64,000 nt of DNA from Hevea brasiliensis (lineage: Eukaryota > Streptophyta > Magnoliopsida > Malpighiales > Euphorbiaceae), in the NCBI RefSeq assembly GCF_030052815.1, contig NC_079496.1, positions 68,251,652-68,315,651 of the forward strand, given 5' to 3'. Position numbers and translations under genes: made by a program. Below, piece by piece: positions 1-64,000 of this stretch (positions are counted from its first letter, which is position 1; each line of letters opens with the position of its first letter). The notes beneath the pieces were generated by a model. It had not been told where the DNA came from. It did not search any database and saw only the letters and a list, made by a program, of their open reading frames with translations.

Positions 1-842
1 AAATTCTTGTTGTATGATTTATCGAATAAAGTTTAGTTTATTTAAGAAATTTTCTAGCTTTAAAAATAAAGCATGATTTTATATTTGTTAATATTTTAAT
101 TGATTTCATTTATAAAATTGTGATTATGTTAATGTGTAAATTATTATTTTCTTTAAGTTGTGCACCACTGAGTCTTTAGCTCAACGATAGCTTGTTTATG
201 CTGTCGCAGGTAAAGAGGCAGATAAAACAGCAGAGTAGACTGCTTGTGACTTGGAGTGGTCAGCTTTTTGGAGTATTTACCGGGTACATAAATTGTACCC
301 TTATAGATTTTCGCTTAATGTATATGTATCTGTGTGTATGTACATAACAAACTTGAGCAGTTGTATAAAGATTTTGGAATTTTATTTTTGATCAATGTAA
401 ATATTTATAATGTAAACCTGTTATTTTCTTATTAATGAAATGCTTAAGTTTCTTTTTGAATTTTTCAAATAATAAATTGCTTGAAATTGTGTTGTTGAGA
501 TTGAATTGTATTGAAAATGTTGCAGTTCTAGTTAAGACACATATATTGAAAGTGTTTATAATAGGTTTTGAGGAACTATTTTCTCAAATTACAGACTGCA
601 CTCTGCCGAAATTTTTGTAAAATTTTCGAAATCCCTAATTAATTAAAAATTTGACTCATGACATAAACCTTAATTAAAAGCTTTCAATAAGTTTTCAACA
701 TTTCCTTACAATTTAAAATAAATAGAAATTGGTTTAAAATCCCTTGTAGTATATTTAATGGGTTATCGGTAGGCGAAGTTCGATAATTCATTAGGTATAC
801 TATGAGATCATATTATGCCTTACAGAGAGATAAGGTGTGACA
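1..842 (+). repeat. 3' portion of the 5' LTR of Ty3/gypsy element E1
   Basis: The LTR enters from the left edge and ends in TGTGACA at 842, directly before a primer site. It carries the paired hairpins at 161-210, a GGGTACA/TGTACCC inverted repeat at 282-300, TTGAGCAGTTGTA at 353-365, the block GAACTATTTTCTC...CACTCTGCC at about 570-610, and the tail shared by groups B and C (TTAATGGGTTATCGGTAGGCGAAGTT, TTAGGTATACTATGAGATCA). Those shared blocks place it near group C. Its start lies outside the window, so its full length and TSD cannot be given. Confidence 0.88.
161..210 (+). promoter_or_regulatory. Paired LTR hairpins, E1
   Basis: TGAG-TCTTTAG-CTCA, then CGATAGC-TTGTTTAT-GCTGTCG. A third inverted repeat, GGGTACA-TAAAT-TGTACCC, is at 282-300. 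Confidence 0.65.
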
Positions 843-850
843 TGTTTTAA

Positions 851-862
851 TAGTATCAAAGC
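851..862 (+). other. Primer-binding site of E1, degraded
   Basis: TAGTATCAAAGC lies 8 nt after the LTR end. It differs from the initiator-Met-tRNA site TGGTATCAGAGC, present intact in E5 and E6, by two G-to-A changes. The site would prime minus-strand DNA synthesis; this copy is probably impaired. Confidence 0.85.
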
Positions 863-914
863 TAGCTTTCAAAGCATGTTTTGAACTATAAATTTGAATA
901 TTTTCTTTGATAAG

Positions 915-927
915 TACAACTGCTCAA
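915..927 (+). other. Leader segment complementary to the LTR (E1)
   Basis: TACAACTGCTCAA is the exact reverse complement of TTGAGCAGTTGTA at 353-365 in the same element's LTR. It sits 53 nt past the primer-binding site, so pairing would enclose that site. Confidence 0.7.
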
Positions 928-976
928 TATCATTGATTGATACATACGGTCCATTATATTATAGATATGAACTAAT

Positions 977-990
977 GGAGGAAAATCTCC
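977..990 (+). other. Small leader hairpin upstream of E1 gag
   Basis: GGAGGAAAATCTCC forms a GGAG/CTCC stem 43 nt before the gag ATG. The same place holds GGAGG/CCTCC in E6 (38503-38516, minus) and GGAG/CTCC in E5, where the solo C LTR has landed in the loop (30258-30267 / 49639 on). A packaging or translation role is conjecture. Confidence 0.5.
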
Positions 991-1032
991 TTGTATTGTG
1001 TATTCAGGAGATAGAATATCCTCTAATTGAAC

Positions 1033-2232
1033 ATGGAAGAAGGAGATTGCTCAGTTGAGCAATCAGTTGAGGCTGAGGCACAAGAGGAAGCCCCAGCTCT
1101 TCAGAATGCTAGCGGGTCAATTACACCAGCTCTTCCCATGCAGCAATTCCCTGCACAGTTTGCTCAAAAAATGGCGGCTTTATTTCAACAAATGGCTGGG
1201 AACATGCCAGCCCAAGCACCAATTCAATCACTAATAGTGCAACCACAGCCTCTATCCAGGTAGTATGACAAGCTAATCAAATATGGAGCTACTGAGTTTA
1301 AGGGAACAGTGGACCCACTGGAGGCAGAGCAGTGGATTAAAAGAATAGAGAGAGTATTTAAGAAGCTACACTACACAGAAGAACTAAAGTTTGAGTACTC
1401 AATCTCACTATTACAGAGGGATGCGTATGATTGGTGGAAAACCATCCCCCATAGTTTGGTGGAACCCCCAGTGTTGACATGGGATGATTTTCTTAGAGAG
1501 TTCAAATAGAAATACGTACCTGACACTTATGTGGACATGAAACTTCAAGAATTTTTCAGTTTAAAACAAGGGAGCCAAATAGTAGCAGAGTATGAAAGGG
1601 AATTCTCCCACCTGAACCACTATGCCGGGAGCCTACTCACTACTAGTAGAGAAAGATGCTAACGGTTTGAGGCTAGATTGAAGCCTAGTTTGAGAATGCA
1701 AGTGGTCAGATTCCAGCATGATAATTTTTCTAAACTAATGGCTCAAGCCCTAGAGTTAGAAAGGATAGAATTAGAAGGTGCACCAGTGAAAGAGAAAGCA
1801 GAAAAAGAGAATAGTGATAAGTCAATGGACTAGAGTTCCAGTGGTAATACTAGTAAAAGGAAGAACTTCGAGGGATATAGTAGAAAAAAATCTGGTAAAG
1901 AAAGATTTTCGGGATAGAAACCACCTCGATCTAGTCACCAGATGATCAGGAGTTCTCTCCCTCCTCATTCATGTGAGACATGTGGTAAGAACCATGGAGG
2001 GATATGTTACAAAGCCACCGAAGCCTGCTTTAATTGTGGTGGTACAGGACATTTTGCGAAGGATTGTTCCAATCCTCACAAATCTGGGCCACCCACCACC
2101 ACTAAAAGGTCAGTCCAAGGTTCTGTTATAAAAGGTTCACAGCCAGCTAGTAGAGGCAGAGATAGAGGCAGAGGTAAGGGCAGTACCTTAGGTAGTCAGG
2201 GTACAGTTAATCAGTCAGAGCAAGGTAGTGCT
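1033..2232 (+). pseudogene. gag: E1 gag, chromovirus type, broken by stops and by the E2 insertion
   Basis: Gag is the nucleocapsid/capsid precursor of a Ty3/gypsy element. The ATG at 1033 (MEEGD...) matches the gag start of E5 (49689) and E6 (38462, minus). The order is a Gln/Ala/Pro-rich N-terminus, the capsid-like region with WWKTIPHSLVEPPVLTW, then a degenerate CX2CX3HX3C cluster and a CX2CX4HX4C zinc knuckle (CFNCGGTGHFAKDC, 2026-2067), then an Arg/Gly tail. In-frame stops lie at 1261 (TAG), 1507 (TAG, where E6 has CAG), about 1660 (TAA), about 1831 (TAG) and about 1916 (TAG). Reading ends where the E2 LTR begins at 2233. Protease and pol, if retained, are outside the window. Confidence 0.9.
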
Positions 2233-2807
2233 TGTAACACCCTCACTGTAACAATTTCATACAATCTACTTTTCCGGTGACCGATGTCGGTTCAGACAGC
2301 TAGAACATCTGGAAAAATATTTAGACTAGAGTGAAGAGTCATAAATAACTCAAATAATAATAAGAAGAATTTAGGAAAAATTTTAGAAATAAAATACAAC
2401 CAAGTTAAATGAGTCGGTGCCCTAGCGATGGGTAACCCAGTGGGAAGTTGCAGTCTTCACAACTAGAAGCCCTAAACCCGGGAGAAAATTCATGAAATAA
2501 TTTTTGGGACTCCAGAGAAGAGTCATTGAGGTTTCTATGGCATTAGAATACCAAGAAAATGCTTAGAAAAAATTTTCAATCGGTACAGAAAATTTTAGTC
2601 TGTTAAGCCAAACAGAGGGCATTTTGGTCATTTCGTCTTCATAGATGATTTTTTGCCAACTTGTCCAGTTAAGTAAATAATTATTATGATCTAAAATATG
2701 AATAAATATTGCTAAACATTGAATTGAGAATGAGTAGAGAAAAGAAGAAAAGAAAATGAAAGGAAATACCTAATTATGACATCATATGATGTCATTAAAA
2801 ACCTATC
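2233..2807 (+). repeat. E2: group A LTR, 5' portion
   Basis: TGTAACACCCTCACTG at 2233 opens a group A LTR. It is followed by the shared head (CCGGTGACCGATGTCGGTTCAGACAGCTAGAAC) and the TAAATGAG...AGCGATGGGTAACC block. It is cut at 2807/2808 by the copia element and resumes at 19550. The 5 bp before it, GTGCT (2228-2232), are the expected left TSD. The other copy should lie beyond 64000. Confidence 0.85.
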
Positions 2808-3504
2808 TGAAGGAGCGGAAATATGAAAAACACAAGTTTATATCATTGAATTCAAAAATTTTCACCTAGAGTCACATGCATCATGCAAGATTTATTTTTA
2901 TCTATTTGATTTCAATGATAAACAACATATTAAAACTCTTTTAATATGTTTTTTGGATCTGTATTTGCTATTTAAGATTTTAAAATTAATCAGATTAATT
3001 TTAGAACCCTAGATTAAACCAAAAATAAATACACTAACCTCTTGATGTACTGCAGTGTATTTGTGCCTTTGAGATGAGTCTTTAGGACACTAGATGTTGT
3101 CCCTCTAGCTTGCCCACACCAAGAACACCTATGGCAGCCCTTGAACAGCTTCTAAAGCTTTTTCTATTAATTAGAAAATTAAGTTTTTCCTTTTAAGAGA
3201 TTAAAGATGTAAACAGGACACTAGAAACAATTTCTAGTATTTTTAATTCAAGAGATTATTTGCTAATCTCTTGGAATAGATGAGAGATGAAGAAAAAGAG
3301 AGAATGGGAGCTTCAAGGTGGCGGCACAAAGGATGAGGCAGCAGCTTGTGTTATTTTTCTTTTTATAACAACACTTATATAACTAGGTCAACACCTAAAA
3401 CCCTTGCCATATGTCACCCTCTCATTGGTTCTAGGTTTAATTGACCCAATCACATAGTGCCAAGTGTCAAACCTATATTTAATCTTAATTTTAATCATCT
3501 TACA
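2808..3504 (-). repeat. Copia 3' LTR, first part
   Basis: It begins TGAAGGAGCGGAAATATG and matches 17473 onward of the other copia LTR almost base for base. It is interrupted at 3504/3505 by a group A solo LTR and continues at 6651. Together the two parts give about 2137 bp. Confidence 0.92.
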
Positions 3505-6500
3505 TGTAACACCCTCCCGGTAACCACTACGTACATCCTACTGTTCCGGTGACCGGTGTCGGTCCGGACAGCTAGAACGTCCGGAAAAATAATTAAACTA
3601 AAGTCAGGAACCCTAATTAACTCAAATATTAATAAGAAAAATTTAGTAAAAATTTTAGAAATAAAATACAATCAAGTAAAACGAGCCGGTGCCCAAGCGA
3701 TGGGTAACCGGAGGGAAGTTGTGGTTCTCGCAACGAGGAGCCCTAGACCCGGGGGAAAAATTATAAAATAATTTTTGAGACTCCAGAGAAGGGTTATTGA
3801 GGTTCCCATGGCATTAGAATGCCAAGAAAATACCTAGAAAATTTTTTCAATCGGTACAGACGATTTTGACCCGTTAAGCCAAACGGAGGGCATTTTGGTC
3901 ATTTCGCCTTCCGAGGTGATTTTTGGCCGACTTGCCCAGTTGAGTAAATAATTAATATGACATAAAATATGAAGAAATATTGCTAGAAATTAAATTGAAC
4001 TTGAGTAGTGGAGGAAAGAAAAGAAATTGAGGAAAAAAGGCTATTTATGACATCATGGGATGTCATTTATAATTTTCAACCAATCACCATTAATCTACCA
4101 TTTGACTAAACAAATAAAAGACATAAATAAAGACTAAAGAAGACCAAAATTCCAGCAGCCACCACTCCCACAAAAGCTACCCGTAGCTCTCAAAACTCCA
4201 TAGCCAAACCTCCATTTTCTTCATTTTCAAGCTCTCAAACCTCTCAAACCTCACCCCAAAACCCTAAGTCATCTTCACTAAAATTAATCTACACACCTTA
4301 AACAATCTTTTGGCAGCCAAGAAGAAGAAAGAAAGTGAAGCTTTCTCAAGCTTGGATTGGCATACAACAAGGTTAGTGCATATATGAAGTTTAAAACTCA
4401 TTAGTTCCATGATCTATGCTTGTAATGAATGAAAAATTGTGAAATAATGAAACAAATCCATGTGTATCTTTACCAAAGAATTTAGGCAGCCCTATGGGAG
4501 ATTGAGGTTGATTGTTTGATAAGCTTAGAATGGTTGGAAATCATGGTTAAAGTATTAATATGCATGGAGACTTAAGTAAGTATGTTAATCTAAGTGTATG
4601 AGTAATGAGTTTGGACATTAGGGTTGTGTAGGTGAAATTGTGACTTAGCTTAGGAAATGGTTAGGGAACTTTTTAATGGTCAATTAGTGACCATTTTAGG
4701 TAGGTTGACCCTAATTAGAACTGAAAAATGAGATGGTAAAGTGAAAGTATAAACTGCCCTATGGACAGCAGCATAGGGACTGAAATTTCAGTCCCTTTGC
4801 ACTGCCATAACTTGGGCTGTGCTTGTCCAATTGATGTTTGGCCAATTGGACATGAAACTAGGCTTATAATGGCACATTTTTGCTGAAGAAACCATGCCCA
4901 AAAGACCAAAGCCAAAGGGTCAAAACTCAGCCACAATCCGGAACCCTGAAACTGCCTCTGCAGAATTTGACCAAATGAACAGTAACTGTTCATTTGGCCA
5001 TAAGTCACTGTATATTTGGTCAATTGGTCTGAAATTTTTACAGCAACAAGTTAAGACATAGACAAACAACTTTCATGAAGGAACCTACCTCAAATTATGG
5101 CCAGAACCCATCCAACCAAGTGACTCAAGTTACTGTTCATGCACTGTAGATATGGTAAATCTGCAGAATTGGCAATCCGGACAGCTTGGGTTTTTGAGCC
5201 ATATCTGGAGCTACAAAACTCCAAATGGAGTGATTCAAAAAAGGAAATTCAACTAGATAAAATAAGGAACAACTTTCATGTTTTACATTTCTTCAAATTC
5301 CAACAGTAACAGTGTCCAATGGAACAGTGAAGTTATGGTACAAAATCTGAAAAATCTGCTCCTTTGGTTTAATGCTTAGAAATGGTAAAAACACTTAATG
5401 CCAACAAGTTTTAAACACCAAATGTGGTATGTTGGGAGTGCCAAAGTCAATGTACACCTTTTTATTCTAAAAGTCAATATTTTTGTTGACCAATGATGAA
5501 TAGTGACACCAAAAAAGTTGAAATTCACAAATTGACAAATTTAAGAGTTTCAAATGCCCTAGTATACCTAACAAGATTGGTTTGGATAGTTTGGCATGCC
5601 AATAGGGTTCGATTAGCGATCGCACATGGCAAAAATGACATTCTGTGAAATCATGGCTATTAGCCATTCGACTTTGCATTGAGACTTGGCCTTGTGCTCG
5701 ATATTATTTACTGACTTGTTAGCCGCCTGTTGCACACCGGGAGATGCATATGTGACCGATGGTGTGACGGCCCGAGGTACTAGGTACCCAGTGCCAGTTT
5801 ACCCGTTATCCAGTCCAGTCGCCTAGTGTAGGTTACTTGGGGCAACCAAATGAATAAAAGTGAACAAAGTTAATGAATTAATGAATATACCAAAATCAAA
5901 CAAAGAAAGCATACACTTTGCATACACATTTATTTTCTTGCCAATTTCTTCTATTATATTATTGCACCACTAAGCATTATTGCTTAGCGCGTTGCTTTTG
6001 CCACGCGTAGGTACTGGAGATCCCGATCGTGAGCCCAGTAGACCACAGACTGGGTGAGTCCATCTGACAGTTCTGCTCAGTGTCTGTGTCACCTCACTAC
6101 CTGCAGTGCATCGGTAGGGCACTAGGTGTCATTTTGTCATTTTGTAATTAACTTTTTATTTTCTCATATGTATTTGGGATTTATGTAATGTATTTTAAGG
6201 TTCATGTAAATAATAAAGATTTATGGTCATGTATGGTATTAATTTGAGTATTTAATGGTTGTTTATATATGAGAACCCTGAGAAAGGGATGTTTTGAGAA
6301 ATGAAAAGGTTGTTGAAACCTGAAACTGAAAAATTGTTGAAACCTTGATATTGAGTTTTGTGATGATATTGAAGTTGAGAATGAATGAATTTGTCTATTG
6401 GAAGTGTTTTTAACAGGTTCCGAAGAACGGTTTTCTCCATTTTTAGCCGGTACTCCGCCGGATTTTCTATAAAATTTTCGGAACCTTAAATGAATGATAC

Positions 6501-6645
6501 TTTTGATGAATGGTTTAAATAAATTGTATTTCATAAATTATATGCAAAAGCATTGTCTAAATTAATTGAGGAATATTAGAGTGTGCCGGTACACCAGGTG
6601 GCATTACTTACTCGGGTATACTGTACACGGGTAAGGGGTGTCACA
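3505..6645 (+). mobile_element. Group A solo LTR in the copia 3' LTR
   Basis: It runs from TGTAACACCCTCCCGG to GGGTAAGGGGTGTCACA, 3141 bp, flanked by TTACA at 3500-3504 and 6646-6650. The matching site in the other copia LTR (about 18170) is uninterrupted. No internal gypsy sequence remains, so it is the product of LTR-LTR recombination. It contains the paired hairpins (5963-6010) and three diverged ~200-bp modules (about 4800-5400). ORFs inside it have no retroelement homology. Confidence 0.95.
5963..6010 (+). promoter_or_regulatory. Paired LTR hairpins, group A form
   Basis: TGCACCAC, then CTAAGCA-TTAT-TGCTTAG, then CGCGTTGC-TTTT-GCCACGCG with one mismatch. The group A stems differ in sequence from those of groups B and C, but the arrangement is the same. 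Confidence 0.65.
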
Positions 6646-6650
6646 TTACA

Positions 6651-8090
6651 TGATTAAAAGACATTTGGCAAGCTTATGTGTAGTGCAACGTGTCACCATC
6701 ACATGGCGCCACATGTCACCATCACATGGCGCCACATGTCACCCTGTGAAATGACCAAAATGCCCTTGCGTCTTAATTTTGAGTTCTCAACCCAAAATAA
6801 TTATTTCTCTTCTTCTAATCAATTTATATCAAATATAAATTAATTAATTAATTAATCTCTATTAATTAATTTCTCATTAATTAAATTCATATTAAAATAC
6901 TTTAAATATAAATTTAACTTATACTGTACATCCAATAACTTAGATTTGATTTCAAGTCATGCTAGGGACTTTGCAATCTAATTACAAATCAAACCTATTT
7001 AATTAATCAATTAAACTCTTTAATTAATTAATTAAATCATATTTAATTAGGTGATAACTTGTGTATGTGTGTGACTTACTAGGCTTATCACTAATTGGTA
7101 ATGAGATATGATATCAACTCTTAATATCATTAGAACTCTTTCTTACCATAAATGATTTCTCTAAATCATTTTTTACACCTCATAGACCATGGTTAAAACC
7201 TAGCATAGCATGCCATGGCCACCCAATTAGTAATAAGATTTACCTTAAATGAACCTATAATCATATGTTACCATGCACTAGAATCTCTCTGTTATAAAAT
7301 CCCAACTCAAGCTGGAGTCATGGTTTATGTCAAACTCCATTTGCTATGAATATTATGTTCTCTGTTAATTCCAGTTCTTGATTAAAAGATTTTCTCATCA
7401 GAAACTCTTTTCTGATTAAATCTATCTGTCCTGGCTAGGAACTTGAAACATCAAGAACAATTAAATGAACATAGGATTTTATCTCTATTTACTTAGAGGA
7501 GCAGATTCCATCTTGATCAACACCTACCTCCATATATAATTAGTAGGAGCCAACACATGCCCATATACCCATACACAGTACAAGTATGAAAGCAGTATCA
7601 AACTCAAACCACCTATATACAAGATAACTGTGCTATCTTAGGTCTAAAGATTATACGCACTGATATGATTTATGACAATACATTGACAAGAGTAAACTCC
7701 ATGTGCTTGTCATAAGTGTCACTGGTTCGGCCTACTTATCATGTATAATTGCCTATCATGTTTGTTATATGGCATGAGACTCACCATTCCATCTTATTTA
7801 TATCTCATATAAATAACTTGGGAACAAATATGAATATAATCTTTCTAGATAAGTCATGTCCTTATTATGAAGTATCCTCGATTCTGAACCTATTTATGAT
7901 ACTTTGTACTAGAAATACTGTCACTCATATTCTTAACAACTTAAGAATAGAATTTCTAACAAAATATCAATGGATCTTTTCTATTACACATAAATATATT
8001 ATGTAAACAGAAAAGAGGAAATGCCTTTTATTAATAAAAACATGTACAAGATACATACTAAATGATATGCTATAGGGCATACTACTAACA
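6651..8090 (-). repeat. Copia 3' LTR, second part
   Basis: It resumes TGATTAAAAGACATTTGG and ends CTACTAACA, next to the polypurine tract. It holds a 23-bp tandem duplication (about 6700-6745) absent from the 5' LTR, and the AT-rich TTAATTAATTAATTAA stretch near 6838-6860. The 85-residue ORF at 7749-8006 has a diverged counterpart in the other LTR, but is probably just LTR sequence. Confidence 0.92.
6700..6745. repeat. 23-bp tandem duplication in the copia 3' LTR
   Basis: CACATGGCGCCACATGTCACCAT occurs roughly twice in tandem here. The 5' LTR (about 18215-18240) has a single, slightly diverged copy, so the duplication arose after integration or only in this LTR. Confidence 0.75.
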
Positions 8091-8102
8091 ATCTCCCACT
8101 AG
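8091..8102 (-). other. Copia polypurine tract
   Basis: On the minus strand it reads CTAGTGGGAGAT, directly before the 3' LTR (TGTTAGTAG...). This is the usual position and composition of the plus-strand primer. Confidence 0.85.
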
Positions 8103-8104
8103 CA

Positions 8105-9430
8105 CTAGAGCCATTCATTACAATATTTTAGACCCATCTTCACAAGATGTCGGTCTAGCTGAGTTTGTGACATAGGCTTAGTGAATGGATCAGCTGGATT
8201 TTCAGCTGATGCTATTTTCTGCATAGCTACATCTCCTCGTTCAACTATTTCTCTGATAATGTGGTAGCGCCTTTCTATGTGTTTGGATTTCTGGTGAGAC
8301 CTTGGTTCCTTAGCCTGTATGACTACTCCATTGTTGTCACAGTGTAGTGGAACTGTTGACTTAATGGAAGGAACTGCTGCAGGTTCTGTCACGAACTTCT
8401 TTATCCAAACAGCTTCCTTTGCAGCATTTGATGCAGCAATATACTCAGTCTCGGTAGTGGAATCTGCAGTCGTGCTTTGTTTGGAACTCTTCCAACTGAC
8501 TGCACCTCCATTACAAATGAACACATATTCAGAGTTAGACTTTCTATCACCGATATCTGACTGGAAATCAGAATCAGTATAACCATCCAATTGCAAGTCT
8601 CCACCTCCATAGATCAAGAATAAATTCTTAGTTCTTCTCAAGTACTTAGGGATATTCTTGACAGCTATCCAATGTTCCAAACCTGGATTGGATTGATACT
8701 TGCTAGTCAAACTAACAGTATATGCGATATCCGGCCTAGTACACAACATTGCATACATTAAACTTCCAATAGCCGAAGCATATGGAATCTTGGCCATCTT
8801 ATCTCTTTCTTCAGGTGTCTTTGGAGACATCTCTTTAGAAAGGTAGATACCATGTCTCACTGGTAACAATCCTCTCTTGGAATCAAGCATGTTAAACCTC
8901 TTTAACACCTTTTCCAAGTATAGACTTTGGGATAAACCAATTATTCTTTTCGCTCTATCTCTATAGATGCGAATCCCAATAACATAGGTTGCCTCCCCTA
9001 AGTCTTTCATGGAGAATGTATTTGACAACCATACCTTTACAGTTGTCAACATACCTGTGCCATTACCCATCAATAGTATATCATCCACATATAAGACAAG
9101 GAAAGTGATAGCACTGTCACTAACCTTCTTATATACACATGGCTCATCTTCATTTTTGATAAAATTAAATGATTTAATGGCTTCATCAAAATGGCTGTTC
9201 CAACTCCTTGAAGCTTGCTTCAACTCATAAATGGATCGCTTTAGCTTGCATACCTTGGAACCATCTTGGGATTCAAAACCCCTAGATTGTTCCATGAAAA
9301 TGTTTTCTTCAATGTATCCATTGAGAAAAGTTGTTTTGACATCCATCTGGCAAATCTCATAATCATAGTATGCAGCTATTGCTAATAGAATCCTAATTGA
9401 TTTAAGCATGGCAATAGGCGAGAAAGTCTC
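8105..9430 (-). pseudogene. pol: Copia reverse transcriptase (most) and RNase H
   Basis: It reads from ETFSPIAMLKSIRILLAIAA to the stop at 8105-8107. The RT shows QMDVKTTFLNG (first catalytic Asp region) and YVDDILLMG (the paired catalytic Asp). The RNase H part has YTDSDFQSD, TETEYIAA and a SKHIERRYHIIREIVERGD tail typical of copia. The stretch is open across 442 codons, so this domain pair is well kept. The N-terminal RT piece continues at 13090 after the solo LTR; TSD GTCTC (9426-9430) lies in the codons for DET. Confidence 0.93.
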
Positions 9431-9877
9431 TGTCACACCCTACCCCTCTGTAAGGCATAACATGATCCCGTAGTATACCTAATGAATTACCAACTCCGTC
9501 TAATGATAACCCATTAAATATACTACAAGGGATTTTAAAAAACTTTTCTTCTTTTACCGTGGTGAGCACTATTTACAGGTGTTAAAAACTTTGGTGAACT
9601 GAAGTGAAACAACTAATTCATTTGATTTATTTGGAATTTCTGTAAAAATTTTGGCAGAGTGCCATCTGTATTTTGGACAAAATAGTTCTTCAGAAAACCT
9701 GTAAAAAGCACTTCAATAATATTCCAAATCTCAACTCCAATATATTTCTCAACACAACAATTTATCAACTCAATTCCATAGAAATTTTTCAAAGTCTGAG
9801 ATAAGGAAATATAATACAGCTTTTACAAGTCAAAACAGCTCATAATTATTTTACAACTTCAAGGTACAATTTGAATT

Positions 9878-9890
9878 TACAACTGCTCAA
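9878..9890 (-). other. LTR copy of TTGAGCAGTTGTA
   Basis: Exact 13-mer matching those in E1, E5, E6 and the solo B LTR at 42150-42162. There is no leader here to pair with, since this is a solo LTR. Confidence 0.7.
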
Positions 9891-10023
9891 AACCAAAAAC
9901 AAAATGTACATACAGTGTCATACATTACAGTACAAAATGCAAAATACTGGTATACTCATAATACCAGGTAATCCCTCGCTGGATGTATATGCAGCCTAGT
10001 CTGCTGCCCTGTCTGTCTCTCTA

Positions 10024-10073
10024 CCTGCGACAGCAATAAAAAGCTATCGCTGAGACAATGTCTCAGTGGTGCA
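10024..10073 (-). promoter_or_regulatory. Paired LTR hairpins, group B
   Basis: On the minus strand: TGAGA-CATTG-TCTCA, then GCGATAGC-TTTTTATT-GCTGTCGC. Confidence 0.65.
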
Positions 10074-10505
10074 CAACATTAACTAAATACAATTTAAATC
10101 ACAATTCATAAATCATGTAAATAGTGGATACTTAAAACCATAGTCAAATTTAAGACAATAAAGGTCAATAAGAATTTAAACTCCATTTCTCAATATCACA
10201 ATAGATTTTCATAAGTCAGGTCATGTTTGAATTCAACAGACAATATATGTCAATGAGAGTTTAAATCCATTTCACAATCTCACAATAAACATCAATAAAT
10301 CACACACAGCTTAATCATGATCCATAGTTCAATTCGTCCCAAAAGTCGATGACTAATGAGGAATAACATAGCTAGCTAGCAAAAATATGAGTACTCATCC
10401 AATTCATCCTCAACAGGCACACACCTCAACACTTCAGCCAGAGAGGGAATTCAATTCGTCCCACTAGACAAGCTAATGAGGAATACAATCAATATACATG
10501 ATAGC

Positions 10506-10640
10506 TGTGGTTTGAAACCATTTCCAATGCTTTTCAATCAATAAGTAACCATCAATGTCATTCAAACAATTTTTCACAGTTTCAAACCATTCACAATATT
10601 TTTCAATCAATAAGTGTCCATCAAACTCATTTACACAATT
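10506..10640. repeat. About 70-bp tandem duplication in a group B LTR
   Basis: TTTCAATCAATAAGT...CCATCAA with TTTCAAACCATT recurs twice. The same pair is present on the plus strand of the solo B LTR at about 41220-41335. Confidence 0.7.
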
Positions 10641-13089
10641 TAAAACAATAATATACAAATAGTCAATATTTATTTCAATTGAAAATAATTCAAAAGAAAC
10701 AGTTGTTGTGAACAAACCTCTGATGACTGTCTCCCTGGTCTAGACTCAGTGTTTCTTTCCCTTTTGTTGAGTCCTTGTTAACTGAGAAACACAATTTGAA
10801 GTGTTTCAGTGTTAAATTAATTTACCTCTAACGATAATGTTCGATAAACAATTCACTGAATACCTTTATTTGCTAAGTCACCTAATATACCGACCCTCGA
10901 CGTGTTCTAGGTAATTTAGGTCTTAGTGTCATTAATATGTCATATTCGATAGGGTTTTAGGTTTGGTATGTTTTACCAAAGTCATTTCCTTGTTTAGTGC
11001 ATTTTAATGCAAATTGCTGGATTCCGGGACACTGGTTTGACCTAGCCGGACGGTCTAGTTCCCTCAGTTTTTGGGTCTCGGTCGAAACTACAAACTTGTA
11101 GATCTATGTCTTATGGACCGCGGTACAAAATTTTAGGTCAATCCGAGTTAAGTAGACCAAGTTATGGTCATTACACTATTGCTGGTCAAATGGCATCAAT
11201 TAGGTCATTTTTTTGGTCAATTTGGTCAACTTTGGTTCGGCCAGTTTTTGGACCCGAACTTGTGCAAGCTTTTTGACTTGCTTATGGTCATTTCTGGGCT
11301 TTGGTGTCTTCATAAGACTTGTAGGTATGGGTCTTAACTATTCTTGGTTAAAATTTCAGGTCAATTGGACCTGTTTTGAGTGAGTTATGACCTAAACACT
11401 CACTGCTGCCCAATTGGTCATTTTTCAGGTCCTAATTGCACCTAATCCGAATTGGTCATTTTCTTAGGTCACCTTGAAAGCAGAATTTTGGTATGGTTTC
11501 TCAATGAAAGTTGGCACATTTTGTGCCTAGTTTCACCTCAAATTGGTCTCATACCAATTGAGGTTACACATTTAAGGTTATAGGCTAAAATGTACACTGC
11601 CCTCAATATGCCTTTCACGCCCCACTTCAAACACACATTTACCTTTGCAATTTGTTTACTTACCTACCAATCTGTTTTGGTACATTACCAAAAGCATTTT
11701 CTACATTACATCAACATTACTTTGGGCAGATTACCATTACCCTCAACACACCAATTATAATTCACATTTACAATTTCTAAGTACCATTACATGCACACCT
11801 AACCATTACAAATTTTACATACACTTTACAATATCAATCTACATACATATCATCAATCCTTCTAGGTCAATATTCTGCCTACACTTCCTTCAATATATAC
11901 ATTTACTCAAGTGTTCCCAAGCTGCATAAACCTTCTTCAACATCAAAGTGCCGTCCAACTTACCAATTCCCATCCAAGTGCATAAATCACCATATAAACA
12001 TGAAGTAATTCACTAGGTTACTAACTCACCATGATCAACATTATTTCTCATCAATTATATGCATAATAAATCACTAAATGCGTGACCCCATGGCTGTCCA
12101 AAAAATGGCTATCTCAATAACTACTTAAACTTTAAAATTTCCTTCACAAAATTAACACCCATAACATGAACATAAAGTTTAACAAAGGAATTCTCAAAAG
12201 TGTAAACTTACCTTTGATTGTAACTTGCTAAACCTTCACCAAACTTCTCAAATTTGGTATCAATATCTTCCTTGTGATGTGTAGACAAAGTTTAATGAAG
12301 AACCCTAGGTGATTTGGGGTTGAAATGAGGGGATGGATCAAGCTTTACCCAAAACGGCCATGGAGGTGTTGTGTTCTTGATTCGGCAATATTGAGAGGAC
12401 ATGAGGAAGATGAGATTTCAGCTGGTTAGTGGACTTACTTCAGCCATATTTATGTTTAATTAAATCCCTAGTGGTCCACTAACTAAATTTAAATCATATT
12501 TTAAGCTAACTTTCACTTAATCCCACATTTAACCTTGATTTTAGCTATTTACTTTAGGTACCACTAAATTAATTTTTCCTTTTATTTTCTAAGTGTAATA
12601 CTATTTATTTTTAATGGACATTTAGGTCAAAAGACACTTCGGGATGTCAAATGACCATAATGCCCTGCTCAAAGTTACGTTCCCGATTTTTCGGTATTAC
12701 CGGGTTTTGTCTGTTTTTCGATTTCTCACTTTTCTTTGTACTAATTATTTAATTTTTCTTTGATCTTTCTAATGATATTTATTCTTCAACAAGGGTCTAT
12801 TTAAGTCCTAAAAATATTTTCCAGGGTTCCCCGCAGTCCAGGGCTAGTCAACGGTCCACGCCGTGACTTCCCGGTGCGGTCACCCATCGTTAGGTTTCCC
12901 GGCTCGTTTAACTTGGTCACATTTCTTTGCTATCATTTTTTCTTTGTTTTTCTTGTGCTTTCTTTTCTTGTATTTCATTATTTTATGTCTCCTCACTCAT
13001 ATCGAAGTACGGTTCTAGGCATCCTAGCTGTCCGGACAACACTAGTCACCGGAGCAGCAGAACGCACTACCGAACTTTGGGGTGTTACA

Positions 13090-13376
13090 GTCTCATCATA
13101 GTCGATTCCTTGCCTTTGGCAAAACCCTTTCGCTACTAGCCTTGCCTTATAGGTCTCTACCTTTCCATCAGAACCAATTTTCTTCTTGAAAACCCATTTG
13201 TTCCCTATAGGTACAATACCTTCAAGTGGGTCAACAAGATTCCAAACTTGATTCTTATACATGGAATCAATCTCGGATTTCATAGCATCAATCCATTTTA
13301 AAGAGTCTATATCTGATATAGCTTCTTCATAGGTAAGTGGATCATCTCCATGATCTACTTCTTCATGAGTAGACAA
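13090..13376 (-). pseudogene. pol: Copia RT, N-terminal segment
   Basis: It encodes the start of the RVT_2-type reverse transcriptase: DPLTYEEAISD, KWIDAMKSEIDSM, VWNLVDPLEG, KWVFKKKIGSDGKVETYKAR, LVAKGFCQRQGIDYDET. It is cut after this motif by the group B solo LTR and continues at 9430. Upstream, at about 13377-13502, the integrase-RT linker carries in-frame stops. Confidence 0.9.
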
Positions 13377-13502
13377 CTCTTATTCTTCTTCATGAAGGAA
13401 ATCATATCTCACTAGTGGGTGAGATACCCTGGTTGTTCTATGAGGAATAACTGTAGATGTTTCATCAATGGGTGTAGGTTGACTAGATGGATCTATATCC
13501 AT

Positions 13503-14297
13503 CTAATCTATTGGTTGTGTAGAATTCTCTAATTCTAACTCTATTTGCCTTCCTTTGCCTCCTTCTAGAACAAACTTTTGTTCAAGAAATGTAGCATCTC
13601 TACTCACCACAACCTTTTGTGATGTAGGCAAATAAAAATAATATCCAAAACTATGTTTTGGATATCCAACAAATTGACCCTTTTCTGATCTGGTTTCTAA
13701 TTTATCATTGTTCAGCTTTTTGATATAAGCTGGACAACCCCAAATCTTAACATGCTTAAGACTTGGTTTTCTTCCATGCCATATCTCATAAGGTGTGGAA
13801 GAAACTGATTTTGATGGAATCCTATTCAGAATATACAAAGCTGATTCTAATGCAAATCCCCAAAAGGAGATTGGCATATCAGTATAAGTCATCATACTAC
13901 GTACCATATTCAATAGGGTATGATTTCTCCTTTCAAATACACCATTCAGCTGTGGTGTTCCTGGAGGAGTCAGCTGGGAAACAATGTCGTGTTCTCTTAA
14001 GTATTCATCAAATTCAGTACTCAAATATTCACCTCCACGATCTGATCGAAGAGCTTTAATACTCTTTCCTGTTTGATTTTCTACTTCAAATTTAAATTCT
14101 TTGAACTTTTCAAAGGATTCATGTTTGTATTTCATCAAATACAAATACCCAAACCTTGATTTATCATTAGTAAAGGTAATAAAGTAATGAAAACCGCCTC
14201 TAGCCATTTCTTTAAATGGACCACATACATCACTATGTATTAGCTCCAAAATATTTTCAGCCCTTAGCCCTTGTCCAACAAAGGGTGATCTAGTCAT
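13503..14297 (-). pseudogene. pol: Copia integrase core and C-terminus
   Basis: It shows the rve-fold integrase with HSDVCGPF (first Asp), RSDRGGEYLS (second Asp) and GVFERRNHTLLNMVRSM (Glu), followed by PYEIWHGRKPSLKHVKIWGC and the GYPKHSFGYYFY region. All three catalytic acids are visible. The zinc-binding (pre-integrase) part upstream, about 14298-14584, is readable but has stops (for example near 14310). Confidence 0.9.
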
Positions 14298-14584
14298 TTT
14301 GCCCTAAAGGCAAGATTCATAAGTTGGAGTAGGCTCAAAGCCCAATGAGGATAGAATACCCATTTTCTCCAGTTTTGCAATCCTATCTTCTGCAACATGA
14401 CATAATCTTAAGTGCCAAAATATTTTGAACTTGAGTTGGTTTTCACCATGGCATTGCATTCATTTAGATCACTTGCATTCATTTTGTGTTTGTCATTATT
14501 ATCCAAATAATAAAGACCATCATTCATATAACCCGAACCAACATATTTATTTCCAAAATAAATATTGCAAACATCATCTGTGAA

Positions 14585-14902
14585 CTAAAATTCATAGCCA
14601 TTTCTAGTCAAACTATATATAGAAATGATGTTCTTAAAAGCATCAGGTACATATAAAATATTATCCAAACATAAAACATGTCCAGACATGTAAAAAGATT
14701 TAGATCTTACAGTTAAAGCTTCAACAGTTGAGACATTACCAATCCGGAGTATAACATCTCGAGAATGCAAGCTGCTACTATTTGCTAGTTCCTGCATATC
14801 ATGAGAAATGTGAGAACTGGCACCAGTATCTAAAACCCAAGCTGTAGATGAACTATAAGTATCATCAGAATCTAAATAACAAGATATGGACATACCTTCC
14901 AA
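14585..14902 (-). pseudogene. pol: Copia protease region
   Basis: AWVLDTGASSHISHDM carries the D-T-G aspartic protease active site, followed by ILYVPDAFKNIISIYSL, the usual copia protease end. It is bounded by a stop at 14585-14587 and continues upstream toward the gag zinc knuckle. Confidence 0.88.
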
Positions 14903-15756
14903 AGGTGTATCCTTCTTATCCTTCAGAGAAGCAATATACTCTGGGCAGTTCCTTTTCCAGTGCCCATCCTTCTAGCAGTGGAAACAATTTCCTTTGCCTC
15001 CATCAGCTTCAGTCTTCCCTTTCTATTTAGCTATTTTCTTAGAAGGACCAGGAATCTGAGATTTCTTTTTCTTATTGCCCTTCTTCTTGTTGGACTTTCC
15101 AATAGAAGAAGATGCAATCAAAGCTACCTCTTTTCCTTATTGCCCGGCATATTCTTTTGGGCAATAACCAGCATGTTGAGTAAACTAGCTAAGGTGCATT
15201 CCTGTTTTGTCATATGGAAATTTATCACAAAATTCCCAAAAGACTCAGGAAGGGACTGAAGGATCAAATCCTTCTGTAGTTGGAAATCCATGTTGAAGTC
15301 AAGATGTTCCAGCTGCTCAATCAGCCAAATCATCTTGTGGACATGATCCCTAACATTCTGTCCCTTTGACATCCTCATGCGGAATAACTGTCTAGATATC
15401 TCATACCTATCATTCCTGCTATGCTCATCATACGACTCTTGTAGGTAAAGGAGCATCTCACTCGCACTCTGCATGTTCTCATGCTGCTTCTGTAACTCAT
15501 TACTCATGGAAGCAAGCGTGTAACACTTAGCTCTCATATCATGCTCCTTCCACTTGTCCAAAGTTTTATATTCCTCTTGAGTGGCCTCTGGAGGTAAGGG
15601 ACAAGAAACATTTGAGTCTAGAAAATATCCTATATGTTCAAGGTTCAGGACAAGTTTCAAATTTCTTAGCCAATTAGATAGATTAGGTCCTGTCAACCTA
15701 TTGTGATCAAGTATGCTTTCAAGGATATTGGATGGTGGTGGTTGTTCTATGCTCAT
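14903..15756 (-). pseudogene. gag: Copia gag with broken zinc knuckle
   Basis: The ATG at 15756 (MSIEQPPPSNILESILDHNR) opens a 210-codon frame with the copia gag motif LTGPNLSNWLRNLKLVL and the UBN2-like region, ending at 15124. A one-base frameshift there leads into a Lys-rich stretch and a zinc knuckle read as CFHC-x-KDGHWKRNC (about 14950-15000). The x is an in-frame TAG, and a second TAG lies near 15025. No complete gag protein can be made. Confidence 0.88.
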
Positions 15757-15956
15757 TTTATCAGAAAATTAACTGCAGAAAATAACCAGATTAATTAGTA
15801 AATGTATCATGTAATTAACCAAAATGATTATGGTCTTTTAATCAAATTGGTCCTCCCACTAACTTAGCGAATCCTACACTTCCAAAGTAGTAAACGAAAA
15901 TCCTAGTTGGATGGATTTCTAGTGGGTGATTGAATTCTTATAATTTTGTTGATCAT

Positions 15957-16171
15957 CCTCAGGTACATCCATTATTGGAATTACAATAAACTATAAGTGA
16001 GCAACTCCTTGCCCTTCACATCTCATGTGAGGTTCAATCCTTTACCTAGCCCCTAATTTTCAAAATCTCAGGTACATCCATTATTAACATATATTGCATT
16101 AGTTAAGTTGATCCCATTGAACCAGTAATTATGCAAATAATTTTAATATCCTCAGGTACATCCAATATTGG
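15957..16171. repeat. Three dispersed copies of CTCAGGTACATCCAtTATT
   Basis: Copies at about 15957-15979, 16065-16084 and 16149-16171, with AT-rich DNA between. They are the only near-exact repeats in this part of the leader. Confidence 0.75.
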
Positions 16172-16924
16172 CCATCAAATCATTTACATATTTAGAACAT
16201 CTCATGCTTAACAATTATTCTTAAGAAAATCTCTTAAATTAATTGCATCTTATGCAACTATTTAAAATTTCTTAAAATAATTGCCCCAATGGAGGGCCCA
16301 TGTTATAATTACTTTAATTATAGCATTTCCAACTTAATTATTTGTTTGGAAGATTTTATGGTCATCCTAATTACTATTAAGGTCTCACTTTGCACATTAT
16401 CTATTTAGCATGCATATATCATATAATTGCATACATTCCCATACATCTCATGCATTCATGGATAAGCAGTAAATATGGTATGATCATGGATTTTCTAAAG
16501 GATTCAATTCTGAGCCACCAAGAATTGAATTAGGGCATTCCTAGGTGCATTTATTCATTCATTTTATAAGAGTTGTTGAAGGAGTACATAATCAACACTT
16601 GATCTTGAATTCCTCCCACTGGTCCCACCAATACTCTTGACCTCCTTGAACTTCTTGCAATCCAATATTACATAGTAATCCTTGGCATACCAAAGCAAAT
16701 TTACAAGAACTTAAATAAATGAAATTACAACCCAAAATTATTACAACCTTAATAATATATGCCCAAAATAAATTAAAATAAATAAATTAATTTAAAATCC
16801 CAAAGAAACATAAAAGAAATAAATCCAATCACATTGGTCTTTTATAGTCCATGATCATCCATCATGCATATCACTATTTAACAATTAAATAAAACATACA
16901 TAATTAAATTAAATTGAATATCTC

Positions 16925-17210
16925 ATATTCAAATTAAAAATCCAGATTTGAATATGATTCAAATAAATTTAAAAATCCAGATTTGAATCTCATTCAAACA
17001 AATTTAAAAATTCAGATTTGGATCACATTCAAACAACCTTAAAAATTTAGATTTGAATCACATTCAAACAATTTTTAAAAAATCAGATTTGAATCACATT
17101 CAAACAATTTTTTAAAAATTCAAATCTGAATATTATTCAAACAACTTTAAAAATTCATATTTGAATCACATTCAAACAGTTTTTAAAATTCTGATTTGAA
17201 TCAAAATTTG
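16925..17210. repeat. 35-bp minisatellite in the copia leader
   Basis: Eight diverged units with cores at about 16941, 16976, 17011, 17046, 17082, 17119, 17154 and 17189 (spacing 35-37 bp). The unit is roughly AAAAATTCAGATTTGAATCACATTCAAACAATTT. In the unit at 17119 the core reads CAAATCTG, the reverse complement of CAGATTTG. Confidence 0.9.
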
Positions 17211-17457
17211 ATTGTGTGATTAAAACTACTAATTAAACACTTTAATTAGTCATAGGATAGGCCTTAGATCATACAACAATTGCAGAAATAAAAAGCCAAA
17301 CCTTGCACCGCCCATGAAGCCACAAACCTTGCGCACCATGTTGTTGTTCTTCAAGCATGCCGCCACACATCCATTGCAACCAGTGATGGATAAATCATCT
17401 CATGATCAAAACACACAATTAAATCATATAATAAACAATCTAAATGGCTAATATAGT

Positions 17458-17471
17458 GGCTCTAATACTAA
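17458..17471 (-). other. Copia primer-binding site
   Basis: On the minus strand TTAGTATTAGAGCC follows the 5' LTR end. It is two transitions away from TTGGTATCAGAGCC, the initiator-Met-tRNA site. Confidence 0.85.
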
Positions 17472-17472
17472 T

Positions 17473-19544
17473 TGAAGGAGCGAAAGCATGAAAAACACAA
17501 GTTTATACCATTGAATTCAAAAATTTTCACCTAGGGTCACATGCATCATGCAAGATTTATTTTTATCTATTTGATTTCAATGATAAACAACAAATTAAAA
17601 CTCTTTTAATATGTTTTTTGGATCTGTATTTGCCATTTAAGATTTTAAAATTAATCATATTAATTTTAGAACCCTAGATTAAATCAAGAATAAATACATT
17701 AACCTCTTGATGTACTGCAGTGTATTTGTGCCTTTAAGATGAGTCTTGAGGACACCAGATGTTGTCCCTCTAGCTTGTCCACACCAAGAACACCTATGGC
17801 AGCCCTTGAACAACTTCTAAAGCTTTTTCTATTAATTAAAAAATCAAAATTTTCCTTTTAAGAGATTAAAGATGTAAACAGGACACTAGAAACAATTCTA
17901 GTATTTTTAATTCAAGAGATTATTTGCTAATCTCTTGGAATAGATGAGAGATGAAGAAAAAGAGAGAATGGGAGCTTCAAGGTGGCGGCACAAAGGAGGA
18001 GGCAGTAGCTTGTGTTATTTTTCTTTTCATAACAACACTTATATAACTAGGTAAACACATAAAACCCTTGCCACATGTCACCCTCTGATTGGTTCTAGGT
18101 TTAATTGACCCAATCACATTATGCCAAGTGTCAAACCCATATTTAATCTTCATTTTAATCATCTTACATGATTAAAAGACATTTGGAAAGCTTATGTATA
18201 GTGCCATGTGTCACCATCACATGGTGCCACATGTCACCCTACGAAATGACCAAAATGCCCCTGTGTCTTAATTTTGAGTTCTCAACCCAAAATAATTATT
18301 TCTCTTCTTCTAATCAATTTATATCAAATATAAATTAATTAATTAATCTCTATTAATTAATTTCTCATTAATTAAATTCATATTTAAACACTTTAAATAT
18401 AAATTTAACTTATACTGTACATCCAATAACCTAGATTTGATTTCAAGTCATGCTTATTAATCAATTAAACTCTTTAATTAATTAATTAATTCATATTTAA
18501 TTAGGTGATAACTTGTGTATTTGTGTGACTTACTAAGCTCATCACTAATTGGCAATGAGATATGATATCAACTCTTAATATCATCAGAACTCTTTCTTAC
18601 CATAAATGATTTCTCTAAATCATTTTATGCACCTCATAAACCATGGTTAACACCTAGCATAGCATGCCATAGACACCCAATTAGCAATAAGATTTACCTT
18701 AAATGAACCTATAATCATATGTTACCATGCACTAGAATCTCTCTGTTATAAAATCCCAACTCAAGCTGGAGTCATGGTTTATGTCAAACTCCATTTGCTA
18801 TGAATATTATGTTCTCTTTTAATTCCAGTTCTTGATTAAAAGATTTTCTCATCAGAAACTCTTTTCTGATTAAATCTATTTGTCCTGGCCAGGAACTTGA
18901 AACATTAAGAACAATTAAATGAACATAGGATTTTATCTCTATTTACTTAGAGGAATAGATTCCATCTTGATCAACACCTACATCCATATATAACTAGTAG
19001 GAGCCAACACATGCCCATATACCCATACACAGTACAAGTATTAAAGTAGTATCAAACTCAAACCACCTATATACAAGATAACTGTGCTATCTCAGGTCTA
19101 AAGATTATATGCACTGATATGATTTATGATAATGCATTGACAAGAGTAAACTCCATGTGCTTGTCATAAGTATCACTGGTTCGGCCTACTTATCATGTAT
19201 AAGTGCCTATCATGTTTGTTATATGGCATGAGACTCACCATTCTATGTTATTTATATCTCATATAAATAACTTGGAAACAAATATGAATACAATCTTTCT
19301 GGATGAGTCATGTCCTTATTATGAAGTATCCTCGATTCTGAACCTATTTATGATACTTTGTACTACAAATACTGTCACTCATGTTCTTAACAACTTAAGA
19401 ATAGAATTGCTAATAAAATATCAATGGACCTTTTCTATTATACATAAATATATTATGTAAACAGAAAAGTGGAAATGCCTTTTATTAATAAAAACATGTA
19501 CAAGATTCATACTAAATGATATGCTCTAGGGCATACTATTAACA
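17473..19544 (-). repeat. Copia 5' LTR
   Basis: TGAAGGAGCGAAAGCATG... to ...CTATTAACA, 2072 bp, with TSD CTATC just beyond. It matches the 3' LTR with scattered substitutions. It lacks about 38 bp present near 6966-7005 of the 3' LTR (AGGGACTTTGCAATCTAATT...) and lacks the 23-bp duplication. Confidence 0.94.
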
Positions 19545-19549
19545 CTATC

Positions 19550-21351
19550 CACCAATCACAATTAAGCACTACTTAAATTAAACAATAAAAGAGGATAAAT
19601 GATACAAAAAAATCAAAAAGTAATATGTTTCTTCTTCACCCAAACCAGACATCTCACTCTCCCTAATCCATTCTTCCATGGAAGCTTAAGGCAAGCTTGA
19701 GACAACCTGCCAAATCACCTCTAAACCCTAATTTCTCTTCATGAAAATTTGTCCCTACAACTAGAGCAAGCATTGGACAGTAATTTGAAGAGGAAAAAAA
19801 AAGTTTTGGCAAGCTTGGGAGTAGCTCCAACAAGGTTAGTGCCTATACTTACTTCCTTATCTTTTTAATCTTTGTTAGGAAGACAAATTAAATGAGAATG
19901 TATTGTAGAATTGAACAAAATAATTATATTGAACTATGTATGAGAATTGGCAGCCATGGGAGAATGATGAAATTTATTGATTTGTATGAATTGAATTGTT
20001 TAGAAGTGGTTTGTGATGAGAAAACTTGAGTTAGGTGTTGAATTATGTATGTTGGATGTGTTAGATGGCACAGATAGCATAAAATGGACACTTTGGAAAT
20101 TAGGGTTTGGGAAAAATTAGAGTTTTGCTTATGTAATGGTATATTAACATTCTAATGGTCAATTAGTGGCCATTTGAATGTGTGTGAGGAGGAATTGAAG
20201 TGGGTAAGGATAATGGAGTTGAGCTTAGGCATGCTGCCCTTGGTGAAACTGTAGGACTAGGTGTGAGTCCAGTAGGTTTGGGCAGCTATAACTAGAGTTG
20301 TATAGGTTAAATTGGTGCAAAGCCAATTGGACATGAAACTAGACACATAATGGTAAAACTTTGGTGAAGAAACCCAACCTAGAAAACCAAACCAAATTGA
20401 CCTAAAAATTACCCTGATTCGGGTGACCAACATACTGTCCCTGGAAAATGACTAAATGAATAATATTTGTTTAAATGGCCATAACTCAGTATAGAAAAGT
20501 TCAATTCATCTGAAATTTTATCAACAAAAATCTGAGACATAGCCCTACAACTTTCATGAAAGACACAAATCCAAATTCTGACTATAACCTAGTCAAATTG
20601 CCAACCAAACTTAGGTCACCAAATCTGGTAGAATCAAATTGCCTAGAAATTTTGGGTACAGGTCAATCCGGCCAATAACGGTAAAATGACCATAACTTGA
20701 GCCACAAAACTTCAAATGGAGTGATTCAAAAAAAGAAATATAATAGACACAATAAGGAACAACTTTCATGAAGACAATTTTGTCAAATTCCTATTGTACA
20801 AATGACCAATGGAACAGTAATCCTAAAGTATGAAATCTGAAAATTTTGAATAACATAAGATAAGCTTTGAAATGGTATTAGAAATCAATACCAACAAAAA
20901 TAAAATGTAAAATGTGGTATCTTAGGTTCAATAAATTTATTATGTATTAAAAAGTCAATAATTTGAGTGAATAGTAATGTGAATAGTAGTACAAAGACCC
21001 AAAGTGTAAGAACTAAATTGGTGAGGAAATTAAGGTATGAAATTTGGAATCCATGAAATGTTCATGGATTACTTGGAATAAAAATAGGAATTTACCCCAA
21101 TGACTTAATGAATATTTAAGTTATGTGAATATATAATTAAGATTTGTATTCCCATTACTAGTAGGTCTAATAAAATGAGTGATACCACTTGAATATGAAA
21201 TGAAATTAACCTAGATGGATTGTTGAGACTTATCCTCCCAACACCAGTGGAGTTCATAATATATTAGCAATACAACTTGAAGTATGAAATGTACTTTACA
21301 TGAATAGATTGTTCAATGAATAAATGTGATAAAAGTGTCATTTGGGATTTA
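19550..21351 (+). repeat. E2 group A LTR, continuation
   Basis: It resumes the group A sequence (compare 4079 onward) after the copia TSD. It carries the CCAATTGGACATGAAACTAGAC module and its diverged repeats at about 20280-20880. It is cut at 21351/21352 by E3 before the hairpin region, so the rest should lie beyond the right edge. ATTTA (21347-21351) is the predicted E3 TSD. Confidence 0.8.
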
Positions 21352-24300
21352 TGTAACACCCCTCACCCGTCTACAGTGTAGCAGAGCAAGGCGTTCTACA
21401 CCGCATGTTAGAGCACCTAGTTTGTGATTATCTCATTTCCTGAACTCAATTTGATTTTAAGAAGTCTTTTATGTAAAATTCATATCATGCTGGTTCTATT
21501 TTCATACTTTAATAAAATCAGTATTTCAAAAATGGTAATAAAAATCCGGTAAGGTGCAGTCTGTATTTCGGACAAACTGTCCTTCTAAACCTGTTAAAAA
21601 CAATTCAATATGATAATATTTTCAAAATCTCAACTATTTCATAGTTTGAAAATACAATCTATCATAATTTACATTCATCTAAATACTCTCCATAGGAGTT
21701 TAATATGTACAATTTATTACAAACCTTAAAGTTTTAGAATATACAAAATTACATAACAAAATGTCAAAATATAACTGATAGTCATTACACAAGATCCTAC
21801 GTCCTACCATATATGCACTGTAGTGCAGATGACTCTGGACTCCTGTGCAGATCTGATGTCTCACCTGGTCATAGGTCTGCTGGGCTCCCCAGCTGTGTCT
21901 CCAATACCTAAGCGTAGCAAAAGCAACGTGCTAAGCAATTCTACTTAGTGGTGCCAAATATAAAGAAATATACACTAAAATAAAATAAATGAATTGTTTA
22001 TGAATTATGACATCGATATTCTTTGCAGTTGCTGTTTCTAATTTTATTTGCTAATCTTTCATTTTTGCTAATTTTGCTAATTTTGGTGGTACTGTATGTC
22101 AATAAACTAAATTTAGCTATTTGAATTTAATAATGCTTAAATTAACTGCCCATGTAGCCTATACACTGACCAGACTGGATAAACGAATATACTAGCACTG
22201 GCTAGCTAGTACCTCGGGCCGTCACACCATTGGTCACAAAGTGTTTCCCGGTGTGCAAACAGTGTGGCTAAAAAGCCATATAGTCAATTCGGCGATAAGC
22301 CGAGTATAATAACACAATACGTATAGTCGTAGGCTATTAAAGTCACAGTGCAGCATAATATACCGTAAAAACACAGTATGGCATAAATTCATTTACAGAA
22401 TAGCTGTCAGAATCCTATTGGTATGCCAACCTATCCAAACTAGTCAACTAGGCAAATTAGGGCACACTACAAATTAATTGTTTAATTCTTCATTTTTTTG
22501 AATTTACTAGTTATCATGTAATTCACAAGTCAATGTAAATGTTGACCTTTTTAGATATCATGGATAAGTTGATTCTAATATCAACATGTCACAATTTTTA
22601 ATTCAATATGCTGCCAATATAGTGCAATTTACTCTTTTCACAAGTTGGCATTTTATTGCCAAATTACATCAAGCTTCATTGCATGTAAATGTCAAATTTT
22701 CAGTTTTAGTGTGCTAGGTCTAGCTTAATGTCCTATTTCTCTTAGTTTTTAGCTTCTGGTCAAAGAAGAAAAATTTTAGCTCTATGTCTTATTAAACTTT
22801 TAGCACAAATTTTAGGTCATTCTGAGTTGTATAGACCATGATATGGTCAATTTACTAAAGCTAGACAGATTACATCTTTAGTGCAAAATTTGGTCAATTT
22901 TAGGTCAAATTCAGTTCTGGCAGTGTTGGTACCCAAACTTAGGCAAGCAATGTGAGTTGGTTCTGGCCATTTCTGGGCTTTGTGTCTTCATAAGAATTGT
23001 AGCTCTATGTCTAAGCCTTTCATGATAAAAATTTCAGGTCATTTGGACCTCTTTAGAGTAAGTTATGGTCATCTTAGTGACTACTGTTCATATGGTGAAA
23101 AATCTGAGCTTGCACTTACCGATTCCGAATTAGGACCATTTTTAAAGTCAGTTTCTAGGCAGAATTTTGGAAACATTTCTACATGAAGTTGGCTTATTTT
23201 GTGTCTAGTTTCACCTCCCATTGGCCTCATACCAATTGGGGTCACCAATTGTCACTTATGGTTCAATTTGCCTACTGCCTTCACAACACACAATCTGCAC
23301 ACAAAGAACACTTCCAAATGACACTTCTCCTCCCCCCAAAACTACAAATATACATTCATAACACTTCTATACCATTCATCATATCTCAATCATGTCCATT
23401 TGGGCAGAATATATAAGTGTTCCATGTACATTATACAACCCTAATTTGCAAAGTTAAATTCAACATGATATATACATGAAAACACTTGATTATAACATAT
23501 ACCTCCCAACCATTACTTCACATACACTGCTCTCAATTCATCTTCACCATAATTCATCAAGAAAATTCATGAAAGCAAACACTAATTCATGAATTTAAAG
23601 GCTGCCAAAAGTGGCAGTTTACTAAGGTATACAAATTGCTTTCCAAACCCTTAATTTCATGTACTCAATGTACATATACATGGAAACTAAATTGCTACAA
23701 CTTTAAAATGACTAAATCAATATTATTTTCCATCCATTAGAGGTAAGAAAAAACTCAAGCAACATAGGTTCTCATGGCTGCCAAAATTGAACAATACCAT
23801 AACTCAATAAATTCTTCCATTCTCTTCACCATTCAACTCACCTCAACCTAAACATGAAGTTTACTAAAGCAAGGGAGGGAATTTGGACACTTACCTATTT
23901 TTGTAGCTTTCTCAAACCTCACTAAACTTTTTCTTTTTGCTGCCAATGTCTTCCCCAAGCTGAGTATGCAAGGTTTAATGAAGGAACCAAGTGGAAATAA
24001 TGGCTAAATCAATGGTGCATGGTGATGGAACTCATTTGGCCATGGTGGACTTCAATGGAGTTTCTTTCGGCTGGTTATTTCTCAAGGTTGAAGATGAGTA
24101 AATTCTGTCCAATTCAGCCTTTATATGTCCCATATTTTAAGGTTAGTGGAGCACTAAACAATAATTTAATGTTTGATGATTTAAAGTTTCACAATTTATA
24201 TTTTATGCCTCATTTCTTTCACTATTAATATAATGTACCACATTTTAATTTTTCATGATATTTTCAAAGTGTAATATAATTTATTTTTAATGGACATTGA

Positions 24301-24772
24301 GGTCAAAAGGCAATTCTAGGTGTCAAATGACCAAAATGCCCCTCTTCGGGTTGTATTTCTAATTTTTCGGTAAAACGGATTTTTGTCTGTTTCTTGATTT
24401 TTTGTTTTCCTTTATACTAATTTATTAATTTTTCTTTGATATTTATAATGTCAATTACATTTCAATAAACCTTTAATTATGTCCTAAAATTTAATTCCGA
24501 GGGTTCCTTGCAGTCCTGCGGTCGACAATTGCCTTCGCCGTGACTTCCTAGTGCGGTCACCCATCGCTATGATGCCGGCTCGTTTAACTTAGTTTCATTT
24601 TCTCTCTTTTATTTTTCTTTAATTGTTTTTTTTGTATTTTTTTATTTATTTCATCATTATATGTCTGTTCACTATCACTGAAGTGTAGTTCCAGACATCC
24701 TGACTTGCCCAGACAAATATTAGGTCACCGGAGCAACAGAATGTACAGAACACGTACAGGAAGGATGTTATA
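21352..24772 (-). repeat. 3' LTR of group A element E3
   Basis: Plus-strand TGTAACACCCCTCACCCGTCTACAGTGTAG is the reverse complement of a group A LTR end. The other end reads GAAGGATGTTATA, so the LTR begins TATAACATCC (TG mutated to TA). It is 3421 bp and directly follows a polypurine tract and an integrase tail. The hairpins are at 21906-21955. Confidence 0.88.
21906..21955 (-). promoter_or_regulatory. Paired LTR hairpins, group A (E3)
   Basis: Minus strand: GGCACCACTAAG...CTTAG, then CACGTTGC-TTTT-GCTACG, slightly decayed relative to 5963-6010. Confidence 0.55.
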
Positions 24773-25759
24773 ATTCTTCCCCTCTAAATAAAAATTATCC
24801 TTGAAATTTACCTGATGTGAAGAGCTGAGGGAACTGTTGCCTCATTGTCTCCTCACTCTCCCATGTTGCCTCTTCCGTGTTGTGGTGCCTCCATAGGATT
24901 TTCACTAGTAAAATTATCTTGTTTCTGAGCTCTTTTACCTCTCGTGCCAAGATTTTAATTGGTTCTTCTTCATAATTCAGGTCGGGTTGTGCAACAATTT
25001 CTTCTACTGAGATGACATGTGAAGGATCTGATTTGTATCTTCTGAGCATCAAGACATGGAACACGTTATGTATCTTGTCCAGCTCAGGTGGTAAGGCTAA
25101 TCTGTAGGCTACTGGCCCCATACGTTCAATAACTTCATATGGGCCAATGAACCTAGGGTTTAATTTTCCCTTTTTCCCGAATCTCAACACTTTCTTCCAT
25201 AGTGATACTTTGAGAAATACCTTATCACCAACTTCATACTCAATGTCCTTTCTTTTCAAGTCAGCATAAGATTTCTGTCGATCCAAGGCAACTTTCAAAT
25301 TGGCCTTTATCAGTTTCACCTTTTCCTCTATCTGTTTTACCAGGTCTGGTCCCACTAGCTTATCTTCACCCAATTCAGTCCAACATACAGGTGTTCTATA
25401 TTTTCTCCCATGCAGTGCTTCATAGGGTGCCATTTGTATGCTAGCTTGATAGCTATTGTTGTATGCAAATTCTGCCAGTGGAAGGTATCTGTCCCAACTT
25501 TCCTCAAACTTAATAACACAACTCCTTAGCATATCCTCGAGGACCTATCACATATGTTCGGTTATTATTATCATTATCAGTTCAATTTATTGTTTACAAT
25601 AAATGAGTTTCCAAATTTGCCTGGATTATTCTTTCTGACTGTCAATCCGTCTAAGGATGAAAATCCGTACTAAAATAGAGTTCTGTGCCCAAGGATTCTT
25701 GTAATTTCTTCCAAAATCTAGATGTAAACCTTGGGTCTCTATCAGATATAATGGAAAGT
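24773..25759 (-). pseudogene. pol: E3 integrase C-terminal half with chromodomain-like end
   Basis: From the right, the read starts in the integrase core ([13 protein letters not shown] region, with HPxTD just after, carrying TAG and TGA) and meets a 77-bp foreign insert (25544-25620). An open 245-codon frame (25532-24795) follows: [14 protein letters not shown], the GPY motif [22 protein letters not shown], and a C-terminal [18 protein letters not shown]...LVKILWRHHNTEEATWE stretch. The last resembles the type II chromodomain of Tekay/Del chromoviruses. 24773-24790 holds the polypurine tract. A group C LTR interrupts it at 25760. It is probably the same element as 62305-64000. Confidence 0.85.
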
Positions 25760-26545
25760 TGTCACACCTTACCCCTCTATAAGGCATAGTATGATCCCGT
25801 AGAATACCTAATGAACTACCGAACTTCACCTACCGATAACTAATTAAGTACCCTACAAGGGATTTTAAAACAATTTTCTTACTTTCATAAGTAGTGAGCA
25901 TTTTCTACTAGGTATTAAAACATTTAATTAGAGTTTGAAAACTAGTTAAAATTTTTGTTCCATTTTATTTTTCCGCATATTTTATAAAAATTTCGGTAGA
26001 GTGCCGTCTGTATTTTGAGAAAACAGTTCTTCAAATACCTGTAAAAAGCACTTTCAAAGATTTATCTCAATAACTTCATCATTTCAACATCCATCCCAAC
26101 CAATTTCAACATCATTTCTCAATTTCCAAAATTCAACATCATCAAAATACTATAATTCAATATCATTCAAATTAAAACAAAATATTTCCATTCATATTTC
26201 AATAAAGATAAAACAATTTATATACATCATTCCAAAATATACATTAGGAAAAATCCAAACCAAAATTAATTACAAGCTTTATACAACTGCTCATGACCAT
26301 TTCCTACATTTACATACATTACATACATCAAAATAATTTTTACAATCAGGGTATAAAATATACTCGATAAACTTCAGAGTAGGTTGCTCCTCAATCCTTA
26401 GCAGCTCACTCTGCTGCTCCCCTAGTCTCTATATCTGCGACAGCAATAACAACCATTGTTGAGTATTAGGACTCAGTGGTGCACAACATACTAAAATAAC
26501 CTTCATGCAAAATTTAAATCATACTTATTCAAAAATTAAACTGAA
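25760..26545 (-). repeat. Group C LTR fragment (3' end of the LTR)
   Basis: Plus-strand TGTCACACCTTACCCCTCTATAAGG is the reverse complement of an LTR end. The following 780 bp match the tail of the group C solo LTR at 48870-49638. AAAGT (25755-25759) is the expected TSD. It is cut by E5 at 26546, and the rest was probably lost in the deletion ending at 58797. Hairpins are at 26434-26483. Confidence 0.82.
26434..26483 (-). promoter_or_regulatory. Paired LTR hairpins, group C fragment
   Basis: Minus strand: TGAGT-CCTAAT-ACTCA is perfect. The second stem is decayed on its 5' arm (AACAATGG against TTGCTGTCG). Confidence 0.5.
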
Positions 26546-29460
26546 TGTAACACCCCTATGTTCGGTAGCGCGTTCTACTGTTTCGGTGACCAGTGTTGTC
26601 CGGACAGCTAGGATGCCTAGAACTACATTTAGATATGGATGAGGAGACATAAAATAATGAAATACAAGAAAAGAAAATACAAGAAAAACAAAGGAAAAAT
26701 AATAGCAATGAAATGTAACTAAGTTAAACGAGCCGAGAACCCTAGCGATGGGTAACCGCACCGAGAAGTTGCGGCGTGGACCGTTGACAAGCCCTGGACC
26801 ATGGGGAACCCTATTGAAGCATAATTAAATATCTATTGAAGCATAAATACCATTAGAAATATCAAAGAAAAATTAATTAATTAGTACAAAGAAAAACGGG
26901 AAATCGAGAAAATGACAAAACTCGGTGTTACTAAAAAATCGGGAATGCAACCTGAACAGGGCATTGTGGTCATTTGACACCCCGAGTTGCCTTTTGACCT
27001 AAATATCCATTAAAAATAAATGATATTGCACTTGGAAAATGTCATGAAAAATTAAATTAGTGGTACACAGTTTAAATAGCAAAAGATAGGAGTTAAATGT
27101 GGAAATTTGAAAACTTTAGAATAAAGAAACATTAAATCTTTACTTAGTGCTCCACTAACCCCATTAAGTGGACCATTAACCTTCATTTTGGCAGAAATAA
27201 TTCATCTTCTTCACCTTGCCCAAAACCAGCCGAAAATATCCCAAAGAAGTTCCTACATGGCCTCATTTTCCCAAGCTTCATGCAAGCTCCATTCTCCCAT
27301 GATCCAAGCCAATTTCCTTGCATTTTCCTTCACTAAAATTGTTCTACACAACTTGGGCAGTAGATAGGCAGCAAGAAAATCAACTTTTGGTGAGGTTTTG
27401 AAGAATTTCAAAAGTGGTAAGTATGTATTTTTTATTATTGTTTCATTAAACCTTGCATGGATGTTATGGGTAGTTGAATTGTGGAATGATTTTTGAAGTT
27501 TGATGAGTTAAGGGAGAGGTACATTTTTGGCAGTCATGGAACTTCAATAAGAGCAGTTTATCCTTGCATATAAATGGTAGATAAAAGTGTTGATGTAAGT
27601 ATTTATGTGTGTAGGAATAAATTGGATAATGTATACTAGATGTATGTGATAGTACACTTGATTTTGGAAGCTTGGAAGTTAATTGAAAGGGATGTACAAT
27701 TTGGCAAACTTGAAGTGTGAACCAAAATGTGTTGTTTCATGGTTTGGTTTATGGAATTATATTGTTGAATTATGGTGCTTGTTATGGCAGCATGTATATG
27801 TGTATAAAGGTTTGAGTATGGACATGTAAATGAGCTATGTTATGTGGTTAAATTGTTTGTAATTGGACTTGGAAAATTCTGGACTATAATGTGCATATTG
27901 AGTGTGGTTATAAGCTACCAAAATGACCAAAAATGAGTTGCTAAATGTGTTTATGTTATGGTACAAACCAAAATTGGCATGGATGTGTAACTTGATAAGT
28001 GTTGAATGTGTCCTTTGGTATGTGATGAAGAGTGTATTGCAGGGTAGTGAATGTTTTGGCTTAGAACCTTAAGTGTGTGGCTCCAATTGGTATGAGACCA
28101 ATTGGAGGTGAAACTAGGCACAAAAAGTGCCAACTTTCATGAAGGAAGCTTACCAAAATTCTGCTTGGAAGGTGACTTGAAAAATGACCAAATCCGAATT
28201 AGTACATTTAAAACCTAAAAATTGACCATTTGGGCAGTAGTTGATGTTTTGGCCATAACTCACTCAAACCAGGTCCAATTGATCTGAAATTTTTACCATG
28301 AATATAAACATATATCTACAATTCCTATGAAGACACCAAAGCCCAAAAATGACCATAAGTAAGCCAAATAGCTTGCACAAGTTCGGGTCCAAAAATTGGC
28401 CGAATAAAAAATGACCTAAAAATGACCTAAAGTGACCATTTTGATGCATTCTGACCAGCATCGGTAAATTGGCCATAACTTGGTCTACACAACTCAGAAT
28501 GACTTGAAATTTGGCCCCGCATGCAATAAGACATAGACCTACAAGTTTGTAGTTTTGACTAAAACCCGAAAACTGAGGGAACTAGGTCATCCGGTTAGGT
28601 CAAATTTGTATACCGAAATCTGACAAATTGCAATAAAATGCACTATACATGAAAATGAATTGGGTAACATGTACCAACACTAAAAGGCTATTAAATATAA
28701 CATATTGGTAACATTAAAACCTAATTCACCTAGACTGCATCGAGGGTCAACATTTTAGGTTGACTAAAGGAAATAATAGAATTCAATAAATTAAGTATTA
28801 AGCCTTATTGTTAGAAACGGTTTAAATGAGTACTGAAACACTTCAAATTGTGTTTCTCAGTTAGCAAAGACTCAGGGAAGTAGAAGGAAACACTGAGTTA
28901 GGGCCAAGAGACAGTTATTAGAGGTTTGTGCACAACAGTTATTTCTTTTGAATTTTTAATTGAAATGAATTGTGACAATTTGTCTATTATTGTTTAAATT
29001 ATGAAAAATTGTTTGAATGATAGTTGATGGATACTTATTGATTGAAAATCATTGTAAATGGTTTGAAACCACAGCTATCATGTATATTGATTGAATTCCT
29101 CGCTAGCTTGTCTAGTGGGACGAATTGAATTCCCTCTCTAGCTGAACTGTTGAGGTGTGTGCCTGTTGAGGATGAATAGAATGAGTGCTCATATTATTGC
29201 TAGCTACTATGTTATTCCTCACTAGCCATCGGCTTTTGGGATGAATTGAATTCCTCATTAGCTATCGGCTTTTGGGACGAATTGAACTTTGGAACATGAT
29301 TAAGCTATGTGTATGATTTATTGATATTCATTGTGATATTGTGAAATAAAGTTTAAATTCTTATTGACATTCAATGTCTTTTGAATTTAACTATGGTTTT
29401 AAGTATCCACTTTTTATATGACTTATGATTTGTAATTTAAAGTTGTATTTGGTTAATGTT

Positions 29461-29511
29461 GTACACCACTGAGACAATGGCTCAGCGATAGCTTTTTATT
29501 GCTGTCGCAGG
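29461..29511 (+). promoter_or_regulatory. Paired LTR hairpins, group B (E5)
   Basis: TGAG-ACAATGG-CTCA, then GCGATAGC-TTTTTATT-GCTGTCGC. A third inverted repeat, GGTATA-TTGAG-TATACC, follows at 29569-29585. Confidence 0.65.
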
Positions 29512-29641
29512 TAGACAGACTGACAGGGCAGCAGACTAGGCTGCCAGTGCTTCAATGAGAGTTCATTGGGTATATTGAGTATACCATATTCTGCATTTTG
29601 TATTATAATGTATGTTCACTGTGTATATAGTGTTCTTGGTT

Positions 29642-29654
29642 TTGAGCAGTTGTA
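29642..29654 (+). other. LTR half of the LTR-leader complementary pair (E5)
   Basis: TTGAGCAGTTGTA. Its exact reverse complement is at 30195-30207. Upstream, TATAATGTA at about 29604-29612 also has its complement in the leader (TACATTATA, 30235-30243). Confidence 0.7.
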
Positions 29655-30129
29655 AATTAAAATTGTACATTAAAGTTGTAAACTAAATTTGTAAATTATT
29701 TTGGTTTGTAAATATTGTGATATATTTCTTTTATCTCAGCCTTTGAAAATACTGAAAAATTATTATGGATTTGAGTTGAGAAACATATTGTGTTGATTAA
29801 ATGTTGGAGTTTGAGATTGAGAAATATATTTGCACTTGCTTTTTACAGGTTTTTGAAGAACTGTTTTATTCAAAATACAGATGGCACTCCGCCAAAAGTT
29901 TTACAGAAATTACTAATAATTCAAATGTGTTAACTGTTTCACTTCAGTTCAAAAAAAATTTTTTTCACACCTGTAAATAGTGCTCACCACTGTAAAAAGA
30001 AGTAAGAAAATTTTTAAAATCCCTTGTAGTATATTTAATGGGTTATCAGTAGACAAAGGTTGTAATTCATTAGGTATACTACAGGATCATGTTATACTTT
30101 ACAGAGGGGTAGGGTCTGACATGTTTAAG

Positions 30130-30141
30130 TGGTATCAGAGC
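30130..30141 (+). other. Primer-binding site of E5
   Basis: TGGTATCAGAGC, complementary to the 3' end of initiator Met-tRNA, 8 nt after the LTR end. Confidence 0.92.
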
Positions 30142-30194
30142 TAGTTTTTAAAATTCTGTTTTTCACCTGTAATTTTAATATTCTTTCTTCATAG

Positions 30195-30243
30195 TACAAC
30201 TGCTCAATGTCATTGTTTGATACATATAGTACATTACATTATA
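30195..30243 (+). other. E5 leader segment, inverted copy of an LTR segment
   Basis: TACAACTGCTCAA at 30195-30207, and TACATTATA at 30235-30243, are reverse complements of pieces of the same order in the LTR (29602-29654). Confidence 0.65.
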
Positions 30244-30898
30244 AATATGCACTAACAGGAGCAAATCTGTAGCACCCCTATATGTATAGTCTGGTATATT
30301 TCACTATTCCGGTGACCGGTGTTAGTCCAGATAATTAAGGAGATTAGAACCACATCTAAGACAACTAGATAAACCATAAACACAAATAATTAGTAATTGT
30401 CAATTAGTTATGTCACACCTTACCCCTCTGTAAGGCATAACATGATCCCATAGAATACTTGATGAACTACCGAACTTCACCTACCGATAATTCATTAAGT
30501 ACACTACAAGGGATTTTGAAACCATTTTCTTACATTTTGGAAGTGATGAGCATTTTGGTAAGAATTAAAAATCATTTATTCAAGATTTAAATACTAAAAA
30601 AAATTATGTCCATTTAAATTTTATAAAAATTTTGACAGAGTTCCGTTTAAAATTAGAGAAAACAGTTCTTCAAATACCTGAAAAAAACACTTCCAAAAGT
30701 TTTTCACAACTCCCAACCTTCAATAAATCTCAATCAACTCAATTCAACGCACTTCAAAATAATTTCACAATACAAATCAAGATTTATCATCTCAAAATAT
30801 TTAATATCTCCAATCACAAAGCATAAAGTAAGAAATTCATAAGTACAAATATTAATTTACAGAAGGAAATCCAAAACATAATATTATTACAATTTATT

Positions 30899-30950
30899 TA
30901 CAACTGCTCAAATTTATATTGATACATACAACATTTTCATATTTACATCA
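30899..30950 (-). other. E6 LTR segment complementary to the E6 leader
   Basis: On the minus strand: TGATGTAAATATG (30938-30950), TATGTATCAAT (30918-30928) and TTGAGCAGTTGTA (30899-30911). The leader at 38532-38580 carries the reverse complements of all three in the same spacing order. The 5' LTR has the same segment at 43014-43066. Confidence 0.75.
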
Positions 30951-31049
30951 AAATTATCTACAAGGGTATAAAATAATACCCGTACAAAATGATCGATGTG
31001 GTCCACAATTCGATAGTAGCTCACTCTGCTGCTTTCTCCTTGCTCTTAT

Positions 31050-31100
31050 CTGCGACAGCAAAATGAGCTATCGCTGAGTATAAAAATACTCAGTGGTGCA
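31050..31100 (-). promoter_or_regulatory. Paired LTR hairpins, group C (E6 3' LTR)
   Basis: Minus strand: TGAGTA-TTTTTA-TACTCA, then GCGATAGC-TCATTTT-GCTGTCGC. The third inverted repeat GGGTAT/ATACCC is at 30964-30981. Confidence 0.65.
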
Positions 31101-33780
31101 CAGTAAAAATTTAAAATGCAATAAATAAATCATTCATTAATGAAACACCATTTAAATAATTCTCAATCATATTTCACAAATATCAAAGCTCATAACAACT
31201 CCATTTAGTTAAATAATTCATTAAACACAGTGTTGCCAAAATCATATACACAACTTAAGCCATGACACAAAATTTCTGATCAATGCCGTGTTGTACACCA
31301 CGACAAAGCAATCTCAACCCCATTAAACGAAATTAATGAGGGAGGTGGCTAGCTAGCTAATGAGTACTCATCCGATCTCAACCTCAACTGGCAAGCCAGA
31401 GAGGGAGGAAAATAAACGATCTCAACCCCATAAATGGAGGAGGAATAATGTGATACTGTCATGCTAAGTGTGAACGTAAAATCAATTCAAAACAATTTAT
31501 TCAAACAATTTATGAGAAATCTGATCAATTTTCAAAGTCACATTTACGATTATAAAATGGCAACACAGTACATAATTAATCAAAGAAGTCAAATTTTTTA
31601 GATTAAAATATTTAAACAATTATTATTGTGCACAAACCTGACGTAAGTCGCCTTTAGGCCTTGACTCAGTCTCTTCGAGTTTCCAAGTCTTTTTCAGCTG
31701 AAACACACAATTTCACAGTGTTTCAGTACCATAACTTAGCATAAATCCAAAAATAAATTTCACTTCATTTTCACCTAGCTTTAATATACTAATTTCGACG
31801 TTCTCAAAGTTTTTGTGTTTCGGGTTACTATTAACTACACTATTCAAGTCAAATTGTTGACTTTTTAAGGCTTAATAGGTATGGGAACTCCAACTTCACC
31901 CACATACCACATTTTGGTCATTAAATTTGTTGGTTTTGGTTATTTTCTCAAAACTTAAGTCCTTTTGGCCAAATTGTCAAATTTTCAGTTTTGGTGCTCC
32001 AAGTTGCACTGTTCCATTGGTCAATCTACTGTTGGAATTTGGCAAACATTTCTTCATAGAAAATGTTCCTTATTGTCTTAAGTTTATTCTCATTTTTGGA
32101 TCACCTCAATTGGAGTTTTGTAGCTCAAGTTATGGCCATTTGAACTAGGGCTGCCGGATTGAAAACAACCCAGATTTTCTGGGCAATTCTGGTGCTGGCA
32201 GATTTGAGTCACCAACTTGGGGTGGCGAAATGACTTAGTTGCTGGCAGAATTTGGACTTGTGTTCTTCATGAAAGTTTTAGGTCTATATCTCATCTAACC
32301 ACTGGTAAAATTTCAGGTCATTTTGACCTGCCTAGCTCTAGTTATGACGAAATGAACAAACCCTGTTCATTTGATCGGTTTACTGATGTGCATCGCTCTT
32401 ATTCAACTTTGGTCAATTGGTTCACTAAGTTTTGGTCACTTTTTGGGCATGGTTCCTGAATAAAAATTTGTGTCATTTTATGTCTATTTTCATATGACCT
32501 TTCAACCTCCGAATTTGGCTTCACTTCCAACAATTCAAACACAACTCATTTGGTCACAATTGACCATTTTTCACTTCACAATAGGTCAAACATGCAATTT
32601 ACTCATTTTTTGCATTTTTGGTTCACAAACCCTAAGTCCCAAAACCCTAACTCACTTAATTGTTATAATTAATCACATTTATGCATTTCCATCTTACTAC
32701 CATACTCATGTAAGTTTACTAACACCTTTAATTCATTCTAAACACATCAAATCATACAAAATCATACTCCCCTTCAACAGGCCGAAATTTCAGTTTGGTC
32801 CTCCCCCCCCCCCATATTTGTTTTCATTTCATTAGTTCCAAGCTCATTTCAACAACCAATTAGGCATTTAAAATGGAAAAATGACAAGTTAACATACTAA
32901 CCTCAACTTAAACACCAAATCTTCAATTGTTCTCCATCTTTCTTCTTTCTTTCTTGTTCTTAAGTTGAGATTGCAAGCTCTAGTAAGGTTTTTAGGGGAT
33001 TTATTAAGGTTGAGTGGAGGAATTAAAGCTTAAGTGCAAGCTTTAATGGAGGATTAGCAATGGTGAAATGAAGAAGAGAGTGAGGCGGCACCAAGGAGAA
33101 GAAGAAGAGATTTTTCTATTTTTTTTTCTTTTGTTTTCTTTTATCAATTTTGCTTATGGAAGACCACAAAATCTAATTTAATAAATATTTAATTAATTTA
33201 GTTATGGCATCATGCATGAGGTCATGCATGATGTCATCACCTTTTTACTTTTTGATTTCCTCTTTTTTTTTTCTATTAGTTCTTTAATTTAATTCTCGAT
33301 TCTGAAATTTCTTTTCTCCGATTTTATTTGACAGTTAGGTCAAGAGTCAGCTCTCGGGGTCAATTGACCAAATTGCCTCCCGCCGGTTCATCCCGGTTTG
33401 TAAATAATTTCATATTTCTTCTGGTTCCCTGACCTAATTATTTGACTGGCTTAACAGTTCTTTTTCATGATTTTCTCTTTTCCACTGTGTTCATAATGGT
33501 CCTAAGGACCGCAGCGTCACATTTTACGGTTCGAAATTTGAGTTCAAAATGACTTCGCAGTCGTTCCTGAGGAGGTCACCCATCGCTGTGACTCTCGGCT
33601 CGTTTAACTTCTTATGTTCTGTTTTTCCTATTTATACTTAACTAATTGAATATTACTAATTTTTTGTGTTTATGGTTTTTTTAGTTGTCATAAGTATGGT
33701 TCTAATCCCCTTAATTGTCCGGACCGACACCGGTCACCGGAACAGTGAAATATACCAAGTTATACAATAGGGGTGTTACA

Positions 33781-33794
33781 ATTCTCCCCCCCTT
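33781..33794 (-). other. E6 polypurine tract
   Basis: Minus strand AAGGGGGGGAGAAT directly before the 3' LTR. Confidence 0.92.
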
Positions 33795-33799
33795 AAAAT

Positions 33800-33818
33800 A
33801 AATTTCGTCTCGAAATTT
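33800..33818. other. AAATTTCG-NNN-CGAAATTT palindrome next to the E6 polypurine tract
   Basis: Perfect 8-bp arms around TCT, between the pol stop and the polypurine tract. Equivalent palindromes are in E5 (53083-53101) and E7 (59180-59199). Confidence 0.75.
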
Positions 33819-33827
33819 TGCCTGGTA

Positions 33828-36800
33828 TCAATCTCTGAACAGCTGTGGGTGTTGTTTCCTCATGTCCTCCTCTCGTTCCCAAGTAGCTTCTTGGCCCGAA
33901 TGATGGTTCCACAGCACTTTTACCAATGGTATCTGCTTGTTCCGTAGCTGTTTCACCTCATAAGCCAGAATCTTTATGGGTTCTTCTTCATATGTGAGGT
34001 CTGGATTTACTTCAACTTCTTCTACTGGTAGTAAATGAGATGGGTCTGATCGATACCTCCTCAAAATAGACACATGGAAGACATTATGTATCTTCTCCAA
34101 CTGTGGAGGTAGTGCCAAACGATATGCCAAAGGACCCACTCTTTCCAATACCTCATATGGCCCGATAAAACGACGACTTAGTTTCCCCTTCCTACCGATT
34201 TTCATAATCCTCTTCCAAGGAGAAACCTTGAGGAAAACTTTCTCACCCACTGCATACTCAATATCCCTTCTTTTCAAATCAATATAGGACTTCTGATGGT
34301 CTGATGCAGCTTTAAGTCGATCTCTTATCACCCTGATTTTCTCTTCAGTCTGTTGAACAACTTTGGGTCCAATAATTTTTCTTTCACCCACGTCATCCCA
34401 AAACAACGGGATTCTACATTTCCTGCCATACAAAGCTTCATATGGAGGCATCCCAATGCTTGATTGGTAGATGTTGTTATAAGCAAACTCAATCAAAGGC
34501 AAGTGTGTATCCCAACTACCCTCAAACTCAATCACACAAGCCCGTAGCATGTCCTCCAATATCTGAATTACCCTCTCAGACTGGCCATCTGTCTATGGGT
34601 GGAATGCAGTACTGAAGTTCAATCTACTTCCTAGGGCTCTCTGAAGACTACCCCAGAATCTAAAAGTGAACCTAGGATCTCCGTCTGATACAATGGATAC
34701 TGGCACTCCATGAAGTCTCACAATCTCATCAATGTACAACCTGGCCAATCTGTCTAGACTGTAGTCCATTCGGACTGGCAGAAAATGAGCAGACTTAGTT
34801 AGTCTGTCGACAATGACCCATACTGCATCATGACTCTTCTGTGTCCTCGGAAGTCCCATTACAAAATCCATAGTTATTCTTTCCCATTTCCATTCGCAAT
34901 CGATGTGGATGTAATAACCCAGTTGGTACTTAATGCTCTGCCTTTACTTGCTGACAAGTTAGGCATTTGGATACAAACTCTGCCACATCTCTTTTTAAAC
35001 CCATCCACCAGTAATGCTCCTTTAGCCCTTTGTACATTTTTGTACCACCAGGGTGCATAGTAAAAGGAGACTCATGTGTTTCCTTCAAAATGATCTGCCT
35101 CAAATCAACATCATTAGGAACACATATTCTACCCTGGTGTAGCAATAGACCATCATCTCTGATTGAGAACTCTGGTTTCTTGCCCTGCCGAACTTCTTCC
35201 AACAGCTTTTGATACTTTTCATCATTCTGAGCAGCCATTCTGATCTGATCAATTAGCACTGGCTGTACATGCCATACAACTGCTGTCTGCCCCTCATCAT
35301 TAATTTCTAAGCTGGCATGCATTGACGTTAACTCATGCACCAAAGACAATGGAGTAACTTGTAGACTTGCCATAGTCTTGCGACTTAGGGCATCAGCCAC
35401 AACATTAGCTTTCCCTGGCTGATAGTCTATCAGAAAATCATAGTCTTTTATCAATTCTAACCATCTCCTCTGTCTCAAATTCAACTCTTTCTAGGTGCCC
35501 AAATACTTCAAACTCTTATGATCTGTGTAGATATAGCACTTCTCCCCATACAAATAATGTCTCCAGATCTTAAGAGTAAACACAATAGTTGCAAGCTCCA
35601 AATCATGTGTTGGATAATTCCTCTCATGCTGTTTTAGCTGGCGTGATGCATAGGCAATAACATTTCGATCTTGCATCAACACACAACCTAACCCATTTTG
35701 AGAAGCATCGCTGTAAACTGTATATTCTTTACCCAGTGTAGGTAAAGTCAAGACTGGAGCCTCTGTCAAACATCTTTTCAATTCATCAAAAATTTGTTGG
35801 CATTTGTCCGTCCACTGAAATTTCACATCCTTTCTAAGTAGCTTGGTCAATGGAGATGCCAACATAGAGAATCCCTTCACAAATCGACGGTAGTATCCAG
35901 CTAGCCCCAGGAAACTGCGAATCTCTGTGACATTTCTGGGTGGCTTCCAATTAAGGACAGCTTCAATCTTGCTAGGATCTACCTTAATACCCTCTGCTGA
36001 TACTATGTGCCCCAAAAAGGATATCTCCTTCAGCCAAAATTCACATTTCGACAATTTGGCATATAGCTGTTTCTCCCTCAAAGTCTGCAGTACAATCCGC
36101 AGATGTCTATCATGCTCTTTTGCATTCCTTGAATAGACCAATATATTATCGATAAATACCACAACAAACTGGTCGAGGTATGGTCTGAAGATAGTGTTCA
36201 TCAGATCCATAAAAGCAGCCGGAGCATTAGTTAACCTGAATGGCATGACCAAGAACTCATAATGTCCATAGCGGGTTCTAAAGGCAGTTTTAGGAATACT
36301 CTGCTCTTGTACTTTCAGCTGATAATAACCTGATCTCAGGTCAATTTTGGAGAACACAGCTGCACCCCTCAACTGATCAAATAAGTCATCAATACGGGGC
36401 AATGGGTATCTGTTCTTTATTGTCACCTTATTTAACTGTCGATAGTCAATGCATAACCAGAGAGTGCCATCCTTCTTCTTTACAAACAGCACCGACGCTC
36501 CCCAAGGTGACACACTAGGGTGAATTGTCAAGCAACTCTTGCAACTGTACTTTCAATTCTTTTAGTTCTGCTGGTGCCATTCTGTATGGCGTTATGGAGA
36601 TTGGTTCCACACCAGGCATAACATCAATTTCAAACTGCACATCTCTTTCTGGAGGTAATCCTAGCAATTCATCAGGAAACACATCCGAAAAGTCACATAC
36701 AGTAGGAATGTCCCTCAGTGCTGGACTCCCCACTTAGGTGTCTATGACATGTGCCAAGTATGCCTCACACCCTTTTCTAATCATTTTTCTGGCCAGTGTA

Positions 36801-38462
36801 GCTGAAATGATGTTTGAAGGCAATAACTGCCTCTCCCCATGTATTACTACATCACCATACTGAGGAAGACCAAAAGTGACTGTCTTCAATCTGCAGTCAA
36901 TCATGGCGTAATGCCTGGCTAACCAATCCATGCCCAAGATAATATCATAATCTCTGAAGGGTATTTCAATTAAATCAGACAGAAAAGTGTGTCCTTGGAT
37001 CACCAAAGGACAGTCTCTATATAGCCTATTTACCCTGACCTCCTAGCCAAATGGACTAGTTACTAGCACTTCATAATCCATTGGTACACACTGAATAGTA
37101 GTAGAACACATCACACTAGCACTAACATACGAATGTGTGGAGCCAGGATCAAATAACACATACACATCTTGGTCAAGGATGGAGGAAATACCAGCTACTA
37201 CATCTGATGTTTCAGCTTCCTCCCTCTGATGCATGGTATACACTCTGACTGGTGCGCCACTGGATACTGGCTGGTTAACAGTGCTTTGACTTCCAGGAGT
37301 GCTACCAGGACCCCTACCTCTGCCTCTACCTCTAACAGTTGATGGTGACCCTCTAGGTGCAGAGATTTGGGCTGATCCTTCCGATCTAGCAAAAGATCCA
37401 GACCGGCGCAGACTAGTACAATCTTTAGCGAAATGTCCGCTTCCTCCACAGTTAAAACATGCTCCGATGGCCTTGAAGCAAATCCCACTATGAGTTTTAC
37501 CACAAGTTTCACACTGCCGGACTGAAAGAACTCCTCGAGAAGCTTGTTGGGTCAGCTGACCAGACCGGGGTGGTCTTTGGCCAGAAAATCTGCCTCTGCC
37601 AGATCTACGGGAGCTGGATCCCCCAAATTGTTTCCTCTTGCAGAACCACTTTCAGATGCTTGTCCAGTAGTCTTTTCAGCCTTCTCTTTCTCTTGTGAAC
37701 CCTTCTTCACTGCCCTTCAGATTCTATCCTTTCTAGTTCCAAGGCCTGGGAGATCAATTCAGCAAAATTCTGATGTTGAAAACCCACGACTTGCATTCTC
37801 AAATTCGGCCTTAATCCAGACTCAAACCTCTTGCATCTGTCTCTGGGGGTGGAGACTAAGCTTCCAGCATAGTGGCTTAGCCTTGAGAAGTCTCTCTCAT
37901 ATTCTGCTATGGTTCTGTCCCCTTGTTTCAAACTCAAGAATTCTTGCAATTTCTTATCTACATATGCATCAGGAACCCATTTCTGCCTGAATTTCCTCAG
38001 GAAGTCTGTCCATGTCAGCACAGGTGGCTCAACCAGGCAGTGAGGGATGGTCTTCCACCATCCATATGCATCCCCTTGTAACAAGGAAACATAATACTCG
38101 AACTTCATCTCTTCCGTACACTGCAGTTTTCTGTAAACTCGTTCCATTCTTTCCAACCACTATTCTGCCTCCAGTGGATCCACAGTGCCTTTAAACTCGG
38201 TGGCCCCAAATTTCATCAACTTTTCATATTGCCGAGCTGAGGGCTGTGGTTGTGCTACAGGTACTGGCATCTGAGCTTGGGGTGGCACATTAGCCGCCAT
38301 TTGCTGGAAAAACGCAGCCATCTGCTGTACAAATTGAGCAGGAAACTGCGGTGCTGGAACAGGAGCTGGAGTGGCTGACCCACTCACGTTCTAGAGTGCT
38401 GGGGCTTCCCCTTGAACCTCAGCCTCAACAGATTATTCTTCGGAATGATCTCCTCCTTCCAT
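33828..38462 (-). pseudogene. gag-pol: E6 gag-pol (gag, protease, RT, RNase H, integrase, chromodomain-like end)
   Basis: From ATG at 38462: gag with FKGTVDPLEAE and WWKTIPHCLVEPPVLTW, zinc clusters CETCGKTHSGIC and CFNCGGSGHFAKDC (about 37430-37530), protease FDPGSTHSYVSAS (about 37130-37170), GMDWLARH, RT from about 36730, RNase H ([10 protein letters not shown]), integrase H2C2, core, GPY motif (RFIGPYEVLERVG) and a chromodomain-like end (EEEPIKILAYEVKQLRNK...EATWE). Defects: TAG at 38391, about 38157, 37043, 35491 and 34593; TAA at about 38435, 36734 and 34930; a frameshift after 37707; a deletion and frameshift near 36520-36530; a frameshift near 34912; and RT FIDN (codon 36145-36147). 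One gag-pol frame is the likely original layout. Confidence 0.93.
36137..36160 (-). other. E6 RT catalytic box mutated, FIDN
   Basis: [13 protein letters not shown] replaces the FIDD box seen in E5 (50740-50750 region) and E8. AAT at 36145-36147 encodes Asn where the second catalytic Asp should be. This is a G-to-A change on the coding strand. Confidence 0.9.
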
Positions 38463-38502
38463 TCCGTTTTCCCAAATTTTTCCTTCCTGAGATCAAACAC
38501 AA

Positions 38503-38516
38503 GGAGGTTGACCTCC
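38503..38516 (-). other. E6 leader hairpin
   Basis: GGAGG-TCAA-CCTCC on the minus strand, about 40 nt before the gag ATG. It matches the E1 hairpin in place, with one extra base pair. Confidence 0.55.
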
Positions 38517-38531
38517 GTTAGTGCATATTCA

Positions 38532-38580
38532 TGATGTAAATATGTCATATGTATCAATTAAAGACACTTGAGCAGTTGTA
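38532..38580 (-). other. E6 leader segment complementary to the LTR
   Basis: Its plus strand reads TGATGTAAATATG, then TATGTATCAAT (38548-38558), then TTGAGCAGTTGTA (38568-38580). It is an inverted copy of LTR 30899-30950 / 43014-43066 and sits 50 nt past the primer site. Confidence 0.75.
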
Positions 38581-38630
38581 CTTATCAAAGAAATATTCAC
38601 ATGCATAGTCAAAATTTATTGAAAAACCAT

Positions 38631-38642
38631 GCTCTGATACCA
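38631..38642 (-). other. Primer-binding site of E6
   Basis: Minus strand TGGTATCAGAGC, exact, 8 nt from the LTR end at 38651. Confidence 0.93.
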
Positions 38643-38752
38643 CTAAAACATGTCACACCTTACCCTTCTGTAAGGCATAACATGATCCCATAGAATACTT
38701 GATGAACTACCGAACTTCACCTACCGATAATTCATTAAGTACACTACAAGGG

Positions 38753-41700
38753 TGTAACACCCCTAAGTTTGGTAGTGCGTTCTGCTGCTCCAGTGACCAG
38801 TGTTGTCCGGACAGCTAGGATGCCTAGAACCACACTTCAATGAGAGTGAGGAGACATAAAATAATGAAATAAAAGAAAAGAAAGTACAAGAAAAACAAAG
38901 GAAAAATGATTGCAAAGAAATGTGATCAAGTTAAACGAGCCTGGAAACCTAACGATGGGTGACCGCACTGGGAAGTCACGGCGTGGACCGTTGATCGCCT
39001 GGATCATGAGGAACCACGGAAAACATTTTTGGTACATAAATAGACCCTTGTTGAAGAATAAATATCATTAGAAATATCAAAGAAAAATTAAATAATTAGT
39101 ACAAAGAAAAGTGAAAAATCGAAAAACAGACAAAATACGGTGTTACCGAAAAATCGGGAAAGCCACCCGAACAGGGGCATTATGGTCATTTGACATCCCG
39201 AATTGTCTTTTGACCTAAATGTCCATTAAAAATAAATAGTATTACACTTAGAAAATGAAATGAAAAATTAATTTGATGGTACCTAAAATAAATAGTGGAA
39301 ATAATGGGTTAAATGTGGATTAATTGAAAGTTAACTTATAATATGTTTTAATTTTAGTTAGTGGACCACTATAGGATTAATTTATCATTGAAATATGGCT
39401 GATATGGTCCACTCACCATCTGAAATTCCATCTTCCTCAAAATTCTCTCAAATGGCCGAATTGAAGAAACCTTGAAACTCCATTGACGTTTTTCTTTGAG
39501 CTTCATTTCCTCTCTCCATTTCAACTCCATTCTCTTAGGTTCTTTCATGAAAAATGGTCTACACACCACAAGGAAGATATTGATACTAATTTTGAGAAGT
39601 TTGGTGAAGGTTTAGCAAGTTACAAATAAAGGTAAGTTTGCATTTTTGAGAAATCCTTTGTTAAAGTTTTTATGCATGTTATGGGTATTGGTTTGGTGAA
39701 GGAAAATTTTGAGTTTGAAGGGTTATTGTTGTTGCCATTTTGGACAGCCATGGGTCACGTTTTTGATGAGGTATTTGTGTATATAATTGATGAGAAATAA
39801 TGTTAATCATGGTGATTTAGTAACCTAGTGATTTAATGCATGTATATATGGTGAATGATGCACTTTGATGGGAATTGGCATATGGTACGGCAATGTGATG
39901 TTGATGAATGAATTGTGGCAGCCTGTGGACACTTGAATAATGGTGTATATTGAAGGGAGTGTGGGCAGCATATTGACCTAGAAGGATTGATGATATGTAT
40001 GTCAATTAACATTGTAAAGTGTATGTAAAGTTTGTAATGTTTAGGTGTGTTTGTAATGGTACTTAGAAATTGTAATTGTGAATGATATTTGGTGTGTTGA
40101 GGGTGATTGGAATCTGCCCAAAATAATGCTAATGTTATGTAGAAAATGTTGTTGGTAATGTGCCAAAACAGTTTGGTAGGGTATGGAAGTAAACCTTGCA
40201 AAGGTAAGTGTGTGTTTGAAGTTGGGGTGTGTAATGCATATTAAGGGCAGTGTATATTTTGGCCTATAACCTTGAATGTGTAACCTCAATTAGTATGAGA
40301 CCAATTTGAGGTGAAACTAGGCACAAAATGTGCCAACTTTCATTGAGAAACCATGCCAAAATTTTGCTTGCAAGGTGACCTAAAAATTTGACCAATTCGG
40401 ATTAGGTGCAATTAGGACCTGAAAAATGACCAATTGGGCAGCAGTGAGTGTTTAGGCCATAACTCACTCAAACCAGGTCCAATTGACCTGAAATTTTGAC
40501 CAAGAATAGTTAAGACCCATACCTACAAGTCTTATGAAGACACCAAAGCCCATAAATGACCATAAGCAAGTCAAACAACTTGCACAAGTTCGGGTCCAAA
40601 AACTGGCCGAACCAGAATTGACCACTTTGACCTAAAATTGACCTAAAATGGTACCATTTGACCAGCAAGAGTGTAATGACCATAACTCGGTCTACTTAAC
40701 TCGGATTGACCTGAAATTTTGCACCGCGTGCAATAAGACCTAGATCTACAAGTTTGTAGTTTCGACCGAGACCCGAAAACCGAGGGAACTAGATCGTCCG
40801 GTTAGGTCAAACCAGTGTTCCGGAATCCAGCAATTTGCATTAAAATGCACTAAGCAAGGAAATGACTTTGGTAAAACATACCAAATCTAAAACCCTATCA
40901 AATGTGACATATTAACGACACTAAAACCTAATTTACCTAAAACGCAACGAGTATATTAGGTGATTAAGTGAATAATTGAGTTCAGTGCATTATTTACCAA
41001 ACACCATCGATAGAGACAGTTTAAATTAGTACTGAAACACTTCAAATTGTGTTTCTCAGTTACCAAAGACTCAGGAAAAGGGAAGGAAACACTGAGTCCA
41101 GATCAGGGGGACAGTCATCAGAGGTTTGTGCACAACAACTGTTTCTTTTGAATTATTTTCAATGGAAATAAATATTGACTATTTGCATATCATTGTTTTA
41201 AATTGTGGAAATGTGTTTGGTGGACACTTATTGATTGAAAAACATTGTGAATGGTTTGAAACTGTGAAAAATTGTTTGAATGGTATTTGATGGATACTTA
41301 TTGATTGAAAAGCACTGTAAATGGTTTTTGTGGAAATTGAAGTGAATTACGAATTGTGTTGCCATTTTGTGAATGAAATTATAACTTTGGAAATTTATTG
41401 GATTCTTACGGATCATTTGAATAAAATGTTTGGAATTGTTTTGACTCACAATTGGCATGACACGGATATTATGTTCCTCCTCCATTAATGGGGTGAGTGT
41501 GATTATTCCTCCCTCTTTGACTTATTAGTCCGGGTGAGTATGATTATGTTCCTCCTCTTTGACTTCCCACCGAGGTGAGTATGGATGAGTTCTCATTATA
41601 TAGCTAGCTTCCTCCTCATTGATTTCGATTATTGGGGTGAGCATGTCTTGTCGTGGTGTACAACACGGCATATATGGAAAAATTGTGTCATGGCCTAAAT

Positions 41701-42609
41701 TGTGTTATAGATTGGCAACACTGTATTCTTGATTATTTGATCGAATTGTGTTATTATGTATTGTGAGATTGTGAAATTGATTTAAACTCTTATTGACATA
41801 TCATCTATTGAATTCAACCATGATCGACTTATTGAAAATTATTGTGATATTAACAAGCTGAGTTTAAATTCTTGTTGACATTTATTGTCTTGAATTTAAC
41901 TATGGTTTTAAGTATCCACTATTGATATGATTTATGAATTGTGATTTAAAATTTGTATTTGGTAAATGTTGTGCACCATCGAGACATTGTCTCGTGATAG
42001 CTTTATTCTCGCCGCAGTAGAGAGACAGTGGCAAAGCAGTTAGGTCGCTAGTATCGCCAATGAGAGATTTTGGGTATAGTGAGTATACCACATGTGGCAT
42101 TTTGTAATCAGTAATGTATATTCACTGTATGTATGTTTTGTTCTTGGTTTTGAGCAGTTGTAAATTTAAGTTGTACAGTAAAGTTGTAAAATAATTATGA
42201 GTTATTTGGCTTGTAAAAATTGTGTTATATCTTTGTATCTTAGTCTTTGAAAATCACTGTGGATTTTACTTGAGAAATGTGTTGTGTTGATAAAAATGTT
42301 GGAGTTGAGATTTGAAAATATATTGAAGTGCTTTTTACAGGTTTTCTGAAGAACTGTTTTGTCCAAAATACAAATGGCACCTTGCCAAAATTTTTACAGA
42401 TATTCCAAATAAATCAAATTAGTTAGTTGTTTCACTTGATTCACCAAAGTCTTTCACACTGTAAATAGTGCTCACCACTGTAAAAGAAGTAAGAAAAGTT
42501 TTTAAAATCCCTTGTAGTGTATTTAATGGATTATCAGTAGACGGAGTTAGTAATTCATTAGGTATACTACGGGATCATGTTATGCCTTACAGAGGGGTAG
42601 GGTGTGACA
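38753..42609 (+). mobile_element. Group B solo LTR in the E6 5' LTR
   Basis: TGTAACACCCCTAAGTTTGG to GGTGTGACA, 3857 bp; TSD AAGGG at 38748-38752 and 42610-42614. It is the innermost level of the nest. It contains CCATAACT modules at about 40457 and 40680, the about 70-bp tandem duplication (about 41220-41335), a run of TTCCTCCTC...GGTGAGTATG units (about 41470-41645), the hairpins, and TTGAGCAGTTGTA (42150-42162). Confidence 0.95.
41971..42018 (+). promoter_or_regulatory. Paired LTR hairpins, group B solo LTR
   Basis: First stem CGAGAC-ATT-GTCTCG: the TGAG/CTCA pair has become CGAG/CTCG, a compensated change. The second stem is decayed (GTGATAGC...CGCCGCAG). Confidence 0.6.
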
Positions 42610-43013
42610 AAGGGATTTTGAAACCATTTTCTTACATTTTGGAAGTGATGAGCATTTTGGTAAGAATTAAAAATCATTTATTTAAGATTTAAATACTAAT
42701 AAAAATTTTGTCCATTTAAATTTTGCCGCAAATTTTATAAAAATTTTGACAGAGTTCCGTTTAAAATTGGAGAAAACAGTTCTTCAAATACATAAAAAAA
42801 AACACTTCCAAAAGTTTTTCACAACTCCCAACCTTCAATAAATCTCAATCAACTCAATTCAACGCACTTCAAAATAATTTCATAATACAAATCAAGATTT
42901 ATCGTCTCAAAATATTTAATATCTCCAATCACAAAGCATAAAGTAAGAAATTCATAAGTACAAATATTAATTTACAGAAGGAAATCTAAAAAATAATATT
43001 ATTACAATTTATT

Positions 43014-43066
43014 TACAACTGCTCAACTTTATATTGATACATACAACATTTCCATATTTACATCAA
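43014..43066 (-). other. E6 5' LTR copy of the leader-complementary segment
   Basis: Same three blocks as 30899-30950: TACAACTGCTCAA at 43014-43026, then ATTGATACATA and CATATTTACATCA on the plus strand. Confidence 0.72.
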
Positions 43067-43164
43067 AATTATCTACAAGGGTATAAAATAATACCCGTAC
43101 AAAATAATCGATGTGGTCCACAATTCGATAGCAACTCACTCTGCTACTTTCTCCTTGCTCTTAT

Positions 43165-43214
43165 CTGCGACAGCAAAATGAGCTATCGTTGAGTATAAAA
43201 ATACTCAGTGGTGC
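43165..43214 (-). promoter_or_regulatory. Paired LTR hairpins, group C (E6 5' LTR)
   Basis: As at 31050-31100, with one C-to-T change in the second stem (CGATAGC to CGATAGC preceded by AA). Confidence 0.6.
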
Positions 43215-45964
43215 ACAATAAAAATTTAAAATGCAATAAATAAATCATTCATTAATGAAACACCATTTAAATAATTCTCAATCATATTTCACAAATATCA
43301 AAGCTCATAACAACTCCATTTAGTCAAATAATTCATTAAACACAGTGTTGCCAAAATCATATACACAACTTAAGCCATGACACAAAATTTCCGATCAATG
43401 CCGTGTTGTACACCACGACAAAGAAATCTCAACCCTATTAATCGAAATCAATGAGGGAGGTGGCTAGCCAGCTAATGAGTACTCATCCGATCTCAACCTC
43501 AACTGGCAAGCTAGAGAGGGAGGAAAATAAACGATCTCAACCCCATAAATGGAGGAGGAATAATGTGATACTGTCATGCTAATTGTGAACATAAAATCAA
43601 TTCAAAACAATTTATTCAAACAATTTATGAGAAATCTGATCAATTTCCAAAGTCACATTTACAATTATAAAATGGCAACACAGTACATAATTAATCAAAG
43701 AAGTCAAATTTTTGAGATTAAAATATTTAAACAATTATTATTGTGCACAAAACTGACGTGAGTCGCCTTTAGGCCTTGACTCAGTCTTTTTCAGCTGAAA
43801 CACACAATTTCACAGTGTTTTAGTACCATAACTTAGCATAAATGCAAAAATAAATTTCACTTCATTTTTACCTAGCTTTAATGTACTAATTTCGACGTTC
43901 GCGAAGTTTTTGTATTTTAGATTACTATTCACTACACTATTCAAGTCAAATTGTTGAATTTTTAAGGCTTAATAGGTATAGGAACTCCAACTTCACCCAC
44001 ATACCACATTTTGGTCATTAAATTTGTTGGTTTTGGTTATTTTCTCAAAACTTAAGTCCTTTTGGCCAAATTGTCAAATTTTCAGTTTTGGTGCTTCAAG
44101 TTGCACTATTCTATTGGTCAATCTACTGTTGGAATTGGGCAAACCTTTCTTCATAGCAAATGTTCCTTATTGTCTTAAGTTTATTCTCATTTTTGGATCA
44201 CCTCAATTGGAGTTTTGTAGCTCAAGTTATGGCCATTTGAACTAGGGCTGCCAGATTGAAAATAACCCAGATTTTCTAGGCAATTCTGGTGCTGGCAGAT
44301 TTGAGTCACCAACTTGGGGTGGCCAAATGACTTAGTTTCTGGCAGAATTTGGACTTGTGTTCTTCATGAAAGTTTTAGGTCTATATATCATCTAACCACT
44401 GGTAAAATTTCAGGTCATTTTGACCTGCCTAGCTCTAGTTATGACAAAATGAACAAACACTGTTCATTTGGTCAGTTTGTACAGTGGCAGACTGCTCTTA
44501 TTCAACTTTGGTCAATTGGTTCACTAAGTTTTGGTCACTTTTTGGGCATGGTTCCTAAATGAAAATTTGTGTCATTTTATGTCTATTTTCATCCCCAATT
44601 GGTACCATATCAATTGGACTTGTAAAATTTTAGTTTTGGTCCATCAAAGTTGACTTTGGCAGCATGACCATTCAACCTCCGAATTTGGCTTCACTTCCAA
44701 CAATTCAAACACAACTCATTTGGTCACAATTGACAATTTTTCACTTCACAATAGGTCAAACATGCCATTTACTCATTTCTTGCATTTTTGGTTCACAAAC
44801 CCTAAGTCCCAAAACCCTAACTCACTTAATTGTTACAATTAATCACATTTATGCATTTCCATCTTACTACCATACTCATGTAAGTTTACTAACACCTTTA
44901 ATTCATTCTAAACACATCAAACCATACAAAATCATACTCCCCTTCAACAGGCCAAAATTTCAGTTTGGTCCTCCCCCCTCATATTTGTTTTCATTTCATT
45001 AGTTCCAAGCTCATTTCAACAACCAATTAGGCATTTAAAATGGAAAAATGACAAGTTAACATACTAACCTCAACTTAAACACCAAATCTTCAATTGTTCT
45101 CCTTCTTTCTTCTTTCTTTCTTATTCTTAAGTTGAGATTGCAAGCTCTAGTAAGGTTTTTAGGGGATTTATTAAGGTTGAGTGGAGGAATTAAAGCTTAA
45201 GTGCAAGCTTTAATGGAGGATTAGCAATGGTGAAATGAAGAAGAGAGTGAGGCGGCACCAAGGAGAAGAAGAAGAGATTTTTCTATTTTTTTTTTCTTTT
45301 GTTTTCTTTTATCAATTTTGCTTATGGAAGACCACAAAATCTAATTTAATAAATATTTAATTAATTTAGTTATGGCATCATGCATGAGGTAATGCATGAT
45401 GTCATCACCTTTTTACTTTTTGATTTTCCTCTCTTTTTTTTATTTTTTTCTATTAGTTCTTTAATTTAATTCTTGATTCTGAAATTTTCTTTTCTCCAAT
45501 TTTATTTGACAGTTAGGTTAGGAGTCAGCTCTCGGGGTCAATTGACCAAATTGCCCCTCGCCGGTTCATCCCGGTTTGCAAATAATTCCATATTTCTTCT
45601 GGCTCCCTGACCTAATTATTTGACTGGCTTAACAGTTCTTTTTCATGATTTTCTCTTTTCCACTGTGTTCATAATGGTCCTAAGGACCGCAGCGTCACAT
45701 TTTACGGCTCGAAATTTGAGTTTAAAATGACTTCGCAGTCATTCCCGAGGAGGTCACCCATCGCTGTGACTCTCGGCTCGTTTAACTTCTTATGTTCTGT
45801 TTTTCCTATTTATACTTAACTAATTGAATATTACTAATTTTTTGTGTTTATGGTTTCTCTAGTTGTCATAAGTATGGTTCTAATCCCCTTAATTGTCCAG
45901 ACTGACACCGGTCACCGGAACAGTGAAATATACCAGGCTATACAAATAGGGGTATTACAAGTTA

Positions 45965-48900
45965 AGTATAAAAAAGAAAAATAAAACATAAGAAGTTAAA
46001 TGAGCCGAAAGTCACAGCGATGGGTGACCTTCTCGGGAACGACTGCGAAGTCAATTTAAACTCAAATTTCGAATTGTAAAATGTGACGCCGCAGTCCTTA
46101 AGACCATTACGAACACAGTGGAAAAGAGAAAATCACGAAAAAGAATTGTTAAGCCAGTCAAATAATTAGGTCAGGGAGCCGGAAGAAATATTGAATTATT
46201 TGTTAACCGGGTTGAACTGGCGTGGGGCAATTTGGTCAATTGACCCCGAGAGCTGACTCCTGACCTAACTGTCAAATAAAATCGGAGAAAAGAAAATTTC
46301 GGAGTGGGGAATTGAATTAAAGAACTAATAGAAAAATAAATAAAAAAAATAAGAAAATAAAAAAGTGAAGGGAGATGACATCATGCATGACATCATGCAT
46401 GATGTCATAAATATTATAGTTAATAAATTTAATTAAATTGATTTATGGTCTTCCTAAGACATTAAAGAAAAAAAAAAGAAAAGAAAAGAAAAAAAAAAAA
46501 CATAAAAGTCTTCTTCCTTCCCTAAGTTGCCGCCCCACCTCTCCCTTAACACCACCATTACCACACCTCTATGAAAGCTTGCTCCAAGCTTTAAATCCCC
46601 CATTAAACCCTAATTTCTTCCCCAATCACTTCATAAAACATTATTTTCTTCCTTTGAGAAAGAGATTTAGCAAGAAAGAAAGAAGAAAAGAGGAAAAAAA
46701 AATTGAAGATTGAATATCAAAGTTGAGGTAAGCTATTTACTTTGGAATTTTGAGTTCAATACATGTGTTTATGATTGAATGAACTTGGAAATAAGCTTAA
46801 AATGAAATGAAGACAAGTGTTATGGGACAAAGTTGAATTTTGGCCAACTAAGGTTTGATATATGTATGCATGAACTTGGTGAATTTAAAGGGTATGTGAG
46901 CTTATTGGTGTTGAATACTTATGATTAAATGTCTTGAATTAGTTAAATGCAATGAATTAGTGTGGTTAGGGTTTGACACCTAGGGTTTAGAGGCAAAAAT
47001 TTGGAGAAATGGTGAAATGATGTATTTGATCTAGTTTGAAGTGAAAAATAGTCATTTGTGACCAAATGAAGTGTGTTGCAAGTGTTGGAGTTAAGGTTAA
47101 ATTCGGATTCAATGTGGTCATGCTGCAAGGTCCCTTTGAGAGACCAAAATTGAAAATTTACAAGTCCAATTGGTATGAGACCAATTGGGAATGAAAATAG
47201 ACACTAAATGACACAATTTTCATTTAGGAACCATGCCCAAAAAGTGACCAAAACCTAGTGAATAAATTGACCAAATTCGGAAATTCTCAGTCTGCCCTGT
47301 ACAAATTGACCAAATGAACAGTGTTTGTTCATTTCGCCATAACTTGAGCTAGGCAGGTCTAAATGACCTGAACTTTTACCAGTGGACAGTTGAGGTATAG
47401 ACCTAAAACTTTCATGAAGAATACAAACCCAACAAATTATGCCATTAACCAAGTCATTTAGCCACCCAAATTTGGTGACCTAAAACTGCCAGAACCAAAT
47501 TTTGCTAAAAAATCTGGGTTAAGTCCAATCCGGTAGCCATGGTTCAAATGGCTATAACTTGAGCTACAAAACTCCAATTGGAGTGATTCAAAAAGAAGAA
47601 TAAACTTAAGACAATTGGGAACATTTTCTATGAAGAATATTTTGCCAAATTCTAACAGTAAAATGATCAATGGAACAGTGCAACCTTAGACACCAAAATT
47701 GAAAATTTATCAAATTTGCCTAAAAGACTTAGAATTTGAGTAAACAACTAAAACCAACAAATTTAGTGATTAAAATATGGTATGTGGGTGATGTTGGAGT
47801 TCCCATACCTATTAAGTCTTAGAAAGTCAACAAATTGACTTGAATAGTGTCGTGAATAGTAACCCTGAAACACAAATTTTAAAGAATATCAAGTTTAGCA
47901 TATTAAAGCTAGGTATAAATGAATTTGAATTTATTTTTGGATTAATGATGAGTTATGATACTGAAACACTGTGAAACTGCATGTTTCAGTGAAAAAAAAT
48001 ACCGGGAAGGAACCCGAGTAATCGAGTCAAGGCTAAAAGGCAACTCGTTTAAGGTTTGTGCACAACTAACCTTTTTGTTACTTTTCACTTCTAAATTGAT
48101 TTGAACAAGTTTATTTTATGATTTATAATTTTGTTGTGTTGAGGATTTTAATTTGTTGAATGGAATTGTATAAATTAAATGTAAATTTTCTTATGCATTT
48201 AAGGATTTATTGCATGGTTTTGAGAATCGTAAATTTTAAGTTTGATTTGTTGCCAACCTTGAGCATGAATTTATAATGATTAAATATGTTGATGATTTGT
48301 AAATACTTTGTAAATAGAAATTGTTTTGAATATGATTTGAAACCACAGTTGACATAGCAAAATTTGTTGTGAATTCTCATTAGCTTGTCTAGTGAGATAT
48401 CTCCTCCACTAGATGGGGCGAGTTTCTTCCTCTCTGGCTTGCCAGTTGGGGAAGAATTTGAATGAGTACTCATATATACTAGCTAGTCTTTGTTCCTCCC
48501 TTTTAGCCTCAGTTATTGGGAGAATGTGAAATGTCTTGGTGTATAACACGGCATCTATTTGAATTTTGGGTCATGGATTCAACTGTGTGAATTGTTGGCA
48601 ACGCCCTTTAAATTATGCATAATTTGATAAATTGTGATTGAAATGAATAATTTGTTAGTGATTCAAAATATTTTTGTATTGTTTCAAAATTTAAAAGAAA
48701 TGTAAATAAATAGTTATCAATTGATCAAAATGTTATTCAAATGAAAAATTTGAATTAATGAAAATAATAATTTTTGAATGTCATGGATTTTAAAGAATTT
48801 AAAAATTTTAAATTTTTATTCATTATGAATTGTTAAGAATAATTTGTATGAAGTTTTAAATTATTAGTTTGTGCACCACTGAGTTCACCACTCAGCGATA

Positions 48901-49638
48901 GCTTTGTATGCTGCTGCGGATATAGAGACTAGAGGAGCAGCAGATTGAGCTACTGAGGACAGGGGAGCTACCTGCTTGAAGTTATTGGGTATAATTTATA
49001 CCCTGACTGTAAATATTCATTTTAATGTATGTATTGCACGTAATTGTATGGGCATGTAAAATCAGTCTTGAGCAGCTTATACAAAGTTTGTATAAAGTTG
49101 TAACAAATTTTAGATTGGATTTTCTTAATGCAAATTTCTAGTATGATGTATATATAAATTATTTTTTCATTAATGAAATATGATTGGTAGTATTTTATTT
49201 TAAATTGAATGAAATTCATTAATGGTATTTTGATAATTGTTGGATATTGGAAATGGGGAATTTGAATTTTGGAAGTTGATAAATGTGTTGAAATTGATTG
49301 AGATGATTGTGACTTTTGAAGAAGTTGTTGAGAAAAATTATTGGAAGTGTTTTTTTCAGGTATTTGAAGAACTGTTTTCTCAAAATAGAAATGGAACTCT
49401 GCCAAAATTTTTATAGAATTTGTGGAAAAATAAAATGGGCCAAAAATTTTAACTAGTTTCCAACTTTAATTAAATGTTTTAATACCTATTAGAAAATGCT
49501 CGCCACTTATCAAAAATAAGAAAATTGTTTTAAAATCCCCTGTAGGGTACTTAATGAGTTATCAGTAGGTGAAGTTCGGTAGTTCATTAGGTGTTCTATG
49601 GGATCATGTTATGCCTTACAGAGGGGTAAAGTGTAACA
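45965..49638 (+). repeat. Group C solo LTR, remainder after E6
   Basis: It continues the LTR begun at 30268: GTTAAATGAGCCGAAAGTCACAGCGATGGGTGACC (about 45996), an A-rich run (46464-46501), CCAATTGG modules (about 47160-47600), GGTTTGTGCACAAC (about 48053), hairpins, and the GAGGGGTAAAGTGTAACA end. There are no genes; ORFs here are chance. Confidence 0.9.
48872..48918 (+). promoter_or_regulatory. Paired LTR hairpins, group C solo LTR
   Basis: CTGAGT-TCACC-ACTCAG, then GCGATAGC-TTTGTAT-GCTGCTGC (one mismatch). The third inverted repeat GGGTATAA-T-TTATACCC is perfect at 48987-49003. Confidence 0.65.
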
Positions 49639-49688
49639 AAATCTCCTTGTGTTATTTGTTCAAGAGGTCTAAGATCCTCGAATTGACT

Positions 49689-52600
49689 ATGGAAGAGGGT
49701 GATCGTTCAGTTGATCAATCTATAGAGGCTGATGTATAAGGGGATGCCCCAACCCTACACAATGTGAGTGCTAGCATCATTGATTGCATTGTTGTTCCAT
49801 GTACAAAAATGGACTTTGAGGTGCTAGTAACAAGTCCGTTAGGACAAGAGGTCTGGGTTAATAAAATGTATAGGGATTGTCCTTTGGTGATCCAAGGACA
49901 CACTTTTCTGTCTGATCTCATTGACATGCCCTTCAGAGATTATGATATCATCTTAGGTATGGATTGGTTAGCCAGGCATCACGCCATGATTGACTGTAGA
50001 CTGAAGATAGTCACTTTTGTTCTCCCTCAGTACAGTGATGTGATAATACATGGGGAGAAGCAGCTATTGCCATCAAATGTCATTTTGGCTGCACTAGCCA
50101 GAAAAATGATCAGAAAGGGGTGTGAAGCATACTTGGCACATGTGGTAGACACCCAAGTGGGGAGTCCAGCATTGAGGGATATCTCTACAGTATATGACTT
50201 TCCATATGTGTTTTCTGATGAATTGCCAGGATTACATCCAGAAAGAGAGGTGCAGTTCGAAATTAATGTTATGCCTGGTGTGAATCCAATCTCCATAACA
50301 CCATATAGAATGACACCAGTAGAGTTGAAGGAGTTGAAAGTACAGTTGCAAGAACTAATTGAAAAGGGCTTCATCCGCCCTAGTGTGTCACCTTAGGGAG
50401 TGCCAGTATTATTTGTTAAGAAGAATGATGGCACTCTTCATTTATGTATTGACTACCGGCAGTTGAATAAGGTGACAATAAAGAACAGATATCCATCGCC
50501 TCGCATTGATGATCTGTTTGATTAGTTGAAGGGTGCAGCTGTATTCTCCAAAATTGATTTGCGATCTGGTTATTATCAGTTGAAAGTGCAAGAGCAGAGT
50601 ATTCCAAAGACTGCTTTCAAAACTTGATATGGCCACTATGAGTTTCTGGTAATGCCATTCAGGTTAACTAATGCTCCAGCTGCTTTTATGGATCTAATGA
50701 ACACTATTTTCAGACCATATCTCGACCAATTTGTGGTGGTGTTTATTGATGATATTTTGATATATTCGAGGAATGCAGAGGAGTATGACAGACATCTGCG
50801 GATTGTACTACAGACTTTAAGGGAGGAACAACTATATGCCAAATTGTCAAAATGTGAATTTTGGCTGAAGGAAATCTCCTTTTTGGGACATGTTGTGTCA
50901 GCTGAAGGGATCAAGGTAGATTCCAGCAAGGTAGAAGCTATCCTTAATTGGAAGCCACCCAGGAATATCACAGAAATTTGCAGTTTTCTGGGTTTAGCTG
51001 GATATTACCGTCGGTTTGTTAAAGGGTTTTCTATGTTATCTTCTCCACTGACTAAGCTGCTTCGGAAATATGTAAAATTTCAGTGGACAAATAAATGCCA
51101 GCAGAGTTTTGATGAGTTGAAGAGGTGTTTGACTGAAGCTCCAGTCCTTACTTTACCTATTCCGAGTAAAGAGTATATAGTTTATAGTGATGCTTCTCAC
51201 AATGGGTTAGGCTGTGTACTGATGCAAGATCGGAATGTCATTGCTTATGCATCACGCCAGCTAAAACCGCATGAGAGGAACTACCCAACACATGACCTGG
51301 AGCTAGCAGCTATTGTTTTTGCTCTGAAGATCTGGAGACACTATTTGTATGGGGAGAAATGCTATATTTACACAGATCACAAGAGCTTAAAGTACTTAGG
51401 TACCCAGAAGGAATTGAATTTGAGACAGAGGAGATGGTTAGAACTTATTAAAGACTATGATTGTTTAATAGACTATCAGCCAGGGAAAGCAAATGTGGTG
51501 GTTGACGCCTTAAGTTGCAAGACTATGGCAAGTCTCAGAGTTTCTCCTTTATCCATGGTACATGAGTTGAAAACACAGCATGCCAGTTTAGAAATTGATG
51601 ATGAGCGACAGACAGTAGTTGCATGGCATGTACAGCCAGTGTTGATTGATCAGATCAAAATGGCTACTCAGAGTGATGAAAAATATCAGAAGCTACTGAA
51701 AGAAGTCCAGCAGGGCAAGAAACCTGAATTTTCTATGAGAAATGATGGTTTACTACTACATCAGGGCAGAATGTGCATTCCTAGTGATGTGGAATTGAGA
51801 CAGATCATTATGAAGGAAACACATGAGTCTCCTTTTGCTATGTATCCTGGTGGAACTAAAATGTACAGAGGGCTGAAAGAGCATTATTGGTGGATGGGTA
51901 TGAAGAGGGATATAGCTGAATTTATTGCCAAATGACTAACTTGTCAGCAAGTAAAGGCAGAACATCAAGTTCCACTTGGTTTGTTACATCCATTACCAGT
52001 ACCAGAGTGGAAATGGGAACGGATAACTATGGATTTTGTTACGGGACTTCCGAGGACACATAATAGTAATGATGCAGTATGGGTTATTGTTGATAGACTG
52101 ACCAAGTCTGGTCACTTTTTGTCAGTCCGGATGGACTATAGTTTGGAGAGATTGGCCAGATTATACATAAATGAGATTGTAAAACTGCATGGAGTGCCAG
52201 TATCAATTGTATCTGACAGAGATCTTAGGTTCACTTCTAGATTCTGGAGTAGTCTACAGAGAGCCCTAGGAACTAGATTGAACTTCAAAGACAAAGATTC
52301 CACCCATGCATGATGGCGGTCTAAAAGGATAATTCAGATATTGGAGGATATGCTACGGGCTTGTGTGATTGAGTTTGAAGGTAGTTGGGATACACACTTG
52401 CCTTTGATTGAGTTTGCTTATAACAACAGCTACCAATCAAGCATTGGGATGCCTCCATATGAAGCTTTGTATGGCAGAAAGTGCAGAACTCCCCTATGTT
52501 GGGATTAAGTAGGTGAAAGAAAGATGATTGGGCCAGAAATTGTTCAGCAGACAGAGGAAAAGATCAGATTGATCAGAGATAGACTCAAGGCTGCATCAAA

Positions 52601-53073
52601 CCATTAGAAGTCCTATGTTGATCTGAAGAGAAGAGATATTGAATATGCAGTGGGTGATAAAGTATTCCTCAACATTTCCCCTTGGAAGAGGATTATGAGA
52701 TTTGGCAGAAAGGGGAAACTGAGTCCTCGTTTCATTGGACCATATGAGGTTTTGGAAAGAGTGGGTCCTTTGGCATATCGATTGGCATTACCTCAAGAGC
52801 TAGAAAAAGATACACAGTGTCTTTCATGTGTCCATGTTAAGGAGGTACAGATCTAACTCATCTCATGTACAACCTGTTGAAGAGATTGAGGTAAATCCAG
52901 ACCTCTCATATGATGAATAACCCATAGAAATTCTGGCATATGAGGTGAAGCAGCTGAGGAATAAACAGATACACTTGGTTAAAGTGCTGTGGAACCATCA
53001 TTCAGGCTAGGAAGCTACTTGGGAACGTGAAGAGGACATGAGGAGACAGCACCCACAACTGTTCAGAGACTAA
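49689..53073 (+). pseudogene. gag-pol: E5 gag remnant and pol
   Basis: ATG at 49689 (MEEGD) starts gag, but after about 27 codons the frame jumps into protease (VSASI...EVLVTSPLG) at an AGTG microhomology (49767-49770). About 1.3 kb holding nearly all gag and the protease active site is gone. GMDWLARHH, RT with FIDDILIYS, RNase H ([10 protein letters not shown]), H2C2 (to 51935), integrase core 51981-52313, RFIGPYEVLERVG (about 52730) and the chromodomain-like end follow. Stops: 50395 (TAG), 50523 (TAG for CAG), about 50626 (TGA for CGx), 51933 (TGA), 52506 (TAA), 52605 (TAG for CAG), about 52918 (TAA) and about 53009 (TAG). The core end at about 52290-52330 is frameshifted. Confidence 0.92.
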
Positions 53074-53082
53074 TGCCAGGCA

Positions 53083-53101
53083 AAATTTCGAGACGAAATT
53101 T
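53083..53101. other. AAATTTCG-AGA-CGAAATTT palindrome before the E5 polypurine tract
   Basis: Perfect 8-bp arms, 10 nt after the pol stop and just before AAGTGGGGGAGAAA. Confidence 0.75.
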
Positions 53102-53106
53102 CTTTT

Positions 53107-53120
53107 AAGTGGGGGAGAAA
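53107..53120 (+). other. E5 polypurine tract
   Basis: AAGTGGGGGAGAAA abuts the 3' LTR start TGTAACACCCC at 53121. Confidence 0.9.
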
Positions 53121-55253
53121 TGTAACACCCCTATGTTCGGTAGTGCGTTCTACTATTCCGGTGACTAGTGTTGTCCGGACAGCTAGGATGCCTAGAACTA
53201 CATTTAGATATGGATGAGGAGACATAAAATAACGAAATACAAGAAAAGAAAATAAAAGAAAAACAAAGGAAAAATAATAGCAATAAAATGTAACCAAGTT
53301 AAACGAGCCGAGAACCCTAGCGATGGGTGACCGCATCAGGAAGTTGCGGTGTGGGCCGTTGACTAGCCCTGGACCGCGGGGAACCCTGGAAAATATTTTT
53401 ATGACATAATTAAAGACCTATTGAAGCATAAATACCATTAGAAATATCAAAAAAAAATTAATTAATTAGTACAAAGAAAAACGAAAAATCGAGAAAACGA
53501 CAAAACTTGGTGTTATCGAAAAATCGGGAATGCAACCCAAACAAGGGCATTGTGGTCATTTGACACCCCGAGTTGTCTTTTGACCTAAATTTCCATTAAA
53601 AATAAATGATATTACACTTGGAAAATATCATGAAAAATTAAATTGGTGGTACATAGTTTAAATAGCAAAAGATAGGAGTTAAATATGGGAATTTGAAAAC
53701 TTTAGAATAAAGAAACATTAAATCTTTACTTAGTGCTCCACTAACCCCATTAAGTGGACCATTAACCTTTATTTGGGCAGAAATAATTCATCTTCTTCAC
53801 CTTGCCCAAAACCAGCCGAAAATATCCCAAAGAAGTTCCTCCATGGCCGCATTTTCCCAAGCTTCATGCAAGCTCCATTCTCCCATGATCCAAGCCAATT
53901 TCCTTGCATTTTCCTTCACTAAAATTGTTCTACACAACTTGGGTAGTAGATAGGCAGCAAGAAAATCAAGTTTTGGTGAGGTTTTGAAGAATTTCAAAAG
54001 TGGTAAGTATGTATTTTTTATTATTGTTTCATTAAACCTTGCATGGATGTTATGCATAGTTGAATTGTAGAAGGATTTTTGAAGTTTGATGAGTTAAGGG
54101 AGAGATACATTTTTGGCAGCCATGGAACTTCAATAAGAGCAGTTTATCCTTGCATGTAAATGGTAGATTAAAGTGTTGATGTAAGTATTTATGTGATAGG
54201 AATAAATTGGATAATGTATACTAGATGTATGTGATAGTACACTTGATTTTAGAAGCTTGGAAATTAATTGAAAGGGATGTACAATTTGGCAAACTTGAAG
54301 TGTGAACCAAAATGTGTTGTTTCATGGTTTGGTTTATGGAATTATATTATTGAATTATGGTGCTTGTTATGGTAGCATGTATATGTGTATAAAGGTTTGA
54401 GTATGGACATGTAAATGAGCCATGTTATGTGGTTAAATTGTTCGTAATTAGACTTGGAAAATTTTGGACTATAATGTGCATATTGAGTGTAGTTATAAGC
54501 TGCCAAAATGATAAAAAATGAGTTGCTAAATGTGTTTATGTTATGGTACAAACCAGAATTGGCATGGATGTGTAACTTGATAAGTGTTGAATGTGTCCTT
54601 TGGTATGTGATGAAGAGTGTGTTGCAAGGCAGTGTATGTTTTGGCTTAGAACCTTAAGTGTGTAGCTCCAATTGGTATGAGACCAATTGAAGGTGAAACT
54701 AGGCACAAAAAGTGCCAACTTTCATGAAGGAAGCTTACCAAAATTCTACTTGGAAGGTGACTTGAAAAATGACCAAATCCGGATTAGTACATTTAAAACC
54801 TGAAAATTGACCATTTGGGCAGCAATTGATATTTTGGCCACAACTCACTCAAAACAGATTCAATTGACCTAAAATTTTTACCATGAATATTTTAGACATA
54901 TATCTACTATTCTTATGAAGACACCAAAGCCCAGAAATGACCATAAGCAAGCCAAATAGCTTGCACAAGTTCGGGTCCAAAAACTGGCCCAACCAAAAGT
55001 GACCTAAAAATGACATAAAGTGACCATTTTGATGCATTCTGACCAGCATTGGTAAATTAACCATAACTTGGTCTACACAACTCATAATGACCTGAAATTT
55101 TATCCCACCTGCAATAAGACATAGACCTATAAGTTTGTAGTTTTGACTGAAACCTAAAAACTGAGGGAACTAGGTCATCCGATTAGGTCAAATTAGTATA
55201 CCGGAATCCAACAAATTGCAATAAAATGCACTATACATGAAAATGAATTGGGT
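53121..55253 (+). repeat. E5 3' LTR, first part
   Basis: It matches 26546-28665 of the 5' LTR with few changes. It is interrupted by the group A solo LTR and continues at 58446. Confidence 0.93.
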
Positions 55254-58200
55254 TGTAACATCCTCATTTTAGCTAGTCCGTACAGTCTACTGTTCCGGTG
55301 ACCAGTGTTGGTTCGGACAGCTAGAACGTTCGAAAAAAAAAATATTTAAACTAAAGTGAGGAACCATAAGTAACTCAAATATTAATAAGAAAAATTTAGG
55401 AAAAATTTTAAAAATAAAATACAACCAAGTTAAATGAGCCGGTGCCCTAGCGATGGGTAACCTAGTGAGAAGTTGCGGTTCTCGCAACCAGGAGCCCTAA
55501 ACCTAGGGGAAGAATTATAAAATAATTTTTGGGACTCCAGAGAAGGGTTATTGAGGTTCTTATGGCATTAGAATGCCAAGAAAATACTTAGAAAAAATTT
55601 TCAATCGGTAAAGACAATTTTGGCCCGTTAAGCCAAACGCAGGACATTTTGGTCATTTCGTCTTCAGAGATGATTTTTGGGTCAACTTGTTCAGTTAAAT
55701 AAATAATTTATATAACATAAAATATGACTAAATGTTGTTAAAAATTTAATTGAAATTAATTAAACAAAAAAAGGATGGAAAAATGGAAGAAATTGAAATT
55801 ATGACATCATAATGATGTCATTAAAAGTCTCCAACCCAATCAAGTGTTGACACATGGCAACAAGGTATTTAAAAAGACTTAATTGGCAGAAAAAGAAAGA
55901 AAAGAAGTCCAAAATTCGTGAACCACCATCTGCTCTTCTTCTCTCCTTCGTTGCCTCCCCCTTTGCCCTCCATAACCAAGCTTTACCAAGCTTGATTTCT
56001 TGGGTTTCCATCCATTAAAACCTAAATTTCCCAACACAAAAAATTATTCTATCATCTTAGTGATCCTTTTGGGAGCAAAGAGAAAAGGAAAGGAAGAACT
56101 TTAGCAAATTGGAAAGCTCACTCCTTTAAGGTTAGTGACCTAACCCTAAATTTTTACTTTGAATACATGTTTAGGGACTTGAATAAGTGTGAATTGCAAA
56201 GAAAAATTATTGAATACCATTTGGATCAAAACCCAAGATTTTGGGCAGCCATGGTTAGGGTTTGATTGGGTTGAGTTTAATGAAGTTAAAAGACTATTAT
56301 GGCTACCCACAACATGTATTTACTAAGTGGATTGATGAAATGCAAGTTAAATGCATGATTTGAGAAGTTAGGGTTAGGGTTTGGGTATAAAAATGGGATT
56401 TTGACCATGTGATGATGAAAATAGGTTTTAATGGTCAATTAGTGACCATTTAGTTCTGTTTATATCAAAAATGAAGTGTGTTGAGTGATGGGATTGGGTT
56501 TGGTGTGGCTACCATGAAAGGGACCTGCAGAATGGAGTGACTTGCAGAATTGGACTTGAGTCCAGTAGGTTTGGACAGCCATAACTTGAATTGTAGAGGT
56601 TCAATTGGTGCAAGGCCAATTGGACATGAAACTAGACACATAATGGCACAACTTTGGTGAAGAAATCATGCCCATAAAACCAAACCAAGTGGACCAAAAG
56701 CTTGCCCAAATCCCGGTGACCTGTAGTCTGTTTCTGCAGAATGACCAAATGAACAGTGATTGTTCATTTAGCCACAACTCAATGTAGAAAGGTCCAATTG
56801 ATCTGAAATTTTACCAGAAACAAGCTAAGATATAGACCAATAACTTTTATGAAGAAACCTACCCCAAATTATGATCAGAACCTATACAACAAGTGAGTTC
56901 CAGTCAATATTCACTGCACTGTAGATATGGTCAGCCCAGAAAAATTTCAATCCGGCCAGTTGTGGTTTTTGGACAATAACTTTAGCTACAAAACTCCAAA
57001 TGTAGTGAGTCAAAAAAGGAAATTCAACTAGACAAAATAAGGAACAACTTTCATGTTGATTATTTTGCCAAATTCCCACTGCAAAAATGACTAATAGAAC
57101 AGTAAAAATGAAGCAAGAAAATTGAAATTTCTGCTCAATTAGCATTAAGCTTAGAAATGGTATGGGCAACCAATACCAAGAAATTTTGAATGCAAAATGT
57201 GGTATGTTGGGAGTATTAAAACCAATGTACCTATTGTCTATGCAAAAGTCAACATTTTGGTTGACTAATGAAGTGAATAGTAACACCAAAACTTGAAATT
57301 CAAAAATTGTAAAACTCAAAAGTGTAAAATGCCCTAGTATACTTAACAAGATTGGTTTGGATAGCTTGGCATGCCAATAGGGTTACATTAGCGATCGCAT
57401 ATGGCTTTATGCCATTCTGTGTTTCATGGCTTTCCCATGCCATTCTGTGAAATAATAGCCTTTGGCTATGTTATTTGAGTTGATATACTTGGGTTTTAAC
57501 TCTGATCATTATTACAGCTTATTAGCTGCTCTGTTGCACACCGGGAGACACAATGTGACCGATGGTGTGATGGTCCGAGGTACTTAGTACCCAGTGCCAG
57601 TTTACCCATTTATCCAGTCCAGTCAATTAGTATGGGTTACTCGGGCAATGTTAAAGAACCTTACCAAAATTTTAATTGAATAATAATGCAAATAATATCA
57701 GAAGTTAAGTCTACCAAAAATTGTAAGCACACATTCTGCATCTTTGTTTTATTTTATTTTATTTCATTTTATTTTATTTTATATTGTCACCACTAAGCAG
57801 AATTGCTTAACGCGTCGCTTTTGCCACGCGCATGTGCTGGAGACCTAGCTGGTGAGCCCAGCAGACATCAGACCGGGTGAGCCTTCAGATTTGCATCCAG
57901 AGTCCCGAGTCAACTCACACCTGCAGTGCATATGGTAGGACATAGGATTTGGGAATATTTTGTATTTTGGCATTTTGTATTAATTTGGATTGTAACTATA
58001 AACTCTTGTAATTATGTATTAATGTAAATATATGAAATTTCGTATTATTGAGATTTTCTCCATTATATATGTTGATAAATGAAATGTTGAGAATTATTTG
58101 TGAATATGCTTCAAGTGATGAAGTGAACAGAAAAGTTTTGAAAATAATATCGTGATTGAGATTGAGATTTTGAGATTGACTTGAATATATATAATGGAGT

Positions 58201-58440
58201 TTGGATTTGGAAATTATTTTGGAAGTGTTTTTAAACAGGTTCAAAAGAACTATTTTTCCAATTTACAGTCAGCACCCTGTCGGATTTTCTATAAAATTTG
58301 CGGTTAAATTCAGATTTATCAAAATTGAAAATAAATGAATTATAAAGGGATAAATTGTAATAGAAACATAAATTGGTGCTCTGGTACACTGAGTGGCATA
58401 ACTTGCTCGGCTACACTGTAGACGGGTAAGGGGTGTCACA
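55254..58440 (+). mobile_element. Group A solo LTR in the E5 3' LTR
   Basis: TGTAACATCCTCATTTTAGC to GACGGGTAAGGGGTGTCACA, 3187 bp; TSD TGGGT at 55249-55253 and 58441-58445. The empty site is visible in the E5 5' LTR at about 28665 (GAATTGGGTAACATG). Modules start at 56579, 56772 and 56973. An (ATTTT)n microsatellite lies at about 57745-57785. The 155-residue minus ORF at 56882-57349 has no recognisable domain. Confidence 0.96.
57787..57831 (+). promoter_or_regulatory. Paired LTR hairpins, group A solo LTR
   Basis: TAAGCA-GAAT-TGCTTA, then CGCGTCGC-TTTT-GCCACGCG. Confidence 0.65.
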
Positions 58441-58445
58441 TGGGT

Positions 58446-58797
58446 AACATGTACCAACACTAAAAGGCTATTAAATATGACATATTGGTAATATTAAAAC
58501 CTAATTCACCTAGACTGCATCGAGGGTCAACATTTTAGGTTGACTAAAGGAAATAATAGAATTCAATAAATTAAGTATTAAGCCTTATTGTTAGAAACGG
58601 TTTAAATGAGTACTGAAACACTTCAAATTGTGTTTCTCAGTTAGCAAAGACTTAGGGAAGGGGAAGGAAACACTGAGTCAGGCCCAAGAGACAGTTATCA
58701 GAGGTTTGTGCACAACAGTTATTTCTTTTGATTTTTTAATTGAAATGAATTGTGATAATTTGTCTATTATTGTTTAAATTATGAAAAATTGTTTGAA
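58446..58797 (+). repeat. E5 3' LTR, truncated continuation
   Basis: AACATGTACCAACACTAAAAGG... matches 28668-29017 of the 5' LTR, then stops after GAAAAATTGTTTGAA. The last about 1.1 kb of the LTR, including the hairpins, is missing. Confidence 0.92.
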
Positions 58798-59206
58798 GGT
58801 ATTGAGGTTTGGAAGAAAAGGTAAGTTGAGCCCTAGGTTCATTGGCCCATATGAAATCATTGAATGTGTGGGTCCAGTGGCCTATAGGCTAGCTTTACCA
58901 TCAGAGCTGGACAAGATCCACAATGTGTTCCACGTGTCCATGCTCAGAAGATACCGCTCAGATCCTTCACATGTCATCTCCAGGGAAGAAATTGAAATAC
59001 AGCCGGATTTGACATATGAAGAAGAACCTCTACGGATCCTGGCGCGGGAAGTGAAAGAATTGAGGAATAAGCAGATTCCACTGGTGAAAGTACTTTGGAG
59101 GCACCACAACACCGATGAGACAACTTGGGAAAGTGAAGAGATGATGAGGCAACAGTTCCCTCAACTGTTTGCATCAGGTAAATTTCGAGGACGAAATTTA
59201 AATTAA
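58798..59206 (+). pseudogene. pol: E7 integrase C-terminus and chromodomain-like end
   Basis: From [20 protein letters not shown] on, it matches the E3 integrase tail (24795-25200) in the opposite orientation. The GPY motif, [20 protein letters not shown] and [19 protein letters not shown]...TTWESEE are present. All upstream gag-pol is absent, joined to E5 LTR sequence at a GAA microhomology. An upstream in-frame ATG at 58781 belongs to the E5 LTR and is not a genuine start. The last codons run through the AAATTTCG palindrome. Confidence 0.9.
59180..59199. other. AAATTTCG-AGGA-CGAAATTT palindrome, E7
   Basis: Perfect 8-bp arms that overlap the last pol codons (GKFRGRN), followed by the polypurine tract AAAAGGGAAGAGT (59205-59217). 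Confidence 0.75.
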
Positions 59207-59217
59207 AAGGGAAGAGT
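59205..59217 (+). other. E7 polypurine tract
   Basis: AAAAGGGAAGAGT, next to the LTR start at 59218. Confidence 0.88.
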
Positions 59218-62200
59218 TGTAACACCCTCCCGGTAGCAACTCCGTACATTCTACTGTTCCGGTGACCGGTGTCGGTCCGAACAGTTAGAACGTTCGAAAA
59301 AAAAATTTAAATTAAAGTGAGGGACCATAATTAACTCAAATATTAATAAGAAAAATTTAGTAAAAATTTTAGAAATAAAATACAACCAAGTTAAATGAGC
59401 CGGTGCCCAAGTGATGGGTAACCAAGAGGGAAGTTGCGATTCTCGCAACTAAGAGCCCTAGACTCAGGGAAAAATTCATAAAATAATTTTTGGGATTTCA
59501 GAGAAGGGTCATTGAGGTTCCTATGGCATTAAAATGCCAAGAAAATATTTAGAAAATTTTTTCAATCGGTACAGACAATTTTGACCCGTTAAGCCAAACG
59601 GAGGGCATTTTGGTCATTTCGCCTTCAGAGGTGATTTTTGGCCGACTTGTCCAGTTGAGTAAATAATTATTATAATATAAAATGTGAATAAATATTGCTA
59701 AAAATTAAATTGAAAATAAGTAGAGAAGTAAAGAATAGAAAATGAGATAAAAGGCTCATTTATGACATATGATGATGTCATTTAAAAGCTTCCACCAATC
59801 ACATTTAAACAACTATTTAATTAATTAATAAAAAAGAGATAAATAAGGCCAAAGGAATTAAAATACCAGCTGCCTTCTTCTTCCCCAAAACCAGCCGAAA
59901 TCCATGCCTAGCCCAAACCTCCATTAACATTTTCAAAAAGCTTCATTTCTCTCCTCCTTTCACCATAATTCCTCCTATTCCTTTCACTAAAATTCATCCT
60001 TGCACCTTGCATAACCTTTTGGCAGCCAAGAAGAAGAAAGAAAGTGAAGTTAAGCTTGGGAAAATTCTGCCCTACAAGAGGTTAGTGCACATATATACTT
60101 AGAACTCTTTATTTCCATGTTAAAGACTTAAAAAGGAGTAAGAATTTGAAAGTCAAATGAATGAAATTTATGTTTATGTTTACCATGAATTTCGGTAGCC
60201 CTAAGGAAGGAACATGATTGAGTGTCTTGATGGACTTGGAGTGAACTAGAGATCATATTTAAAGTATGTAAATATATGGATGATGGATTAGTTAGTTAAC
60301 TAAGGCAATATGGGTGAACTTTGAATTTGGGCTAGGGTTTGGGAGTGAAAATTTGACTTGGCTTATGAAATTTTTCAAGAACATTCTAATGGTCAATTAG
60401 TGACCATTTGAGGTAATTTGACCATAATTTGGACTGAAATATAGCATGGCAAAGTGAAATGGTAGGCTGCCTAGGGACAGCAGCAAGGAGGCTGTGAATC
60501 TAGCCTGTTTGGACTGCCATATCTTTGGCTGTGTAGGTTCAATTGGTGTTTGGCCAATTGGACATGAAACTAGACTTATAATGGCACAATTTTGCTGAAG
60601 AAACTATGTCCAAAAGACCAAAGCAAGTGGACCAAAAATTGGCCCCAATCTAGGTACCCTGAACTCAGATTCTGCAGAATGACCAAATGAACAGTAACTG
60701 TTCATTTGGCCATAACGCATTGTAGAATGGGCCAATTGCCCTGAAATTTTTACAGCAAAAATTTAAGAGATAGCCAAACAACTTTCATGAAGAAACCTAC
60801 CCCAAATTATGACCAGAACCTATCCAACAAGGCAGTGGCAGTTACTGTTCACTGCACTGTAGATATGGTCAATTCTGCAGTTTTGCAATCTGGCCAGCTG
60901 TGGTTTTTGGACCATAACTGAAGCTACAAAACTCCAAAAGGAGTGATTCAAAAAAAGAAATTCAACTAGACAAAATAAGGAACAACTTTCATGTTTACCA
61001 TTTCCTCAAACTCCCACTGTAACAGTGCTTAATGGAACAGTAAATTTAGGGTTCAAAAACTGAAAATTTTGCTCTCTTGGATTTAAGCTTAGAAATGGTA
61101 ATGATGATCAATTCCAACAAGTTTTAAATGCAAAATGTGGTACATTGGGAGTGTTAAAACCAATGTACCTATTTTCTATCCAAAAGTCAACATTTTTGTT
61201 GACCAATGAGGTGAATAGTGACACCAAAACTTGAAATTCAAAAATTGAAGAATTCAAAAGTATCAAATGCCCTAGTATACCTAACAAGATTGGTTTGGAT
61301 AGTGTGGCAGGCCAATAGGGTTCAGTTAGCAGTACTGCACATGGCAATATGCCATTCTGTGATTTTATGGCTTTTAGCCATTATGACCTTGTGTTGATAT
61401 TTGGCCTTGTGCCTATTGTTATCTGACTTATTAGGCATTACATTTGCCTGGGAGATGCATATGTGATGATGGTGTGGCGGCACGAGTACTAGATACCCGG
61501 TGCGGTTACCCGTTATCGATCCGATGCGTCTAGTATAGGTTACTTGGGCAACCAAATGAATGAAAATGGACAAAGTTAAAGAAATAAATGAATATAATAA
61601 ATACAAAACAAATAAGACATATACATTCAATACATATTTATTTTCTGCTATTTTCTTTTATTTTATTATTGCACCACTAAGCATCATTGCTTAGCGCGTT
61701 GCTTTTGCCACGCGTAGGTTCCGGAGAATCGATCATGAGCCCGATGGGCGCAAGCGGGTGAGTCCATCCTGCAGCTCTGCATAGTGTCTGTGTCACCTCA
61801 CCATCTACAGTGTATTGGTAGGACACTAGGCTTCATTTTGGTATTTTGTAATTGATTTTTATTTTCCTTTATGTAAATGAAACTTATGTAATGTATTTTG
61901 ATTTTCATGTAAATAATGAAAATTGTGTTTGTGAATGGAAAAGTGAATGTTTATCTGTGATTATACATGATATCACACGAGATGAATGATTGAGAAATGA
62001 AATTGAAAAAGGTTGAGATTTTGATATTGGAGTTTGAGAATGATTGAACATGGCTATTGGAAGTGTTTTTCACAGGTTCCGAAGAACTGTTTTCTCCATT
62101 TTTAGCCGGTACTCTGCCGGATTTTCTATAAAATTTTCGGAACCTCAAATAAATTGTAATTTCAATAAATGGCTTAAATGAACTATATTTCACAAGTTAT

Positions 62201-62304
62201 ATTCAAAACTATGATAAAAATTAATTAAGGTAAAATAGAGTGTGCTGGTACACCGTGTGACATTGCTTACTCGGATATATTGTACACGGGTAAGGGGTGT
62301 CACA
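59218..62304 (+). repeat. E7 3' LTR (group A)
   Basis: TGTAACACCCTCCCGGTAGC to GGGTAAGGGGTGTCACA, 3087 bp, close to the solo LTR at 3505-6645. The next 5 bp, ATGCC (62305-62309), should be one TSD copy; the other was lost. It contains TTTGGCCATAACGCA-type modules (about 60500-60960) and the conserved CAGGTTCCGAAGAACTGTTTTCTCC...CCGGTACTCTGCCGG block (about 62073-62120). Confidence 0.93.
61670..61717 (+). promoter_or_regulatory. Paired LTR hairpins, group A (E7)
   Basis: CTAAGCA-TCAT-TGCTTAG, then CGCGTTGC-TTTT-GCCACGCG. Confidence 0.65.
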
Positions 62305-64000
62305 ATGCCTCCATATCTTAAATGCGAAGATAATTACTGCTAACTCCAAATTATGAGTAGGGTAATTCTTTTCATGTGGCCTTAACTACCTGAAAGCATA
62401 TGCGACCACTTTCCCTTCTTGCATGAATACACACCCTAACTCATTATGTGAGGCATCACTGTAGACCACGAAGTCTTTTCCTGATACTGGCTGTGTTAAC
62501 ACTGGTGCCTCTGTCAACATGGCTTTCAGCCTCTCAAAACTGGCTTGACACTTGTCATTCTAGTCAAATTTCATATTCTTGTGTAATAATTTGGTCATTG
62601 GAGCAGCTATCAGCGAAAATCCCTTTAAAAATCTTCTATAATATCTAGCTAACCCCAAGAAACTTCTAATCTCAGTTGTATTTCTAGGAGGCTTCCATTC
62701 CATCACTGCTTCAATCTTCTTGGGATCCACTCTAATCCCTTCAGCTGATACTACATGTCCAAGGAATGTAATCTCATTCAACCAGAACTCACACTTAGAT
62801 AATTTAGCATACAGTTTCTTCTCTTTTAGAGTCTGCAGAACAATTCTCAAATGCTCATTATGTTCTGCTTTATCCTTGGAATACACCAGGATGTCATCAA
62901 TGAAGACCACTACGAATCGATCTAAGTATGGATGGAAGATACGGTTCATAAGGTCCATGAATGCTACTGGAGTGTTTCTTAACCCAAATGGCATCACCAG
63001 GAATTCATAATGCCCATACATGGTTCTGAATGCAGTTTTAGGCACATCTGCATCCCTAACCCTTAGCTGATGATACCCTAATCTTAGATCAATCTTAGAA
63101 AACACACCAGCTCCCTTTAACTGATCAAACAGATCATCAATTCTAGGCAACGGATACTTATTCTTCACTGTTACTTTGTTTAACTGTCGAAACCTCAGTG
63201 TCCCATCTTTCTTCTTTACAAATAGTACCAGAGCTCTCCACAGTGACACACTGGAGTATATGAACCCCTTGCCTAGTAATTCTTGCAGCTGGACTTTTAA
63301 CTCTTTCAATTCAGCAGGTGTCATCCTATACGGAGCAATTAAAATTAGAGTTGTACCCGGAATAATCTCAATAGCAAATTCAACTTCCCTTTCTGGTGGC
63401 ATACTAGGCAATTCCTCAGGAAATACCTCAAAGAAATCCCTTACCGTGGGTATGTCAGACAAGTTAAATTTACCCTGCCTAGTGTCAACCACGTGTCCTA
63501 GATAGGCTTCACATTTCTCATACATCTCCTTGCAACTGTAGCTGAGATGACATTGGACAAGAAATATGTCCTTTCACCCATAACTATTATTTCTTCATTC
63601 TCAGCAGTTTTCAGAGAGATTCTCTTCAATTTACAATCTACCATTGCATGATGATGGGATAACCAGTCCATTCCCAAAATCACATTAAACTCATGGAAAG
63701 GCAGTTCGATTAAATCTGCCGAAAACTCTTTCCCTTGAATCTTCAATGGACAGCCCTTATATAGATTGTTTACTACTACACTGTGGCCTAGCGGATTTGT
63801 AACCAGAATGTCTTGGTCACTTTCCTCTACTGGTATTCCCTTTTCTACAGGCAACTTGATACAAATATATGAATGAGTAGATCCAGGATCCACTAATGCA
63901 TGCACAAAAGTATTATAGAGGAGGAACGTACCCTTGATGACATCTAGAGCATCCTGTTCCTCCTGTGCCCTTATAGCAAAGGCTCTGGCTGGTTTTCTAC
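62305..64000 (-). pseudogene. pol: E8: group A-type protease, RT and RNase H; probably the 5' part of E3
   Basis: From the right edge: protease with VDPGSTHSYI (about 63870-63900), GMDWLSHHHAMVDCK, a one-base frameshift near 63500-63525, RT 63525-62560 with [13 protein letters not shown] and FIDDILVYS, and RNase H to 62305 (DASHNELG, KIWRH). Defects: four residues (CIDY position) missing by a 12-bp deletion in RT near 63190, TAG for Trp at 62560-62562, and TAG for Gln near 62387. It is cut in RNase H by E7. Strand, LTR group and domain order fit the missing part of E3. Confidence 0.88.

Follow-up and report, generated by a model that had tools for sequence, protein, structure and literature searches.

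Covarying complementary segments in the LTR and leader of a plant Ty3/gypsy retrotransposon family suggest a long-range RNA helix around the primer-binding site

In the yeast retrotransposon Ty1 (Pseudoviridae) CYC3 has its pairing partner, CYC5, downstream of the primer site, and according to passages of one account this pairing is needed for an efficient start of reverse transcription and the defect is complemented when pairing is restored (PMC4974528). For Ty3, cyclisation has been proposed to use a tRNA bridge and a split primer site (passages of PMC4974528 and PMC11381356). LTR retrotransposons make up as much as 90% of some plant genomes according to a part of a 2025 review of plant LTR elements, the main text of which is without the terms 'secondary structure', 'dimer' and 'packaging signal' (PMC12786077). 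A 2013 LTR study notes, in part of its text, U5-IR stems and stems in LTR and LTR-adjacent sequence, and left plant Metaviridae LTRs unmodelled owing to their length variation (PMC3601003). Little was found on RNA folding and packaging of plant LTR retrotransposons, and a helix of the kind considered here was not recognised as described for a plant element in the literature searched, which was mostly non-subscription and is no proof of novelty. In retroviral U5-leader stems the arm lies tens of nt from the primer site and the domains are much smaller than ~560 nt.

Here we analysed E6, a retrotransposon in a window of 64,000 nt of Hevea brasiliensis DNA, together with its relatives. Like Ty1 CYC5:CYC3, the E6 family has an arm just past the primer site whose complement lies elsewhere in the RNA, and it carries what would be compensated changes, here as natural covariation between but not within subfamilies. 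Unlike Ty1, the partner arm of the E6 family is inside the LTR and hence occurs twice per element, and the element is Ty3/gypsy; the helix predicted from the sequence is longer than that of Ty1 and divided into blocks. The predicted fold would also resemble the retroviral U5-leader and U5-IR stems (Rous sarcoma virus, HIV-1 U5:AUG), where LTR pairs with leader around the primer site, but the LTR arm of the E6 family lies 398-573 nt before the LTR end rather than tens of nt away. E6 shares with Ty3 its superfamily and, as we assume, a tRNA-Met primer, and the ends of Ty3 have likewise been proposed to be brought together; in contrast to the split primer site and tRNA bridge of Ty3, RNA-RNA pairing is predicted for the E6 family. 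The PPT hairpin of Sire, a plant member of the Pseudoviridae, is similar in that a plant LTR is paired with LTR-adjacent sequence, and differs in lying at the 3' end around the PPT and in belonging to the other superfamily, as described in a part of PMC3601003.

The window is filled with nested plant LTR retrotransposon sequence. E6 is oriented on the minus strand, its LTRs start with TGTAACACC and end with GGTGTGACA, and its 5' LTR is interrupted by a nested insertion at 38753-42609. The exact primer-binding site, TGGTATCAGAGC, is presumably of the tRNA-Met type. Minus-strand Pfam matches were obtained for five of six pieces of E6 (Retrotrans_gag, zf-CCHC, RVP_2, RVT_1, RNase H, Integrase_H2C2 and SH3_Tf2-1), the piece at 34593-34943 having no Pfam match, and gag, protease, RT, RNase H and integrase follow the Ty3/gypsy order. 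A weak Chromo match after the integrase stayed below the cut-off (E 2.5e-4, 21.3 bits vs 25.1), and we take the Tekay clade as a lead for the placement of E6. The gag piece was 95% identical to a Hevea brasiliensis protein over 86% of length. E6 sits in the LTR of a relative (30268-30410 and 45960-49638) with a 5-bp target duplication, AGTTA, seen by eye, and this relative comes after another copy with a shortened leader.

In element sense the E6 leader reads TACAACTGCTCAA ... ATTGATACATA ... CATATTTACATCA (window 38580 down to 38532), and the complements TGATGTAAATATG ... TATGTATCAAT ... TTGAGCAGTTGTA are present in both E6 LTRs (Table 1). The original prediction had described these three inverted blocks; their places were confirmed except that the 5' LTR copy ends at 43065, not 43066, and its statement that the leader copy begins about 50 nt past an exact primer site was correct. 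The pairing of the E6 leader arm with the LTR (-49.8) was the best among 193 windows of 55 nt from the internal region (next value -45.1). After G+C correction its z was -7.1, and the runner-up (z -4.7) overlaps the leader arm. Comparison with 300 shuffled leaders gave z of -6.0 for E6 and of -3.1 and -2.9 for two relatives in the window, E1 and E5, and for each of these two at least one of the 300 shuffles out-paired the true leader. A 13-nt exact match was reached or exceeded by the best of 1000 shuffles for all three elements. Because shuffles rival the E1 and E5 leaders and yield 13-nt exact matches, the evidence from a single element is weak, and the strength of the observation therefore rests on the recurrence of the 13-mer across leaders and LTRs. 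A search of Rfam with 30000-45960 gave no match at E up to 1.

Table 1. Positions of the arms, LTRs and associated motifs in the window
Feature	Position	Strand	Remark
E6 leader arm, three blocks	38532..38580	-	~70-118 nt past LTR end, 50 nt past primer site
LTR arm, E6 3' LTR, three blocks	30899..30950	-	exact 13-mer 30899-30911
LTR arm, E6 5' LTR, three blocks	43014..43065	-	exact 13-mer 43014-43026
E6 3' LTR	30411..33780	-	TGTAACACC...GGTGTGACA
E6 5' LTR, 3'-terminal piece	38651..38752	-	adjoins leader
E6 5' LTR, remainder	42610..45959	-	
E6 primer-binding site	38631..38642	-	TGGTATCAGAGC, exact
Putative TATA box, E6 3' LTR	33627..33636	-	TATAAATAGG, LTR offset 144
Putative TATA box, copy in E6 5' LTR	45805-45814	-	TATAAATAGG
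AATAAA directly after LTR 13-mer	30893..30898	-	candidate poly(A) signal
E1 leader arm	915..972	+	exact 13-mer 915-927
E1 LTR arm	304..365	+	13-mer 353-365
E5 leader arm	30195..30252	+	13-mer 30195-30207
E5 LTR arm	29593..29654	+	13-mer 29642-29654
LTR 13-mer, related LTR	9878..9890	-	LTR end at 9431
LTR 13-mer, related LTR	42150..42162	+	LTR end at 42609
LTR 13-mer, related LTR	26282..26294	-	one mismatch; LTR end at 25760
Last ~115 nt of seven LTRs	30411-30525, 728-842, 25760-25874, 9431-9545, 30007-30121, 42495-42609, 49524-49638		

Nine exact copies of the 13-mer are present in the window, three of them in leaders and six in LTRs and always at the corresponding place, and with up to two mismatches 11 matches were observed against 2.4 expected. 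All three leaders (E6, E1 and E5) contain the three blocks, which align with their LTR counterparts, and the place of the leader arm is alike in the three, its distance from the LTR end being 70, 72 and 73 nt, respectively. The LTR stretch of ~200 nt that ends with the 13-mer had a mean column identity of 63% in eight copies, though the 13-mer itself recurs exactly. When the observed changes were placed at random over the arms, none of 500 placements gave pairing as good in any of six comparisons. When the 13-mer was held fixed, pairing was as good in 0, 0, 14, 17, 51 and 72 of 500, the 72 and the 51 being due to E1. Within the window a preference for the own LTR was seen for E6 only, the E1 leader giving -38.4 with its own LTR and up to -51.5 with others and the E5 leader -41.1 and up to -47.8.

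A pattern made of the LTR end and the primer site, which carries no information on the arms, matched 21,991 places (11,036 forward and 10,955 reverse) with up to two mismatches in the 1.88 Gb assembly of 755 contigs, and a reversed control pattern had 0 matches there. We sampled the first 100 of these places, all of them exact matches on a single contig (C1), and kept the 91 copies with both arms, six of the dropped copies being without an LTR arm and three without a leader arm. In these 91 copies the leader arm lies 59-74 nt after the LTR end and the LTR arm 398-573 nt before it. The leader 13-mer was exact in 69 of the 100 copies and present with up to one mismatch in 90, and the LTR 13-mer was exact in 39. 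A further 28 copies have TTGAGCAG in the LTR followed by CTTGT (14), TTTGT (13) or TCTGT (1), and judging by their letters most of these can still pair through a one-base bulge. Many 13-mer variants seen in a single copy resemble, by eye, C-to-T or G-to-A decay. No relative was found in viral contigs by three patterns or in bacterial genome contigs by one pattern; with the RT piece, four stretches of the viral contigs matched the peptide pattern and none was confirmed as a relative.

Exchanging the arms between copies weakened the predicted pairing. The mean duplex was -44.5 kcal/mol for own arms and -39.2 kcal/mol with permuted leaders (sd 0.44; n=91), and none of 2000 permutations reached the own value, so that between subfamilies LTR and leader were not drifting independently, in agreement with the covariation check that the original prediction had set. 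One random copy was also drawn per LTR cluster, with clusters built, arms excluded, from the 330 nt at the LTR 3' end, and p was below 0.05 in 60 of 60 draws at each of 14, 17, 22 and 32 clusters. In a balanced subset (42 of 91) the true arm had a z of -8.3 and a difference of -5.6 kcal/mol, compared to differences of -0.9 to +0.3 kcal/mol for seven control LTR stretches. Six of these seven had |z| up to 1.7, and the stretch at -600, which by the arm distances overlaps part of the arm in many copies, had a z of -2.0.

Copies were assigned to groups A-D, named by the leader letters, and in each of the four the LTRs paired best with leaders of their own group. Own and other leaders gave -45.4 and -36.7 to -40.6 for group A LTRs, -43.0 and -32.3 to -37.2 for group B, -47.2 and -36.1 to -41.2 for group C, and -42.6 and -38.2 to -41.3 for group D. 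LTRs of the mixed class 'other' (6 copies) gave -38.3 with A leaders, -37.4 with fellow 'other' leaders and -39.5 as own pairs. Within groups own pairs were not clearly better in A (244/2000 permutations), B (1644/2000), C (129/2000) or 'other' (407/2000), and were better in D only (1/2000). A weak preference within groups is as expected if copies decay after insertion. The preference being mostly absent within groups, the signal rests on few between-subfamily splits. Six copies (L031, L039, L068, L084, L090 and L099) have LTR 3' ends that cluster with group C and arms and leaders of group D, suggesting exchange between subfamilies in which both arms were kept together. Two more (L027 and L074) combine D-type leaders with C-like LTR arms and may be mosaics of the arms themselves.

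Both letters change between groups in five of the eight variable pair columns of the helix. Column pair (14,68) is G-C in A and C and U-A in B; (30,58) is G-C in A, B and D and A-U in C; (49,40) is G-C in A and A-U in B, C and D; (52,36) is G-C in B and C, most commonly A-U in D and in A mixed with G-U; and (71,21), covered by 56 copies only, is G-C in B and U-A in C. By eye, the change in group B is seen as ATGGACA in the LTR opposite TGTCCAT in the leader. At the register of the helix 87% of cells pair, compared to 23-47% at slides of 1-6 columns. Double changes also occur in 37 of 842 other variable column pairs and are absent from three of the eight helix columns. The register test and this column enrichment are biased toward the helix because its columns were chosen from predicted pairs, and the exchange tests are independent of that choice. 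In the outer helix G-U pairs outnumber A-C mismatches by 142 to 38, a count that leaves out five of the 40 helix pairs and to which one column gives 52 of the 142. Inside the 13-mer A-C mismatches (46) outnumber G-U pairs (23); 19 of the former fall in one column, which we read as shifted by the extra base of group B. The five double changes inside the 13-mer were reached by 19 of 1000 permutations overall and were not above expectation within groups (137/1000), and they were dropped as evidence of covariation.

In 80 of 91 copies the minimum-energy fold of the stretch from arm to arm joined 10 or more core bases, closing being favoured by folds that start and end at the arms. The median number of LTR-arm bases paired with the leader arm was 47, compared to 8 with a shuffled leader arm. 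In folds of ~900 nt of E6, E1 and E5 the 13 bp had predicted pair probabilities of 0.78-1.0.

The LTR arm lies at about LTR position 2830-2880. The putative TATA box TATAAATAGG is at offset 144-145 in both E6 LTRs, with TATAAAAAAG in its place in the relative that E6 entered, and this offset of ~144 puts the LTR arm downstream of the likely start of transcription. The pairing idea of the original prediction thus gained on two counts, the probable position of the arm after the start and the covariation between subfamilies. AATAAA occurs within 60 nt after the LTR arm in 50 of 91 copies, compared to 2-11 of 91 in ten windows starting at +40 to +220, and peaks again further on, at window starts of +280 to +320 (30-37 of 91). 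If one of these peaks is the poly(A) signal, the arm would be part of R and the RNA 3' end would have a second copy of it. Together the TATA box and AATAAA suggest that the LTR arm is transcribed from the 5' LTR, probably in R. A-tailed genomic copies were tried as a poly(A) map and were unusable among the 13 matches listed, six being overlapping reads of one LTR place (L111), where the LTR continues past the A run, and seven being, by their letters, leader sequence in reverse. At ~270 nt before the LTR 3' end (E6 near 30680) seven of eight aligned LTRs have a T-rich stretch and then AGGT, which by its letters looks like a 3' splice site.

At the level of sequence, the data show complementarity, conservation of the 13-mer and covariation between subfamilies. 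The probable explanation, in our judgement, is a conserved long-range RNA helix whose two arms, the LTR and leader segments, coevolve. This helix would have ~45-50 base pairs in interrupted blocks. Its LTR arm would follow the likely TATA box and immediately precede the AATAAA cluster, at ~400-570 nt from the LTR 3' end, and its leader arm would lie ~50 nt beyond the primer-binding site. Within the genomic RNA the helix would close a domain of ~560 nt that holds the LTR end (U5) and the primer site. Formed in cells, it could give the 5' end a fold suited to primer annealing, the start of reverse transcription and/or packaging, comparable to the retroviral U5-leader stems, and closure of the domain would be expected to have an effect on priming, on packaging or on strand transfer. 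Should R extend beyond the LTR arm, the RNA 3' end would hold a further copy to which the leader arm could bind as well. We think it unlikely, though worth weighing, that the leader arm pairs mainly with that R copy, circularising the RNA as in Ty1 and placing its 3' end at the primer site, ready for the first strand transfer. The leader arm is downstream of the primer site like Ty1 CYC5 (described in a part of PMC4974528), and the first AATAAA peak would allow the arm to lie in R and be repeated 3', but the 5' copy of the arm is much nearer to the leader and the A-tailed copies yielded no usable poly(A) case among the 13 listed. Because both LTRs hold the same arm, sequence does not separate 5'-5' from 5'-3' pairing; we rank the local 5' helix first and circularisation second because the arms are nearest in the 5' configuration, and the two may form in turn.

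The position of the first AATAAA peak, directly after the LTR arm, would also fit poly(A) masking. After the polymerase has passed through the 5' LTR, the leader would bind the end of R and make the poly(A) signals of that LTR inaccessible, while the 3' LTR, with no leader behind it, stays open. The core ends in TTGTA, which we take to be a plant far-upstream-type motif and count for such masking. However, more than 500 nt are transcribed before the leader appears, which may be too late, the helix does not include AATAAA itself and there is the second AATAAA peak, and we consider masking very improbable. We give equally little credence to arms without RNA function, the leader arm having arisen long ago by inverted duplication of the LTR segment and both being retained as sites of DNA binding or by common descent. 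The arms do align as one inverted sequence family, the 13-mer varies little and covariation within groups does not exceed chance, but common descent or a shared DNA motif predicts neither the advantage of own arms nor the surplus of G-U pairs relative to A-C mismatches in the outer helix. Somewhat less doubtful, though still a long shot, is that the leader arm serves as a subfamily-specific address that first binds the arm of the 5' LTR and later, once inside the particle, the matching arm of the 3' LTR. As part of this the leader arm would mimic minus-strand strong-stop DNA and guide the first strand transfer, and differences between arms would keep thousands of related RNAs of one genome from crossing in packaging or strand transfer.

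Returning to the long-range helix, the family is very abundant and its arms stayed matched while their letters changed, which points to a working RNA clamp, by analogy with those described for yeast elements and retroviruses. The proposed helix, coevolving and spanning the primer site, is a concrete target for structure probing, ligation mapping and reporters, and offers a way to ask whether subfamilies separate their RNAs.

Other parts of the LTR also contain possible structures. At 30912-31102 and its equivalents the short inverted repeats CTGAG..CTCAG, GCGATAGC..GCTGTCGC and GGGTAT..ATACCC recur in several of eight LTRs, the E1 counterpart of the last being GGGTAC..GTACCC. In the LTR region upstream of the arm RNAalifold kept one 3-bp stem (59 of 91 copies with the starting block), the three pairs of CTGAG..CTCAG, and the further hairpins seen there by eye were set aside, having no support as a structure shared by the copies. 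Mean column identity in seven copies was 90% over the terminal ~115 nt of the LTR. By eye, the predicted folds of E6, E1 and E5 form a long hairpin in this stretch and then a second one that spans the LTR end, and the conserved stretch is possibly a second RNA element or an integrase element.
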